Source of the DNA: an uncultured Chloroflexales bacterium
GTDB taxonomy: Bacteria; Chloroflexota; Chloroflexia; Chloroflexales; Chloroflexaceae
Assembly (NCBI GenBank): GCA_937967405.1
Contig: CALCJV010000007.1
Location: 1-64,000 of the forward strand
DNA length: 64,000 nt
Direction: 5' to 3'
Shown: positions 1-64,000 of the stretch, piece by piece
How the letters are laid out: the number at the start of each line of letters is the position of its first letter
Position numbering within the stretch: position 1 is the first letter of the stretch
Program-made: the position numbers and the translations under genes
The notes under the pieces: model-generated
The model's input: the letters and a program-made list of their open reading frames with translations, nothing else
What the model was told of the DNA's origin: nothing
The model's database searches: none

Positions 1-881
1 CATTGGGCCGCTGCGACGGCTGCGTGCTGCATGGTCAGTTGCCCCTTGTGGATCGCCTGCCGTAGCTCCAGCGCAAGATCGGGCGGCACCGAGCCACGAT
101 GCCGCGCTCGCGTGATCTGGGTGCGCCGCTCGGCATAATCGCGCAAGGCGCGGAAGCCGGCCTGATACTTCGGCCCCAGCCAGCCGGGGTCGCTATCGAG
201 CTGATGCTCACGCAGGGGGTGGCGCAGCAACAGCGTCACGGTGCTCGGCTGCTGTGCGGCGAGGGTGAGCGCAAGCTGAACCGCTGAGATTCCCCCACCC
301 ACGACGACACATTGCCGCCATGCTTGGTGCTGCTCGCGGCGCAGTCCGGGCGTGAAGATATGATCAATCGCTGCGCCTTGGGCAATCAAGGGTGATGCCC
401 ACGCCGGAATAGCGGGGTGTTCCATGCTGCCCATTGCCAGCGCAACCTTGCGCGTCGTCAGGCTGCCGTGCGTACTCTCCACCTGCCAGCCATCGCCGTG
501 CCGCCGCAGCGCAGTGACCCGCCCCACAAGCCGGACCTGATCGAGCTGGTGGGTGGCAATAATATGATCGCAATGCTGCTGAAAGAGCGTCAAGGCCGGA
601 CGACGGTAGGGCGGGATGAAGTGCGGCGTAGGCGGGTTCCCCTGACGAGCGGCAAAGCGGCCCAAGTCTTCTGGCTCTAGCCCGATATGATGCACACCGC
701 CCGAACGGAGGTAGGCCATGCCGCAGTTGCGGGTACACTCGTGCCAGCGGGCAAGCGGGGTAGGGTACGGATCAAGCACGCGCAGGCGATGTGCGGCAAC
801 CCCGCCGCGCTGCATCAGCACCAGCGATAGATGCGTGCCGTGAATGCCCCCGCCGATAATCAGCCACTCTAACTCTGCCAT
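1..881 (-). CDS. FAD/NAD(P)-binding oxidoreductase, truncated by window edge
   Basis: Manual reverse-strand translation from ATG at 881: MAELEWLIIGGGIHGTHLSLVLMQRGG... with a second nucleotide-binding motif CVVVGGGISAVQLALTLAA. Open to base 1, so absent from the ORF track. Confidence 0.8.
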   Translation of the reverse strand, partial: MAELEWLIIGGGIHGTHLSLVLMQRGGVAAHRLRVLDPYPTPLARWHECTRNCGMAYLRSGGVHHIGLEPEDLGRFAARQGNPPTPHFIPPYRRPALTLFQQHCDHIIATHQLDQVRLVGRVTALRRHGDGWQVESTHGSLTTRKVALAMGSMEHPAIPAWASPLIAQGAAIDHIFTPGLRREQHQAWRQCVVVGGGISAVQLALTLAAQQPSTVTLLLRHPLREHQLDSDPGWLGPKYQAGFRALRDYAERRTQITRARHRGSVPPDLALELRQAIHKGQLTMQHAAVAAAQ

Positions 882-899
882 ATGCTGTCACTTTCTTAT

Positions 900-938
900 T
901 GACACATTGTATCAATTCAAACGTGATACAATGTATCA
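900..938. promoter_or_regulatory. Twin palindromic operator (Fur/Zur-box-like): TGACACATTGTATCA (900-914) and TGATACAATGTATCA (924-938)
   Basis: Two 15-bp (near-)palindromes 24 bp apart, in the divergent spacer between the FAD oxidoreductase and the Fur-family gene. Confidence 0.65.
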
Positions 939-974
939 GGAACAAGCGGCATTGTCAAGAACAGGGCACGCGAG

Positions 975-1493
975 ATGGCAGAACAGACACAAGCAGCAGA
1001 CGCGGCATGGCGCGAACGGGTTGCCCGTGCGTTGGCCGAAAGCGGGCAGCGGCGCACGGTACCGCGCCAAGCGATTCTGGATTGGATAGCGGCGGCGGGC
1101 GCACCCTTCAGTGCCGAGCAGGTGGTGGTGGCACTGGAACAGCAGCAGGGCATCAGTAGCCGCTCGACGATTTACCGCTTGATTGATTGGCTCGTGGCGC
1201 AGGGCTGGCTGACCCGCATCTACAACACGGATGAGCTGCATACCTACGTGCGAACTCAGCCGGGCCACCACCATATGGCCGTGTGTACGCAGTGTGGCGC
1301 GACGCAGGTGATTAGCGATTGTGCGATTGAGGCAAGTATTCAGCCCGTCCTCGCCGCTGCCAATTTCGAGGTACACGGGCACATGCTGGAGCTATACGGG
1401 CTATGTGGGCAGTGCCGCGCTGTGCTTGCGCGTGATTCGCAACAGCGCGGCAGTGGGTCCATGCAGCCAGAAGGGGCTAGCCAACAACCGTAA
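975..1493 (+). CDS. Fur-family transcriptional regulator (Zur-like)
   Basis: Winged-helix start (QRRTVPRQAILDWIAAAGAPFSAEQVV...STIYRLIDWLVAQGWL), HHHMAVCTQCGATQ and CGQC metal-site motifs. Confidence 0.88.
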   Translation: MAEQTQAADAAWRERVARALAESGQRRTVPRQAILDWIAAAGAPFSAEQVVVALEQQQGISSRSTIYRLIDWLVAQGWLTRIYNTDELHTYVRTQPGHHHMAVCTQCGATQVISDCAIEASIQPVLAAANFEVHGHMLELYGLCGQCRAVLARDSQQRGSGSMQPEGASQQP

Positions 1494-1803
1494 CTGGCCC
1501 GTGATCGTCGCAGTGATCGCCGTGCGGGTGGTGTAGGCGACCCTCCACGAGATAATCGTAGTGATCGCCGTGCGGCACACGCTCGTGTCCGCAGCCATCA
1601 TGCCCACACTGGCATGCAATTGGCTTGCATGCGGTCGGGTTAGTGTCGCTCACGGCAATGACGTGCTCATCGTAGTGCTCCTCGTGGGCATGGTGCAGAT
1701 GTCCATCGTGCAGGTAATCTACGTGCCCGTCATGCTCAATGCGTGTGTGGCCACAGTGCGGGCTGTGGCGATGGGTGTGGTTGGGGTGGGTGGTGCAGTT
1801 CAT
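1477..1803 (-). CDS. Histidine-rich putative metal-binding protein
   Basis: 108 aa, about one quarter His; internally repeated HGDHYDYLVEGRLHHPHGDHCDDHG / HDGHVDYLHDGHLHHAHEEHYDEH modules; overlaps the fur 3' end convergently. Confidence 0.75.
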   Translation of the reverse strand: MNCTTHPNHTHRHSPHCGHTRIEHDGHVDYLHDGHLHHAHEEHYDEHVIAVSDTNPTACKPIACQCGHDGCGHERVPHGDHYDYLVEGRLHHPHGDHCDDHGPVTVVG

Positions 1804-2221
1804 TTAGGCTATCCTTTCTTGTGTAGTTATATTGCTGTGCTGCGGCAACCATGCGCCGCGCTTGTTCTTGCCCATCAGCATAGCAAATTCCCCTCCGCTG
1901 TGCAACCGTAAACAATTGACACAGGCTGTGTGTATTGGTGACCCCCATAACCATAATCGCACTTACACTGTAGATGACATACGGTATCATTATAAGGGCA
2001 CAAATGAAGATGATACGCTGTCGCAATTGCGATGCTCGGTGGCGGTGAGGCAAGCGCGGCGTTGCTGCGCTGAAGGTCAGGTGGGGTCGGCATAGCAAAA
2101 ACTGATATGGTATACTATACCAACAACGTCTGGTAGCGTGGCAATCGGTGCACTTCGGATACCGTGCTTGCTGCTACCGATCATACAAATTCCAGAAGAG
2201 CCACGCTTCAAAGAGGTACCT

Positions 2222-3850
2222 ATGTCTCCTGTTATGCTTGAACAAAGTGAGCTTGCAACCCTCAGTCAGCTCCTCGCCGCGGGCGGCTATCACGATGTCT
2301 CCGCTCTATTGCGCTCCTCACTCGAACGGCTGGTCACGCTGTGGCCCGCGCAGGCTGGGGCATTGCTCTATATTGCGCCGGATGGGACTGCTGTGCGCCT
2401 TGAACATGGCCTGCTCAGTGGCGAGGCAACCACCTTGATTGGCCAAGCCCGCAGCGGGTTTGTGCGGCGTGACGAAAGCGGTGAACCAACGATTGGCTCC
2501 TACTCATTGGAGAACGGCTTGAGCCTGATCGAGCTGCCGCTCCAGAGTGCATCGCAAGGGGTTGGCTTGCTGCATCTCGTGGTGGCTGCGGGGGGCACTG
2601 AGAAAACTACCCCGACGATTCGCTTGGATGAGGAGATGCTGCTGTTGCTGGTGCGGGCCATCGGCGGGGAAGCGGACAAGATGGTGCGCGTGCAACACGC
2701 CGAAGCTGAGCTGCGCGAACTCCGCACGCTGCTCGAAACTGGGCAGTCATTAGTGAGCAATCTTGATCTGCCCAGCCTGCTGAATGAGATTCGTCAGCGG
2801 TCTGCTGAGACGCTGTCCGCCGAGCATTGTCTGGTCTACCTGCTTGACCGCGAGCGCAATGAGCTGGTGGTTGAGCAGGCGAGTCAGGGGCGCACATTGC
2901 GGCTGCCCGCTGATCGCGGTATTGCGGGCTGGGTGGTGACGCACGGGCTAGCCCAGATTGTCAATGCAGTGGAGCAAGACCCACGCTGGCCGGAGAGTGT
3001 GCTGGATGCAAGCCTCCGCATCACTAGCCTTGTGATTGTGCCGATCCGGGCCCGCGAACGCCTGATCGGGGTGGTGCAGGTGATGAACCGCCGCGATGGG
3101 CGCGGCTTCGATGAGCGCGATGTGATGCTGCTCTCGCTATTGGCGGCGCAGGCCGGCGTGGCGATTGAGAATGCCCGCCGCTACCGGATGCTGCAACATG
3201 AGCGCGATTTGCTGCTGACCCAAGAAGAACACGTCCGCAATGCGATTGCCCGCGATCTGCACGATGGCCCGACGCAACGCCTGACGGCGGTCAAGATGAA
3301 CATTGAGTTCATCAAGAAGCTGCTGGTGGCCATGCCTGAACGAGTACCCGCCGAGCTGGATACGTTGGAAGACCTTGTCTCGCGCACGATCACTGATCTG
3401 CGGACCTTCCTGTTTGAACAACGCCCGCTGGGGCTAGAGACGCAAGGCTTGCTGCTCACCTTGCAGCAATACGTCGAACGTTGGCACGACCCGACTGGCC
3501 AAGCGATCCGCCTGCGCCTTGAAGCTCCGGCAAGTATTCCGCGCCTTGCGCCCGATGTGGAAGCAACGACGTTTGTGATTATCCAAGAAGCTGTGAACAA
3601 TGCTCGCAAGCATGCCCAAACGCCTGAAATCATTATCTATATCTACGTTGAAGAAGGCTTCTTGATTACGAGCGTGCGGGATCGTGGTAAAGGCTTTGAT
3701 ATGAATAAAGTCGAGGCATCGTATCTCGAACGGGGCAATTTCGGTATGCTCAGCATGCGTGAGCGGGCTCGCATGATGAATGCCGAACTGCGGATTCGCT
3801 CGGAGCTAGGAGCGGGCACCATTGTTGAGCTGCGGATTCCGCTGGCTTAG
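2222..3850 (+). CDS. GAF-domain sensor histidine kinase (HisKA_3 / NarL-type)
   Basis: GAF region, then ARDLHDGPTQRLTAVKMNIEF (HisKA_3) and HATPase (QEAVNNARKHA, DRGKGFD). Start chosen at 2222 (MSPVMLEQ) inside ORF 2138..3850. Confidence 0.85.
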   Translation: MSPVMLEQSELATLSQLLAAGGYHDVSALLRSSLERLVTLWPAQAGALLYIAPDGTAVRLEHGLLSGEATTLIGQARSGFVRRDESGEPTIGSYSLENGLSLIELPLQSASQGVGLLHLVVAAGGTEKTTPTIRLDEEMLLLLVRAIGGEADKMVRVQHAEAELRELRTLLETGQSLVSNLDLPSLLNEIRQRSAETLSAEHCLVYLLDRERNELVVEQASQGRTLRLPADRGIAGWVVTHGLAQIVNAVEQDPRWPESVLDASLRITSLVIVPIRARERLIGVVQVMNRRDGRGFDERDVMLLSLLAAQAGVAIENARRYRMLQHERDLLLTQEEHVRNAIARDLHDGPTQRLTAVKMNIEFIKKLLVAMPERVPAELDTLEDLVSRTITDLRTFLFEQRPLGLETQGLLLTLQQYVERWHDPTGQAIRLRLEAPASIPRLAPDVEATTFVIIQEAVNNARKHAQTPEIIIYIYVEEGFLITSVRDRGKGFDMNKVEASYLERGNFGMLSMRERARMMNAELRIRSELGAGTIVELRIPLA

Positions 3851-3913
3851 TTCCGAGCAGAGCAACGCGCAGCGACTATAAACCGCCACGCCAGAGCGTG
3901 TGAAGGAGGAGCT

Positions 3914-5929
3914 ATGCTGGAAGTGCCGCAGCCTAATCACCACGACGGTCGGGAGCCAATTGATCTGTTGCTGATAGATGGAACGGTGGTCACGATGGAT
4001 GCCACCTACCAGATTCTCCACGCTGGTGCGGTCGCAGTGCATCAAGGTGCGATTGTGGCGATTGGCGAGCGGGCCAAACTGCTGGCCCGCTATACTGCGA
4101 CAGAGGTGCTGGACTGTAGCGGTTGTGCCGTCTTGCCGGGCTTGATCAATGGGCACGCGCACGTCCCGATGAGCCTGCTGCGCGGTATGGTTGCCGATTA
4201 TCAGCAGCTGGATGTGTGGCTACTCGGCTACATGTTTCCCGTCGAGAGCCAATTTGTCACGCCCGAATTTAGCCATGTGGGGGCGTTGCTCTCGTGTGCC
4301 GAGATGTTGCGCGGCGGCACGACTACGTTTGTGGATATGTACTACTTTGAAGAAGAGGTTGCCCGCGCTGCGGATATTGCCGGCATGCGGGCGATCTGTG
4401 GGCAGACGGTGCTGCGGATGCCAGCCCCCGATGCACCCGCGTATGATGATGGGCTGGAGCGGGCGCGGGCCTTCATTGAGGCGTGGCGCGGCCACCCGCG
4501 TATCACGCCTACAATTGCCCCCCACGCGCCCTACACCTGCACGGATCAGATTTACATCGAGGCGGCTGCACTGTGTGCCCACTTTAATGTGCCTCTGATT
4601 ACGCACCTGTCGGAGACGGCCCGCGAGGTGCAGGAGAGCCGCACCCTCAACGCGGCGACCCCGATTGGCTATGCCCACCGAGTTGGAGCCTTCAATGTCC
4701 CTTGTATCGCGGCCCACTGCGTCCATGCCACTGAGGATGATCTGCTCTTGATGCGGGCGCATGGTGTAGGGGTAGTTCCGTGTCCAAGCAGCAACCTGAA
4801 GCTCGCCAGTGGGATTGCTCCGTATCAACGGATGCTCGATGTCGGGGTTCACACAGGCTTGGGCACCGATGGGCCGGCAAGTAACGATGATCAGGATATG
4901 TTCACCGAAATCCACCTCGCGGCGATGCTGCCTAAAGGCTTGACCGGCGACCCGACGGTGATGCCAGCGCGGGATGCCCTGTCGCTAGCGACCAATCGTG
5001 GGGCAGCGGCCATCCATATGGCCCATCTGATCGGCTCGCTTGAAGTCGGCAAACGCGCCGACATCATTGTTGTGCAGCTCGATACCCTGCACGGTGCGCC
5101 GCGCTATACCTACAGCCCCGAAACAATCTACTCGCAACTTGTCTACAGTACCCGTTCGGCGGATGTCCGCGATGTGTTTGTGGATGGAGTTCGCCTGCTG
5201 CGCGATCACGAACTGCTCACGCTCGAGGTGGCTGAGATTATGCACCGTGCCCAGCAGATTGCCGATCAGATTAACGTCTTTCTGGCGGGGCGTGAGGAGA
5301 ATCTGCTGGACAAGATTCTGGCGATTGGTGGCGTGCGCCAAGCCGAGATTTTCGAAATCCAAGTCAAAGCACGGATTTGCGAAGCCGATATTGCTCGAAT
5401 CGAGGCTGGTTTGCACGCACCGGAGATCAGCATCACTAAAGCGAGTGAGCGGATGCAGTACGATACCTACTTTTTGTTTCACAAGCGTGAACGTGGGCGC
5501 ATCCGTATCCGCGAAGATCGCCGCCTCGATCCCGGCGCACGGCTCGACTCGAAGTATACGATCACCTTGATGGAAAATGGCAGCTTGGGCGATTATCCCT
5601 TTGCCATCCTGCTCTCGCGGGCCCGCTACACTGCTCCGGCCGATCACTCCACCCGCTTTTACCGCGAATACTTTCACCCTGATCAAGAGATCGAGATCGA
5701 GAAGCATCGTCGGCGGTGGCGCATCCTTTACCACAACAAAGACTTCGCGGTGAATATTGATCGGCTGATCGGGCACGCCCAACCGGGGCCGTTCCTCGAA
5801 ATCAAGAGCCGCACATGGGGTCGCCGTGATGCTGATGAACGGGCCGCGTTGATCGGCACGCTGTTGCAGCAGTGGGGCATAGCTACCGATAATTTGGTGA
5901 AGCAGGAATACATTGAGCTGGAGCGATAG
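3914..5929 (+). CDS. Amidohydrolase (MTA/SAH deaminase-like) fused to C-terminal CYTH-like domain
   Basis: N-terminal ~450 aa: GHAHVPMSLLRG, THLSETA, AAHCVHA, GTDGPASN, KRADIIVV. C-terminal ~195 aa (from ~5342): EIFEIQVKARI, YDTYFLFHKRERGRIRIRED, FLEIKSRT. Confidence 0.85.
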   Translation: MLEVPQPNHHDGREPIDLLLIDGTVVTMDATYQILHAGAVAVHQGAIVAIGERAKLLARYTATEVLDCSGCAVLPGLINGHAHVPMSLLRGMVADYQQLDVWLLGYMFPVESQFVTPEFSHVGALLSCAEMLRGGTTTFVDMYYFEEEVARAADIAGMRAICGQTVLRMPAPDAPAYDDGLERARAFIEAWRGHPRITPTIAPHAPYTCTDQIYIEAAALCAHFNVPLITHLSETAREVQESRTLNAATPIGYAHRVGAFNVPCIAAHCVHATEDDLLLMRAHGVGVVPCPSSNLKLASGIAPYQRMLDVGVHTGLGTDGPASNDDQDMFTEIHLAAMLPKGLTGDPTVMPARDALSLATNRGAAAIHMAHLIGSLEVGKRADIIVVQLDTLHGAPRYTYSPETIYSQLVYSTRSADVRDVFVDGVRLLRDHELLTLEVAEIMHRAQQIADQINVFLAGREENLLDKILAIGGVRQAEIFEIQVKARICEADIARIEAGLHAPEISITKASERMQYDTYFLFHKRERGRIRIREDRRLDPGARLDSKYTITLMENGSLGDYPFAILLSRARYTAPADHSTRFYREYFHPDQEIEIEKHRRRWRILYHNKDFAVNIDRLIGHAQPGPFLEIKSRTWGRRDADERAALIGTLLQQWGIATDNLVKQEYIELER

Positions 5930-5931
5930 CC

Positions 5932-6615
5932 ATGCGAGATCGGTGCCCACCCGCACTGCCAGAGCTGTACCTGATTGGCTTGACCGGCAATATTGCCTGC
6001 GGCAAAAGCACGGTGGTGCAGATGTTGCAGGCATTGGGGGCGTATACGCTCGATGCCGATGCGATCACGCACCAACTCCAAGCCCCGCAGCAGCCGGTCT
6101 ATGAGCAGATTGTAGCTGAGTTCGGGGTAGGTATTCTTGCTGCACCTGATGCGGACGGCAACCGCCCGCTGGATCGGAAGGCACTGGCCGCGATGGTGTT
6201 CAGCGATCCGGTGCAGCTCAAACGGCTGGAGGCGATTGTACATCCGGCCGTGCATCGGGCGATCTGGGCGTGGCTGGCACAGGTGCAGCAGCAGATCACG
6301 GAGGCGCAGATGCTGCCGAGCCAAATGCCGGTTGCGGTGATTGACGCGGTGAAGCTGATTGAGAGTGGCTGGAAGCAGCATGTACAGGCTGTGTGGGTGG
6401 TGACGTGTACGCCCCAGCAGCAGCTTGAACGGCTGATCCAGAACCGCGCTATGCCGGTGGCCGAAGCGCACCAGCGGATTGCTGCCCAGCCGCCCCAAGC
6501 CGAGCGCATAGCCTACGCTGATGTGGTGATTGACAATAGCCAGAGCCTTGAGCAGACGCGCCAGCAGGTGCAGGCGGCATGGCACGCGATCCAGCAGAAA
6601 GTAGCCCGCCCATGA
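5932..6615 (+). CDS. coaE: Dephospho-CoA kinase
   Basis: LIGLTGNIACGKSTVVQMLQALGAYTLDADAITHQL. Confidence 0.85.
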   Translation: MRDRCPPALPELYLIGLTGNIACGKSTVVQMLQALGAYTLDADAITHQLQAPQQPVYEQIVAEFGVGILAAPDADGNRPLDRKALAAMVFSDPVQLKRLEAIVHPAVHRAIWAWLAQVQQQITEAQMLPSQMPVAVIDAVKLIESGWKQHVQAVWVVTCTPQQQLERLIQNRAMPVAEAHQRIAAQPPQAERIAYADVVIDNSQSLEQTRQQVQAAWHAIQQKVARP

Positions 6616-7985
6616 GCCGTACAGATCGCTTGAATCTGCGCCCCGATTTCAATTCCGCTGAGGCATTGCTGGCTGATCTGGAGTGGCTGTGTAGTTTGCC
6701 TTCCACCACCGGCCAGCCCGATCAGCTGCATGCGGCGGCGCGGGCGATTAGCGATTGGCTCTGGCGGCTTGGCTTCAGCGTGCAGAGTGTGCCCACGCCG
6801 ACGGCCCCGATCCTGATTGCGGTGCGCGAAGGCCGTAGCCCGCAACGGGTGTTGCTCTACCACCACTACGATGTAACCCCGCCGGGTTCGTGGCGGGCGT
6901 GGCCCCACAGTCCGTTTGAGCTAGCCGAGCGCGAAGGGGCGATCTATGGGCGCGGGGTGGCGCACGGCAAAGGCGCACTCGCCGCGCAGCTGCACGCGCT
7001 GCAAGCTCTGATCCGCAGCGAGCAAGAACTGCCCGTAGGGGTAGTGTTGGTGCTTGAGGGCAGTGCTATGCAGGGTAGCCCCGCCCTCGCTGAAACGCTG
7101 GCAGCCCACGCTGAGCTGGTGCAAGCGGAGTTGTGCCTCAGCACGGCCGGCGAACGCGATGGGCGTGGACTGCCCTTTTGTTATGTGGGCAGCAAGGGGC
7201 TGTTGCAAGTTGCGTTGCAGGTGCAAGGGGCAGCTCTCCCGCTTGAACCGGGCCTCGCGGCGAGTGTGGCCAATCCCGTCTGGCGGCTCATCTGGGCCTT
7301 GAACAACATCAAAGGTGATGATGAGGATATTCGTATCGAAGGTTTCTATGATGCGATTGCGGGACCGCGCCACATTGATCGCAATATGTTGCGCGTGGCA
7401 ACGGTGAATGAGGCGGCGCGGCGGGCGGCGTGGCAGATTGACGATTTCCTCTTTCACATGCGCGGAAGTGCGCTGATTCGTTCGCAAACAACGCTCCCAA
7501 CCTGTAACGTGAGTGCGTTTGTGGTTGAGTCGGGCAGTGTCGGCGCGTCTATCCCGACCGGTGCATCGGCGCGGCTCGATCTGCAACTAGTTCCCAATCA
7601 GACCCCTGAGCTAGTGTTTGCCCAGATTCAGAAGCATCTGCATGCAAAAGACCTGAGTGATGTGCGGCTCACGCAGCTACCGGGAGCCTATGATCCAATT
7701 GTAAGTGATCCGGCACACCCCCTGATCCAGCAGATGCTGGCGGCGGGTGAACAGCTCTACCATGCTCCGCTGGCCGTCTTGCCATTTGGGCCCTTCGCGC
7801 AGCCACTGGCCCTGTTTGGCCGCCTGCTCAATGCGCCTGTTGTAGCGATTGCCTTAGCGCGGGAGGACAGCGCGATCTATGCCGCCAATGAACATATCCC
7901 GATTGCCGATCTGCTCAATCATAGCCGTCTCTTAGCCGATTTTCTGCTGCTGTGTGAGCGGGCAACTGCATCAGTTGCCGCGTGA
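6612..7985 (+). CDS. M20-family metallopeptidase / dipeptidase
   Basis: LLYHHYDVTPPGSWRAWPHSPFEL...IYGRGVAHGKGALAAQL; start taken at 6612 (MSRTDRLN), overlapping the coaE stop by 4 bp. Confidence 0.82.
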   Translation: MSRTDRLNLRPDFNSAEALLADLEWLCSLPSTTGQPDQLHAAARAISDWLWRLGFSVQSVPTPTAPILIAVREGRSPQRVLLYHHYDVTPPGSWRAWPHSPFELAEREGAIYGRGVAHGKGALAAQLHALQALIRSEQELPVGVVLVLEGSAMQGSPALAETLAAHAELVQAELCLSTAGERDGRGLPFCYVGSKGLLQVALQVQGAALPLEPGLAASVANPVWRLIWALNNIKGDDEDIRIEGFYDAIAGPRHIDRNMLRVATVNEAARRAAWQIDDFLFHMRGSALIRSQTTLPTCNVSAFVVESGSVGASIPTGASARLDLQLVPNQTPELVFAQIQKHLHAKDLSDVRLTQLPGAYDPIVSDPAHPLIQQMLAAGEQLYHAPLAVLPFGPFAQPLALFGRLLNAPVVAIALAREDSAIYAANEHIPIADLLNHSRLLADFLLLCERATASVAA

Positions 7986-7998
7986 AGGAAACTGATGC

Positions 7999-8027
7999 TT
8001 GCAAGGATACCCCGCTCAGCGTATAAT
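7999..8027 (+). promoter_or_regulatory. Putative sigma70 promoter for hpf (TTGCAA-N17-TATAAT)
   Basis: TTGCAA 7999-8004, 17-bp spacer, TATAAT 8022-8027, upstream of the hpf leader. Confidence 0.55.
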
Positions 8028-8140
8028 AAGCACAAAACACAGAGTCTTCCCAACGCAGGTGTTGGGTGCGAAAGGGGCGTATCATGTGCGCTACACCCTG
8101 TAACAATACCAGCCACACGACTGACGTGAAAGGATAGCAA

Positions 8141-8174
8141 GTGCCCTTTGGATGCGCGTGCATTCAAAGGGCAC
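8141..8174 (+). promoter_or_regulatory. Long hairpin in the hpf 5' leader
   Basis: GTGCCCTTTG-G-ATGC-GCGT-GCAT-T-CAAAGGGCAC: 15-bp stem (one G-U) with 4-nt loop, about 87 nt before the hpf ATG; no U-tract. Confidence 0.6.
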
Positions 8175-8260
8175 GGTGTTTCTTGGCGGCACGTGCGTGC
8201 AGCTGAGCTATACGCATTTTGTTCGCTTCCTCTATGTATGTATCGAGGTGGAGGATAATT

Positions 8261-8863
8261 ATGGACATTACTTTTCGGAACCGCAATGGACGCATCTCCG
8301 AGCGACAGCAAGCCCTGATCGAGGACAAACTATTGCGCCTGTCGCGCTACCTTGACGCGCTCAGTGCCGCAGTTGTTGAGGTTTCCCACGAAGCCCGCCC
8401 CAATACGCCCGAAGCCTATCGTGTGCAAGTTACTTTGTATGCGGATCGAGGCGTGATTGTCCGTGCGGATCAACGGGCCCCTGATCTGTATACGGCCGTA
8501 GATGAAGTGTCCGATATACTGCAACGCCAAATCGTGCGCTACAAAGAGAAACATTGGCGGCGGGGCAAGCTGCGCCACCGCAGCGGTGAGCTGTTCGCCG
8601 CTGAGTTGCCTGAGGATGGCATGCACGCCACTGCCGCCGAAGCAGCACCAGCGGTAACGATGCTTGAAAACGAGAATGCCCCCGTCCGTGAGATTGTGCG
8701 CGTCAAGGAGTTTACCCTTCGCCCGATGTTCAGCGATGAGGCGATTGAGCAGATGGAGCTGCTGGGCCATTCGTTCTTCGTCTTTCGGGATGCCGAAACC
8801 GAACGGCTGAGTGTTGTCTACCGTCGCTGGGATGGCAACTACGGCTTGATTATGCCGCGCTAG
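8261..8863 (+). CDS. hpf: Ribosome hibernation promoting factor (long form)
   Basis: MDITFRNRNGRISERQQALIEDKLLRLSRYL... plus C-terminal domain VREIVRVKEFTLRPMFSDEAIEQMELLGHSFFVFRDAET...VVYRRWDGNYGLI. Confidence 0.92.
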   Translation: MDITFRNRNGRISERQQALIEDKLLRLSRYLDALSAAVVEVSHEARPNTPEAYRVQVTLYADRGVIVRADQRAPDLYTAVDEVSDILQRQIVRYKEKHWRRGKLRHRSGELFAAELPEDGMHATAAEAAPAVTMLENENAPVREIVRVKEFTLRPMFSDEAIEQMELLGHSFFVFRDAETERLSVVYRRWDGNYGLIMPR

Positions 8864-8888
8864 CCGTTAGGAATCCATAGCGTGAGGG

Positions 8889-8926
8889 AACTGGGGCGTG
8901 GTGCCGCACGGAGCCACGCCCCAGTT
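8889..8926 (+). terminator. Terminator-like hairpin downstream of hpf
   Basis: AACTGGGGCGTGG...CCACGCCCCAGTT, 13-bp perfect stem; no strong U-tract. Confidence 0.5.
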
Positions 8927-9158
8927 GTGGTCCGCAAGTTTCCGATCATCTCCTCCTGTTAGCGTTATCACCATCGGTAGTAATGAACAGTACCAATTGG
9001 TGATAGTCAAGATTAGTCAAGATTGGTATAGTTAAGAAGAATAAGTCTACCTAATTTATCGGGTAGCTGTGCTCGGATGTAGGGCACAGCAGTAATTTTA
9101 TGTGTCGCGTGTTTGGACGATTATTTTTACCAAATGATATTTGTAGGAGTAATTAGGG

Positions 9159-10925
9159 ATGGATCAGTATCCTGAAGAACCCTCTTCAAGAATGAGTCGG
9201 CGCAGCTTGCTGGTTGGGGCGGGCACAGCCCTCGCGGCTACGGCCGCCGCAAGCGTGTTGCCCGCCGTGCCCACTGCGTCCCCTACGCTTGCGGCCACGC
9301 CAGATGAACTCCAGCTGGTAGCTCTTCGTCAGCCCATCGAACTGACCACCCAGCGGCGTGGCACAAGCCCCGCATTGCCCCCCATCGGCGTGATTGCCTT
9401 TAACCGTATGGCTTATGGCCCCCGTACTGCACAAGATGTTGAGCGCATGCAGGCAATGGATGCCGCAGGCTTTCGGGCGTTTGTCGAGGAGCAGCTCAAT
9501 CCAAACGAGATTGCGGATGCAGAGCTGGAGCAACGCATCCGAGCTGAAGGCTTTCGCACGCTCGCCAAAACGCTGGAGCAACTGTGGGCCGATCACAGCG
9601 TCAATGGCAATACCCCGCCTGCCGATTTCACCGGCGATAGCTGGAGCTGGCGCAACCTGCCCGCCGCCGAAGTCGAACAGCTCACCTTCCTGCGGGCTGT
9701 CTACAGCAACCGCCAGCTACAAGAGGTGCTGTTCGACTTCTGGTTCAATCACTTCAACGTACTCGCCAACCGCAACGGCTCGTATGCCGCGATGACGCTG
9801 GTGAGCTATGAGCGCGATGCCCTGCGCCAGCATCTGTTTGGCAACTTCCGGGCCATGCTCGAAGCCATCGCCACCAGCCCAGCGATGCTGGAATATCTGG
9901 ACAACTATATCAATAGTGCGGCTGGCCCAAATGAGAACTACGCCCGCGAGATTTTTGAACTGCACACGCTCGGAGCCGAGAACTACTTCGGTTCGGGGCG
10001 GCAAGAAGGCGTGCCCGGCTATGCAGAGGGTGCGCCCATCGGCTATGTAGATGGCGACGTGTATGAGGCCACCCGCGCCTTCACGGGCTGGACGGTGGCC
10101 AATGGGCGTGATGGCCGCCCCAACACCGGTCAGTTTGTGATCCACGAGCCATGGCATGATCGCTTTCGCAAGCAGGTGCTCGGGGTCATCTTGCAGCCCA
10201 ATCAGCTGCCCCTGCAAGATGGGCGCATGGTGATGGATCTGCTCGCCGCCCATCCCGGCACAGCACGCTATATTGCCCGCAAACTGTGCCGCCGCCTGAT
10301 CAGCGATAGCCCACCGGAAGGGTTGGTGGCTCGCGTGGCTGGGGTGTTTCTGGCTCATAAAGATGCCCCCGATCAACTGCGGCGCGTCTATCGGGCGATC
10401 CTCCTTTCACCCGAATTTGCCCAGACGTGGGGGGCGAAGATCAAACGCCCCTTTGAAGTTACTGTGAGTGCAATCCGCGCTTTACGCGCCGACTTTCGCC
10501 CCACCGGTAGCTTTCTGTCGGCTTACAATCAGGCGGGGCAGCAACTCTTTGCATGGGCCCCACCCACCGGTTACCCCGATACCCGTGACTACTGGAGCAG
10601 CACCATGCCCATGCTGCATCGCTGGCGCATCATCAATCTGCTGATCGAAGAGGGCATCCGCGCGTTGCGCCAGAACGAAACCAGCAAATTCATCACCGTA
10701 GATATTGTGGCCCAGACGGCCGCACGGACACCGACGGCGATTGTAGATGAGTGGATCGGGCGCGTGTTGGGCCGCCCCATGCATGCCGACGAGCGAGCGA
10801 TCCTGATTGAGTTTTTGGCGCAGGGCCGCAACCCCAATTTTGAACTACCTGCTCACTTAATCCGCGATTTCACGCCGCGTATGGTGGCGTTGCTGCTGAT
10901 GTCTCCCGATTTCAATTGGCGATAA
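9159..10925 (+). CDS. DUF1800-family protein with Tat signal
   Basis: Tat-like MSRRSLLVGAGTALAATAAASVLP; DUF1800 features (FNRMAYGPRTAQDVERMQ, FWFNHFNV, NENYAREIFELHTLG, TRAFTGWTV). Confidence 0.85.
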   Translation: MDQYPEEPSSRMSRRSLLVGAGTALAATAAASVLPAVPTASPTLAATPDELQLVALRQPIELTTQRRGTSPALPPIGVIAFNRMAYGPRTAQDVERMQAMDAAGFRAFVEEQLNPNEIADAELEQRIRAEGFRTLAKTLEQLWADHSVNGNTPPADFTGDSWSWRNLPAAEVEQLTFLRAVYSNRQLQEVLFDFWFNHFNVLANRNGSYAAMTLVSYERDALRQHLFGNFRAMLEAIATSPAMLEYLDNYINSAAGPNENYAREIFELHTLGAENYFGSGRQEGVPGYAEGAPIGYVDGDVYEATRAFTGWTVANGRDGRPNTGQFVIHEPWHDRFRKQVLGVILQPNQLPLQDGRMVMDLLAAHPGTARYIARKLCRRLISDSPPEGLVARVAGVFLAHKDAPDQLRRVYRAILLSPEFAQTWGAKIKRPFEVTVSAIRALRADFRPTGSFLSAYNQAGQQLFAWAPPTGYPDTRDYWSSTMPMLHRWRIINLLIEEGIRALRQNETSKFITVDIVAQTAARTPTAIVDEWIGRVLGRPMHADERAILIEFLAQGRNPNFELPAHLIRDFTPRMVALLLMSPDFNWR

Positions 10926-10949
10926 TCCGCGACGAAAGGCAATATTTCA

Positions 10950-12371
10950 ATGGCTAATCAAATCAGTGTCACCCGCCGCGATTTCCTTGTGGGCTGCTCG
11001 GCGGCGATTGCGGCGATGGCGGGCGGGCGGCTTGGCATGGCTGCCTTCAGCGATCCAGAGACGGCCGCCAACGCAGAGGTGCTGGTGGTGGTCTTTTTGC
11101 GCGGCGGCATGGATGGGCTGAACCTTGTGCCGCCCATCGCCGGGCCTGACCGCGAATTCTATGAAGTTGCCCGCCCCACGCTGAAAGTGCCCACCACAGG
11201 CCCTGCTGCGGCCCGCGAATTGGGTTCTCTCGGCACGGTGCAGCTCGGCTTGAATAGCCTTGCCGCGCCCCTATACGAATTGTATCAAGAGCGCAAGCTG
11301 GCGATTATCCATGCGGCGGGCTTGCGTCACGAAACCCGCAGCCACTTCGACGCAATGGAGTTTATCGAGTTGGGCACGCCGGGGTCTAAAGGAAGCAGCA
11401 CGGGCTGGCTCACGCGCCACCTGCAATCTGCGCCAAACCTGCCTGATACGATTATTACCCCAGCGATGATGGCTGGCAATGCCACGCCGACTTCGCTGCT
11501 GGCGAGCACAGAAGCCCTTGCAATCTCTGGCCCAGATAGCTTCACCTTTAGCGGCAACTGGCGGTATGTCGATATGCAACGCAGTATGCTGCGGCGGATG
11601 TACAACGGTGATAGCTTTCTCCACCAAGCGGGTACGCAGACGCTCAACTCAGTAGATATTATTGAGTCCACCCTCCCCCGCGATAACAATGGCCGCTATA
11701 CCTACGCCCCGGCCAATGGTGCACAATACCCAGATAGTTCCTTCAGCCGCAATATGCAAACGGTGGCCCAGATGATCAAGCTCGATCTTGGCTTACGGGT
11801 TGCCACGGTTGATCTTGGCGGCTGGGATACGCACGAGAATCAAGGCAGTGGTGATACTACTAGCACCAACGCGCCCTTTCCGGCCCGCATTGACGAACTC
11901 GCCCGCACGCTCCTCGCCTTCTACACCGATTTGAGTGGGGCCGGTAATGCCAACTATATGCGCCGCGTGACGGTGGTGGTGATGAGTGAATTTGGGCGGC
12001 GGCTGAAGGAGAACGGCAATCGTGGCACTGATCACGGGCACGGCAATGTTATGCTGGTGCTCGGCGGCGGGGTCAATGGTGGGCTGTATGGCAACTGGCC
12101 CGGCTTAGACAAAGCCCAGAAGCAACTCTTCCAAGATGAGGATTTGGCGATCACCACCGATTATCGGCAGGTCTTGAGCGAAATTTTGATCCGGCGTATG
12201 GGCAATCCCAATATTGCTACCATCTTTCCGGGCTACAGTGGGTATGTTCCATTAGGGGTGGTGCAAGGTGAGGATTTGCAGCCGATTGTGCCCACCTACG
12301 ACTATCAATCCTACCTACCGCATGTGGTACGTGGCTTTCCGGTCACGATAGCACCATACCCTGAGCCGTAG
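10950..12371 (+). CDS. DUF1501-family protein with Tat signal
   Basis: TRRDFLVGCSAAIAAMAGG signal; VVVFLRGGMDGLNLVPP, HAAGLRHETRSHFDAMEFIELG, LGGWDTHENQ, VVVMSEFGRRLKENGNRGTDHGHGNVMLVLGGGVNGG. Confidence 0.88.
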   Translation: MANQISVTRRDFLVGCSAAIAAMAGGRLGMAAFSDPETAANAEVLVVVFLRGGMDGLNLVPPIAGPDREFYEVARPTLKVPTTGPAAARELGSLGTVQLGLNSLAAPLYELYQERKLAIIHAAGLRHETRSHFDAMEFIELGTPGSKGSSTGWLTRHLQSAPNLPDTIITPAMMAGNATPTSLLASTEALAISGPDSFTFSGNWRYVDMQRSMLRRMYNGDSFLHQAGTQTLNSVDIIESTLPRDNNGRYTYAPANGAQYPDSSFSRNMQTVAQMIKLDLGLRVATVDLGGWDTHENQGSGDTTSTNAPFPARIDELARTLLAFYTDLSGAGNANYMRRVTVVVMSEFGRRLKENGNRGTDHGHGNVMLVLGGGVNGGLYGNWPGLDKAQKQLFQDEDLAITTDYRQVLSEILIRRMGNPNIATIFPGYSGYVPLGVVQGEDLQPIVPTYDYQSYLPHVVRGFPVTIAPYPEP

Positions 12372-12438
12372 GCCCTCGCCACAGGTAAATCGAGGCAACT
12401 GCGCGGGCGGTCCGGTCATCATGGCTGGGCCGCTGTGC

Positions 12439-13062
12439 TTAGCCAAACAGGGCCGCCAACGCGAAACGAAAGCCGGGCAGCACCTCGTGCCCATCGAGCG
12501 TATCGCCGATTGTGTAGATGCGGAAGGCCTGCGCGGCGCGGTACTCGTGCACCTGCTGCTGTTCAGGGTAGACGACCCAGAGCAGGCGCGTCCCCGCCGT
12601 GAGGTAGTCGCTGACCTTCTCGGCGATGGTGCGGGCCTGTTCGGAGGGCGAGACAATCTCGATCACGAGATCGGGCGCGAGCGGCAAAAATGCTGGACGG
12701 CTACCAGTGGGGAGCCGTTCAGTGCGGATAAACGCAAGGTCAGGCGAGCGGATCGTGAGTGGTTCCGCACTCAATTGAAAGCCGGTATCACCCGTGTAGC
12801 CCTCGCCGAGTGGGTGCTGTTCAAGGTACTTGCCGAGTGCTACCGCCAAGCGAAACTCTAAATTGCCATGGACCGAATTTGCAGGACTCATCTGGCGCAA
12901 CTCCCCGCGCACAAGTTCATACTGGTAGTGGTCAGCGTGCCCCAAGCGGAGCAGGTCAGCTTCGGTCCACGCCTGTGCCGGTGCGGCGAGCACGGTGTAG
13001 TCACTTGGCGGTGCGGGCGTGGCGGTGGCGGGCGTGGCAGGTGGTGCGGTGAGCGGTGACAT
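12439..13062 (-). CDS. Uma2-family endonuclease-like protein (copy 4 in transcription order)
   Basis: YQYELVRGELRQMSP, PDLAFI, PDLVIEIVSPSEQ...KVSDYLTAGTRLLWVVYPEQQQVHEY. Confidence 0.85.
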   Translation of the reverse strand: MSPLTAPPATPATATPAPPSDYTVLAAPAQAWTEADLLRLGHADHYQYELVRGELRQMSPANSVHGNLEFRLAVALGKYLEQHPLGEGYTGDTGFQLSAEPLTIRSPDLAFIRTERLPTGSRPAFLPLAPDLVIEIVSPSEQARTIAEKVSDYLTAGTRLLWVVYPEQQQVHEYRAAQAFRIYTIGDTLDGHEVLPGFRFALAALFG

Positions 13063-13076
13063 CCTTCAGACCTCCT

Positions 13077-13709
13077 TTAGCCAAACAGGGCCGCTAACGC
13101 GAAACGAAAGCCGGGCAGCACCTCGTGCCCATCGAGCGTATCGCCGATTGTGTAGATGCGGAAGGCCTGCGCGGCACGGTACTCGTGCACCTGCTGCTGT
13201 TCAGGGTAGACGACCCAGAGCAGGCGCGTCCCCGCTGTGAGGTAGTCGCTGACCTCCTCGGCGATGGTGCGGGCCTGTTCGGAGGGCGAGACAATCTCGA
13301 TCACGAGATCGGGCGCGAGCGGCAAAAATGCTGGACGGGGGCTATCTGGAATGCGTTGCTTGGCTACGAACGATACATCTGGGACACGGATGGTCAATGG
13401 CTCGGACTGGAGCACATAGCCGGTGTCGCCAGTGACTACTTTGCCGAGCGGATGGTGTAGCGTATAATCTATGAGTGCATGGACAAGTAAGGCTTCAATC
13501 GAGCCGTGATCAAAACTTGCAGGACTCATCTGGCGCAACTCCCCGCGCACAAGTTCATACTGGTAGTGGTCGGCGTGCCCCAAGTGGAGCAGGTCTGCTT
13601 CGGTCCACGCCTGTGCTGGTGCGGCGAGCACGGTGTAGTCATTCGGCGGTGCGGGCGTGGCAGGTGGGGCGGGTGGATCGGGCAGGGTGGGTGCGGTGAG
13701 CAGTGACAT
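13077..13709 (-). CDS. Uma2-family endonuclease-like protein (copy 3)
   Basis: Same N- and C-terminal sequence as neighbouring copies; VPDVSFV; PDLVIEIVSPSEQ. Confidence 0.85.
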   Translation of the reverse strand: MSLLTAPTLPDPPAPPATPAPPNDYTVLAAPAQAWTEADLLHLGHADHYQYELVRGELRQMSPASFDHGSIEALLVHALIDYTLHHPLGKVVTGDTGYVLQSEPLTIRVPDVSFVAKQRIPDSPRPAFLPLAPDLVIEIVSPSEQARTIAEEVSDYLTAGTRLLWVVYPEQQQVHEYRAAQAFRIYTIGDTLDGHEVLPGFRFALAALFG

Positions 13710-13723
13710 CCTTCAGACCTCCT

Positions 13724-14362
13724 TTAGCCAAACAGGGCCGCTAACGCGAAACGAAAGCCGGGCAGCACCTCGTGCCCATTGAGCGTATCGCCGATTGTGT
13801 AGATGCGGAAGGCCTGCGCGGCACGGTACTCGTGCACCTGCTGCTGTTCAGGGTAGACGACCCAGAGCAGGCGCGTCCCCGCCGTCAGGTAGTCGCTGAC
13901 CTTCTCGGCGATGGTGCGGGCCCGTTCGGAGGGCGAGACAATCTCGATCACGAGATCGGGCGCGAGTGGCAGAAATGCCGCATACGGCTCAGGTGGAAGG
14001 TGTGCGCTGCTCACGAACGATACATCTGGGGCACGGATGGTCAATGGTTCGGATTGGAGCACATAGCCGGTGTCGCCGGTGACGACCTCCCCAAGCGGAT
14101 GCTGGTTGAGAAAGTCCATCAAGGTGTAGACGAATTTGGCTTCCACTTGCCCGTGTTTAAAACTTGCCGGACTCATCTGGCGCAACTCCCCGCGCACAAG
14201 TTCATACTGGTAGTGGTCGTCGTGCCCCAAGCGGAGCAGGTCCGCTTCGGTCCACGCCTGTGCTGGTGTGGCGAGCACGGTGTAGTCACTTGGCGGGGTG
14301 GGTGGAACGGGTGGGGCGGCAGTGGGCGGGGTTGGTGGGGCGGGTGCGGTGAGCAGTGACAT
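13724..14362 (-). CDS. Uma2-family endonuclease-like protein (copy 2)
   Basis: As above; APDVSFV; PDLVIEIVSPSER. Confidence 0.85.
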   Translation of the reverse strand: MSLLTAPAPPTPPTAAPPVPPTPPSDYTVLATPAQAWTEADLLRLGHDDHYQYELVRGELRQMSPASFKHGQVEAKFVYTLMDFLNQHPLGEVVTGDTGYVLQSEPLTIRAPDVSFVSSAHLPPEPYAAFLPLAPDLVIEIVSPSERARTIAEKVSDYLTAGTRLLWVVYPEQQQVHEYRAAQAFRIYTIGDTLNGHEVLPGFRFALAALFG

Positions 14363-14376
14363 CCTTCAGACCTCCT

Positions 14377-15021
14377 TTAGCCAAACAGGGCCGTCAACGC
14401 GAAACGAAAGCCGGGCAGCACCTCGTGCCCATCGAGCGTATCGCCGATTGTGTAGATGCGGAAGGCCTGCGCGGCACGGTACTCGTGCACCTGCTGCGAT
14501 TCGGGGTAGACGATCCAGAGCAGGCGCGTCCCCGCCGTGAGGTAGTCGCTGACCTTCTCGGCGATGGTGTGGGCCTGTTCGGAGGGTGAGACAATCTCAA
14601 TCACGAGATCGGGTGCGAGCCGCCACAACCCGTGTTGCTCTAGGTGTGGGATACGGGCAGCGGACACAAAGGCAACATCTGGTGCACGGACGGTCAACGG
14701 ATTGGATTCGAGAATGAAGCCCGTATCACCCGGAAAGATTTCGCCGAGGGGATGTTCGGCTAGGTAGATACTCAAGGCAACAATCATCCGCATCTCATAG
14801 CGTCCATGAAACGGGCTAGCAGGACTCATCTGGCGCAACTCCCCGCGCACAAGTTCATACTGGTAGTGGTCGGCGTGTCCCAAGTGGAGCAGGTCAGCTT
14901 CGGTCCACGCCTGTGCTGGTGCGGCGAGCACGGTGTAGTCATTCGGCGTGGCGGGCGTGGCGGTGGCGGGCGTGGCAGGTGGGGCGGGTGCAGTGATTGT
15001 GCCCATAACACATACCTCCAA
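14377..15021 (-). CDS. Uma2-family endonuclease-like protein (copy 1)
   Basis: As above; APDVAFV; PDLVIEIVSPSEQ. Start may be internal (MGTITAP). Confidence 0.83.
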   Translation of the reverse strand: MEVCVMGTITAPAPPATPATATPATPNDYTVLAAPAQAWTEADLLHLGHADHYQYELVRGELRQMSPASPFHGRYEMRMIVALSIYLAEHPLGEIFPGDTGFILESNPLTVRAPDVAFVSAARIPHLEQHGLWRLAPDLVIEIVSPSEQAHTIAEKVSDYLTAGTRLLWIVYPESQQVHEYRAAQAFRIYTIGDTLDGHEVLPGFRFALTALFG

Positions 15022-15057
15022 AGCAGGGCGGGCGAACAGCTTATGGTTGTGAGAGTG

Positions 15058-15093
15058 AAAAAATACCCCGTAGCAAGCTGCTAGGGGGTATTC
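15058..15093 (-). terminator. Rho-independent terminator downstream of tRNA-Arg
   Basis: On the minus strand AATACCCCC-TAGCA-GCT-TGCTA-CGGGGTATT followed by a T6 tract. Confidence 0.75.
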
Positions 15094-15103
15094 CGTTTGA
15101 TTG

Positions 15104-15181
15104 TGGCGACCCTGACTGGACTCGAACCAGTGGCCTCTTCCTCCGCAGGGAAGCGCTCTGAATCCACTGAGCTACAGGGTC
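15104..15181 (-). tRNA. tRNA-Arg (anticodon read as GCG)
   Basis: Hand-folded cloverleaf: GACCCTG acceptor, CTTCC-CTGCGGA-GGAAG anticodon arm, ACTGG-TTCGAGT-CCAGT T-arm, encoded CCA. Confidence 0.88.
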
Positions 15182-15253
15182 ATCCCCTTAACTCCACCAT
15201 TGTAGCATAGGTGCTACAGGAATGCAAGCCTAAGTCGGGTTCGCACCGCCTCG

Positions 15254-16018
15254 CTAGCTCTGGGGGGTAGCTCCGAGTAGGCGCACGAAGTAGAAGCCAC
15301 TGCTAATGTTGGCGACATGCTGTTGGCGCATACCAGCCCCCGTCAAGGCCGCGCTCACGTGGGCATCGGGGATCATCTGGATCGTGGTGCGGCGATGGCT
15401 CTGCGGGAAGTGCCCGCCAAGCCAGTGCATAGCCGCAAGCAGGTGGTTGTAGGGGGCGTGGGTGAAGTAGAGCGGGCCGCGGCTCAGGCTGGCAAGATGG
15501 TGCAGCATCGGTGTAAACAGGGCGGGCGGGTAGTGGATCAGCACATCGAGGCAGACCACGGCATCATACCGCCCGCCGACCTGTTCGAGATCGCCAGTAT
15601 GGAAGGTGATCTGCTCTGCCACCCCTGCCGCTATCGCCCGTTCAGTGGCTGCTTGCACCATGTGCGGGGCAATATCTACAGCAGTGACAGTGTAGCCCTG
15701 CTGCGCCAAGGTCACTGCAAGGATGCCCGTGCCGCAGCCAGCATCGAGGATGTGTGCGCCGTGCGGCAAGTTGGCCTGTGCCAGCCAGCCATGCAGCGTA
15801 GCGAGCATCTGCTGGTGACCAACGCGGATTGTGTGGCGGATGCGCGAGAGTTTGGCCTCGCCGTAGATTGCACTCCAGCGGGCAAACCCGATCCCGTCGA
15901 AGTAGTCGCGTAGCTGCGCTTTGTAGGCTTGGGCAGAGGCATCGGCCGGATCGGGGGCAGCAGTTACGTCATATGGGTGAGCCGAATCGGTCGGTTCTAT
16001 CTGATCTACGGTTGGCAC
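15254..16018 (-). CDS. bchM: Magnesium protoporphyrin IX methyltransferase
   Basis: YFDGIGFARWSAIYGEAKLSRIRHTIRVGHQQML, SAM motif ILDAGCGTGILAVTLAQQGYTVTAVDIAPHM; downstream of bchB and bchN. Confidence 0.85.
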   Translation of the reverse strand: MPTVDQIEPTDSAHPYDVTAAPDPADASAQAYKAQLRDYFDGIGFARWSAIYGEAKLSRIRHTIRVGHQQMLATLHGWLAQANLPHGAHILDAGCGTGILAVTLAQQGYTVTAVDIAPHMVQAATERAIAAGVAEQITFHTGDLEQVGGRYDAVVCLDVLIHYPPALFTPMLHHLASLSRGPLYFTHAPYNHLLAAMHWLGGHFPQSHRRTTIQMIPDAHVSAALTGAGMRQQHVANISSGFYFVRLLGATPQS

Positions 16019-16161
16019 ACATGTCTCCTTACGATACTAATCATCATATAAATATCCATCGCGTTGCCTGCACCAACATCCTGCCCGTTCCGCGTAGGCA
16101 GTCTGCTCTAGTCTTGGAACGCTACGCCCCTGAACCCGAACACCTGACACTGCGCCACTTG

Positions 16162-17781
16162 CTACCCACCGAGCATCTCTTTTGCTTCGCGCAGCACGGC
16201 CGCCGTAATCTCATGATAGCCCTGCTGCACGGCGTAGCGTTCGGTGTTTTGGCGCACGCGCCCGCGCACAAAGAAGGGCACTTTACGGAGCATCGCTTCA
16301 CCGTCGGCAGTCCACACTGGGGCACCATTTGGCGCGGGCGTGGGGGCGGCGGGCACAGGCGGTGCATCGCCGTTGTGTTGGGCGGCTGGCTCCGATGCAG
16401 GCGGGGGCGCGGCTGGTGCTGGTGGGGCAGTGGGGGCGGTATGGTGGTCTTCGTAATCCAAGCCGGCATCTCCAAACATATCGATGAGGTGCTGCTCTAA
16501 GCCGAGCTTGGTGGTAGTGTAGACCTGATCGGCGAGGTAATCTGCGCCCGCAAAGCCAAGTATCGGATAGTAGCCAAGCAGGTGGTTTTCAATGTGGGTC
16601 GGCGGGGCAATCACCATGGCGGGAATATCGAATTTGCGCCCGCTGTGGCGTTCCATCTGCGTGCCGCAGATCAGATCGGGGCGGAGCTGCTCAATACGTG
16701 TGGCAACTTTTTGAAACTGTTCCGTGACAAGTAGTTCATCGGGGATGTACCCCGCAAGTTGCTCGCGCACCCAATCGGCTTCGTGTTCAAGGTAGGTGCC
16801 CACCCCAGCAATCTGCATGCCAAGTTCATCGCGCACAAATTTGGTTACACCGACGGTGTGGGTCGCATCGCCAAACACGAAGGCCGTTTTGCGGCTGAAG
16901 CTCTCCATATCGGCTGTGCGGGCAAACCATGGTACGCTGCTTGGTGTGCTTTCGCCATCGAGCGAGAAGGCCGTGAGGGGTGGGCGGCGCAACACAGGTG
17001 CGCCCTGCTCACGGCCGACGGTGTTCAATAGCTCAAGCAGGTGGTCGAGCCACGTGAGGGTGGGCTGTACCCCGATAGGCGCAGTGTAGAGGGCGGGCAT
17101 CCCAAATTCACGTTCGAGGTAGCGCGTTGCTTGCAGGCCCAATTCGCGGTAGGGCGCAAGATTGACCCACGCGGCGGGCAGGCGGCGCAGGTCGGCGAGT
17201 GATGCGCCCCACGGGGCGATCACGTTGACCTGCACTCCCAGCGTTTTGAGCATATGCTTGAGGGCGATCAGGTCTACCCGATTGTGAAAGCCGAGCGAGG
17301 CTGGCCCAATGATGTTGACGCTGGGTGCGGCGGTGCGGGCTTGGGCGGTTGCGTTGCGCTCAACCAGTAAGGTGAACAAGCCTTCGCTAGCGAGCACCTC
17401 TTGCGTGCGGTAGGGGTTGGCATCGTAGATCAGGACTTCGGTATCAAGGTGGGCTTGCGCTACCACTTGCTCAAGGTGATCTTGGAGCAGGATCGTGCTA
17501 CAGCTCGCTGTCACGATGATCAGGTCAGGCCGGATGCGTTGCTCCACTTCGCGCAGGGTGTGCGGGAGCTGGATCGTGCCGCGTGAGAGGTCTTTGCCAC
17601 TTACGACGCTGGTCGTCATTTGCGGCTGGGCGGGGGTGCGTTCGAGCATGGTAAAGATCGGCGTGACATAATCATCGCCCTGCGGGGCATGAAAGACGGC
17701 ATGCACGCCGCGCATGCTATTGGCAATCCGCCCTACGCCATGATGGGCTGTGCCTTGATACATCCAGTAGGCTAATCGCAT
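16162..17781 (-). CDS. bchB: Light-independent protochlorophyllide reductase subunit B
   Basis: MRLAYWMYQGTAHHGVGRIANSMRGVHAVFHAPQGDDYVTPIFTMLER..., C-terminal WTADGEAMLRKVPFFVRGRVRQNTERYA. Start at 17781 inside ORF to 17820. Confidence 0.93.
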   Translation of the reverse strand: MRLAYWMYQGTAHHGVGRIANSMRGVHAVFHAPQGDDYVTPIFTMLERTPAQPQMTTSVVSGKDLSRGTIQLPHTLREVEQRIRPDLIIVTASCSTILLQDHLEQVVAQAHLDTEVLIYDANPYRTQEVLASEGLFTLLVERNATAQARTAAPSVNIIGPASLGFHNRVDLIALKHMLKTLGVQVNVIAPWGASLADLRRLPAAWVNLAPYRELGLQATRYLEREFGMPALYTAPIGVQPTLTWLDHLLELLNTVGREQGAPVLRRPPLTAFSLDGESTPSSVPWFARTADMESFSRKTAFVFGDATHTVGVTKFVRDELGMQIAGVGTYLEHEADWVREQLAGYIPDELLVTEQFQKVATRIEQLRPDLICGTQMERHSGRKFDIPAMVIAPPTHIENHLLGYYPILGFAGADYLADQVYTTTKLGLEQHLIDMFGDAGLDYEDHHTAPTAPPAPAAPPPASEPAAQHNGDAPPVPAAPTPAPNGAPVWTADGEAMLRKVPFFVRGRVRQNTERYAVQQGYHEITAAVLREAKEMLGG

Positions 17782-17788
17782 CCCAGTG

Positions 17789-19099
17789 TCATCCTCGCTC
17801 TCGTTGTGCGCTGCCCCCAAAGCCCTGTTCCCCTCGTTCGAGAGGGATGCTCGGCATCAGCCCTGCTGTCCAGACGGGATCATCGAGCTTGCCGAGTTGG
17901 GCGTGGCGGTCTATACTGCGGGTAAACATGCTCACCAAGTTTGGCACGCCAGCCCAGCCGTGGATCGGCATAAAGGCAAATTCGGTACTCCACTTGGCGA
18001 CGATGCCCGCGCCAAGCAGGGGGTTGGTGGTGCCCAGCGTGCTAATCACCAGATCGGGCGGGTCGGCGTGCATATCTTGCAATTGGCGGGCATAGTTGGG
18101 CTGCTCGACGATTCGCACCCCTTCCAGTGCAGCCAATTCACGGGCGTGGAAGCGGCGGTTGATGGAGGGTGAGCTACACTCCTGTACCTCTGCGCCAGCA
18201 TTGCGGACGAAACGGGCGAGGGGGAGTTCCATGAGGTTATCGGCGGTGAAGAAGATCTTCTTGCCGCGTAGCCGCTCGGTGTGGCTAGCGATTGCAGCCC
18301 ACGCCCGCGCTTCGCGTTCGCGTAGGTCAACTGTGATCCCGAACAGGGCGGCAAGGTCTTCCCAGAAAGCGCGGGTTCCATCTGGCCCGAAGGGGAACAG
18401 CGAACTGAGCAGGGTTGCGCCGCGCTCATTGCTGATCAATTGGGCTACTTTGGCGAGGTAGGGTTGCAGTGGGGCAATGATTGTACCTGCGCCAATGGCG
18501 GGTAGCTCGGTGAAGCGGGTGGATGGGAGGAAGCCCGCGACGGGGATACCGAGCTGTTCGGCTTCGGCTAGAAAGTCATCGGCAATGGCATCATTCACCG
18601 AGCCGAGAAAGACCACGCGGCGGTCATCCGGTGCGGCGACGGGGCAGAAGGGCAGCAATGCTTGCAGCACTGAGTCTTCGGATTGGCTGAAGGTGTACTC
18701 TAGCCCGCTCGCAGGCACGAAGAGTACAGGCAGATCAGGGGTGCTGAGGCTATCGGCTAGCCCCTGAAACTCGACTTTCATCACATCCGGCGTACACGAG
18801 GAGAGCAGGAAGATCACCGATGGGTGGTGATCGGCTTTGATCTCCTCGATCAACGTGTGCAGTTCTGGTTGCGGGCGCGAGAGATCGCTCTCTTCGATCA
18901 GGGCGATGCCGAAGCGCGGGCGGGCAAAGATCATTACGCCCATGGTGTTTTGCAGGAAGTGGGCGCAGGTGTGGGTTCCGAGTATCAGGAAGAAGCTGTC
19001 TTTAATCTTTTGGTAAAGCCAGCCGACACACGCCAAACCACAGAAGCTGTGATAGGCGGCATCTTCGCGGATGAACGCGGGCTTGCGGTCTGGAGCCAT
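17789..19099 (-). CDS. bchN: Light-independent protochlorophyllide reductase subunit N
   Basis: [59 protein letters not shown]. Confidence 0.93.
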
Positions 19100-19182
19100 T
19101 GCGAATGAGCCTCTCTAGGGCAGACTGCCGCGCCGCTACGGTGCGGCTGGTAGTTCACACTTTTTACTACAGATTTACTTCT

Positions 19183-19191
19183 AGTATAGCA
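19183..19191 (-). promoter_or_regulatory. Extended -10 promoter candidate for bchNBM (TGC-TATACT)
   Basis: TG-N-TATACT on the minus strand, about 85 bp upstream of the bchN ATG; no good -35 seen. Confidence 0.35.
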
Positions 19192-19272
19192 CGCTGCTGG
19201 CTAGGGTAGGGGGGTGAAGATGGTGGACAAAGGCTGTGCGTTCAGTGGACACGGGGCAGGTGAGGATCGCCG

Positions 19273-19632
19273 CTAGAACGGCTCTAGCCCCCACTCCGCT
19301 AGCTCTTCAACATAAGCGGTGATCTCGTTGACGTTCCGCAGTTTCGTCAGCCGGGCCAGCAAGCGGGGGCGGTCAGCATCGGCGGTGATGACCGCCCGCT
19401 CCACGTACTGGCGCAGGTAGAGGATTAGCAGCTCGAACTGCTCACGGTTGAGTGGCTCCGTCCGCAGATAAACCTCAACGGCATCTTTAAGCAGTCCGGT
19501 CTGCTCATCGAGCCAGAAACGCGGCGGCTTCGCTACGCGAAAGGGGTAGGGGTAGTTGGCATTGGGCACGAAGTAGAGTGGGCCAAGCTGCTCTGGCTCA
19601 TCGGGCGGCAACGGTGGCAGGGGTTTGGGCAA
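19273..19632 (-). CDS. Hypothetical protein, 119 aa
   Basis: Clean ORF in a gap between coding regions, same strand as neighbours; no recognised domain. Confidence 0.6.
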   Translation of the reverse strand: MPKPLPPLPPDEPEQLGPLYFVPNANYPYPFRVAKPPRFWLDEQTGLLKDAVEVYLRTEPLNREQFELLILYLRQYVERAVITADADRPRLLARLTKLRNVNEITAYVEELAEWGLEPF

Positions 19633-19662
19633 TGATCGCGTACCTTTCCACAGGCTGCACCG

Positions 19663-20724
19663 CTACGGGTGCGGCGTGATCTCTAGGATGCTGTACAGGC
19701 GCATAAAATCAAAGCCCGCATTCATCATGCCGATAAAGCGGTCAAATTTGGCTGGCTGATGGAAGCGCACTTTGCCAAACAGTTGCTCAGCTTTCTCTAC
19801 CGTCGTGAGCGTGTCTTCGGCAACCACGAGGATCGGAATCTGGCGATCTTCGGCGCGTTCGATAACTTTGATCATTGGCCCCATATTGCCCGATAGCACC
19901 AGCACACTCGTATCTGTCTCCAGCGCAACGAGTTGCAGGTCTACCCGATCTCCGCCGGTAATCACGGCTTTGCGGGGGCGGCGGCGGAAGAACGACAGCC
20001 CGGCTTCGCTATTCATTGCGCCAATCATCAGCGACTCGACGGGCTTGCTGTACCACGCCTTGTCGCCAATAAATTGGGCATTGAGGTGTTCCGCCAGATC
20101 AGCCACACTGACACTGCTTAAGAGCCGATCTTGGGGTAGCACGCCCAACACGGGAATGCCCTCACGCTCAAGGAAGGGCACAATCTCGCGGCGCACATAA
20201 TCCACATGGGGTGGCTCAACTTGATTGAGCAGTACGCCAGCGAACTGGTCGGGCAGGTAACGTTTCACGGAGAGGATAATATCTACGGTGTGCAAGCCGC
20301 GATAGCGGGAAACCAGCAAGCTTGTAGCATTGAGCATCTCAATCACCCGTGGCGCACTCAAGCCGATCAGCGCACCTTCGGCCCAGCTATTGCTGCCCTC
20401 GACAATCATGATGTCGGTGCCGCTTGCGACAGTGGCAAAGGCTTGTTGCACCTGTTCCACATAGGATATACGGTTGCCATGCAGAATGCCCTCAATCATG
20501 CTAGGGGTCATGAGCACGGGAGCCATATCCGCTATTGCCGCAGGCAGGTGAAAGGTCTGCTTAATCAGGGCCGTATCTTGTTCTTCACCCGCCTGTGCTT
20601 GCACACTTAACGGCTTCATATAACCAACCGTGTGCCCATCCTGCTGCATACGGTGCAGCAGGCCCATGCAGACGGCGGATTTGCCAACAAACGTTTCAGT
20701 AGACGCAATATAGAGCGTTGGCAT
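19663..20724 (-). CDS. DRTGG / BioD-like P-loop protein (phosphotransacetylase N-terminal-like)
   Basis: LYIASTETFVGKSAVCMGLLHRM, IVEGSNSWAEGALIGLSAPRVIEML, KAVITGGDRVDLQLVALETDTSVLVLSGN. Confidence 0.78.
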   Translation of the reverse strand: MPTLYIASTETFVGKSAVCMGLLHRMQQDGHTVGYMKPLSVQAQAGEEQDTALIKQTFHLPAAIADMAPVLMTPSMIEGILHGNRISYVEQVQQAFATVASGTDIMIVEGSNSWAEGALIGLSAPRVIEMLNATSLLVSRYRGLHTVDIILSVKRYLPDQFAGVLLNQVEPPHVDYVRREIVPFLEREGIPVLGVLPQDRLLSSVSVADLAEHLNAQFIGDKAWYSKPVESLMIGAMNSEAGLSFFRRRPRKAVITGGDRVDLQLVALETDTSVLVLSGNMGPMIKVIERAEDRQIPILVVAEDTLTTVEKAEQLFGKVRFHQPAKFDRFIGMMNAGFDFMRLYSILEITPHP

Positions 20725-20742
20725 GGGGGTCTCCTTTACAGT

Positions 20743-22839
20743 TTACGAGGCAAGGATGATCCGGGCATCGAGCACCATTGCTCCCTCGCCTTTATTATAT
20801 ACAACCAGTGGGTTAATATCCATCTCGACAATCTCTGGGAAATCCTGTACCAGTTGGCTGACCCGCAGCAGCACTTCCTCGATGTAGGCAACATCGGCAG
20901 GCGGTTCGCCGCGCACCCCACGCAGCAGCGGGTAGGTGCGGATGGAGCGGATCTGGGCGGCGGCTTCTTGGCGGCTGATTGGCGCAAGATTAAATGCCAC
21001 GTCCTTCAGCACCTCGACATAAATGCCGCCCATGCCCACCGCTACCAGTGCGCCAAACTGCGGATCACGGTTCACGCCGACTAGCAGCTCGCGGCCTTTG
21101 CGGGCTTGCTCTTGGATCAGCACGCCCCAGATGCGAGCATTCGGGCTGTACTTGCGGGCGCGGTACTCGATCAGTTCATACATATCCCGCACTTCGCCCG
21201 CATCCTTCAAGCCCACCTTCACCCCGCCTACGTCGCTCTTGTGCAGAATGTCGGGGCTACTGATCTTCATCACAATCGGGTAGCCGATGCGATTGGCAAG
21301 CGTGACCGCTTCTTCGGGCGAGCGGGCTAGCTCAGATTGGGGCAGGCGCAGGCCATAAGCCAGCATCACCTCGCGGGCTTCTAGTTCACCGAGTTCAACC
21401 CGCCCCGCTTCGCGCACCTGTGCAAAGAGCTGCTGTACCCGTTCCCGATCTACCGCGAATGCGGCGTACTCCGGTTCAGGCTGATTGCGCCAGTGCGTGT
21501 GCCGAGCCATCCCCGCAAGGGCCTGCACCGCCCGTTCGGGGAAGTGGTAGTTGGGAATACGGTTGTCGTTCAGGATGCGGCGGGCATTGGTCAAGCTCAC
21601 CGCCCCCATAAAGCTGGTCAGCACGGGCTTGGGGCTAGCCTCAGCTAGCTCGGCAATCAGCTGCGCGGTGACATCGGTATCGGAGGCGGCTTGCGGGGTG
21701 AACAGCACCAGCACCGCATCCACATTCGGATCGGCCAGTGCGGCCTGCAACGCGATGCGGTAGCGGTCACTACGAGCATCACCGATGATGTCAATCGGAT
21801 TGAAGCAGTTGGCGGTGGCGGGCAAGCCGGCTTGCAAGCTGCGGATCGTATCTTGGGTCAGGTCAGCCATTTGCAGGATGCCGGTGCGCTCAATCGCATC
21901 GGTGGCGATGATGCCGGGCCCACCGGCATTGGTGACGATAGCGATCTTGTTCCCCTGCAGCGGCGGTTGGTAGGCAAACGCCATCGCTAGATCAAATAGC
22001 TCCTGCATGGACTCGGCCCGCAGAATGCCACTCTGGCGGAAAGCCGCTTCGTAGGCACTCTCGCTGCCCGTGAGTGAGCCGGTATGCGAAGACGCGGCAC
22101 GGGTTCCAGCAGAGGTCGTGCCGCTCTTGATGGCGATCACGGGCGTTTTGCGGGTGGTGTGCCGCGCCACCTGCATAAAGCGCGTGCCGTCGTTGATGCC
22201 TTCAAGATAAGCGAGAATGACCTTGCTGTACGGATCATCGCCCCATGCTTCAAGCAGCGTGACTTCATCAACATCGGCTTTGTTGCCGAGACTGACGAAG
22301 CGCGAGAAGCCTAGCCCGCCGCCTTTGCTCCAATCCAGAATGGCGGTGCAGAGTGCGCCCGATTGGGACATAAAGGCCATCTCACCCGCATTGGGCATCA
22401 GCCCCGCAAACGAGGCATTCAGCTTGCTCAAGGTATCAATGATGCCGAGACAGTTTGGCCCCACCATCCGCATGCCGTAGTGCTGCACCCGTGCCAGCAG
22501 CTGTTGCTCGCGCTGTTTGCCCTCGCGCCCGACTTCCTTGAAGCCGGCGGTAATCACGACTAAGCCCTGCACGCCTTTCTGCCCACACTGCTCGACCACA
22601 TCGAGCACCTGCTCGACGGGGATGACGAGCACGGCGAGATCGAGCGACTCAGGCACATCCAGCACGGAGGCGTAGGTGGGCGTATCAAGGATGCTGGTAG
22701 CGGTCGGGTGGATCGCATAGACGGCTCCTTGATAGCCGTTGGTGATGACATTTTTGAGGACCTGATGACCCAAACGGGCGGGGTTAGGCGAGGCTCCCAC
22801 AACTGCAACCGAGCGGGGGGCAAAGATCGCTTCAAGCAT
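20743..22839 (-). CDS. Acetate--CoA ligase (ADP-forming)-like acyl-CoA synthetase, fused alpha-beta subunits
   Basis: IFAPRSVAVVGASPNPARLGHQVLKNV, GPNCLGI, SSHTGSLTG, ATP-grasp half with PIVMKISSPDILHKSDVGGVKVGL. Confidence 0.88.
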   Translation of the reverse strand: MLEAIFAPRSVAVVGASPNPARLGHQVLKNVITNGYQGAVYAIHPTATSILDTPTYASVLDVPESLDLAVLVIPVEQVLDVVEQCGQKGVQGLVVITAGFKEVGREGKQREQQLLARVQHYGMRMVGPNCLGIIDTLSKLNASFAGLMPNAGEMAFMSQSGALCTAILDWSKGGGLGFSRFVSLGNKADVDEVTLLEAWGDDPYSKVILAYLEGINDGTRFMQVARHTTRKTPVIAIKSGTTSAGTRAASSHTGSLTGSESAYEAAFRQSGILRAESMQELFDLAMAFAYQPPLQGNKIAIVTNAGGPGIIATDAIERTGILQMADLTQDTIRSLQAGLPATANCFNPIDIIGDARSDRYRIALQAALADPNVDAVLVLFTPQAASDTDVTAQLIAELAEASPKPVLTSFMGAVSLTNARRILNDNRIPNYHFPERAVQALAGMARHTHWRNQPEPEYAAFAVDRERVQQLFAQVREAGRVELGELEAREVMLAYGLRLPQSELARSPEEAVTLANRIGYPIVMKISSPDILHKSDVGGVKVGLKDAGEVRDMYELIEYRARKYSPNARIWGVLIQEQARKGRELLVGVNRDPQFGALVAVGMGGIYVEVLKDVAFNLAPISRQEAAAQIRSIRTYPLLRGVRGEPPADVAYIEEVLLRVSQLVQDFPEIVEMDINPLVVYNKGEGAMVLDARIILAS

Positions 22840-22992
22840 AGTGTTCAGCTAGCACCTTTCTGGTGAAATCTGTCTCACAATCGCCGTGCACATGCTTATC
22901 TTACAGCAGTTTGCCAAAAATACAACCGCTTCCTTCCGGTGGGCGCGTGCGTGGGGATGGGGCTGCGCCCAAGCGGCATCACTAGAAATAAC

Positions 22993-23040
22993 GTAGGGGC
23001 TAAGGGTGCTTGTGGCACCCTGCCCCCTACCCAAAGAGCA
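22993..23040 (-). terminator. Terminator-like hairpin downstream of pufM
   Basis: GTAGGGG ... AGGGTGC-ttgtg-GCACCCT ... CCCCTAC nested stem just after the pufM stop. Confidence 0.55.
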
Positions 23041-23055
23041 TCAGCGATGTTGCCG

Positions 23056-24000
23056 CTATTGCGGTGGTAGCACGACCGGCGGTGGAGCCACTTGCGGATA
23101 GTTGATCTGGGCTTCGATGGCCCATTGGAACCAGTCATTCACGAGTGTACCAGAGAGCAGGATGCCAACTGCGCCAGTGAAGCCACACAGCCACGCAAAC
23201 CAGAACGCCCACAGGTGGATCGAATAGGCATTAGCATTGAAGCCCATTGTCCATCTCCAAAACAGCTGGGCGCGTTCTGTGCCGGTGCCGGGAGCCTCGA
23301 TCTCATCTTCCTCTTCCTGTGCGCCGTACTTCTCCAGTGCCCAGATCGTTGCGCCGTGCATCGAGAACAGCAGCGTTGAGCCGAGCAGGAAGAAGATCGA
23401 GAGCATATGGAACGGGTTGTAATAGAAGTTGCCATACGCCACACTCACGTTGTTGGTCCAGTCCAGCAAGCCTTTGATGCCGTGCGGCGGTGCTTCCGCC
23501 CACGATCCCATGATGATCGGGCGGATGATGTAGATCGCCAGATACAGGATGATCGCACCAGTGAAGCCATAGGCTAAGTAGGGTCGCAAGCCCAGCGTTT
23601 GGGCCCGCACCCAGATGCGGATCAGCCACGCAAAGATCGAGAGCGTCAGGAACAGGGTTGCTAGCAACCACCAGCCGCCCTGCTCAAGGGGGGGCACGCC
23701 CATACCATAGTAGCTCGGTGGCGGATCAAGCTGCAACACAGCGAAATACTTGATAAACGCCAATGCGTTGTAGTTTACTTGCTGAAGCATCGTCATCAGC
23801 CAGATGAAGGTGAACGCGCCAGCAAAGATGAATGCCGCCGCGCCCCAGAAGCCGAGATAGAACGGCCCAAACTGGGGGTCGAAGCCTAGATCTTCCAGCC
23901 AGTGGACGAACACCGGCTTGCCGAGCCGTCCCGCAGTTTGCTCATTGCCAATGTCTAGATCAGGCCCACGCGATTGGGGTGGAAGGGTTATGTCTGCCAT
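23056..24000 (-). CDS. pufM: Photosynthetic reaction centre subunit M
   Basis: LLDWTNNVSVAYGNFYYNPFHMLSIFFLLGSTLLFSMHGATIWALEKYG. Confidence 0.95.
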   Translation of the reverse strand: MADITLPPQSRGPDLDIGNEQTAGRLGKPVFVHWLEDLGFDPQFGPFYLGFWGAAAFIFAGAFTFIWLMTMLQQVNYNALAFIKYFAVLQLDPPPSYYGMGVPPLEQGGWWLLATLFLTLSIFAWLIRIWVRAQTLGLRPYLAYGFTGAIILYLAIYIIRPIIMGSWAEAPPHGIKGLLDWTNNVSVAYGNFYYNPFHMLSIFFLLGSTLLFSMHGATIWALEKYGAQEEEDEIEAPGTGTERAQLFWRWTMGFNANAYSIHLWAFWFAWLCGFTGAVGILLSGTLVNDWFQWAIEAQINYPQVAPPPVVLPPQ

Positions 24001-24023
24001 AATAGATACTCCTTAACCAGTTG

Positions 24024-24920
24024 TTAAACACCACTCCAGAAGGGCAGGGTATTCCAGAAGTTCCAGAACGAAACCCAGTCCTGCACAGGCCAGCCGGAGA
24101 ACAGGATGCACAGGTTGGCCAGCAGGATACTGCCGCCTGCGGCTAGTGCGCCAGCGCGGTGAATGCCCACTTCACCAATCGAGTAGCCTTGAATGTCGCG
24201 CCAGTAATCGTTGATATGCTCAACCACATTCGGGTCGCGGCTCTGCGCGCCGCTCAGGATTGCCGAGCCGTGACAGGCAAGCAGGAAGGTGGTGAAGAAG
24301 ATACCACTGATGGCAAGGGCGTGGAACGGATTGTAGAAGAAGTTGTTGTAGCGATAGCCAAAGTTCGATACCCAATCGAGGTGTGGCATAATCCCTAAGG
24401 TGAAGCCTTCTGACCATGTGCCGAGTGCTATCGGCCGAATGACTTGCAACGTGAGCCACGAGGAGAAAACGATGCCATACGAGATGGCCACTTGGGGGCC
24501 TAAATCCAACTTCATGGAGATGTCGAATTGCCGCATCATCCAGCCAAAGAAGGCGATGGTGGCGAACAACACCGTCATCTGCCAGAGGTAGCCGGGCTGC
24601 CCCGCCGGCACTAGCCCCAGCCCCACTTCGGCCGGTGGCGGATCAATGCGGCCGGCGAAGAAGTTCTGCCCATAGCTGTAGGGGCCCAAAATGACCGTGC
24701 CATACAGATAGAAGACTGACCCGAAGAAGATGCCAAACATACTAACTAAGCCCCAAAAGCCAACGTAAAATGGCCCGATCCAAAAGTCGAATAAATCGAA
24801 CCCAAAGATGCGGTACATCATGGTGTTGCCGGGCTTGCGGAAGTCGGCTTCGATCTCATCAATCGTGCGCCCTCCAACCACGCGCGTTTCGCGTGCCCAA
24901 TCGAGTACCTTAACAGCCAT
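24024..24920 (-). CDS. pufL: Photosynthetic reaction centre subunit L
   Basis: FDFWIGPFYVGFWG, HLDWVSNFGYRYNNFFYNPFHALAISGIFFTTFLLACHGSAIL. Confidence 0.95.
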   Translation of the reverse strand: MAVKVLDWARETRVVGGRTIDEIEADFRKPGNTMMYRIFGFDLFDFWIGPFYVGFWGLVSMFGIFFGSVFYLYGTVILGPYSYGQNFFAGRIDPPPAEVGLGLVPAGQPGYLWQMTVLFATIAFFGWMMRQFDISMKLDLGPQVAISYGIVFSSWLTLQVIRPIALGTWSEGFTLGIMPHLDWVSNFGYRYNNFFYNPFHALAISGIFFTTFLLACHGSAILSGAQSRDPNVVEHINDYWRDIQGYSIGEVGIHRAGALAAGGSILLANLCILFSGWPVQDWVSFWNFWNTLPFWSGV

Positions 24921-25028
24921 ACCCTAGTCCTTTCCAGATTGTGTGATCACCATGCAATTTTGGATCATGCCGGAGCGTAAATTCCTCGTTTTGCGGAATT
25001 GTTGCAAATAGACAAAAAGGTTATCTCC

Positions 25029-25057
25029 AGTATAGTACACTCGTGGGTGCTTGTCAA
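25029..25057 (-). promoter_or_regulatory. Putative sigma70 promoter for pufLM (TTGACA-N17-TATACT)
   Basis: On the minus strand TTGACA (25057-25052), 17-bp spacer, TATACT (25034-25029); about 110 bp upstream of pufL. Confidence 0.65.
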
Positions 25058-25233
25058 GCCAAGTAAGCCCTACCGGCCGTGCCTTAGCATTCTTTCGGCG
25101 CGGCGTTTGAAGCCTTCACAATCGCATAAAAAGGAATTTATTGTGAAATCGTAACGCAGTTGATACAGATTTTATCGCAAGCGGGTATTTTGTATAAGAA
25201 ACAATCTGATCGCCTTGCGGTAGAATTGCTTGG

Positions 25234-25914
25234 CTAGAGCAGGATGCGCCGGAAGGCTTCGCCCGCCGCGTAGCCTGCGGCTTGCCCGGCTTCGAGTGCA
25301 CGTTGGCGTATGCGTTGCACCCATTCGCGTCCGGCTTGCAGCTGGCTGACGTGGGCTTCAAGCGCGGCGAATTTCGTTTCCAGCGTATCGCTAATGTCTT
25401 CGGTGTGGTTCGGGGTTTCGGCCAGCCACAGATCGAGGGTCTCTGGTCGCCATACGCCGATGCCAAGCTGGGTGAAGCCGGGCAGGTAGAGGTGATCGCG
25501 GGCACTGACGATGCCGTCAAGCACCGCAAATCCGACGGCGCGATGATCGGGGTGGAGCATGTACATGCGCCATGGGTCGTGGGTGAAAACCCGCTGCGGT
25601 TGCAGGTGGCGGATATAGAGGGCCATCTCCATGCGGAGTGCGGGAGTGGATTCGAGTTCGCCATCGTTGTAGCGCAGGAAGAGCACCTGCTGCACACCAA
25701 GCTGAGCGGCGGCGGCGCGTTGTTCTTCCTCGCGGGCCGCAGCCAGCAGGTGCGGCGAGCGGGCTGGATCGTGGCTGCCTTTGTTGCCGTTGGTGGCAAT
25801 GATGATGGTGCAGTGCCAGCCTGCGCGGGCGAGGCGGGCGAGGGTGCCGCCGCAGCCAACTTCAACATCATCGGGGTGTGCGCCAATTGCAAGGGCACGC
25901 GGGGTGGACTTCAT
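25234..25914 (-). CDS. PIG-L / LmbE-family deacetylase
   Basis: ALAIGAHPDDVEVGCGGTLARLARAGW, ATNGNKGSHDP, HPDHRAVG. Confidence 0.9.
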   Translation of the reverse strand: MKSTPRALAIGAHPDDVEVGCGGTLARLARAGWHCTIIIATNGNKGSHDPARSPHLLAAAREEEQRAAAAQLGVQQVLFLRYNDGELESTPALRMEMALYIRHLQPQRVFTHDPWRMYMLHPDHRAVGFAVLDGIVSARDHLYLPGFTQLGIGVWRPETLDLWLAETPNHTEDISDTLETKFAALEAHVSQLQAGREWVQRIRQRALEAGQAAGYAAGEAFRRILL

Positions 25915-25932
25915 CTGGTGGGCTTCCTTTCC

Positions 25933-25995
25933 GGTGTCAGGTGTCAGGTGTCAGGTGTCAGGTGTCAGGTGTCAGGTGTCAGGTGTCAGGTGTCA
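25933..25995. repeat. Tandem repeat, 9 perfect copies of GGTGTCA (7 bp)
   Basis: Counted directly; also supplies the glycosyltransferase stop codon (minus strand TGACACC). Confidence 0.95.
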
Positions 25996-27242
25996 GGTGG
26001 CGGGTTGCGAGTGTCAGTTAGCACCTGCTGATACAGCTGCTCAATCTGGGCGGTGATGCGGGCCCAGCTATACTGGGCGGCGCGAGCGATGCCGCCGTGC
26101 CGCAGGCGGGCCTGTAGCGCGGGCGTGGTGAGTAGGCGGTGGATGGCGTGCGCGAGAGCCGCGCTGTCGTCGGGGGGGACGAGGATGCCGCTCTGTTCTG
26201 GCTCAATCGAGAAGCGCATGCCACCCACAGCGGAGGCGATCACAGGCACGCCACAGGCCATCCCCTCAAGCACCACCATGCCAAATGATTCGTAGTGCGA
26301 GGGGACAATCAGCGCATCGGCGGCGGCATACCATGCTGGTAGCGCGGTGTGCGGCTGCGCTCCGGCAAACAGCACTGCATCAGCCACACCGAGACTGTGG
26401 CGCAGGGCGTGCAGGCGGTGCTGTTCGGGGTTCCAGTTAGCCGCCTGTTGTTCATTGTCGCCACCGATGAGGATCACACGTAGGCTCTTGCGCCAAGCAG
26501 GATGCTGGGTGTGGAGCAGCGCAAGCGCACGGATCAGGTTGTCCATGCCTTTGAGCGGCTCCATGCGCCCCACGCACACGAGGATGCGTTGATCGGGCGG
26601 CAAGCCGAGTTGCTGGCGGGCGGCGGCTTGGGGCATGGGGGTGAAGTGGTTCAGGTTCACGCCGGGCGGGATGATCTGGATTGGTGCGCTAGGGTGGTAG
26701 TGGCTGTGCATCTGCTCGGCATCGAGCGGGGTGGCCGCGACAAGGGCATCAGCCTGCTCCATCAGCAGCTGCTCGATCTCAATCCGGCGCAGGGTTTCGG
26801 TCTCTTCTGCGCTACGGGCGACGCGGTTCTTGAGTGCGCCGAGCGTGTGAAACATCTGGATTATGGGCACGTGCCACTGTTCGCGCAGGGCCAGCGCAAC
26901 CGCCCCAGAGACCCAGTAGTGGCTGTGGATCAGGCGGTAGGGTGCGGGATTGGCGGCTTGGGTGGCATTAAGTTGGGTGAGCAGCGCGGGCAGGTGATCG
27001 AGGATGCGGTTCTTATCATACGGCCCAACGGCTCCGGCGGTGAGGTGGATCAGGCGCACATGGGGCCCAAGCGGCAGGATTGGCGGCAGGGTCGGGTCTT
27101 GGTAGCGGGTGAAGATGTCTACCGACTGCCCGCGTGCGCCGAGCTGGGTGGCCAATTCGCGCACGTAGACATTCATGCCGCCCGCTTCCTTGCCGCCGAG
27201 CTGGGCCAGCGGGCTGCTATGGATGGACAGCAGGGCGATCAT
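25986..27242 (-). CDS. Glycosyltransferase family 4 (MshA-like)
   Basis: HSSPLAQLGGKEAGGMNVYVRELATQL, HSHYWVSGAVALALREQWHVPIIQMFHTLGALKN, PPGVNLNHFTP, VPSHYESFGMVVLEGMACGVPVIAS. Confidence 0.88.
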   Translation of the reverse strand: MIALLSIHSSPLAQLGGKEAGGMNVYVRELATQLGARGQSVDIFTRYQDPTLPPILPLGPHVRLIHLTAGAVGPYDKNRILDHLPALLTQLNATQAANPAPYRLIHSHYWVSGAVALALREQWHVPIIQMFHTLGALKNRVARSAEETETLRRIEIEQLLMEQADALVAATPLDAEQMHSHYHPSAPIQIIPPGVNLNHFTPMPQAAARQQLGLPPDQRILVCVGRMEPLKGMDNLIRALALLHTQHPAWRKSLRVILIGGDNEQQAANWNPEQHRLHALRHSLGVADAVLFAGAQPHTALPAWYAAADALIVPSHYESFGMVVLEGMACGVPVIASAVGGMRFSIEPEQSGILVPPDDSAALAHAIHRLLTTPALQARLRHGGIARAAQYSWARITAQIEQLYQQVLTDTRNPPPDT

Positions 27243-29271
27243 GCCGGATCAGGGGTGGGATCAATTTGGCTTTCTCGTACTTCAACGTGCCACTTATCTG
27301 GCGCGAGTTCAGCAAGGGCAACTGCCTGTTGACACACTAAAACTACACGTTTTGCACTCATATTGAGTTCCACATACATGCCATTGCCCAATTGAGTACC
27401 GCGTTTCATCTGTGATGGTTTATCGCTGATAACACGTGGGTACTCGCTAGCCAACTGCTCAAACCCTTCTGGCCTCAGGTCTGCTATCGTTTGAAGCGTG
27501 TGCGTTAACACTTCACTCCATGTCTTCACGGGGATACGCTGATCGATCAGGGTGAGAACGGTGGGCGTTTTGCCGGTTGCTGTGCGGGGTGTAATGACTG
27601 GTTTGCTATCGTGCTTACCACCAAAGTATGGCCAGACTTGTACCGCACGATGTGCAAGCTGCTCGGAGCGTTCTTGGATTTCTGTGCTTGTCCATTTCGG
27701 GCATGATTGGAAGTACCGATTGAGTTCCAAATGGCTCTTAGCGAGTTTCTTTTGTTTCTCAGGGAATGAGCTATTTGAGAGTTCGGAGTTGTAGCCGGTC
27801 AGGGTCAGGTTGCCGAGCGTGTGTACATAAACTTCATGATCTTCTTCGGCTCCATCGCCGAGATGCTGTTTCCACCAATTGGTTAGTGTTTGTGGCAGAA
27901 TATGTTCGATATTTACATTATCAAACACTATAGGTTCTTTATGTTCGTAGGATGCTTCGATGGTTTCGAGGATAAAGCGAGTCCGTTCACGCCGATCTCC
28001 AGCTCCATAGAGACGATCTGACGTAAGGCTTTTTTTGAAGGTAGCATCAGATGGATAGTCGTGGTGTTGAAGTTCCAGTTTGACCCCTTCGACAAACGTG
28101 TGCCCTGCCCGTGTTTGACTCTGTATCCATCCGTACAGAACGGGAAAGATTTTATTGAGCTGACTGGTTGGAACGCTACAGACGAAACGCCGCACCAGAA
28201 AGTTTTCAATGACTTGCAAAACTTGCACAAAGTCGTTAGCAGCCAACACACCTTGATCATAATCAGCATAGCATCTGAGCAAAAACGGATGAACTGTGGT
28301 CTGATTAAGCCGTGTCAAGCGGAGAAGCTGTTCGCGGATGGATGGGTTAGGCTCAGCTGCGGGATCAATGAGGCGTTTGTAGTATATTGCAAACGCATTG
28401 ATCTGGCGTAAGACTTTCAAAGCATCTTCACCCGTGCTATCACCTACAACCCGTTTGAGTTCGGTGTAAATATCACCAATGCGGATGAAAGCTCCACGCT
28501 GCTGAATGAGGAACTGCCGGATAAACTCGGTTAAATCGTCACCAAGTGCAGTCTGCATTGGTTCCCAATATTGTTTATAAATAACATCTTGCTGATTAGT
28601 ATGGACACGCATGAAGAAAAAATTACGCACGAGATCAGCCTGTGTTAGAGGCTTTCCTTTCGCATTCAAACTTTCAAAAACAAGATGGGGATTGTCTTTA
28701 GCATCTAATACGATACTGACCACAGATAATCGTCCAATAACAACTTCGGTCAGTTCTGTGAGTTGCTCCGCAGTAAACCGCGAGAGCTTCCCGCGAAAGT
28801 AATCGTAGCAGCGTGTGATCCCATTTGCCGTTCGTGCTTGGTCGGGCTGGTCTATGAGTTGGCAGAATGCTTGCCGATCTATCTGGGTTGGTAATAGCCG
28901 ATAATAGTCCTGACCCTCACTGTACTTATTGACGAGCATTAAATCTTGGATTTTGTCAGCAAGCCTCCCAACCTGCATTGTGCGGGCCTTGTCCCGAATC
29001 AACGTAAGCAAGATAAAGATCGTCGTGAGCCGTTGCTGCCCATCAATGAGCAGGTATTTGTTTACTCCCTGTGGTACTGAAATGGTTTGTAAGGTAACAA
29101 TTGAACCAATAAAGTGGTAGGGAATTGTTTGATCTTGCCGTAATGCATCAAGATCATCCCACAAACCGCCCCACTCCTTTTTTCCCAGCTGTAGGGCCTT
29201 TGGAACAGGGGCACAAGATACTGCTTCGTACCTTCAATAATCTGTTGGAGACGAGTCTCAGATGCCTGCAT
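27239..29271 (-). CDS. GmrSD-like DUF262/DUF1524 protein, interrupted by an apparent -1 frameshift at 29178-29183
   Basis: N-terminal frame MQASETRLQQIIEGTKQYLVPLFQRPYSWEK (ORF 29062..29271) continues in the other frame as KEWGGLWDDLDALRQ... YLLIDGQQRLTTIF... NIEHILPQTLTNWW ... HTLGNLTLTGYNSELSN (ORF 27239..29164). Confidence 0.8.
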
Positions 29272-29323
29272 ATGCTGATTACCTATGCTACAACGACGGA
29301 TACCTTGCGTGTATTATACACAA

Positions 29324-30091
29324 TTACCCCCCCGCCCGCCGCAGCAGGTAGCCCGTCCCGATCAGGCTCAAAGCCGTCACCACGAGCAATCCAATCACCG
29401 GCAGAGGCGTGTCCGTGTTCGTGCCCGGCAGGTTGGGGTTGTTGACAACAATGCTGGTTGGGTAGCCGCTCACGGTCTGAAAGCGGGCTTCTTGGGCCGG
29501 AAATGCCGCCCCGATGGGGAGATACAGTGCCAGCGTCTGATCCGATACGTTGGTGACTTCAAGTGTGCCCCGCCCAAAGAAATGATCGGTTGCACTCAGG
29601 ATGCGGACTTTATCGCCCACTGGCTGCCACGCTCGCATGGTCATGCGGACGGTGCCCTGCTGCGCCGCGTCTATCACGCTCGTGCCGCTGGGCGGAGCTG
29701 GCGCGGTGGTGGCATTCGCCAGCACATCCTGCGCGACACTGCTGGTGGCGGGGGGGCTGTTGGGGGAGCTGAGCAGTTCCCAAAGTGCATACTGCGCTTC
29801 GAGCGCATCGGCTGCGTTTGCGGTGAGCGTCTGCTGCTGGATGTGGGCCAGCGCGGCGCGGACATTGTCCGGCGCAAGCCCATGCGGGGGCCGAATGGCG
29901 GACGGGAAGAATTTGCCAAACTCGATGCAGAAGGCTTCAAACTCGATGCTGGCCGTGCCGCCCGGCTCCAGCGTAAAGGGCTGCACCACCTGTGCCTGCG
30001 CTGAGCGCGGGGGCGTGATGCTTCCGACCAAGCTGAACAGTCCAACCACTACGATTGCCAATCGGGCTACCTGTGCCGTGTGCCGCTGCAT
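29324..30091 (-). CDS. Secreted surface protein with C-terminal LPGTN-like sorting/anchor signal
   Basis: N-terminal hydrophobic signal; C-terminus NLPGTNTDTPLPVIGLLVVTALSLIGTGYLLRRAGG. Start chosen at MQRHTAQ. Confidence 0.6.
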   Translation of the reverse strand: MQRHTAQVARLAIVVVGLFSLVGSITPPRSAQAQVVQPFTLEPGGTASIEFEAFCIEFGKFFPSAIRPPHGLAPDNVRAALAHIQQQTLTANAADALEAQYALWELLSSPNSPPATSSVAQDVLANATTAPAPPSGTSVIDAAQQGTVRMTMRAWQPVGDKVRILSATDHFFGRGTLEVTNVSDQTLALYLPIGAAFPAQEARFQTVSGYPTSIVVNNPNLPGTNTDTPLPVIGLLVVTALSLIGTGYLLRRAGG

Positions 30092-30179
30092 TGGGATCCT
30101 CCTCATTCTGCTAACGCTTTGGTCTTCATCCAACGACCCATGCGCGTAGTATAGCATGGATATGGGCGGCAGCGTATGC

Positions 30180-31322
30180 TCAGGGGAGCAGCAGCTCTGG
30201 CTCGATAATCACAAATGGCACCGGCGTAAAGACCAGCACAAACAACGCCAAGCCAGCCAAAGCGATCCAACGTTCGCGGCTTGTCAGTGGCGCAAGCTCG
30301 TTGAGCATTGGGGCGCGGTGCTGCCCAAACATCAGGATCAGGAACGCCCACAGGAACCAGCCCATCCACTGGAAGCCGAGTAGGAACAGGCTCCCCGCCA
30401 GCACATACGTAACGATGCGGGCAATGCGTCGCCCAAACAGAGTATAGAAGATGTGTCCCCCATCGAGTTGTCCCGCCGGAATCAGGTTCAGCCCGGTTAC
30501 AAGCAGACCAACCCAGCCCGCGAAGGCCACCGGATGCAGCATCACATCGGTTAAGCCATCTGGCAGCACGCGCCCAAAGATGATCCACTTGAGCAGGATA
30601 TACAGCAGCGAGTTCCCTTCCATATACAGCACCATGCCCTGCGCCTGCATCTCCACCGGATCGAGCGTCTTGAGCGGCGAGAGCCATAGCCCCAAGAGCA
30701 GCACCGGAATCGCCACGACCAGTCCCGCCACTGGGCCTGCAATTGCTACCGCCAGCAGATCGCGGCGTGTGCGTGGCGGCGATTGCATGGCAATAAATGC
30801 GCCCATCGTGCCAATCGGCGAGAGCGGCATCGGGATGAAGTAGGGGTAGCTAACATGCACCCCGCGTCGCCGCGCCACAAGGAAGTGGCCCATCTCGTGG
30901 GCCATCAAGATCGAGAGGATCGCCGCACTAAACGCAAGGCCCTCGCCCCAATTGAAGCCATCCAGTTGAAAGCCGCCAACAAAGACGGTCGAAATCACGG
31001 TTAGCACAAACATCAGCGCCGGCAGCCACCGCCGCAGATTGGGAGCGGTAAACTCGCCGGGCAGAGCCATCACGGTGACGTTGGGGTGGTCATCTTGCAG
31101 CATAGCCGTGTAGCCATGGCTGCGGAAACCCTGCTCCAGATGGGCATAGGCCACTTCGGGATCGGTGTGGAGCTGCCCCGTCAAGCGGATCGTGCCGCGC
31201 TCAAGCGGCGGCACATGCTCCACACTGGTCACATCCATGACCCCTGTGGCCACCGCCCGCAGGTCTTCGCGTTGGCGGGCGGCAAGGTAATCGGGCATAT
31301 TCGGGCTGAGATAGGTCTTCAT
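30180..31322 (-). CDS. Site-2 protease-like M50 membrane metalloprotease
   Basis: ILMAHEMGHFLVARRRGVHVSYPYFIPMP, LNLIPAGQLDGGHI. Start chosen at MKTYLSPN. Confidence 0.88.
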   Translation of the reverse strand: MKTYLSPNMPDYLAARQREDLRAVATGVMDVTSVEHVPPLERGTIRLTGQLHTDPEVAYAHLEQGFRSHGYTAMLQDDHPNVTVMALPGEFTAPNLRRWLPALMFVLTVISTVFVGGFQLDGFNWGEGLAFSAAILSILMAHEMGHFLVARRRGVHVSYPYFIPMPLSPIGTMGAFIAMQSPPRTRRDLLAVAIAGPVAGLVVAIPVLLLGLWLSPLKTLDPVEMQAQGMVLYMEGNSLLYILLKWIIFGRVLPDGLTDVMLHPVAFAGWVGLLVTGLNLIPAGQLDGGHIFYTLFGRRIARIVTYVLAGSLFLLGFQWMGWFLWAFLILMFGQHRAPMLNELAPLTSRERWIALAGLALFVLVFTPVPFVIIEPELLLP

Positions 31323-31323
31323 G

Positions 31324-31638
31324 TTAGGGTGCAGTCGGTGCGACGGGTGCGCTTGTAACCCAGCCAATCCCCAGCAGCGCAAGAGCTACAATCGCAATCA
31401 TCGTGCTGATGCGGTTGGTCTGGACTTCATCGGGATCAACGGCGTTGGGGTCAGCTGTCATTGGTAGCGGTTCGCGCAGCATACGGTACAGCTCCGGCAG
31501 ATTGGCAATACTCAGGAGGAAGAAACCCGCGGCCTGAATATAGCTCTGGCGCCAGAGGTAAAAACCGGTGGCCAACAGGAAGCCGAACGCAAACACAAGG
31601 CTGACGATTAGGGTACACCCGCGCCCCTGCATGCACAA
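31324..31638 (-). CDS. Small membrane protein, 104 aa
   Basis: Three hydrophobic segments; directly upstream of the M50 gene. Confidence 0.6.
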   Translation of the reverse strand: MCMQGRGCTLIVSLVFAFGFLLATGFYLWRQSYIQAAGFFLLSIANLPELYRMLREPLPMTADPNAVDPDEVQTNRISTMIAIVALALLGIGWVTSAPVAPTAP

Positions 31639-31738
31639 TCCTTTCCAGATTGGTTTGGGCTACGCGCCCAAGCGCACGCAGCAGCAATGATACTAGGCAT
31701 GATACCCCGCGTTGCCAATCTCGGCAAGCCCCGCCGCG

Positions 31739-31987
31739 CTACTGTTGACCCAACAGGGCTAGCCCCTGCTTGGCGTAGGCGTTGTTGGGGTTGATGGCGA
31801 TCACATTTTCGAGGGCGATCTGCTGATCTTCCACAGAGTCAACTGCGCCACTCAGCCAGAGCCAGCCATACTCATTGTGCTCATCACTGCTAACGACCTG
31901 TAACAGCAACTCCTGTGCGCGTTCACGCTCGCCCTTGAGTAACGCCATCACGCCATCGTAGAGCCATTCTTGAACTTGTGCTTCCAT
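31739..31987 (-). CDS. Small TPR-like protein
   Basis: ALLKGERERAQELLLQVVSSDEHNEYGWLWLSGAVDSVEDQQIALENVIAINPNNAYAKQGL. Start chosen at MEAQVQEW. Confidence 0.6.
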   Translation of the reverse strand: MEAQVQEWLYDGVMALLKGERERAQELLLQVVSSDEHNEYGWLWLSGAVDSVEDQQIALENVIAINPNNAYAKQGLALLGQQ

Positions 31988-32110
31988 CTCGTGTGCCTTT
32001 GCCTCAGGACCGACCTCATGCGTATTATACCAAATCCGGTACAATAGCTGCACGCGGCGCAGGCAGCGTGCCTAGTCCGCAACCTAACACTGGATCCAAA
32101 GCAACCCACC

Positions 32111-33022
32111 ATGTACGCAATTATGCTGGCATTACTGCCAATTTTTCTGACCATCCTTGCGGGAGCGGTGTGTCGTCGCTACGGCTTCCCCGATAACGCC
32201 TTCTGGCAACCTGCGGCTCGCTTCACCTACTACGTCTTCTTCCCAGCCTTGATTATCACCCGCCTTGCCACCACCGATCTGACCGGCATTGCGTTTGGCG
32301 CAATCACGCTCGCGCTGGCGATCCCGATCTGTCTGATTGCAGGCACTATGCTGCTGCTGCGGCCCCTGTTTGCCGTGGACAATCCCGCATTTACCTCGCT
32401 GTTTCAGGGCAGCATCCGCATGAACACGTATGTTGGCTTGGCTGGGGCAGCCGCCTTGTATGGCGATCTTGGGCTGGCCCTTGCCGCCCTCGCCCTGATG
32501 ATCCTGATCCCGCTGGTGAATGTCTTGAGCGTCGGAGTATTGACGCACTACGTCGGGGTGCAGCAGCTTCGGCTGGGGTCAACCCTGCTAGCGATCCTCC
32601 GCACGCCGCCGGTAGCGGCGTGTGTGCTCGGCATGCTGCTTAATCTGACCGGCGTAGGCTTGCCGCCCGTGCTAGCCGAGCTGCTCGAAATCGCGGCCCG
32701 TGCGGCTCTGCCACTGGGCCTGCTCACCGTAGGGGCGGCCCTCGATGTGCGTGCGGTGCGGGGCACTGGTAGCGCGGTACTGGTCGTGAGTGCCCTCAAA
32801 TTGGGGCTTCTGCCACTGCTCACCACTGGCGCGTGCCTGATGCTCGGCGTGACCGACGCAGCGCGGGCCATCACGATCCTGTTTGCAGCGTTACCGGGTG
32901 CGCCGGCCGCCTACCTGCTGGCCCAAGAACTCGGCGGCGATGTGCGCCTGATCGCGGCTATCGTCACCGTGCAGACCGCCCTAGCGGCATTAACGATACC
33001 GCTGATCGCCCTCCTCTGGTGA
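32111..33022 (+). CDS. AEC-family (auxin efflux carrier-like) transporter
   Basis: Hydrophobic ~300 aa, LPIFLTILAGAVCRRYGFPDNAFWQPAARFTYYVFFPALIITRLA, C-terminal LPGAPAAYLLAQELGGDVRL. Confidence 0.82.
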   Translation: MYAIMLALLPIFLTILAGAVCRRYGFPDNAFWQPAARFTYYVFFPALIITRLATTDLTGIAFGAITLALAIPICLIAGTMLLLRPLFAVDNPAFTSLFQGSIRMNTYVGLAGAAALYGDLGLALAALALMILIPLVNVLSVGVLTHYVGVQQLRLGSTLLAILRTPPVAACVLGMLLNLTGVGLPPVLAELLEIAARAALPLGLLTVGAALDVRAVRGTGSAVLVVSALKLGLLPLLTTGACLMLGVTDAARAITILFAALPGAPAAYLLAQELGGDVRLIAAIVTVQTALAALTIPLIALLW

Positions 33023-33031
33023 GCGGTAGAA

Positions 33032-33541
33032 TCAGCGCAGCGCACGCCCAGCTAGCCCGGCGGCCCACAGCTCCGTGCTGCGGTAGTCGTGGTCTTCGGG
33101 CGGCTGCCACAGCTCGCGCACATCGCGGGCCCGGCCCAGCTGCGCGAAGCTCGTTTCGATAAAGGTAATCCGGCGCAACTTGGCCGCCGGCACGGGCTGC
33201 GGCAACGGCTGCAAGGGGCCCACCTCAAGGCAGTAGTAGGGCTGGAGTGCCCGCGGGTGATCCGGCTCATCGGGGCGTAGCTCGCAGCGCGGGACAATCT
33301 GCCAGCCCTGCAAGGGCGCATACTCGCGGATGCTCCAGCGCAACGCACCGAATGCGGCCGGGAGGTAGAAGGCAAGGTAGCTGACCGCAAGGCGGGGCGG
33401 AGCCGAACGCACAGGAATACGATACCAACCGCGTTGCTGGAGCTGCTGGTAGTCACGCGGATGCGGCAGGTAGACGACCAGCACGCGGCTGTCCGGCTCC
33501 GGGCTGGAGGGGGCTACCGGTGGGCCACAAGCCTGTACCAT
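33032..33541 (-). CDS. Hypothetical protein, 169 aa
   Basis: Clean ORF between annotated genes; VVYLPHPRDYQQLQQRGWYRIPVRSAPPRLAVSYLAFYLPAAFG. Confidence 0.6.
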   Translation of the reverse strand: MVQACGPPVAPSSPEPDSRVLVVYLPHPRDYQQLQQRGWYRIPVRSAPPRLAVSYLAFYLPAAFGALRWSIREYAPLQGWQIVPRCELRPDEPDHPRALQPYYCLEVGPLQPLPQPVPAAKLRRITFIETSFAQLGRARDVRELWQPPEDHDYRSTELWAAGLAGRALR

Positions 33542-33562
33542 CGCGGCTGGTGCTCCTTAGGC

Positions 33563-34744
33563 TTAGCTGGCTGGCGCAAGCCGCGCCACGGCCAAGATCG
33601 TAACATCATCAGCGGGAGTCTGCGTCCCAACAAAGGCTGTTACGCCCGTGCGTATCTGTTCGAGCAGTGCGCTCGCCGCGTTGTGCGGCTGATTGATCAG
33701 CTCGTGCAGCCGCTCTTCGGTGAAGAGATCACCCGCCAGATTACGCGCTTCGGTCACACCGTCGGTGTAGGTCAACAGGGTTGTGCCGGGCGCAAGCGTG
33801 ATCGTCGCTTGCCCGTAGCGTGAATCACCCATAAACCCCACTGCTGGCCCAGTGGTATCAAGGATCGCTTCAATCCCGTGCTCACCCAAGACTAGTGGGG
33901 CTTCGTGCCCAGCATTGATGTAGGTCAGTTGCCCAGTTGCTGGTTCGAGGATGCCAAAGAACAAGGTAGCAAACATATGCAGATGCGAGCGATTGTGGTG
34001 GTGGCGCGTGATGTAGGTATTGGTGAGCTGCACCGCCAGCAGCGGATCATCACCGGCATTGGCCGCCTGCTCCGCAAAGGCCCGCAACAGGCTGCGGACC
34101 AGCACCATAAACAGCGCAGCCCGCACCCCTTTGTCGCACACATCCGCCATCACTAAGGCCAGCCGTTGATCGGGCAGCCGAAAGACATCATAGAAATCGC
34201 CACCGACTTCCCGCGCCGGCTGAAACAAGGCCCCCAACCACCAACCCGCCACTTGCGGCAGCTCCACCGGAAAGAAATCGGCCTGCGTGCGCCGCCCTAG
34301 CTCTAGCTCCTGCTTGACAGCTTTGAGGTAGGCCCGTTCTTTATCGCGCAGAAACTTCTTTTCAAGGCTGGCTTCTACACGGGCTTTGAGCAACACCGGA
34401 TTAAACGGCTTGAACAAGTAATCCTCTGCGCCCAATTCGATACAGCGCACCACGCTATCAATATCATCCACCGCCGAGATCATAATCACCGGAATATGCC
34501 GCAGGGCCGGATCCGCTTTGAGCCGTTCCAACACTTGGTAGCCGTTCATCTCTGGCATCATCACATCCAGCAGGATCAAGTCAAAGGCAGCACTGCGGAC
34601 CTGCTCAAGCGCACGGCGACCATTCTCGGCCGTGCTGGTGCGAATGCCTTGCCGCATCAGCCGCCGCGAGAGCACATCACGATTGGCTTCATTGTCATCT
34701 ACGACAAGCACATGGCTCTGTTCAAGCATGGGCTGTCCGATCAT
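33563..34744 (-). CDS. Response-regulator receiver fused to PP2C/SpoIIE (RsbU-like) phosphatase
   Basis: VLVVDDNEANRD...LILLDVMMPEMNGYQVL..., then REVGGDFYDVFRLPDQRLALVMADVCDKGVRAALFM. Confidence 0.88.
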   Translation of the reverse strand: MIGQPMLEQSHVLVVDDNEANRDVLSRRLMRQGIRTSTAENGRRALEQVRSAAFDLILLDVMMPEMNGYQVLERLKADPALRHIPVIMISAVDDIDSVVRCIELGAEDYLFKPFNPVLLKARVEASLEKKFLRDKERAYLKAVKQELELGRRTQADFFPVELPQVAGWWLGALFQPAREVGGDFYDVFRLPDQRLALVMADVCDKGVRAALFMVLVRSLLRAFAEQAANAGDDPLLAVQLTNTYITRHHHNRSHLHMFATLFFGILEPATGQLTYINAGHEAPLVLGEHGIEAILDTTGPAVGFMGDSRYGQATITLAPGTTLLTYTDGVTEARNLAGDLFTEERLHELINQPHNAASALLEQIRTGVTAFVGTQTPADDVTILAVARLAPAS

Positions 34745-35102
34745 TCAAAAGGCGTTCGATCTTAGCCAACAAGCGGGCAAAATCAACCGGCTTCGTTTCA
34801 TACTCATCACACCCCGCCGCAAGGCTCTTCTCCCGATCCCCAGCGAGCGCATGGGCCGTCAGCGCAATCACCGGAATGGCTTGGGTGTGCGGATCGGCTT
34901 TGAGCGTGCGTGTAGCTTCCCAGCCATCTACTACTGGCAGGCTGATGTCCATCAAGATCAGATCGGGCTGCTCACTGCGTGCCAGCGTGATCCCTTGCAT
35001 CCCATCGGTGGCCATCGTTACCTGAAAGCCACGCCGCATGAGCCGCCGCGAGAGCATATCCCGATTCATTTCGTTGTCTTCGACTAACAGAATCGTCGCC
35101 AT
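34722..35102 (-). CDS. Single-domain response regulator
   Basis: ILLVEDNEMNRDMLSRRLMRRGF...PDLILMDISLPVVDGWEATRTLK...IPVIALTAHA. Confidence 0.88.
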   Translation of the reverse strand: MATILLVEDNEMNRDMLSRRLMRRGFQVTMATDGMQGITLARSEQPDLILMDISLPVVDGWEATRTLKADPHTQAIPVIALTAHALAGDREKSLAAGCDEYETKPVDFARLLAKIERLLNDRTAHA

Positions 35103-35214
35103 CGCTTTTTACTCAGGTTTTACCCAGTGAGTCTGCTGTACGCACATATAGCCAACTCGCATCTCTACTTATTGTATGCGAGATGCCCTCTTTTTACAAG
35201 GCAGCCTGCTCACC

Positions 35215-37464
35215 TCACAGCAGGGCATGATCGGCCTCTGGATCAGTACTTCTGACATGCAACGGGAGCACGACGGTAAAGGTCGCGCCTTGCCCCGGCG
35301 TACTGGCCACTGCAATGCTGCCGCCCATCATCGTGCAGTAGCGCGAGCTGATTGCTAAGCCCAGCCCAGTGCCGCCAAACTGGCGCGTGGTCGAGGCATC
35401 GCCCTGCATAAACGGCTGGAACAGATGTTCCTGCTGTTCAAGGGTCATGCCAATGCCAGTATCGGCCACAGCAAAGCTGACCCACGCGGTCTGATCCGGC
35501 GGGGTGCGAAAGCTCCGCACATGCAACCGAATCTGCCCGCCTGTCGTAAATTTGGCCGCATTGCTCAGCAGGTTGAGCAAGATTTGGCGCAGCTTGGTGA
35601 CATCGGCATACATCACCGGCAAGTCTGGTTCGCACTGGATCGTCAACTGGTTCTGGTTGCGGGCAATTAATGGCTCGACTGAAGGCAGCACGTTGGCAAT
35701 CAGATCGGGGATGGTAAACTGCTCAAGATACAAATCCATATGGCCTGCCTCGATCTTCGAGATGTCCAAAATCTCATTGATCAAGGCCAACAAGTGGCGA
35801 CCAGCCGTCTTGATCCGAGCCAGATCAGCAAGCACACTCGCAGGGTCAGGCGAAGCATGGGACTGAAAATCTTCCAAGAGCATCTCACTGTAGCCAATGA
35901 TCGCATTCAATGGCGTGCGGAGTTCGTGGGTCATATTGGCCAAGAACGCACTCTTGGCGCGGTTTGCTGACTCAGCCAGCTCTTTGGCGCGATACAGTTC
36001 GGTCGCTTCTTGCTTGCGTTCTAGGGCCACACTGATCAGGCGGCCCATCAGTTGCACCAGATCGTTATCCGTCTCTTGGAACAGGATCGGTTGCAAGGCT
36101 TGGCTGAGGAAGAAGATCGCCCCCCAGCGTTGCCCAGCAATCCACAACGGTGCACCAATCAATGCACGCAGGTGGTTGGTTGGTCGGTCGCTTGCTTTGT
36201 CGGGTGGCAATCCGTAGCTCTGTGCCAGTGGGGTATCAGTGGTTATCACGCTCGCTATCAGCTCTGGTTGCGCGAGCAGTTCATCCAAGAGGCCATCCGT
36301 CTTGCGGCTATAGCTAATGTGGTGCAAGGCATACGGCTGGCGCTCCGGTTCGGTCGTGATTACCACGCCAATGTCCATGTGCAGCAGGCGACAGCCAGTG
36401 TGCAGCAGTTGGTCTACCTGTTCATCAAAGGTTAGCCCAGCGCGAGCAGAGACCTCATACAATGCTCGCACGCGCTCGGCTTGGGTCAGGCGGGCTTTCT
36501 CAGCCAGCTTCTGCGAGGTGACATCACGCACCATCAGCAGGACTTCATCCACGCCACTCACGGCCAGCCGAATCTCATAATCCCGCGCCTGCCCCCCTAG
36601 CCGTTGCTGTTCCAGTGCCCGATCCAGTTGCATTGGCGTAATCCAGCCCCAACTGAGCAGCAGATCACCCAGCAATACATCGTGCCCTAAGGCGTGGCGG
36701 CGGCGTTGCTCTTGCAATGCCTGCTGGAGTTGCTCGTATTGGATCACCCGCGCCATCACGAGCTGCTCCCCCAGATGAAATGGGAATACATACTCGAACA
36801 TTTGCGGTTGGCCACTCTGCAATGCTCGTTGCACATGCGGCTGGGCCCGTTGGATGACTTCATTAAGGAAGAAGGGGTAGGCCTCTGCTAGGGCCTGTTC
36901 GACTGTTGAAATCTGATGGGTACTAGTGACCTGTTTGATATTGCGATAGCGGCCATCGCGGTGGATTTGGAGCAGCAAGTCGGGGATCGCATTCAGCAGG
37001 GCCCGGTTGGTGGCTTCGCTGCGGAGCAAGGCTTCCTGCGCGGCCCGCCACGTTGTGGTATCGCGGACGTGCAGGAGCACGGCCGGCTGCCCTTGATAGG
37101 TGATCTGATTGACCTTGATCTCCACCGGAATAGCCTGCCCGCTGCGGGTATAGCTATAGCCTTCGATGCGACCTATCTCGCCGCGAGCGAGGCGGGGAAA
37201 GCTCTCGCGTACCATTGCCTCTTGATCGCGGGGTACCAGCTCGGTGACATGCTTGCCAATCAACTCGGTGCGGGTCATGTCATGCAGCTGACACGCGGCC
37301 GGATTGACATCCAAGACGTAGCCGTGCATATCCTCGACGAAAATGGCATCCGGCGAATGGTCGAACAGCTCCCGAAAATTGCGTTCACCATTCGTATGCA
37401 TGTCACTCAGCACAGCTGCATTTGGGCTAGTTGGGCGAGTTGGGGGTGGCGTTTCGTTGGGCAT
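35215..37464 (-). CDS. PAS/GAF sensor histidine kinase
   Basis: PAS, PAS with insert, [26 protein letters not shown], ATPase motifs. Confidence 0.88.
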
Positions 37465-37467
37465 AGC

Positions 37468-40014
37468 TTATTCACTCAAGACCGGGATTGGTTCGCCCGA
37501 CTGTGCCTCAGCAGCGGTTTGATCAGCGTGGGTATCCGGCAGAAACAGCGTAAAGACTGAGCCTTGCCCCTGCACACTATCCATAGTAATATCACCGCCC
37601 AGCATACGCGAGAACTTGCGGCTAATCACCAAGCCTAGCCCAGAGCCACCATATTGGCGCGTAGTTGAGGTGTCAGCTTGGGTGAATGGCTCAAACAGCC
37701 GGTACATCTGCTCGCGGGACATACCAATCCCCGTATCGCGCACCTCAAAGATCAGCCAGTGTTGCTGTTTCATGGGGGTTTCACGCGGCCGATCCGGCTG
37801 CTCATCAGTGGCTAACAGTAAGGCTCCTGTAGCCGGCTTGAGCACCACTTGGCGGCTGATCACGAGGGCAACTTCCCCCGCTTTGGTGAATTTGGCCGCA
37901 TTACTGAGCAGGTTGATCAGAATCTGGCGTAGGCGCGTCTGATCGGTATAAATCAGCCCCAAACGGTCCGGCTTGGTTACGATCAACCGATTCTGATTGC
38001 GCTGCACCATCGGTTGGATCGTTGTCACCAGTTCGTGGATAAGCTGATCGAGATCAAACAGCCCCCAATCGAGTTCAATCTTGCCAGCTTCGATGCGCGA
38101 AATATCTAGCACGTTATTGATCAAGGCCAGCAGATGGTTGCCGGCCATGCGAATCTTTTCCAGATCAGCCGTTATCTCGGTGGTACTCATGTCGCTCATA
38201 TCTTCCAGCAACATATCACTGTAACCAATAATGGCATTCAAGGGAGTTCGCAATTCGTGGCTCACATTGGCAAGGAATTGACTCTTGGCATGGCTCGCGT
38301 ATTCGGCCAGCTCTTTGGCGCGTTGCAACTCAATTTCGGTGCGTTTGCGTTCTTGCAGCTCTTGCTGTGCGCTCGTATGGAGCTTGGCATTGTCGAGGGC
38401 AATCGAAGCGAGTTGGGCGAAGCGGTTGAGGAAGTCCAGTTCATCGGGGGCGAAGGTACGCCGGTTGTTGTAATCGAGGGCGATGCCCATTACGCCGCTG
38501 GTCTCGCCCCCTGAAACTAGCGGTATGCCGATTACGGTACTCAGCTTGCGCCGTTCAATCATGGTGCGCCGCCCACTCCAGCGATCATAATCGGTAACCA
38601 GCAGCTGCCGCCCAGTGGCCCAGACCGTGCCGGGCAGGTCTTCACCTTTGCTAATCGGCAGGGCTTTGAGGAGCGTATCCGTGAATAAACCCACTCCAGC
38701 CTGTAGTTCGAGCGCATCGCCCTCAGGCTTGACCATGTAGACGAAGCCGTGATCCGTGCCGGTCAGCTGCACCGCTCGATGGATGATGGTTTTCAGGACA
38801 TCGCCCAACTCGTGGCGGTTCATCAAGGCCAGCGACGTGGCGTGGAGTGCGCCTAGATAGCCATTCTTGCGGCGCAGGTCGGCGGTTTGGGTTTGCACCT
38901 CTGCCTCCAGACAAGCCCGGAGTTGCTTCAGATTAGCCTCAGCGCGGCTTCGTTCGGCAATTTCCACTTCAAGTGCATGGGTGCGTTCTTCGAGATGGAC
39001 GACAACCGCCGCAAGTTGGGTCGCAAGCGTATTGAAGCTAGCTGCAAGCTGACCTAGCTCATCGTGGGCGTGAATTGTGGCCCGGGCCTGCATATCACCA
39101 CTAGTAAAGCGGATGATGCTGGTATTGAGGTCAACTATCGGGATTGTGAGCCACTGCCCGATCAAGATTGCGCCGGTGGCGACACAGGCCACGGTCATCA
39201 CCAGAAACAGGCGGGTACTGCGTTGCACCAAGAGTTGCTCCGGTGCCAGTGGCGCGGTATGGGTCAAGAAGAATAGCGCAGAGCCATTGGTACTGATCCA
39301 GCCTAGCAGCAACGCAAGTGGCAGCAGCACCAAGCCCAAGACGATCAGGGCCAGTTTGTTGGCAAAGCTATACGTTGTGCGATAGTAGACCATGATACCG
39401 AGATAGGTGACGAGCAGCAGTCCGAGCACTACTAGGAGGGTGATCTGGAGCAGCATGGTTGAGCTTGCTAAGGCTACCGTATCGGGCACGATCAGGTCAA
39501 GCGCGGCCGTTCCGAGGGCAAGCCCCATGCCCACGATCACCAGCTGCACGCGGGTCTCTATCGAGAGCAGGAGCGGGGGGATAATGACCAATGCGAGGAT
39601 CAACGCGCTACCTAGAAGCCAGCCCGTATCGCGGATCAGGATGGCCGTCGTGATGATCACCGCGATAGTTGCGCCTAGGAGCCAGTATCCGCCACTAGTC
39701 CACGCTGCGCCGCGCTGCGCCTGATAGAGCGTGACCAAGCCTGTGCCCAGCAGCAGCAGGTGGGCACCAAACACCACTGCCAACTGCCACGCACCATGCT
39801 GCATCCACAGCAGTCCCTGTATCCCCATCACGATCAGCACGGCCAGCAGGAACGCCGCAACGATCAAGCGTCTCTGCCGTCCGCTTGCGCCGTGATGCTC
39901 ACGCCCGTTGGGGACGACTGGCGTAAGTACCAGCTTGGATGAGGTTCTCATCAGCCATTCCAATCCTGATCGCAATATTACTGCTTGTGTGTGTTCAGTG
40001 TTCAGTATACTCAA
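37468..40014 (-). CDS. Membrane HAMP/GAF sensor histidine kinase
   Basis: Multiple TM segments, HAMP-like segment, [40 protein letters not shown]. Confidence 0.87.
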
Positions 40015-40043
40015 TCCAAGCGCACTTGTCGAATAGTCCGGCG

Positions 40044-41105
40044 CTAGCTGGCGGGGGTGTCGAGCAGGGGGGCAAGCTGGGGCCAGAGCACACTCCGGCG
40101 CAGTTCGGGACTGATTGGCCCACCGGCATACACCTGATCGGCTAATTGGTGATGCAGATCGGCCATGTGCTGCTGCCCCAGATATTGGCTGCGGAGCGCA
40201 CTATGACGCAGCAGCAGCGTCGCTTCATTACGCGGATCGAGCTTGCCGGCATAGAGTGCGTGCGGTGCAAAGGTGGGCAAGCCCAGATCATCACAGATCC
40301 GCAGCAAGGCCAGATCGCGTTCGCGGCGGTAGTGCGCGTTGGGAGCTACACTGTCGCCATACAGATCGCGGTAGTAGCTACTGGGGAATGTGCCAACATG
40401 GGCCAGTGTCTCGGCCACGCGATGGCGATGCTGCCGATCCGGAATGTACAGGTAATCCCAGATCGCAAAATCTACCCCGCGCTGCTGGCAATCGTGCAGC
40501 AGGCGGCGCACACTGGTATCGCTATCGTTGACGTAGGGGATCAGCGGGACGAGGGCCACGCCAGTGGGGATGTCGGCGTGGTGTAGGCGAGCCAGCAGAT
40601 CAAGACGTAGGGCCGGCAGGGGAGCTCGCCCTTCGAGGCGCGTCGCTAGGGTCAGATCAGTGCTGATCAGGGTGGTCATCACGATGGCTAAGCCGACTTG
40701 GTTCATGCGCCGCAGCAAGGGGATGTCCTCCAGAATGAGCGGGCTTTTGGTCATAATGAGACATGGCTGGCCTACGTCGGCGAGTACCTGTAACACCTGC
40801 CGTGTGATGCGATAGCTGCGTTCGGCGGGTTGGTAGGGATCACTCAACGCGGTAATCGCAATCAGATCGCCACGACTGATCTGCTGGAGTTCGTGTTCGA
40901 GCTTCTGGGGCAGATCAGTGGGCACGCGCACAGCGCGGTTGAAGCCATGTGGATCGTAGACCCACCCATCGCAGTAGGGGCAGCCAAACTCGCAGCCCTG
41001 ATAGATCGTGAGCGTATAGGTCGAGAGAAAAAACTTGTTGATTGTTGGTCGCCGCGAACTCAGCGCGGGGCGTTGTTCCAGTGGTTCGCGCACGTAATAG
41101 GCCAT
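40044..41105 (-). CDS. Radical SAM protein (SPL-like)
   Basis: [28 protein letters not shown]; CxxxCxxC motif. Confidence 0.83.
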
Positions 41106-41268
41106 ACGAGGTCCTTTCTAGTGGATCGTGCCGCCCTATGGCTGAGGAACTTCTCTGCGAAAGGCGGCGTTAGGTATGTGTGCATCATACCGCAAGCTGG
41201 CGGGTTGTCGAATCCGCGCCAGTATCAGGCCGATTTCGATCATGAACGCGATAGAAAGGAACCTTTTA

Positions 41269-42054
41269 ATGCAGAACAGACGACCCTATCATTGGCTGGC
41301 GGGGCTAGCCATACTCTGGCTCCTGCTGGGTGGGTGTGGCATGGCTGCATCGGCTACGCACCCATCCACACCTACCGCAGCTGCGCCAACCACAACGCCA
41401 AGACTGCCTGTGCCGGATCCGGCCAGTGTGCCCCCAGAGCCAATTCTTACGCGCATCTTCAGGGTATTAGCCGCTGATCTGGGCGTGGAGGTTGCCAACT
41501 TGACCCTCCGCGAGAGCCAAGCCGTTGAGTGGAGCGATACTGGATTGGGCTGCCCAGACCCAGCAACAACCTATCTGCAAGTCATCACGCCCGGCTATCG
41601 GCTCATCTTTGCCGATGCCGCCAACCAGACCTATCTGATCCATACGAATCTCGATGCTGCGCCGATCTTGCTCTGCACCGATGGGCAGCCGCGTGTGCTT
41701 GGTGAGCCGGATACGGGCTTGCCAAGTGAGCCGGGTGCAGATGATGGTTTGACACTGGAGCCGGAACTGGATGAAGCCGCCCCCGCTGCGCTGGTAGAGC
41801 GGGCCCGGCAGGCATTGGCCCAGCAGCTCGGCGTACCACTTGATCAGGTGGTGTTCGTCAGCAGTGTTGCCCAAGATTGGAGCGACAGCGCACTCGGCTG
41901 TCCTAGCCCAGAGGGGCTGTATTTACAGGTGATTACGCCCGGCTATCGGCTGACGTTTCAGCACGGCCAAGCCACGTATGATCTGCATGTGGCACGTGAT
42001 GGGAATAGGTTGATTCGTTGCATAAACGGGCAGCCGCAGAGCTTGAGCGAGTAG
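41269..42054 (+). CDS. Lipoprotein with duplicated WSD-LGCP-YLQVITPGYR domain
   Basis: Lipobox LLLGGCG; two copies of an ~80-aa domain. Start chosen at MQNRRPYHW. Confidence 0.75.
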   Translation: MQNRRPYHWLAGLAILWLLLGGCGMAASATHPSTPTAAAPTTTPRLPVPDPASVPPEPILTRIFRVLAADLGVEVANLTLRESQAVEWSDTGLGCPDPATTYLQVITPGYRLIFADAANQTYLIHTNLDAAPILLCTDGQPRVLGEPDTGLPSEPGADDGLTLEPELDEAAPAALVERARQALAQQLGVPLDQVVFVSSVAQDWSDSALGCPSPEGLYLQVITPGYRLTFQHGQATYDLHVARDGNRLIRCINGQPQSLSE

Positions 42055-42070
42055 CGCAACGGGGTGATGG

Positions 42071-42118
42071 GGAATGGCAACGGGGCGACGTATACACACG
42101 TCGCCCCGTTGCCATTCC
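42071..42118. terminator. Bidirectional terminator-like hairpin, 20-bp perfect stem
   Basis: GGAATGGCAACGGGGCGACG-TATACACA-CGTCGCCCCGTTGCCATTCC between convergent genes. Confidence 0.65.
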
Positions 42119-42149
42119 GATGTTACGGATCACGAGGATCCTCGTGGAC

Positions 42150-43832
42150 TTAGTGTGCGATGGCGCCACCGGCCCCGCTCGGTATCCGCACCGATTCGAC
42201 CAAATCCTGAATCTCTTGCGGCGGTGCGGCGGTCAGCCGCGAAACGGTGAAGGTGGTAACAAAGTTCAGGATCGCACCCAGCGTACCGATGCCCTCTGAG
42301 CTGATTCCTCCGAAGAGGGGGGGCAATACGCCCGGATTGACGTACTTATCAAAGATGATGTAGCTCAGGGTAAAGCCCATACCGACAATCATCCCCGAAA
42401 TTGCGCCGACATTGTTGGTGCGCTTATCGAAGATGCCCAATAGGATCACGGGGAAGAAGCTGGCCGCTGCCAAGCCAAAGGCAAACGCCACTACCTGCGC
42501 TACAAAGCCGGGGGGGAAGATGCCCAGCAAGCCTGCGCCAATCACGCCAATGAAGATCGCAATCCGCCCAACAAGCAAGCGGCGTTGCTCGGATGCAGTG
42601 GGGTTGAGCAGGCGGTAGTAGATGTCGTGCGAGGCGGCACTCGACATGGCCAGCAATAGCCCCGATGCAGTCGAGAGCGCAGCCGCCAGACCACCCGCCG
42701 CAACTAGCGCGATGATGAAGGGCGACAGCCCGGCAACTTCCGGTGTGGACAGCACGATAATGTCGTTGTCGAGGGTGATCTCGGTCTCTTCCTTACTTGG
42801 CTTCAGTTCGAGAATGCCGTCCCCGTTCAGGTCATTGAACTTGAGCAGAGTAGTCTGCTCCCAACTATTGACCCACGACAGCTGGCGCACTTCGTCGAGG
42901 CTCTTGCCATTCAAGCTGTCAATCAAGTTGTAGCGGGCGAACACCGCGAGCGCGGGAGCTGAGGTGTAGAGCAGGGCAATGAACAGCAACGCCCAGAAGC
43001 CGGAGTAGCGGGCGGCGCGTACACTCGATGTGGTGTAGAAGCGCACGATCACATGCGGCAGGCCAGCCGTGCCAATCATCAGCGCAATTGTGATAAAGAT
43101 CACATCAAGCATGCCTTTGGTGCGGAACGGCTCGGTATACTCCTTGAAGCCCAGATCTACCTGCACTTGGTTCAGGCGCGGCACAATGTCGCTAAAGGTT
43201 AGGGCCAATTGCGGAATCGGGTTGCCGGTGAGTAAGGCTGCAATTGCAATCGAGGGGATCAGGTAGGCGATAATCAGCACGAAGTACTGGGCCACCTGTG
43301 TCCACGTAATGCCCTTCATCCCGCCCAACACCGAGAAGAACGCTACAATCGCCATCCCGATCACAATGCCTAGCGCAATATCTATTTGCAGAAAGCGGCT
43401 GAATACAATGCCCACGCCGCGCATCTGCCCCGCGATGTAGGTCAGCGAGACAAACAGCGCACAGATGGCAGCCACAAGCCGTGCTGTGCTTGAGTAGTAG
43501 CGGTCGCCCACGAAGTCGGGCACGGTGTACTTGCCAAACTTACGCAGGTATGGGGCGAGCAGCAGCGTCAGCAGCACGTAGCCACCGGTCCAGCCCATAA
43601 GGTAGATCGAGCCATCGAAGCCGAGCGTAGAGATCAAGCCGGCCATCGAGATGAACGAAGCGGCCGACATCCAGTCGGCGGCGGTAGCGGCCCCGTTGGC
43701 GAAAGCGGGTACGCCTTGTCCGGCAACGTAGAAGCCTTTGGTGTCACTCACGCGGCTGAGCCAGCCAATGGTAAGGTAGGCCCCGAAGGTGATGATCACC
43801 ATGGTGATTGTTAAAAGTTCAGTCGTGCCCAT
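42150..43832 (-). CDS. Sodium:solute (acetate-type) symporter large subunit
   Basis: YVAGQGVPAFANGAATAADWMSAASFISMAGLI; ~13 TM; adjacent to DUF4212 gene. Confidence 0.88.
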   Translation of the reverse strand: MGTTELLTITMVIITFGAYLTIGWLSRVSDTKGFYVAGQGVPAFANGAATAADWMSAASFISMAGLISTLGFDGSIYLMGWTGGYVLLTLLLAPYLRKFGKYTVPDFVGDRYYSSTARLVAAICALFVSLTYIAGQMRGVGIVFSRFLQIDIALGIVIGMAIVAFFSVLGGMKGITWTQVAQYFVLIIAYLIPSIAIAALLTGNPIPQLALTFSDIVPRLNQVQVDLGFKEYTEPFRTKGMLDVIFITIALMIGTAGLPHVIVRFYTTSSVRAARYSGFWALLFIALLYTSAPALAVFARYNLIDSLNGKSLDEVRQLSWVNSWEQTTLLKFNDLNGDGILELKPSKEETEITLDNDIIVLSTPEVAGLSPFIIALVAAGGLAAALSTASGLLLAMSSAASHDIYYRLLNPTASEQRRLLVGRIAIFIGVIGAGLLGIFPPGFVAQVVAFAFGLAAASFFPVILLGIFDKRTNNVGAISGMIVGMGFTLSYIIFDKYVNPGVLPPLFGGISSEGIGTLGAILNFVTTFTVSRLTAAPPQEIQDLVESVRIPSGAGGAIAH

Positions 43833-43846
43833 GTGCTGTATCCTCC

Positions 43847-44152
43847 TTACTCGGTTACACCGTATTTCTTGTCAATGCCATCCATCAGGATCGCATACAC
43901 AAGGATCAGGATGGTGAAGACAATGATTGAGCCTTGTTGCCCAAACCAGAACCCAAACGGTAGGCTGCCAATCGTAACCCCAGCCAGTGGCCGAGCGAGT
44001 AAGAAGGCACAGCCATACGAGACGAACGCCCAGATTGCGAGTAGGATGGCAATCAAGCGAACGTTTTCTTTCCAGTAAGCCTCGGCTACTTCTTTTGCTG
44101 TCATGGTTGCAATGGGTTTTGCATCAGTTGTGCTTTGCGCTGGTCCTGCCAT
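43847..44152 (-). CDS. DUF4212 sodium/substrate symporter small subunit
   Basis: AYWKENVRLIAILLAIWAFVSYGCAFLLA...FGFWFGQQGSIIVFTILILVYAILMDGIDKKYGV. Confidence 0.87.
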   Translation of the reverse strand: MAGPAQSTTDAKPIATMTAKEVAEAYWKENVRLIAILLAIWAFVSYGCAFLLARPLAGVTIGSLPFGFWFGQQGSIIVFTILILVYAILMDGIDKKYGVTE

Positions 44153-44546
44153 AGTTACCCTCCTTGTTCAAATCAATAGCTTCCCATTATCTGCAATGAG
44201 TTAGTCCACTGCCACACGCTACATATCCGCAGCGGTAAACACCACCAGTACCCTTGGTGGGCAACCGCGCCTCACTGAAACATAGTGCCAATATTTGGAT
44301 ACTGTTTCCGCAACGGAGTGTAGGACCGTGCAACTACTCTGCTGCTATTCTACGCGGCGTTTATCATGAGAGAATAAGGTCTGTGTAAAGTTTTGGTAAA
44401 GATAGCCCGTAGATCGCTTGTGAAACGCTTCGCAAAGCGGTTGCACGCGGGTTGCACGGAGGCTGAGGGGATTAGGCTCTGTCCGGTGGGTGGGGGCCGC
44501 CCTGTGGTGGGGTGAGCGGGGCGGGTGATAGACGTGGCTCGTGTGA

Positions 44547-44576
44547 TTGGCGGAATTTGGCAGAAGTGCGTATAAT
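44547..44576 (+). promoter_or_regulatory. Promoter candidate for the SRP RNA (TTGGCG-N18-TATAAT)
   Basis: TATAAT 44571-44576, 7 nt before the RNA 5' end. Confidence 0.55.
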
Positions 44577-44582
44577 AGGGTA

Positions 44583-44674
44583 GGCACAACGGAACGGCAG
44601 ATACTTGCTGAACCCCGCCAGGTTCGAGAGGAAGCAACGGTAGGCGAGTTCCTCTGGGTGTTCCAATGTGCCTT
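44583..44674 (+). ncRNA. ffs: Bacterial small SRP RNA (4.5S)
   Basis: Conserved domain IV: CTGAACCCCGCCAGGTTCGAGAGGAAGCAACGGTAGG; ends pair GGCACA...TGTGCC. Confidence 0.85.
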
Positions 44675-44684
44675 TCCTCAACGC

Positions 44685-45155
44685 CTACAGATTCTTGGCT
44701 CGCTCTAGATCGGTGGCCCCAAAGCCAGCGGGCAATAGTTCCTGTGGCGTAGTGCGGCGGTAGTCACCGGCTTGATTGAGCAGCAGCACGGTGCTGTGGG
44801 GGGCCAATTCAAGCAGCACCTGCCGACATGCCCCACATGGGCTAGCATAGCTAGGCGTGGGCGTAACCACCGCAATGGCCACAATCTCACGCTGATTAGC
44901 GGCATAGGCACTGAATAGCGCAACCCGCTCAGCGCAGATCGTTAACGGGTAGGCCGCATTCTCGATGTTGGCCCCCAGAAAAATCTGCCCACTTGCAGTT
45001 TGCACCGCTGCCCCCACCGCGAAGCGCGAGTAGGGGGCATAGGCCCGTTCCTGTGCCGCTAGTGCGGCCGCTACTAGCGCGGCCATTTGGTCAGGTGGCA
45101 GTGCATGCGGCCCCTGTTCGTGTAGCGGGTGCTCAAGATGAGTAGGATGGTCCAT
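44685..45155 (-). CDS. cdd: Cytidine deaminase
   Basis: YAPYSRFAVGAAV, GANIENAAYPLTICAERVA, SPCGACRQVLLEL. Confidence 0.9.
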   Translation of the reverse strand: MDHPTHLEHPLHEQGPHALPPDQMAALVAAALAAQERAYAPYSRFAVGAAVQTASGQIFLGANIENAAYPLTICAERVALFSAYAANQREIVAIAVVTPTPSYASPCGACRQVLLELAPHSTVLLLNQAGDYRRTTPQELLPAGFGATDLERAKNL

Positions 45156-46659
45156 GCGGGTAGCCCTGCGTATGTGTCGGCGCGGCGTGCGGCTCGGTGC
45201 TATAGGCTGTCAAAGTGGGCTGGGGCGCGTGTGCTCGCGCTAGATAGTGAGGGGCTAGCACCGCACGATCCAGCGTGGGCACGTCGTGAGTCTGCCTATC
45301 AACTGGCCCAGCATTTGGGCCGAGTTGCTCTGGGGTACCCGGCTCGAGCACGGGTTCAACGGTCGGCGCATCACGGAGGCGGTGTTCGCCGCTCAGCTCA
45401 ATGCGAAACTTCTCCGGTCTGCGCCCGCGCCCAGCCACGACCGTGATGGTTGCCCAGTCAAGGGTGAACTGTTCGTTGATCAGTGGGACCCGGCCCAGTT
45501 CAGCGTAGATCAAGCCTCCTACGCGGTCGGCATCATCTGATTCAAGGCGCAGCGTGGTGAGTTCGTTCAAGTCATCGAGTGGCACATTGGCATGCACAAT
45601 CAGCGTTTTCGAATCAAGCGGGAGCAACTCCGGCTCATCGTCGTATTCATCGTTAATATCGCCGACGATCTCCTCCAGCAAGTCTTCAATTGTGACCAAG
45701 CCAGCCGTGCCGCCATACTCATCGCGGATGATGGCCAAATGCACCTGCGAACGCTGCATATCTTTTAGCAGCGAGTTAATCGTGACATTTTCGGGCACGA
45801 AGTAGACCTGCCGGATCAGCTCCCGCAGGGTACAATCGCGTTGCCCATGGTGCAATAACGGTAGCAGGTCTTTGGCGTAGAGGATGCCGATCACATCATC
45901 AATCGTTCCATCATAGACGGGAATGCGCGAATGCTGTTCGCTAACCACCACATCGAGGACGTGCTCAAAGGGGGTATCGACATCCAACGCAACGATATCT
46001 ACTCGTGGGATCATAATCTCACGTACTTCAGTTTCTCTCATAGCCGCAATGCTACTGAGCAGGCGCAGCTCTTCGGGCATCTCATCTTGATCGCCATCGT
46101 GGGCGGCCTCAGCCGCTTCGGAGACGAGGGCCCGCAGTTCTTCGCTGATCTCGTTGATCTCATCGGGCGTGGCAGGAGCCATTGCCGGATCGCCCTCAGT
46201 GCGGGTTGGGCGGAGCTGTTGCAGCTGGAAGGGGGCAAAGCTGATCCGCACCACCGGATTGAGCAGCACCGTGAGCAGGCTCACCAGTGGCAGCATAGTC
46301 GGAATCCAGCTTTGGGGTTGGCGAGCAACGAGTGCGCGTGGCAGCAGGATCGTGACCACAACGAGCAGGAACAGGGCTACCCCCAGCTGCCAGAGCATTC
46401 CGTATGGCAGGAGCTGACTGGCCAGCAGCGCGGCGAGGACTAGTAGTGTCACGTGGCTGGCCAAGCTCAAGGTAGCCTTGATCTGGTCTGGTTGGTTGAG
46501 CATACGGTCAAGGCGGGGCGAACGTTGGGCTGCATCAGCAAGTAGATTGGTGATCCGCCGCCAACTAAGTGAGGTAAAGGCCGCATCGGCAGCGGATATA
46601 CCCAACAGGAGGGTGATGCCGCCGATCAGGACAGCATACAGACTAGGGTCTGGATCCAA
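45133..46659 (-). CDS. CBS-domain hemolysin/CNNM-type transporter
   Basis: REIMIPRVDIVALDVD, CBS pair, DEYGGTAGLVTIEDLLEEIVGDINDEYD, CorC_HlyC C-terminal. Confidence 0.88.
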   Translation of the reverse strand: MDPDPSLYAVLIGGITLLLGISAADAAFTSLSWRRITNLLADAAQRSPRLDRMLNQPDQIKATLSLASHVTLLVLAALLASQLLPYGMLWQLGVALFLLVVVTILLPRALVARQPQSWIPTMLPLVSLLTVLLNPVVRISFAPFQLQQLRPTRTEGDPAMAPATPDEINEISEELRALVSEAAEAAHDGDQDEMPEELRLLSSIAAMRETEVREIMIPRVDIVALDVDTPFEHVLDVVVSEQHSRIPVYDGTIDDVIGILYAKDLLPLLHHGQRDCTLRELIRQVYFVPENVTINSLLKDMQRSQVHLAIIRDEYGGTAGLVTIEDLLEEIVGDINDEYDDEPELLPLDSKTLIVHANVPLDDLNELTTLRLESDDADRVGGLIYAELGRVPLINEQFTLDWATITVVAGRGRRPEKFRIELSGEHRLRDAPTVEPVLEPGTPEQLGPNAGPVDRQTHDVPTLDRAVLAPHYLARAHAPQPTLTAYSTEPHAAPTHTQGYPHGPSYSS

Positions 46660-46754
46660 ATGTCGTTCCTTTCACTCTTCCCGAACCACCGAGCGACATG
46701 TGCGGTAAGGCGGTGTTGCATGCGCCGACCAAAGCCGATGGAGGGCAACGGTTA

Positions 46755-47693
46755 TTATGAGAATAATACACTTAATGATAAGTCTTTGTGAATTCGCATG
46801 ATCGCTTCGGCAAACAGCGGGGCCACACTAATCACAGAGATTCGGGCTTGCTGATGGTTGTCGTGCTGGGGGATTGTATTCGTAACAATCGTCTCGACCA
46901 GCCGTGATTGCGCGATACTGGCCACAGCATCGGGTGAGAATACGCCGTGCGTGGCTACGGCATAGACCTCTTTGGCACCACGTTCATGCAGCATTGCAGC
47001 GGCTTCGATTAAGGTGCTACCAGTGGAGATCATGTCGTCTACAATGATTGCCGTGCGCCCTTCAACTTCGCCCACCATTTCGAGCATCTCGGCCGTATCT
47101 GGCTCTGGGCGTTGTTTGGCAAGGATCGCTAGCCCAGCCCCGATCCGTTCGCGGAAGCGGTTGGCGCGGCCTACGCCGCCTGCATCGGGCGAGACGATCA
47201 CGGGATCAGGCAGGTGTAGCGAACTCATATAGCTAGCGAGCAGCGGCGCAGCTTGCAGGTGATCTACGGGGACATCGAAGAAGCCCTCAATCGCGGGCGC
47301 GTGCAGATCAATGGTGAGGATGCGATCTGCACCGGCAGTGCAGATCAGGTTGGCAACCAGTTTAGCCGAGATCGGTTCGCGCCCTGCCGTTTTTTTTTCC
47401 TGCTTGGCATACCCATAGTACGGGATCACGGCCGTAACCCGGGCCGCAGAAGCCCGTCGGAGCGCATCAATCACTAGCAGGAGTTCCATCAAATGATGAT
47501 TCACGGGGGGGCAGGTTGGCTGCACCACAAACACATCACAGCCGCGGACATTGTCTTCGATCTTGATGCGGGTTTCACCGTTTTTAAATGTTCCGACCAG
47601 TGCCCGCCCAAGGTTCACGTTGAGGTGTGCGGCAATCTCATGGGCAAGGTCTATGTTTGCATTGCCACTGAACACCAACAAGCGTCCATCCAT
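46755..47693 (-). CDS. prs: Ribose-phosphate pyrophosphokinase
   Basis: LLVFSGNANIDLAHEIAAHLN, IPYYGYAKQEKKTAGREPISAKLVANL, VSPDAGGVGRA, IIVDDMISTGSTL. Start chosen at MDGRLLV. Confidence 0.9.
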   Translation of the reverse strand: MDGRLLVFSGNANIDLAHEIAAHLNVNLGRALVGTFKNGETRIKIEDNVRGCDVFVVQPTCPPVNHHLMELLLVIDALRRASAARVTAVIPYYGYAKQEKKTAGREPISAKLVANLICTAGADRILTIDLHAPAIEGFFDVPVDHLQAAPLLASYMSSLHLPDPVIVSPDAGGVGRANRFRERIGAGLAILAKQRPEPDTAEMLEMVGEVEGRTAIIVDDMISTGSTLIEAAAMLHERGAKEVYAVATHGVFSPDAVASIAQSRLVETIVTNTIPQHDNHQQARISVISVAPLFAEAIMRIHKDLSLSVLFS

Positions 47694-47895
47694 AATCAGA
47701 GTTTCTCCTGTAGCAAGCAGGCTCACTGCATCTGACACTGGGCGTGTATGGGCAACAAAAAACAGTGAAGCCCACGCCTCACTGCACACCCATTCTATTT
47801 AGGTGAGCTATCGCCACATGTGCCTGATTGTGCCGTAAAAGTATGCAATGTTCTGTCGCCATTGTGCGGATACTATGCGGCAAACAATATCAAAG

Positions 47896-47966
47896 CTGCC
47901 GGACTAGGATTCGAACCTAGACAGACGGATCCAAAGTCCGTAGTGCTACCATTACACAATCCGGCA
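47896..47966 (-). tRNA. tRNA-Gln (TTG)
   Basis: TGCCGGA acceptor, CGGAC-TTTGGAT-CCG arm with TTG anticodon, GGTTCGAATCC T-arm; CCA not encoded. Confidence 0.9.
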
Positions 47967-48098
47967 ATGCTGGGTAGGCCACCCACATCGTAGTATACCA
48001 TACCCATGCACGTGCGGCAATAGCTCAGAAGGGTGTATTTTGGGCTGAGGCAGGCGGAGTCAGGCGTGTGGCAGGGCGTAAGGCGGGTTGGGCAGGGG

Positions 48099-48127
48099 TT
48101 GACAAACGACCGATCCTCGCATATAAT
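48099..48127 (+). promoter_or_regulatory. Consensus sigma70 promoter TTGACA-N17-TATAAT
   Basis: Perfect hexamers and spacing, 16 bp upstream of tRNA-Leu. Confidence 0.85.
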
Positions 48128-48143
48128 CTAGGATGTTGCTTGG

Positions 48144-48229
48144 GCCGAAGTGGCGAAATGGCAGACGCGCTACGTTCAGGGCGTAGTGGAGGCAACTCCA
48201 TGTGGGTTCAACTCCCACCTTCGGCACCA
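48144..48229 (+). tRNA. tRNA-Leu (CAG)
   Basis: GCCGAAG acceptor, anticodon loop TTCAGGG, long variable arm, GGGTTCAACTCCC, encoded CCA. Confidence 0.92.
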
Positions 48230-48238
48230 TCCGCATTT

Positions 48239-48312
48239 TGGGGAATAGTTTAAAGGTAGAACGCCTGATTCTGGATCAGGTAGTTGGGGTTCGAATCCCT
48301 GTTCCCCAGCCA
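48239..48312 (+). tRNA. tRNA-Gln (CTG)
   Basis: TGGGGAA acceptor, CCTGA-TTCTGGA-TCAGG arm, GGGTTCGAATCCC, encoded CCA. Confidence 0.92.
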
Positions 48313-48315
48313 CAG

Positions 48316-50595
48316 TTATCTTCTATCTCCGGACTCTGTACCTCTCAGTCCCACACATGGCGTAGCTATTGGGCAAGGTCCCGCTGCCTCGCGGGGTGGG
48401 GTGACCTGCGTGGCCCGCGCAACAGCCAATTGGGACCACCCAATGGCGACTGGCTCAGGTTCAGGGAAGCCGAAATCGCTGGGGGCAAAGGCTTCCTCGT
48501 GGCTCTGGAGCGTGAGCCACGTCAGTCCGGCGGGCAACACAACGGTGAATGCGGCCGGCTCTGGCGCAGTGCCAACCTGCACCTGTGCGCCAAGCTGTCC
48601 ATCGGGGAGCAGGATGTCGAGCGTGCGCGGGATGGCAAAGCTGTGCAGGTGCATGCTTAGGGCAACTGGGCCCGCCTGCCGCTGGATCACGCCTAGCGTG
48701 GCCGTCTGTCCCGTCCAGCGGTAGAAGGGCTGCCCCGCACCAAAGGCGCGGGCCGTACTCCAGCCTGCGCCAACAATCAGGCAGGGTTGCGCTGGATCAA
48801 CTATTGGTAGGCGATACAGATCAGCCAGCTCGTGCTGCCTAAGGGGGGCAGTGTCTGGGAGTATCGTGGCCACACGCCGCGCATTGCGCTGCTGCTCGCG
48901 TTCGTTGCCAAGCTGCCGATAGTGGAGCAGATGGGTGAAGCCAGTAGCCTGCAAGGCACACTGCCAATTGGAGATCGGCGCAACGAACATATCTTCCGTG
49001 CTGGCAATGCCATTGCGGAGGTACACGCCGAGCGCGTCCGGAATGGCATCCCGCGAGGTCTGACCATAGAGTACCGGTCGTTCGTGCAGGATTTGGTAGT
49101 ACATACCGAGATTGCCGGGATTGGGCACTTCGAGTAGGGCCCCCGCTTGTGCCAGTGTGCCATCAGTGAGAAAGGGCGGAGCCGCAGGTGGGGGCTGGCG
49201 CGGCATCCGCACGGGGATGGACTCAAACAGCACGACCAACGCGAGGCCTATGGGCAAGGCGGGGCCCACCCGTCGGCCGATGCGGAGTTGCTGGAGGGCA
49301 GCGATCCCAATGGCCGCCAGCACCGCGAGACACAGGATCGCCGGAATGACGTAGCGGGCCGGCGCACGCGAGATGCGGATGATGTTAATCTGGTTGAGCA
49401 GTTCATACGGCAACGGAATCTCGGTGACCGTGCCAGCTACGCGCAAGACCGGCCCCAACGCAAACACGAGAAACATCAGCATTGCTCCGAGCCAAAACCG
49501 CGCCGCCCGCCAATTGCGCCACCCCGCAACGGCCGCCAAGCCTAGCCCCACATAGCTGAGCGGAACCATCGTGACGAGGATGCCCGGCCGCCGAAAGCCA
49601 TCGAGGAGCTGCTCGGACCACGCCCCCCAGAGCGGGTGATATGGGGCTGGAATGAGAAAGGCCAGCAGATCAGCTGCGTGGTCTATCGTATCTTGGTTGC
49701 TCCGCAGCATATACGGCTGCTCAGTAGCGCGAAACTCGGCGAGGGTGGGCAGCAACAACGGAGCCACCGCGAGGGCATACAACCCACCGAGCAGCACGCC
49801 GCGCAGCAGCACCTGCCCTAGCGTCTGTAGTCGGTGGGGGTGCTGGGTGGCTAATACCCATAGCGCAGCATAGACCGAAAAGATCAGCAGGTAGACGACA
49901 AGTTGCCAATCTACATAGGAGGTGAGCGTAAGCGCAAGTGCTGCACCGAGCAGCCAGCGCAGCTGGGTGCGGATCGGTGGGGTGAGGGCGTGTGGGGCAT
50001 AGAGCCAGTGGTAGAGGCACAGCACGTAGATCGGCAGCCACACCACTGTTTGCATCTGCGATTGGCCCACATCAAAGTGGAAGAAGTGGGTTGGCGCAAA
50101 GCCAAACACGATCCCTGCAATGAAGCCGCCCCAGCGACTGCCACTGAGCGTTGTGCCGAGCCACGCGGCTCCGCCTGCGGCACTGATGAATACCAGCATG
50201 CCGATCAGATTGTAGGCCGCCACGATCCCGACCAGTGGTTGCAGGGGCAGGGTGAGCACGGCATAAAACGGATTGAGCGTGTGGAAATAGAGGCTGACTC
50301 CTTCAGGGTGGTACAGGAAGGGGGTGAAGAACGGTGATAGCCCGCGCTGGATCGCCTCCATAACCCACCAGCAGCCCCACGCCAACTGCTGCGCGTCAAT
50401 GCGCGAGAGGTAGGCCTGCGGGTGTAGGCTCAAGGGATAGAGGAACCCAATGGTAATCAGGGTGTAGGCGGCCAGCATCCACACTGCAATCGGAAGCCGT
50501 GCCGCCCAGTGGCGGAGCTGGTTCTGGGCGAAGCGCGGAGCAGGTGTGGGCGGGGGCGGCTGTGGTGGGCTGGGAGGCAATCCATTGATCTCCAT
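48316..50595 (-). CDS. Large polytopic membrane protein (glycosyltransferase-like)
   Basis: 759 aa, about 11 hydrophobic segments and soluble C-terminal domain; stop lies 4 bp from the tRNA-Gln end. Confidence 0.72.
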   Translation of the reverse strand: MEINGLPPSPPQPPPPTPAPRFAQNQLRHWAARLPIAVWMLAAYTLITIGFLYPLSLHPQAYLSRIDAQQLAWGCWWVMEAIQRGLSPFFTPFLYHPEGVSLYFHTLNPFYAVLTLPLQPLVGIVAAYNLIGMLVFISAAGGAAWLGTTLSGSRWGGFIAGIVFGFAPTHFFHFDVGQSQMQTVVWLPIYVLCLYHWLYAPHALTPPIRTQLRWLLGAALALTLTSYVDWQLVVYLLIFSVYAALWVLATQHPHRLQTLGQVLLRGVLLGGLYALAVAPLLLPTLAEFRATEQPYMLRSNQDTIDHAADLLAFLIPAPYHPLWGAWSEQLLDGFRRPGILVTMVPLSYVGLGLAAVAGWRNWRAARFWLGAMLMFLVFALGPVLRVAGTVTEIPLPYELLNQINIIRISRAPARYVIPAILCLAVLAAIGIAALQQLRIGRRVGPALPIGLALVVLFESIPVRMPRQPPPAAPPFLTDGTLAQAGALLEVPNPGNLGMYYQILHERPVLYGQTSRDAIPDALGVYLRNGIASTEDMFVAPISNWQCALQATGFTHLLHYRQLGNEREQQRNARRVATILPDTAPLRQHELADLYRLPIVDPAQPCLIVGAGWSTARAFGAGQPFYRWTGQTATLGVIQRQAGPVALSMHLHSFAIPRTLDILLPDGQLGAQVQVGTAPEPAAFTVVLPAGLTWLTLQSHEEAFAPSDFGFPEPEPVAIGWSQLAVARATQVTPPREAAGPCPIATPCVGLRGTESGDRR

Positions 50596-50914
50596 GCCGC
50601 AATTGTCCCCCGAAGCGGCGGTTCTGTCAAGTGTTGGGCCGCTGTTGCTCAGTGGGCGGTGCAGGGTTCCAAGGTGGTATGTTTGTCATTCGTTGAACTG
50701 GCTCTTGTGTCAGTCCACTTTGCGTTCTACAATACATTCCAATGCTGCACGTATTCGATGCCGAATGATGCAGGTAAGGGTACAAGGATGCGGAAGGCGT
50801 GCGCTAGTGTGTACGCTGCATTGTTGGGCTACACATTCCTGCATTGGCCCATCGTCTCGTTCTGCTCTGTTCGATAGAGATGTTCCCCTATGCTCAAGGT
50901 AAGGAGGCGCGAGT

Positions 50915-52174
50915 TTGAATCAGAAGCATCGGCTCTACACAGCGATTGTCAGCCAACATTTTGTGGTAGATATGTTCAACGGGGTGGCGGGCGTGATCCT
51001 TGCCGCGCTTGCGCTACCACTGGCAATCAGCAATGCCCAAGTTGGGCTAACGCTCACCCTCTACGCCCTTACGGGTGCACTTACGCAGCCGTTCTTTGGC
51101 TGGTTCGCGGATCGCCTGCCCGATCATGCTAAAGGCTTGCGCCCCACACCCCTCCTGCTCACAGCCGTCGCGGTGATCTGGATGGCGGGGATGTATATTG
51201 GCGTAGCGTTGCTGGCTGGCTCGTGGCCAATGCTACTAGTGTTCCTCGTGCTAGGTGCGCTCGGCAGTGGCTTGTTCCACCCGATTGGGACCTCGCAGGC
51301 GGCGAACTCCTATCACGGCAGCATCAATACCGGCACGGCGATGTTTTTCTTCATTGGGCAGATGGGCTTTGCCGTAGGCCCCTTTCTGGGGGGGGTGCTG
51401 TTCACCATGTTTGGGCAAGGCGGCATTGCCCTGATGGGCTTAATCGCCCTGTTGCCGGTTACGCTGCTGCTGATCTCGCGCAACGATCCGCAGCCGAGCG
51501 CGGCCCGTAACCGTCAGACCAATGCGAGCGCAACCGATTGGGCGGCAATCCGGCGCAGCCTGATGAGCTTCTCAGTCTTGGCGTTTCTGGTATTGGTGGC
51601 CTTACGTTCGTCCATCCACGCCGTCTATCAGATGTTGCTGCCGTCGTTTTTTGCCGAGCGGGGCTGGGAACCAGCCATGTATGGCTTGATTACCGGTGTT
51701 GTCATCGGTACGGCTGCATTCGGCAATGTGGTCATTGCGCGGCTGGTAGATCGCTATGGCTTGCGCTTGGTGGTGGTGCTAGCGATGCTCGGCAGTGTGC
51801 CCGCAAGCCTGCTCTTCCTGCACAGCACTGCGCTCCCGATCATCTTTATGGCGGCGGCCGTATCGGGGACGCTGGTCGGTGGGGCGCATAGCGTGCTAGT
51901 AGTGCAAGCCCAACGGCTGCTGCCCGTCAAGGCGGGCTTTGCGTCAGGCATTATTCTGGGCTTCGTCTTTGCCTCTGGCGCAATGGGCACATGGCTCGCA
52001 GGCATGATTGCCGAAACCTACAGCTTTGAAGTGGCGATGAATGTGATTGTGCTGTTTGCGCTTCCCACTGCCGCCCTCGCCTTTACGCTGCCGGGCCGCA
52101 GTGCCCTGCCGCGCAACACCCCCGATAGCTCCGCGCCCACGCCCGCTGCACCCGCCCAGACTTCGCGGGTATAG
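50915..52174 (+). CDS. MFS transporter (Fsr-like)
   Basis: 12-TM pattern, LGALGSGLFHPIGTSQAA; TTG start preceded by AGGAGG. Confidence 0.85.
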   Translation: MNQKHRLYTAIVSQHFVVDMFNGVAGVILAALALPLAISNAQVGLTLTLYALTGALTQPFFGWFADRLPDHAKGLRPTPLLLTAVAVIWMAGMYIGVALLAGSWPMLLVFLVLGALGSGLFHPIGTSQAANSYHGSINTGTAMFFFIGQMGFAVGPFLGGVLFTMFGQGGIALMGLIALLPVTLLLISRNDPQPSAARNRQTNASATDWAAIRRSLMSFSVLAFLVLVALRSSIHAVYQMLLPSFFAERGWEPAMYGLITGVVIGTAAFGNVVIARLVDRYGLRLVVVLAMLGSVPASLLFLHSTALPIIFMAAAVSGTLVGGAHSVLVVQAQRLLPVKAGFASGIILGFVFASGAMGTWLAGMIAETYSFEVAMNVIVLFALPTAALAFTLPGRSALPRNTPDSSAPTPAAPAQTSRV

Positions 52175-52307
52175 TGGGGTGGGTGGTAGGGTGGTAGGTT
52201 GCAAGGTTGCAACCCTGCCACTTAGCTCCTGCCACCTAGCCCCTCTCTTGCCGCGCCTATCTGCGTTATAATACTCAGTAGGAGATGTCCGTGGCAGAGA
52301 GGAGCTT

Positions 52308-53681
52308 GTGTGCATGCCTGTGCCGATTCTGACTGACCTGACCCACGCCCGCCAAACCATCTTGCGGCGCGTGCCCTTCGATGCGATGCCTGTGCCGCAA
52401 AGCCTACAGGATGGCATTGCGGCGCGGTTTGGCGAACGCCTCACGCCCGCCCAAGCGGTGGAGCGTGTGCTAGCCGATGTGCGCGAACGCGGTGATGCGG
52501 CTCTGCACGAGTGGACCTATCGGCTTGATGGGGTGCAGCTTGACCACTTCGAGTTAGGGGCGCAAGATTTTGCCGCTGCTGCCGCCCGCCTTGACCCCAA
52601 CCAGCTGGCTGCGCTTCAGCTGGCCGCCGATCAGCTCGAACGCTTTCACCTACGCCAGCAGCGCAACTCTTGGACCGATTTCAGCGTCGAAGGGGTATTC
52701 GGGCAGCTGGTCGTGCCGTTGCAGCGGGTGGGGATTTATGTGCCGGGCGGGGCGGCTCCGCTCCCATCGTCGCTGCTGCATGCCGCAATTCCGGCCCGAG
52801 TAGCCGGTGTGGCTGAGCTGATCGTTTGTACCCCCCCAACCCGTGATGGGCTGCACCACGCGCCGCCGGATATTACGCTCGCGGCAGCCCACATTGCAGG
52901 TGTGCAACGTCTGTTTACGCTGGGTGGCGCACAGGCTATCGGGGCACTAGCTTATGGGACGCACAGCGTGCCCCAAGTGGACAAGATTGTCGGCCCCGGT
53001 AATCTGTTTGTAGTCCTTGCCAAACGGGCCGTGTATGGTGTGGTTGGGATTGAGAGCCTGCCGGGCCCAACCGAAACGCTGGTGCTTGCGGATGAATCTG
53101 CCGATCCGCGCTACGTTGCGGCCGATCTGCTGGCCCAAGCTGAGCACGTTCTAGCCAGTGCAATCTTGATCACGCCCGCGGCCACGCTCGCGCAGGCCGT
53201 GCAAGCCGAGATCGCGCAGCAACTGCGCCACCTGCCGCCCGCTAATGCACAGGCAGCGGCGGAGGCGGTGGAGCAGCGCGGCGGGATCATTCTTGTGCCC
53301 GATCTGGATACGGCACTGGAATTGGCGAATGAGTATGCCGCCGAGCACCTGTGCTTGCTGGTGCAAGAGCCGCTCCAGTATGTCGGGCGCATTCGGAATG
53401 CTGGCGGTATCTTTGTCGGCGAGCGTTCGTTCGAGGTACTCGGTGATTACGTTGCAGGCCCCTCGCACATTATGCCTACGGGCGGCACTGCGCGGTATGC
53501 CTCGCCCGTGAATGTGGATGATTTTCGCAAAGTAATCTCGCTGGTGGGGCTGAATGAGCGAGCCTTGCAGCGCATTGGGCAAGCGGCGGTGTGCCTTGCC
53601 ACTGCCGAAGGCTTGCACGCCCATGCGACCGCTGTGCAGCTGCGCCTCGATGATCTGCTTCAGCACGAGTGTGAGGTATAA
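52308..53681 (+). CDS. hisD: Histidinol dehydrogenase
   Basis: GIYVPGGAAPLPSSLLHAAIPARVAGV, KIVGPGNLFVVLAKRAVYGVVGIESLPGPTETLVLAD, GPSHIMPTGGTARYASPVNVDDF. Confidence 0.93.
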   Translation: MCMPVPILTDLTHARQTILRRVPFDAMPVPQSLQDGIAARFGERLTPAQAVERVLADVRERGDAALHEWTYRLDGVQLDHFELGAQDFAAAAARLDPNQLAALQLAADQLERFHLRQQRNSWTDFSVEGVFGQLVVPLQRVGIYVPGGAAPLPSSLLHAAIPARVAGVAELIVCTPPTRDGLHHAPPDITLAAAHIAGVQRLFTLGGAQAIGALAYGTHSVPQVDKIVGPGNLFVVLAKRAVYGVVGIESLPGPTETLVLADESADPRYVAADLLAQAEHVLASAILITPAATLAQAVQAEIAQQLRHLPPANAQAAAEAVEQRGGIILVPDLDTALELANEYAAEHLCLLVQEPLQYVGRIRNAGGIFVGERSFEVLGDYVAGPSHIMPTGGTARYASPVNVDDFRKVISLVGLNERALQRIGQAAVCLATAEGLHAHATAVQLRLDDLLQHECEV

Positions 53682-53765
53682 GGTATACTGAAGGCAAGGT
53701 TATGCGGACTATGCCGATTGGATGACACTATCAGATTTCTTACGAAAGAAGGTACAGGTACTTGT

Positions 53766-54023
53766 ATGAATGGCTTTATTTACACCTTTATCAGTCTGCT
53801 GTTTCAGGCACTGTCGTTTGCCATCTTGGGGCGGGTGCTGCTCTCATGGATTGACCCACAGGGCGGCATGCGCGTGACCCAAATTCTGGGCGAGATGACC
53901 GAGCCGATCTTGCGCCCGATCCGCAGCGTGCTGCCAACCGTCGGCATGTTTGATTTCTCGCCTATCGTGGCAATGGTCTTGCTGCAAGTGGTGGGCAACG
54001 CGCTCCTCTCCGCCCTGCGCTAG
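53766..54023 (+). CDS. YggT-family membrane protein
   Basis: ILGRVLLSWIDPQGG...ILGEMTEPILRPIRSVLPTVGMFDFSPIVAMVLLQVV. Confidence 0.85.
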   Translation: MNGFIYTFISLLFQALSFAILGRVLLSWIDPQGGMRVTQILGEMTEPILRPIRSVLPTVGMFDFSPIVAMVLLQVVGNALLSALR

Positions 54024-54036
54024 CCCACGCTTGCGT

Positions 54037-55707
54037 ATGCCCGCCCCACCGCCGCGCCTGCCGCAGCGCACCGAACTGCCCGCAGTGGTGTTTGTGGCGG
54101 GCGTGTCCATGCTCGGCATCGAAATGCTGATGCCGCGCCTGTTGGCTCCGTATTTCGGTACGGCTCAACCGATCTGGGCGATCATCATCAGTAGCACGCT
54201 GCTGTTTCTCGCGGCCGGCTACTGGCTCGGTGGTCGCCTTGCCGATCACGATCCGCGCCTTGTGTGGCTCTATCGCCTGCTGGCGTGGGCTGGGCTAGCG
54301 TGTGCGCTCATCCCGCTCGTGGCGCGGCCGATCCTCCGCACCGCCCGCCTCGCCCTCCTCGATGTGGCAGCGGGAACCTTCCTTGCCGCGCTAGGCGGAG
54401 CCGTGCTGCTCTTTGCTGTGCCCGTCACGCTGCTGGCGGCGGTTAGCCCTCTGGCGGTGCGCTTGCACTTGCACCACAGCACGGCGGGCGTGCAGGCGGC
54501 GGGGCGGACGGTTGGCATGCTCTCCGCCTTATCTACCATTGGTGCATTGCTGGGGACCCTACTGACCGCCTTCTGGCTGATCCCCAACATCGGTACAACC
54601 GCCAGCTTCTACCTGTTTGCGCTCGTGTTGCTGGTGCTTGCCACGCTTGGCGGGCGCGAATGGTTGCCGCTGCCCATGATCGTATTGGTGGGTGGGCTAG
54701 GTGGCTATGCCCTAAATACACCGGCCCCGATTGCACCCGCTGCCTGCATTGAGTGCGTGCTGGTGGCTGAGGCTGAGTCGGCATATAACTATATCCAAGT
54801 CGTTGAACAGTACGGCTTTGATGCCGATGGCCTTGATCCACGCCTGCACCTGCTGCTCAATGAGGGCTTTGCGCTGCACTCGACCTACCGCTTGCGCTAC
54901 CGCGAGCGTGGCGATCCGGCCGATTTGCTGACCGGCGGTGGGCCGTGGGACTACTTTATGATTGCGCCATTTGTGCAGGCGCACCGCACGCCGCAGAGTA
55001 TCCAGCGCGTGGCCATTTTAGGGGCGGCAGCGGGCACGGTGCCCAAGCAACTGCTTGCTGTCTATGGCCCGGAGCTGCACCTTGATGCCGTCGAGCTGGA
55101 TCCGGCGATTATTGCGCTCAGCCGGGCCTACTTTGATCTCGATGCCGACCAGCGCACCGCCCCGAACTATCACGTCCACGCCGCCGATGCGCGGGCGTGG
55201 CTGGCCACGCAGCCACACGATCCACGCGGCTATGATTTGATCGGCGTGGATGCTTACCAGCAGCCGTACATCCCCTTCCACCTGACAACGGTCGAGTTTT
55301 TCGCAGAGCTACGCACCCATCTCGCCCCAGATGGGGTGGTGGTACTGAATGCAGCGCGTGGCCCCAACGGCGATGAACGGCTTGTGCGAGCTGTGGCAAC
55401 TAGTATGCGAGCCGTGTTTCCACAGGTCTTCTTAATTGACACGCACCGCGCACGCGGCGCAGCGAATGTGTTGGTGGTCGGTGTGCCCGTCCCCGTCGGC
55501 GATGGAGCGGGGCACCTTGCCGCGCATGTGGCCCAGATCAGCGACCCGACACTGGGGCAGGTGTTGCAGTGGGCCTTATTCGCGGGGGCCCAGCCCGTGC
55601 GCGAATTTGTGCCGCAGGCGGATGATCCGCCACCCTTCCGCGATGATCGCGCCCCGCTTGAACAGCTGGTAGATGCGCTGTTGCTTGAGCAGCTTAGCGG
55701 GTGGTAG
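54037..55707 (+). CDS. Fused membrane domain/spermidine synthase-like protein
   Basis: N-terminal TM domain (GIEMLMPRLLAPYFGTAQPIWAIIISSTLL), C-terminal ILGAAAGTVPKQLL...LDAVELDPAIIALSR. Confidence 0.83.
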   Translation: MPAPPPRLPQRTELPAVVFVAGVSMLGIEMLMPRLLAPYFGTAQPIWAIIISSTLLFLAAGYWLGGRLADHDPRLVWLYRLLAWAGLACALIPLVARPILRTARLALLDVAAGTFLAALGGAVLLFAVPVTLLAAVSPLAVRLHLHHSTAGVQAAGRTVGMLSALSTIGALLGTLLTAFWLIPNIGTTASFYLFALVLLVLATLGGREWLPLPMIVLVGGLGGYALNTPAPIAPAACIECVLVAEAESAYNYIQVVEQYGFDADGLDPRLHLLLNEGFALHSTYRLRYRERGDPADLLTGGGPWDYFMIAPFVQAHRTPQSIQRVAILGAAAGTVPKQLLAVYGPELHLDAVELDPAIIALSRAYFDLDADQRTAPNYHVHAADARAWLATQPHDPRGYDLIGVDAYQQPYIPFHLTTVEFFAELRTHLAPDGVVVLNAARGPNGDERLVRAVATSMRAVFPQVFLIDTHRARGAANVLVVGVPVPVGDGAGHLAAHVAQISDPTLGQVLQWALFAGAQPVREFVPQADDPPPFRDDRAPLEQLVDALLLEQLSGW

Positions 55708-55813
55708 GGGGCTTGCGGTCACCGCTGTCGGCCACACGCACGCAGTATAATAGGCCCGTAGCCTGCACGCTGTGGTGCAGCTTGAACGCCCAGATACGAA
55801 AGGACGAAACGCA

Positions 55814-56683
55814 ATGAAGTTGGCAACCTTTAGCGTACCCGACGATTCGCTTGCACGAGTGGGGGTGGTAGATGCAACGGGCACGCGCCTGCACGATCTC
55901 GCGGCGGTAGTGCCGGATATGTTGACGCTGATTGATGGTGGAGCCGCCGCATTGGAGCAGGTGCGGGCGGCTCTGCCGACGGCTCCGCAGTATGCCTTGA
56001 GCGATATCACGTTGCTGGCTCCGCTGCCGCGCCCGCGCAAGAATATCATCTGCTTGGGGCTGAACTATGCCGCCCACGCCTACGAGTCGGCGCGAGCGCG
56101 GGGTCGCCCCGAAGTCTTGCCCGAACATCCCGTCTTTTTCACCAAATCGGTGAGCAGCGTCAATCATCCCAATGCTATCATTCCGCTGCATCGTGGGGTG
56201 ACCGAGCAGCTGGATTGGGAGGTGGAGCTAGCGGTGATCATTGGCAAGCACGGCAGCGCGGTGGCTGAAGCGCAGGCGATGGACTATGTGTTTGGCTATA
56301 CGGTGCTGAATGACATCTCGGCCCGCGATCTTCAGACGCGCCATCAGCAGTTCTACCGCAGCAAGAGCTTGAATGGTTCTGCCCCGATGGGACCATGGAT
56401 TGTGACGGCCGATGAGATTCCCGATCCGCATGCGCTGCGCTTGCAGTTGCGTCTGAATGGAGCCACAATGCAAGACTCCACCACCGCCGATATGATCTTC
56501 ACGATTCCGCAGATCATTGCGACCCTCTCGCATGGTGGGGTCGTTGAGCCGGGTGACATTATCTCGACAGGCACACCGAGTGGGGTGGGCATGGGCATGC
56601 AGCCGCCGCGCTGGTTGCAGGCGGGCGATGTGCTGGAAGCCGAGATTGAGCAGATTGGGGTGCTGCGAAATACCGTTGGCTAG
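55814..56683 (+). CDS. Fumarylacetoacetate hydrolase-family protein
   Basis: IICLGLNYAAHAYE, FTKSVSSVNHPN, DWEVELAVIIGK, FGYTVLNDISARDLQ, ISTGTPSGVGMGM. Confidence 0.9.
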   Translation: MKLATFSVPDDSLARVGVVDATGTRLHDLAAVVPDMLTLIDGGAAALEQVRAALPTAPQYALSDITLLAPLPRPRKNIICLGLNYAAHAYESARARGRPEVLPEHPVFFTKSVSSVNHPNAIIPLHRGVTEQLDWEVELAVIIGKHGSAVAEAQAMDYVFGYTVLNDISARDLQTRHQQFYRSKSLNGSAPMGPWIVTADEIPDPHALRLQLRLNGATMQDSTTADMIFTIPQIIATLSHGGVVEPGDIISTGTPSGVGMGMQPPRWLQAGDVLEAEIEQIGVLRNTVG

Positions 56684-56701
56684 CGCGGCCCAATCCATCG
56701 G

Positions 56702-57373
56702 CTAACTGGTAGCCCGTTCGCTGGATAGGCCACTGGGGGCGGTGGCGGGGCTGGCTTTGCGGCGCGGGAGCAGCAGCAAGCCCATGCCCAGCACAGCTGT
56801 CCAGCCAATCGCCATCCACATGGCGTAGCTCTGCGTGACGTGCGGGCCAAGTGGCGGGTGATAACGCCAGCCGTAATCTACGGAGACCGAGACGGCATAC
56901 CACAGGAACACGGCTGCCCGCCCAAGCAAGCCGGTGCGGGTGGCATACGGGATGAGTAGGATGCCCTGCACACCTAGCCCGATGTGGCTAACAAACAGCA
57001 TCAGGCTGATCGGATCAACGGGCCCGCCTGCGCTCCAATCGCGCATCCAGTAGCCAACCGTCCACAGCCCATATTTGATACACGCAAAGGCCGTGAAGGT
57101 GTAGAACAGATACCACGGACGATTGAACCGGATGGCAACAAGGGCCAGCGCAAACAGCAACGCGGCGAGCGGGCAGTCGGGCACGAAGGGGAGAAACTGG
57201 AACGGCGTTTCTACCAGCATCGGCCCATACCAATAGATTCCGCCCACGACTGCGCCAATCAGATTGGCGATAATCACGGCCCAGAAGAGCAGTGGACGTT
57301 CAATCACGGCTTTCAGCGTCAGGTAGAAGGTGGTTTCAAAAGTACGGTAGGACAGCATCAGGTAGCTCCTCAC
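56702..57373 (-). CDS. DUF1405-family membrane protein
   Basis: NLIGAVVGGIYWYGPMLVETPFQFLPFVPDCPLAALLFALAL. Confidence 0.8.
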   Translation of the reverse strand: MRSYLMLSYRTFETTFYLTLKAVIERPLLFWAVIIANLIGAVVGGIYWYGPMLVETPFQFLPFVPDCPLAALLFALALVAIRFNRPWYLFYTFTAFACIKYGLWTVGYWMRDWSAGGPVDPISLMLFVSHIGLGVQGILLIPYATRTGLLGRAAVFLWYAVSVSVDYGWRYHPPLGPHVTQSYAMWMAIGWTAVLGMGLLLLPRRKASPATAPSGLSSERATS

Positions 57374-58041
57374 TCGACTTCGTGCAAGTCATGGGTGTGG
57401 TTAGCACGGGATGATGGTGGGTCCAGCAGCCGGATTGGCACGCCGCCGACAAATGCGCCGGGCGGCACATCGCGGTTGACAAGGCTCATCGCCGAGATGG
57501 TTGCACCATCTCCGATCACCACGCCGGGTAGGATGGTTGTATTTGCGCCAATTGTCACGTTACGCCCAATCACGACAGGCCCCCGCCGCCACTCGTGGCG
57601 CATAAATTCGTGGCATAAGATGACCGAGTTGTAGCCAATCAAGGTATCATCGCCAATCGTAATATCTTGTGGGAAGAAAATATCCATCATCACCATCAGG
57701 CCGATGGCCGTGTGCTTGCCGACGCGCATGCCCAACGCACGGTAGATCAGTGTCTTGAGCCAGAAGAAGGGGGCATAGCGGGCGATGATAATCAGCAGCG
57801 AATTGCGGATCACGCGCAGGTAGCCACCGGTGACTTTGGGGAAGTAGTAGAGTGAGTTATGGATGCCCGCAGGCGGATATGAGCGCAGGCGGGCTTTGCG
57901 GGTGGCGGTGCTGCCGAGGGTAGTCAAGACCGCAGGCTGGGCCGGGTGTGCGTCAGAGGACAATTTCCAATCCTTCGTAGGCCGCAACCGTATTGCTAAA
58001 AAGGCTCTGTGCGTGGCATTCAAGCTGGGCGATATCATCAT
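57370..58041 (-). CDS. Hexapeptide-repeat acyltransferase
   Basis: ITIGDDTLIGYNSVILCHEF...VVIGRNVTIGANTTILPGVVIGDGATI. True start may be a TTG near 57963. Confidence 0.8.
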   Translation of the reverse strand: MMISPSLNATHRAFLAIRLRPTKDWKLSSDAHPAQPAVLTTLGSTATRKARLRSYPPAGIHNSLYYFPKVTGGYLRVIRNSLLIIIARYAPFFWLKTLIYRALGMRVGKHTAIGLMVMMDIFFPQDITIGDDTLIGYNSVILCHEFMRHEWRRGPVVIGRNVTIGANTTILPGVVIGDGATISAMSLVNRDVPPGAFVGGVPIRLLDPPSSRANHTHDLHEVE

Positions 58042-58864
58042 CGGTGTAACGCGGCTCGTGATGCACTAGCACAAGCTGGCGGGCATTTGCAAGGCGGGCT
58101 ACCGCACAGGCCATTTCGGGTGTGCTATGGCCCCAGCCCTGCCGCCCAGCGATGTAGTCCTCTTGGGTATATTGGCAGTCGTGGATCAGCAGATTGGTAT
58201 CTTTGGCAAACTTGACCAGCCGCCGATCTGTTTCGGCGTAGCCTTCGGTATCACTTGCAAAGACAACCGACTTGCCCTGCCACTCGATCCGATAGACGTA
58301 CACCCCATTGCGTGGGTGGGCGTGGCTCCGGTGGATCATCACGCGCACGGTCTCTGGGGAGGAAGGAATATGGCTGTGGTAAATATTGTGAATTTGCAGG
58401 CTGCCGCGTTCGTGGTCAATCGTAATCATCTCGGTTTCATGCAGGCTCCGCACAACTTTGAACGATGGCATCTCAGTCAAGCTCACCGGATGGCTAGGCG
58501 GCAAGACGGCGTGGTTGAGCGAGTCTTCGAGTTCTTCATCGAAAGTGCGTGGCCCCAGAATATGCAGGGTACTAGTGCCTTGAAACGCAGGAGGGAAGAA
58601 CGGAAAGCCCTGTGTGTGGTCATGGTGCATATGCGTAAGCAGAATCGTGGCACTGATGGGCGTGCCGCCATTCTCACGCGAACGCCGCAGCAGATCGTAG
58701 CCGAGATTGATGATGCCAGTGCCGGCATCAATGATTAAGGTGTGCCGCCCCACCTGCACCTCAACGCAGGTGGTGTTTCCACCATAGCGCAGCGTGTGTG
58801 CGCCGGGGACAGGGTAACTTCCGCGAGTGCCCCAAAAACGGACTGTGAACTGATCAGCCTTCAT
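57953..58864 (-). CDS. MBL-fold metal-dependent hydrolase
   Basis: FWGTRGSYPVPGAHTLRYGGNTTCVEV, LLTHMHHDHTQGFPFF, HHEPRYTDDDI. Start at MKADQF. Confidence 0.87.
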   Translation of the reverse strand: MKADQFTVRFWGTRGSYPVPGAHTLRYGGNTTCVEVQVGRHTLIIDAGTGIINLGYDLLRRSRENGGTPISATILLTHMHHDHTQGFPFFPPAFQGTSTLHILGPRTFDEELEDSLNHAVLPPSHPVSLTEMPSFKVVRSLHETEMITIDHERGSLQIHNIYHSHIPSSPETVRVMIHRSHAHPRNGVYVYRIEWQGKSVVFASDTEGYAETDRRLVKFAKDTNLLIHDCQYTQEDYIAGRQGWGHSTPEMACAVARLANARQLVLVHHEPRYTDDDIAQLECHAQSLFSNTVAAYEGLEIVL

Positions 58865-59225
58865 CGTACACTTCTCCTTGCTCAATCGGTTCATAGGGTC
58901 AGGTCGCAGGATCGCTACCCCATTGCATCCGTATGGCATACCAATTAGCGTACCGTGCATTGTACACCCAACTGAATAAGTTAGCCAATTTTTACCAATG
59001 GCCTGCTGCATGCGAAGCATTGGCGAGAACGCAAGGCGGATTGTGAGCTTGTGTAGGGTTGAAGAACATAGAATCGGCTAATCTAGGCATATGGATGAGG
59101 GCAGATTGCTTAAAGCGAGAAAGATCGCACGCCAGCAACTTTTATTGTAATGATTTGCAAAGCGGCTGTCAAATACCGCAAATGTCGTTGTGCTGGTTGG
59201 CACACCAGAGCGATCAACATCTATA

Positions 59226-59264
59226 CTCAGCAAGCGGCGGGCCACTAGCCCGCCGCTTGCTGAG
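59226..59264 (-). terminator. Terminator-like hairpin downstream of gcvPB, 17-bp perfect stem
   Basis: CTCAGCAAGCGGCGGGC-cacta-GCCCGCCGCTTGCTGAG. Confidence 0.6.
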
Positions 59265-59308
59265 GGCTGGGCCCATTCAGGGACATGCTCGGTGCGAGCT
59301 GGGTGATG

Positions 59309-60793
59309 CTACTCGCCGCGCCGCAGCTCCGCGAACTTCTCAGCGTTGTAGCGCAGGATTGGCTTGCGAGCAGCACGCACCTCATCGAGCCGCCGGACGG
59401 GAGCGTTGGTGGGGGCATTGTGGAGCACGTCGGGCGTTTCGATGGCTTCCCTTGCGATCTGGCGCATCACCGCAATGAAACGATCCATGTTGGCTTTGCT
59501 CTCGGTTTCGGTTGGCTCGATCATCAGGGCTTCGGGGACAATCAAGGGAAAATAGACTGTCGGCGGATGGATGCCGAAGTCAATCAGCCGCTTAGCAATA
59601 TCGAGCGTGCGGATGCCCTGTGCTCCAGCAATCTGCCCGCGCAATACCGCCTCGTGCATGCAGATGCGGTCAACGGCCGCTGGGTAGAGGTCTTGCAATT
59701 GGGTGCGGATGTAGTTGGCATTCAGCACCGCCGTCTCGGAGACTTCGCGCAAGCCTTGTTCGCCGAGCGTGCGAATGTAGGTCCACGCCCGCACGAGCAT
59801 GCCAAAGTTGCCATGAAAGGTCTTGAGTCGCCCGATGCTCTGCTCCGGCATAAACAGCTCATACGTGCCATCTGTTGCGTTTTGACGCACGATAGGGCCG
59901 GGCAGGAACGGCGCAAGGGCCGCCGTGCAGCCGACTGCGCCGCTGCCCGGCCCGCCGCCGCCGTGTGGAGTGGTGAAGGTTTTGTGCAGGTTGTAGTGCA
60001 TAAAGTCGAAGCCGACTTGGCCGGGCTTGGCGATGCCCAGAATCGCGTTGAAGTTGGCTCCGTCGCCGTACATCAAGCCGCCCGCTGCGTGCACCAGCCG
60101 CGAAACCTCGACAATCTGCTCCTCAAATAGCCCCAGCGTGTTCGGGTTGGTCAGCATCATGCCGACGGTGCGCGGCGAGAGCTTGCTTTGCAAGTCGTCC
60201 AGATCAACGTTGCCCCGCGCATCGCTCTTGACCTCAATCACCTTGAAGCCTGACATGGCCGCGGTGGCCGGGTTGGTGCCGTGTGCTGCATCGGGCACGA
60301 GTACTTCGGTGCGCTCGACATCGCCGCGACTGAGGTGGTAGGCCCGAAAGACGAGAATGCCCGCGAATTCGCCTTGTGCTCCGGCGGCGGGCTGAAGCGA
60401 GACGGCATCAAAGCCGCTGATCTCGCCCAGATATTGCTGCAACTGATACATCAGCGCGAGTGCGCCCTGCGACAGGCTTTGATCTTGCAGGGGGTGCGCG
60501 GCGGCAAAGCCAGGCAAGCGGGCCGCTTCTTCGTGCAGCTTGGGGTTATACTTCATCGTACAGGAGCCAAGTGGATACATCACCGTATCAATGCAGACGT
60601 TGCGCTGGCTGATGCGCGTAAAGTGGCGGATGACTTCGGTTTCGCTCAGTTCGGGGAAGCCGGCCAGCTCATCCTCGCGCAGCAGGTGCGTGGGCAGGGG
60701 GGCGGTGGGCACATCAAGCGTGGGCAGGTTTGCGCCGATCTTACCCGTGCTGGATAGCTCGTACAGGGGTGGTTCACTGGTGTACACTGACAT
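59309..60793 (-). CDS. gcvPB: Glycine dehydrogenase (decarboxylating) subunit 2
   Basis: YPLGSCTMKYNPKLHEEAARLPGFAAAHPLQ, MLTNPNTLGLFE, DFMHYNLHKTFTTPHGGGGPGSG. Confidence 0.93.
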   Translation of the reverse strand: MSVYTSEPPLYELSSTGKIGANLPTLDVPTAPLPTHLLREDELAGFPELSETEVIRHFTRISQRNVCIDTVMYPLGSCTMKYNPKLHEEAARLPGFAAAHPLQDQSLSQGALALMYQLQQYLGEISGFDAVSLQPAAGAQGEFAGILVFRAYHLSRGDVERTEVLVPDAAHGTNPATAAMSGFKVIEVKSDARGNVDLDDLQSKLSPRTVGMMLTNPNTLGLFEEQIVEVSRLVHAAGGLMYGDGANFNAILGIAKPGQVGFDFMHYNLHKTFTTPHGGGGPGSGAVGCTAALAPFLPGPIVRQNATDGTYELFMPEQSIGRLKTFHGNFGMLVRAWTYIRTLGEQGLREVSETAVLNANYIRTQLQDLYPAAVDRICMHEAVLRGQIAGAQGIRTLDIAKRLIDFGIHPPTVYFPLIVPEALMIEPTETESKANMDRFIAVMRQIAREAIETPDVLHNAPTNAPVRRLDEVRAARKPILRYNAEKFAELRRGE

Positions 60794-60939
60794 TGAGTTT
60801 ACCTTCTAGATTGACGCTGCACGGCGGCAGCGGGTAATGGTTCACATCAATCGCTTCAATTAATCTAATCCAATCGCTCATACGGTAATGGCTTGTTTGC
60901 GGCAATCGGCAGCAGAGCGGAAGGGCGGGTGTTGCAGGG

Positions 60940-62274
60940 CTATCCCTCGCGCAGCACGGCCACCAGCTGATCTATGTCGGCTTTGCTGTTCATCTCGGTG
61001 ACGGCGAGCAGCATGGCGGGGCCAAGCTGCGGCTCATCCTGTGCTAAGTCGTAGCCACCAATGATGCCGTGCGTGCGGAGCGTAGCATTGATTGCGGCAA
61101 CTGGGCGTGGGCACTGCACTACAAACTCCTTAAAGAAGGGCTGGGTCAGGTCTACTGTATAGCCGGGCAGCTGGGCGATCTGGGTGGCAGCGTAGTGGGC
61201 GCGGTGGTAGCACAGCTCGGCAACTCGACGCAAGCCTTGCCGCCCCATCAGGCTCATGTAGACCGTTGCGGCGAGAGCCATCAAGCCTTGATTGGTGCAG
61301 ATGTTGCTGGTTGCCCGTTCGCGGCGAATGTCCTGTTCGCGGGCCCGCAAGGTGAGGGTGTAGGCTAGCTCGCCGTTCATGTCGCGGGTTGCCCCAACGA
61401 TGCGCCCAGCGATCTTATGCACATCCTTCTGGCGGGCGGCAAAGATGCCCAGATACGGCCCCCCGTAGTTCAGGCCGATGCCAAGTGGCTGTCCTTCGCC
61501 GGTGGCAATATCTGCCCCGACTGCACCGGGCGTTTGGAACAGGGCTAGCCCAATCGGATCGAAGTGCACGACCAGCAGTGCACCTTTGGCATGCACCTTG
61601 TCGGCAATTCCGCGCAGATCGTGCAGCTTGCCCAAGAAATCGGGCGATTGCACAAACAAGGCGGCGGTGTGCTCATCCACTAGATTGACCAGATCGTCAA
61701 GGCTCATAGTGGGGTCGTCGTCGCCGACGATCTCAAGATTGAGGCTTTGCATGTAGGTTCGCAGCACGGCGCGGTATTGTGGGTGCAGACCGCGTGCGAC
61801 GACAAGGCGGTTGCGCTTGCGGGTGACATTAAGAGCCATAATTGCGGCTTCGGCGAGGGCTGTGCCGCCGTCGTAGTGTGAGGCATTGACGACATCCATG
61901 CCAGTCAGGTCAGCGATCATACTCTGATACTCAAACACGGCTTGCAGCGTGCCTTGACTAACTTCGGGCTGGTAGGGGGTATAAGCTGTGTAGTATTCAC
62001 CACGCCGCAAGATTTGGTCTACGGCAGCAGGCACAAAGTGGTTGTAGACCCCCGCGCCGAGAAAGATGCTGTGGGTCGTAGCGTTGGCATTTTGCCCGCT
62101 CAAGCGGCGCAGTTCGCGTTGGAGTTCCAGTTCCGACATGGCGGGTGGCAGATCGAGTGGGGGAAAGCGCAGATCAGCAGGCACATCTACAAATAGATCG
62201 GCAACAGAGGCGATCCCGATTGCAGCAAGCATGGCCTGTCGTTCTGCCGCAGTAATGGAAATATAGTGAGACAT
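60940..62274 (-). CDS. gcvPA: Glycine dehydrogenase (decarboxylating) subunit 1
   Basis: YTPYQPEVSQGTLQAVFEYQSMIADLTGMDVVNASHYDGGTALAEA, ATSNICTNQGLMAL. Start at MSHYISIT. Confidence 0.93.
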   Translation of the reverse strand: MSHYISITAAERQAMLAAIGIASVADLFVDVPADLRFPPLDLPPAMSELELQRELRRLSGQNANATTHSIFLGAGVYNHFVPAAVDQILRRGEYYTAYTPYQPEVSQGTLQAVFEYQSMIADLTGMDVVNASHYDGGTALAEAAIMALNVTRKRNRLVVARGLHPQYRAVLRTYMQSLNLEIVGDDDPTMSLDDLVNLVDEHTAALFVQSPDFLGKLHDLRGIADKVHAKGALLVVHFDPIGLALFQTPGAVGADIATGEGQPLGIGLNYGGPYLGIFAARQKDVHKIAGRIVGATRDMNGELAYTLTLRAREQDIRRERATSNICTNQGLMALAATVYMSLMGRQGLRRVAELCYHRAHYAATQIAQLPGYTVDLTQPFFKEFVVQCPRPVAAINATLRTHGIIGGYDLAQDEPQLGPAMLLAVTEMNSKADIDQLVAVLREG

Positions 62275-62340
62275 ACGCTTCTTTCTAGAGATTGGCAAAG
62301 AGTTCACGCGGGAAGTCGCCCGCTTGCTTTGAAACAGAAG

Positions 62341-62365
62341 GCAGGCTAGTGCGCCACTAGCCTGC
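62341..62365 (-). terminator. Intercistronic hairpin between gcvH and gcvPA
   Basis: GCAGGCTAGTG-CGC-CACTAGCCTGC, 11-bp perfect stem. Confidence 0.5.
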
Positions 62366-62423
62366 AACGACACCATCGGCAGCGTACCGAGATTATTGGA
62401 CGCTGTCAAGCGTGGGCAGGCGA

Positions 62424-62813
62424 TCAGTGGTCGCGCTCTTGCACCGATTTGGTGTAAGCGGCGACATCGAGCAGTTTATCGGTGCCGCCCGTGATCTTGA
62501 TCCGCAGCATCCAACCCTCGCCGTAGGGATCGCTGTTGATTGGCTCTTGATTGTCAATCAAAGAACTATTGACGGCCAGCACTTCACAATCTACTGGAGC
62601 ATACAGATCAGACGAAGCCTTGACCGATTCGATCACCCCGTAGGGCTGGCCAGCCTTGAACGTATCCCCGACTTCGGGCAGTTCGAGAAAGACAATATCA
62701 CCTAGCGCACTTTGGGCGTAATCAGTGATGCCCACGACGGCTTCATCGCCTTCCATCCGTAGCCACTCATCAGTCTCAACGTACTGTAAATCTGCGGGCA
62801 AGTTGTACTCCAT
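62424..62813 (-). CDS. gcvH: Glycine cleavage system H protein
   Basis: GITDYAQSALGDIVFLELPEVGDTFKAGQPYGVIESVKASSDLYAPVDCEVLAVN; lipoyl-lysine ESVKA. Confidence 0.94.
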   Translation of the reverse strand: MEYNLPADLQYVETDEWLRMEGDEAVVGITDYAQSALGDIVFLELPEVGDTFKAGQPYGVIESVKASSDLYAPVDCEVLAVNSSLIDNQEPINSDPYGEGWMLRIKITGGTDKLLDVAAYTKSVQERDH

Positions 62814-62940
62814 CAGGTATGCCTCCTTTTCATATAGTCCTCTGCTTGAGCTTGCTGTCGGGTGTCCAGTAGACACAGCCCCTGCGCTGGAGTGCTGCGT
62901 CGGGGAGTGTCTGGGGGCAGTAGCGTACTGCTACCGCCAC

Positions 62941-64000
62941 CTACCGCTTATAGCGTGGCTTGTAGAAGGGCATCTTGACCACACGGGCACGCACGGGCTT
63001 ATCGCGGATTATAACATGGAACTCGCTGCCTTCTTTGCTGAGGGCGGTAGGGACGTAGCCCATGCCCAGTGGCTTGTTGAGGGTGGGTGAAGGCATGCCG
63101 GTCGTAACATGCCCGACTGGGTTGCCGTCAAGGTCATGGATCAGGTAGCCGCCCCGCGCTACACCACGCTCAATCAGTTCAAAGCCAACCAGCTTGCGCT
63201 CCACTCCCGCCGCTTTAATCTCGCGCAGGGCGGTGCGGCCGATGAAGTCGCCTTTATCGAGCTTGACGACCCAGCCTAGACGGGCTTCGTAGGGGTTGGT
63301 GGCTTCGCTGATCTCGTTGCCGTACAGCGCAAGGCAGGCTTCAAAGCGGGTGCTATCGCGTGCGCCTAGCCCACACGGCTGCACGCTGTCGGGTGCGCCA
63401 AGCGCGAGCAGCGCATCCCAGACGAGCTCGGCTTTATTCGCATCGCAGAAAATCTCGAAGCCATCTTCGCCCGTGTAGCCCGTGCGAGCGATCAGGCCAT
63501 TCACGCCGAAAAAGCCGAATAGGGCAATTTCGTGGAAGGGCAACGTCTCTAGCCCAGTATGCTGCATCGTGGGCGAATTGCAGAACAAGGCTTCGGCCTT
63601 CGGCCCCTGCAAAGCCAGCATGGCCCAGCGATCCGAGAGGTCTTGCATATCCACGTCAAAGCCAGTCGAGCGGCGTTGTAGCCAATTCCAGTCTTTCTCG
63701 CGGTTAGAGGCATTGACCACAACAAGGTATTCGCTCGGTAGGCAGTAGACGAACACATCGTCAAGGATACCGCCGTGATCATTGCAGAGCAAGCCGTAGC
63801 TCGATTGGCCCACACTGAGGGCATTGACATCGCACGTTACGACATATTGCAAAAAGCGTTGTGCGTCGTGCCCACTGATGCTAAAGCGGCCCATGTGGCT
63901 AATATCGAACAAGCCGGCGGAATTGCGAACAGCTTGATGCTCAGCCATCAAGCCGCGATACTGAACGGGCATTTCCCACCCGCCAAAGTCAATCATTCGC
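62941..64000 (-). CDS. gcvT: Glycine cleavage system T protein (aminomethyltransferase), N-terminus outside window
   Basis: MIDFGGWEMPVQYRGLMAEHQAVRNSAGLFDISHMGR, ARTGYTGEDGFEIF, GLGARDSTRFEACLALYGNE; family N-terminus expected upstream of MIDFGG. Confidence 0.92.
   Translation of the reverse strand, partial: RMIDFGGWEMPVQYRGLMAEHQAVRNSAGLFDISHMGRFSISGHDAQRFLQYVVTCDVNALSVGQSSYGLLCNDHGGILDDVFVYCLPSEYLVVVNASNREKDWNWLQRRSTGFDVDMQDLSDRWAMLALQGPKAEALFCNSPTMQHTGLETLPFHEIALFGFFGVNGLIARTGYTGEDGFEIFCDANKAELVWDALLALGAPDSVQPCGLGARDSTRFEACLALYGNEISEATNPYEARLGWVVKLDKGDFIGRTALREIKAAGVERKLVGFELIERGVARGGYLIHDLDGNPVGHVTTGMPSPTLNKPLGMGYVPTALSKEGSEFHVIIRDKPVRARVVKMPFYKPRYKR

Follow-up and report, generated by a model that had tools for sequence, protein, structure and literature searches.

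A deaminase-like amidohydrolase joined to a divergent CYTH domain in Chloroflexota

The fusion gene and its surroundings

The window, the whole stretch of 64,000 nucleotides analysed here, encodes a protein in which an MTA/SAH-deaminase-like amidohydrolase is followed by a helical linker and a divergent CYTH, or triphosphate-tunnel, domain (Table 1). A previous sequence-only reading had described one 671-aa open reading frame joining both domains, and the frame indeed runs on the + strand without any internal stop. It had also called the architecture unfamiliar; in the literature we searched, no description of an amidohydrolase or deaminase fused to CYTH was found. Judged solely against this literature and the libraries searched, the fusion is a new arrangement of known kinds of domain. 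Pfam places Amidohydro_1 at residues 73-426 (E=1.9e-63) and CYTH (PF01928) at residues 481-647, the latter with E=1.8e-4 and 21.8-23.1 bits against a curated cut-off of 23.2.

Table 1 Features of the fusion gene and its downstream neighbour (window coordinates).
Feature	Position	Strand	Basis
Whole fused protein, 671 aa + stop	3914..5929	+	Uninterrupted frame; full-length relatives in other genomes
MTA/SAH-deaminase-like amidohydrolase, residues 1-455	3914..5278	+	Amidohydro_1, PDB matches, Foldseek
H81-x-H83, deaminase metal ligands	4154..4162	+	Kept in 75/75 fused proteins
Helical linker, residues 456-474	5279..5335	+	Model secondary structure: helices 439-462, 464-471
Divergent CYTH / triphosphate-tunnel domain, residues 475-671	5336..5926	+	PF01928 in relatives; model and Foldseek
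E481-I-Q483-V-K485 (ExExK position, here ExQxK)	5354..5368	+	E, Q and K each 75/75
R531-x-R533-E-D (phosphate-binding RxR)	5504..5518	+	75/75
K597-x-R599 (equivalent of SaTTM K110/R112)	5702..5710	+	75/75
E629-I-K631 (metal-binding ExE expected)	5798..5806	+	E and K each 75/75
coaE, dephospho-CoA kinase	5932..6615	+	PF01121 3.9e-47; downstream neighbour conserved in Chloroflexia

Upstream of the fusion gene, the window holds genes for a Fur-type regulator and a GAF histidine kinase; downstream follow coaE, an M20 peptidase and a ribosome hibernation factor. Among related loci, 31, all of Chloroflexia type, have coaE immediately downstream of the fusion gene and in the same orientation. In 12 Anaerolineae-type loci a CinA-type gene (MoCF_biosynth + CinA_KH) stands upstream on the same strand, within ~210 bases in all but one of them (11/12). 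Neither the window nor any of ten related loci contains a SAM or SAH riboswitch at the gathering threshold. Elsewhere in the window, a bacterial small SRP RNA lies at positions 44581-44677 of the + strand (50.6 bits).

The deaminase half and its candidate substrates

The closest solved structures by sequence are PDB 4f0r (3.5e-83), 4dzh, 4dyk and 4gbd. The nearest solved relatives of this half are MTA/SAH and adenosine deaminases; 4gbd has methylthio-coformycin bound. The AlphaFold model of the full protein (pLDDT 91, pTM 0.84) leads to the same structures in Foldseek, with TM by target of 0.96-0.97 for 4dzh, 4gbd and 4f0r, and 4dyk also matched. The amidohydrolase fold is found together with the HxH, His, His and Asp metal ligands and the catalytic Glu. 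Across 75 distinct fused proteins, the sample behind all conservation figures given here, residues H204, H231, E234, H268, D319, W102 and E111 are each invariant (75/75). We take H81, H83, H231, H268, D319, E234, H204, E111 and W102 to play the same roles as in TM0936-type enzymes.

This half is predicted to deaminate 5'-substituted adenosines (MTA / SAH / 5'-deoxyadenosine group). The substrate class named in the sequence-only reading, adenosine/MTA/SAH, is thus supported by fold and active-site residues; each of its members stays a candidate, since genes for the ordinary SAH, MTA and adenosine enzymes are present too. The PRK09045 score of the window protein, 420.9 bits, falls below the NCBIfam equivalog cut-off of 540, hence we claim no single named enzyme.

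Known MTA / SAH / 5'-deoxyadenosine deaminases (PRK09045; 4gbd, 4f0r, 4dzh; T. maritima TM0936; M. jannaschii DadD) share the fold end to end and the invariant active-site residues. Those in the PDB stop after the amidohydrolase, whereas the window protein adds ~200 CYTH residues. They also differ at position 168, near the substrate loop, which is D or E in three solved deaminases but R or K in the window protein and in 74 of the 75 fused proteins overall. This basic residue fits a reading in which the deaminase acts on a nucleotide or dinucleotide (for example ADP-ribose, dephospho-CoA or NAD-like) and not on a free nucleoside, the phosphates of that substrate being held in the CYTH tunnel. 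The gene neighbours, coaE in Chloroflexia by definition and the cinA-type gene in Anaerolineae as we take it, both concern adenine-containing cofactors and point the same way. We nevertheless consider such a substrate very improbable: linkage of housekeeping genes is weak evidence, and four relatives that lack the fusion have N, Q, R and R at position 168, Arg thus occurring in two of them with no CYTH domain attached.

As to nucleoside substrates, SAHH, MTAP and ADA are all present in these genomes; no pathway gap therefore points to one substrate, and there are outlets for SAH, MTA and adenosine other than the fused deaminase. MTAP is common in Chloroflexota. Of 20 fusion-bearing genomes examined, 17 gave a readable base-site motif, always VTDYD or ITDYD, and three did not; this Asp-containing motif denotes adenine specificity. 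With all readable motifs of this kind, an MTA deaminase feeding methylthioinosine phosphorylase is unsupported. A separate ADA (PF00962) is encoded in genome G000 and in the other fusion-bearing genomes looked up, which rules out the fused protein as sole adenosine deaminase. SAHH occurs in 384 of 400 Chloroflexota genomes, and the fingerprint HxTxE, tied to SAH and not SIH in a 2024 study (PMC10978960), is seen in the fusion-bearing genomes read, G000 included, and likewise in fusion-free ones. This fingerprint rules out, as a general explanation, a SAH deaminase feeding S-inosylhomocysteine hydrolase in the M. jannaschii way. We lean towards 5'-deoxyadenosine or SAH as candidate substrates.

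One genome from the host's order (G174) has a second SAHH copy (L154, contig G174:C48) with the motif HITAK, between the SAH-preferring and SIH-preferring motifs. An ADA match (G174:C48:5314) begins shortly downstream of it on the same contig.

The CYTH half and its altered metal motifs

The assignment to CYTH is secure at the level of the family, drawing on matches in relatives as well as on a structural model. PF01928 is matched individually in 31 of 49 relatives of this half (E up to 0.1; best 2.2e-9) and TIGR00318 cyaB in 30 of the 49. The sequence-only reading had proposed comparing an AlphaFold model of the C-terminal half with CYTH structures. That comparison bears out the fold: the model (pLDDT 89, pTM 0.86) finds its best PDB matches among CYTH/TTM structures (3n0z, 2een, 7ns9, 5a5y; E down to 1.5e-8), namely class IV adenylyl cyclase, PH1819, SaTTM and AtTTM3. 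On this model, the second half has a CYTH / triphosphate-tunnel fold. A profile sequence search of solved structures with the same half returned a chance match only and no solved CYTH structure, and NCBIfam holds no model for it beyond the weak cyaB matches.

The CYTH motifs quoted from the letters alone are present, with E-x-Q-x-K formed by E481, Q483 and K485. The replacement of the second Glu of ExExK by Gln, pointed out at that stage, extends to every fused protein compared (Q483, 75/75). The change at the second metal motif to EIK had gone unremarked and is likewise invariant (75/75), so neither catalytic TTM signature, ExExK or the ExE of the last barrel strand, is found in any of the 75. 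D616 is invariant too (75/75). Residue equivalences throughout this half follow motif order via standalone Chloroflexota CYTHs and SaTTM, with no superposition. Those for RxR, K69 and R571 combine motif order with a profile alignment that is weak (hhalign probability 77%) and puts RxR in the wrong place; on this basis the K69 equivalent is lost, position 553 being M, I, T, L or V, and R571 (75/75) stands where standalone Chloroflexota CYTH domains have Glu. Ordinary ExExK frames were also seen at twelve further CYTH loci of Chloroflexota, and since these loci were picked by that pattern they are an illustration and not a count.

In SaTTM, the metals are coordinated by E5, E7 and both Glu of ExE (PMC8233210). 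Changes of E2, E4 or E169 in AtTTM3 and of E6 or E160 in YgiF strongly impair hydrolysis, changes of K76 and E90 lower it, and most basic TTM residues serve substrate binding (PMC4641920). Turnover of triphosphate by the CYTH half, one of the options in the sequence-only reading, is unlikely because the positions at which mutation strongly impairs characterised TTMs invariantly carry other residues here. With two of the four metal-binding acids lost, the domain would no longer act as a two-metal triphosphatase or cyclase. The invariance of the replacements suggests a function in use rather than decay.

By published sequence criteria (PMC8233210), the CYTH half is neither a class IV adenylyl cyclase nor a ThTPase. 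No HF precedes E481 in the four members compared, so the cyclase pattern HFxxxxExExK is absent from them; nor is there the small residue that class IV cyclases have at the first Arg of RxR, both Arg being invariant (75/75). The ThTPase motif W/YxRxR is missing as well: position 529 is Arg in the window protein, and among the fused proteins it is R in 50/75 and Y in 7/75.

Motif loss need not mean that catalysis is lost, because plant TTM1/2 lack the TTM signature and still hydrolyse pyrophosphate (PMC8233210). The CYTH half might similarly be an enzyme of altered chemistry, for example a TTM1/2-like pyrophosphatase or a hydrolase with Lys631 replacing one metal, which would make the protein bifunctional. 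The invariant new Q483 and K631 could form a changed active site, and the catalytic-type Arg residues of RxR are invariant too. We still find this unlikely, since characterised TTMs that lose metal ligands become inactive or far less active (PMC4641920) and the W/YxRxR aromatic shared by TTM1/2 and ThTPases is not conserved in the fused family. TTM1 and TTM2 resemble the window protein as multidomain CYTH proteins without the hallmark motif (PMC8233210), but their partner domain is of uridine/phosphoribulokinase type and not a deaminase. YgiF (CYTH-CHAD) is another bacterial CYTH joined to a further domain (PMC8233210); there CYTH is N-terminal and an active triphosphatase, whereas in the window protein it is C-terminal with changed metal motifs.

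Further down the Foldseek list of the CYTH model stand the Mediator chains Med18/Med20, a precedent for a non-enzymatic tunnel fold. The domain could accordingly be a purely structural module for oligomerisation or for a protein partner, as in Med18/Med20. We regard this as quite improbable, because the invariant residues are those of the tunnel (K485, R531, R533, K597, R599, E481, E629, D616), which argues that the domain has a ligand site and is more than a scaffold. The comparison with SaTTM, PH1819, AtTTM3 and class IV adenylyl cyclase agrees in fold, RxR and KxR, and the CYTH/TTM enzymes also share with the window protein the first Glu of both acidic motifs and the Asp of the penultimate strand. 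They differ in having ExExK, ExE and K69, where the window protein has ExQxK, EIK and no K69 equivalent.

A proposed role and the spread of the fusion

We propose, giving it about an even chance, that the fused protein is a working 5'-substituted-adenosine deaminase modulated or positioned by a metal-free, polyanion-binding and catalytically inactive CYTH domain. The metal-dependent deaminase half would act on nucleosides of the MTA / SAH / 5'-deoxyadenosine group. The CYTH half would keep its anion-binding tunnel, bind a phosphate-bearing ligand such as a nucleotide or a short polyphosphate with no need of the usual metals, and modulate or position the deaminase. We infer that the deaminase half is active and on which class of substrate, that the CYTH half has lost catalysis, that it binds a ligand and that the two halves are coupled; sensing or binding appears the most likely role of the CYTH half. 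The coupling of deamination to sensing or turnover, suggested in the sequence-only reading, thus survives in part: the fold and an intact deaminase active site are supported, turnover is disfavoured, and sensing is the more likely though inferred role.

A narrower version of the proposal, possible though rather doubtful, has the metal-free tunnel reading a cellular phosphate signal such as ATP, tripolyphosphate or an alarmone, and switching a SAM-linked nucleoside deaminase on or off. Clearance of methyl-cycle or radical-SAM by-products would then be regulated by energy/phosphate status, and by means of a fold that has so far been known chiefly from enzymes. Should the tunnel bind a ligand and govern the deaminase, a regulatory role would be added to the CYTH fold, and removal of SAM-derived nucleosides would be tied to phosphate or energy state. 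Two large classes of Chloroflexota have retained this old fusion, mostly in single copy and with an invariantly rewritten CYTH metal site, a caution against labelling such CYTH domains adenylate cyclases or triphosphatases.

A tblastn search of public genomes returned 79 loci, mostly matching near the whole query, with identity from 93% down to ~43%. The closest relatives are titled Chloroflexaceae, Roseiflexus, Chloroflexus, Oscillochloris and Herpetosiphon. In the host family, 38 of 41 genomes give a query match of some kind, and most of them, not all, include a near-full-length one. Of 400 Chloroflexota genomes, 89 gave a match in a profile search with the CYTH half, 88 of them among the 283 good genomes, and nearly always in single copy per genome. 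The matches of this search lie inside open frames of at least 657 aa in 88 of 90 cases, the two shorter frames being in G404 and G174, and none of the matches in these 400 genomes falls between E ~1e-72 and the cut-off of 1e-3. Frame lengths and this gap together indicate a sharply delimited CYTH type that, so far as observed, does not stand alone in Chloroflexota.

Separate trees of the deaminase and CYTH halves, both built from 49 non-redundant fused proteins without unfused outgroup, share 26 of 46 splits, and Chloroflexia form one clade in each. As the two are largely congruent, the fusion is old by these trees, and a single origin is the simplest reading. Among relatives of the deaminase without the fusion, the nearest found come from Acidobacteria and Dependentiae, at 44-46% identity. 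In a limited search beyond the phylum, fused copies in Riflebacteria (L061, L063, L065) fell inside Anaerolineae on the deaminase tree, and this nesting suggests that they were acquired by transfer.

Two further loci carry titles at odds with their content. In L062 (JAHHHY010000001.1), titled Pleurocapsa minor, a cyanobacterium, the fusion gene groups with Chloroflexi OLB15 and its neighbours match loci L060 and L066 of Chloroflexota; this contig of 1.02 Mb appears to be misbinned. L030 (JAAUTF010000457.1) bears the title Candidatus Gracilibacteria but is 70% identical to the window protein, has Chloroflexaceae-like neighbours and is probably misbinned. Lastly, CYTH matches lie in long open frames, 754 to 1484 aa, in the Chloroflexota genomes G366, G234 and G348, and other CYTH fusions may exist.
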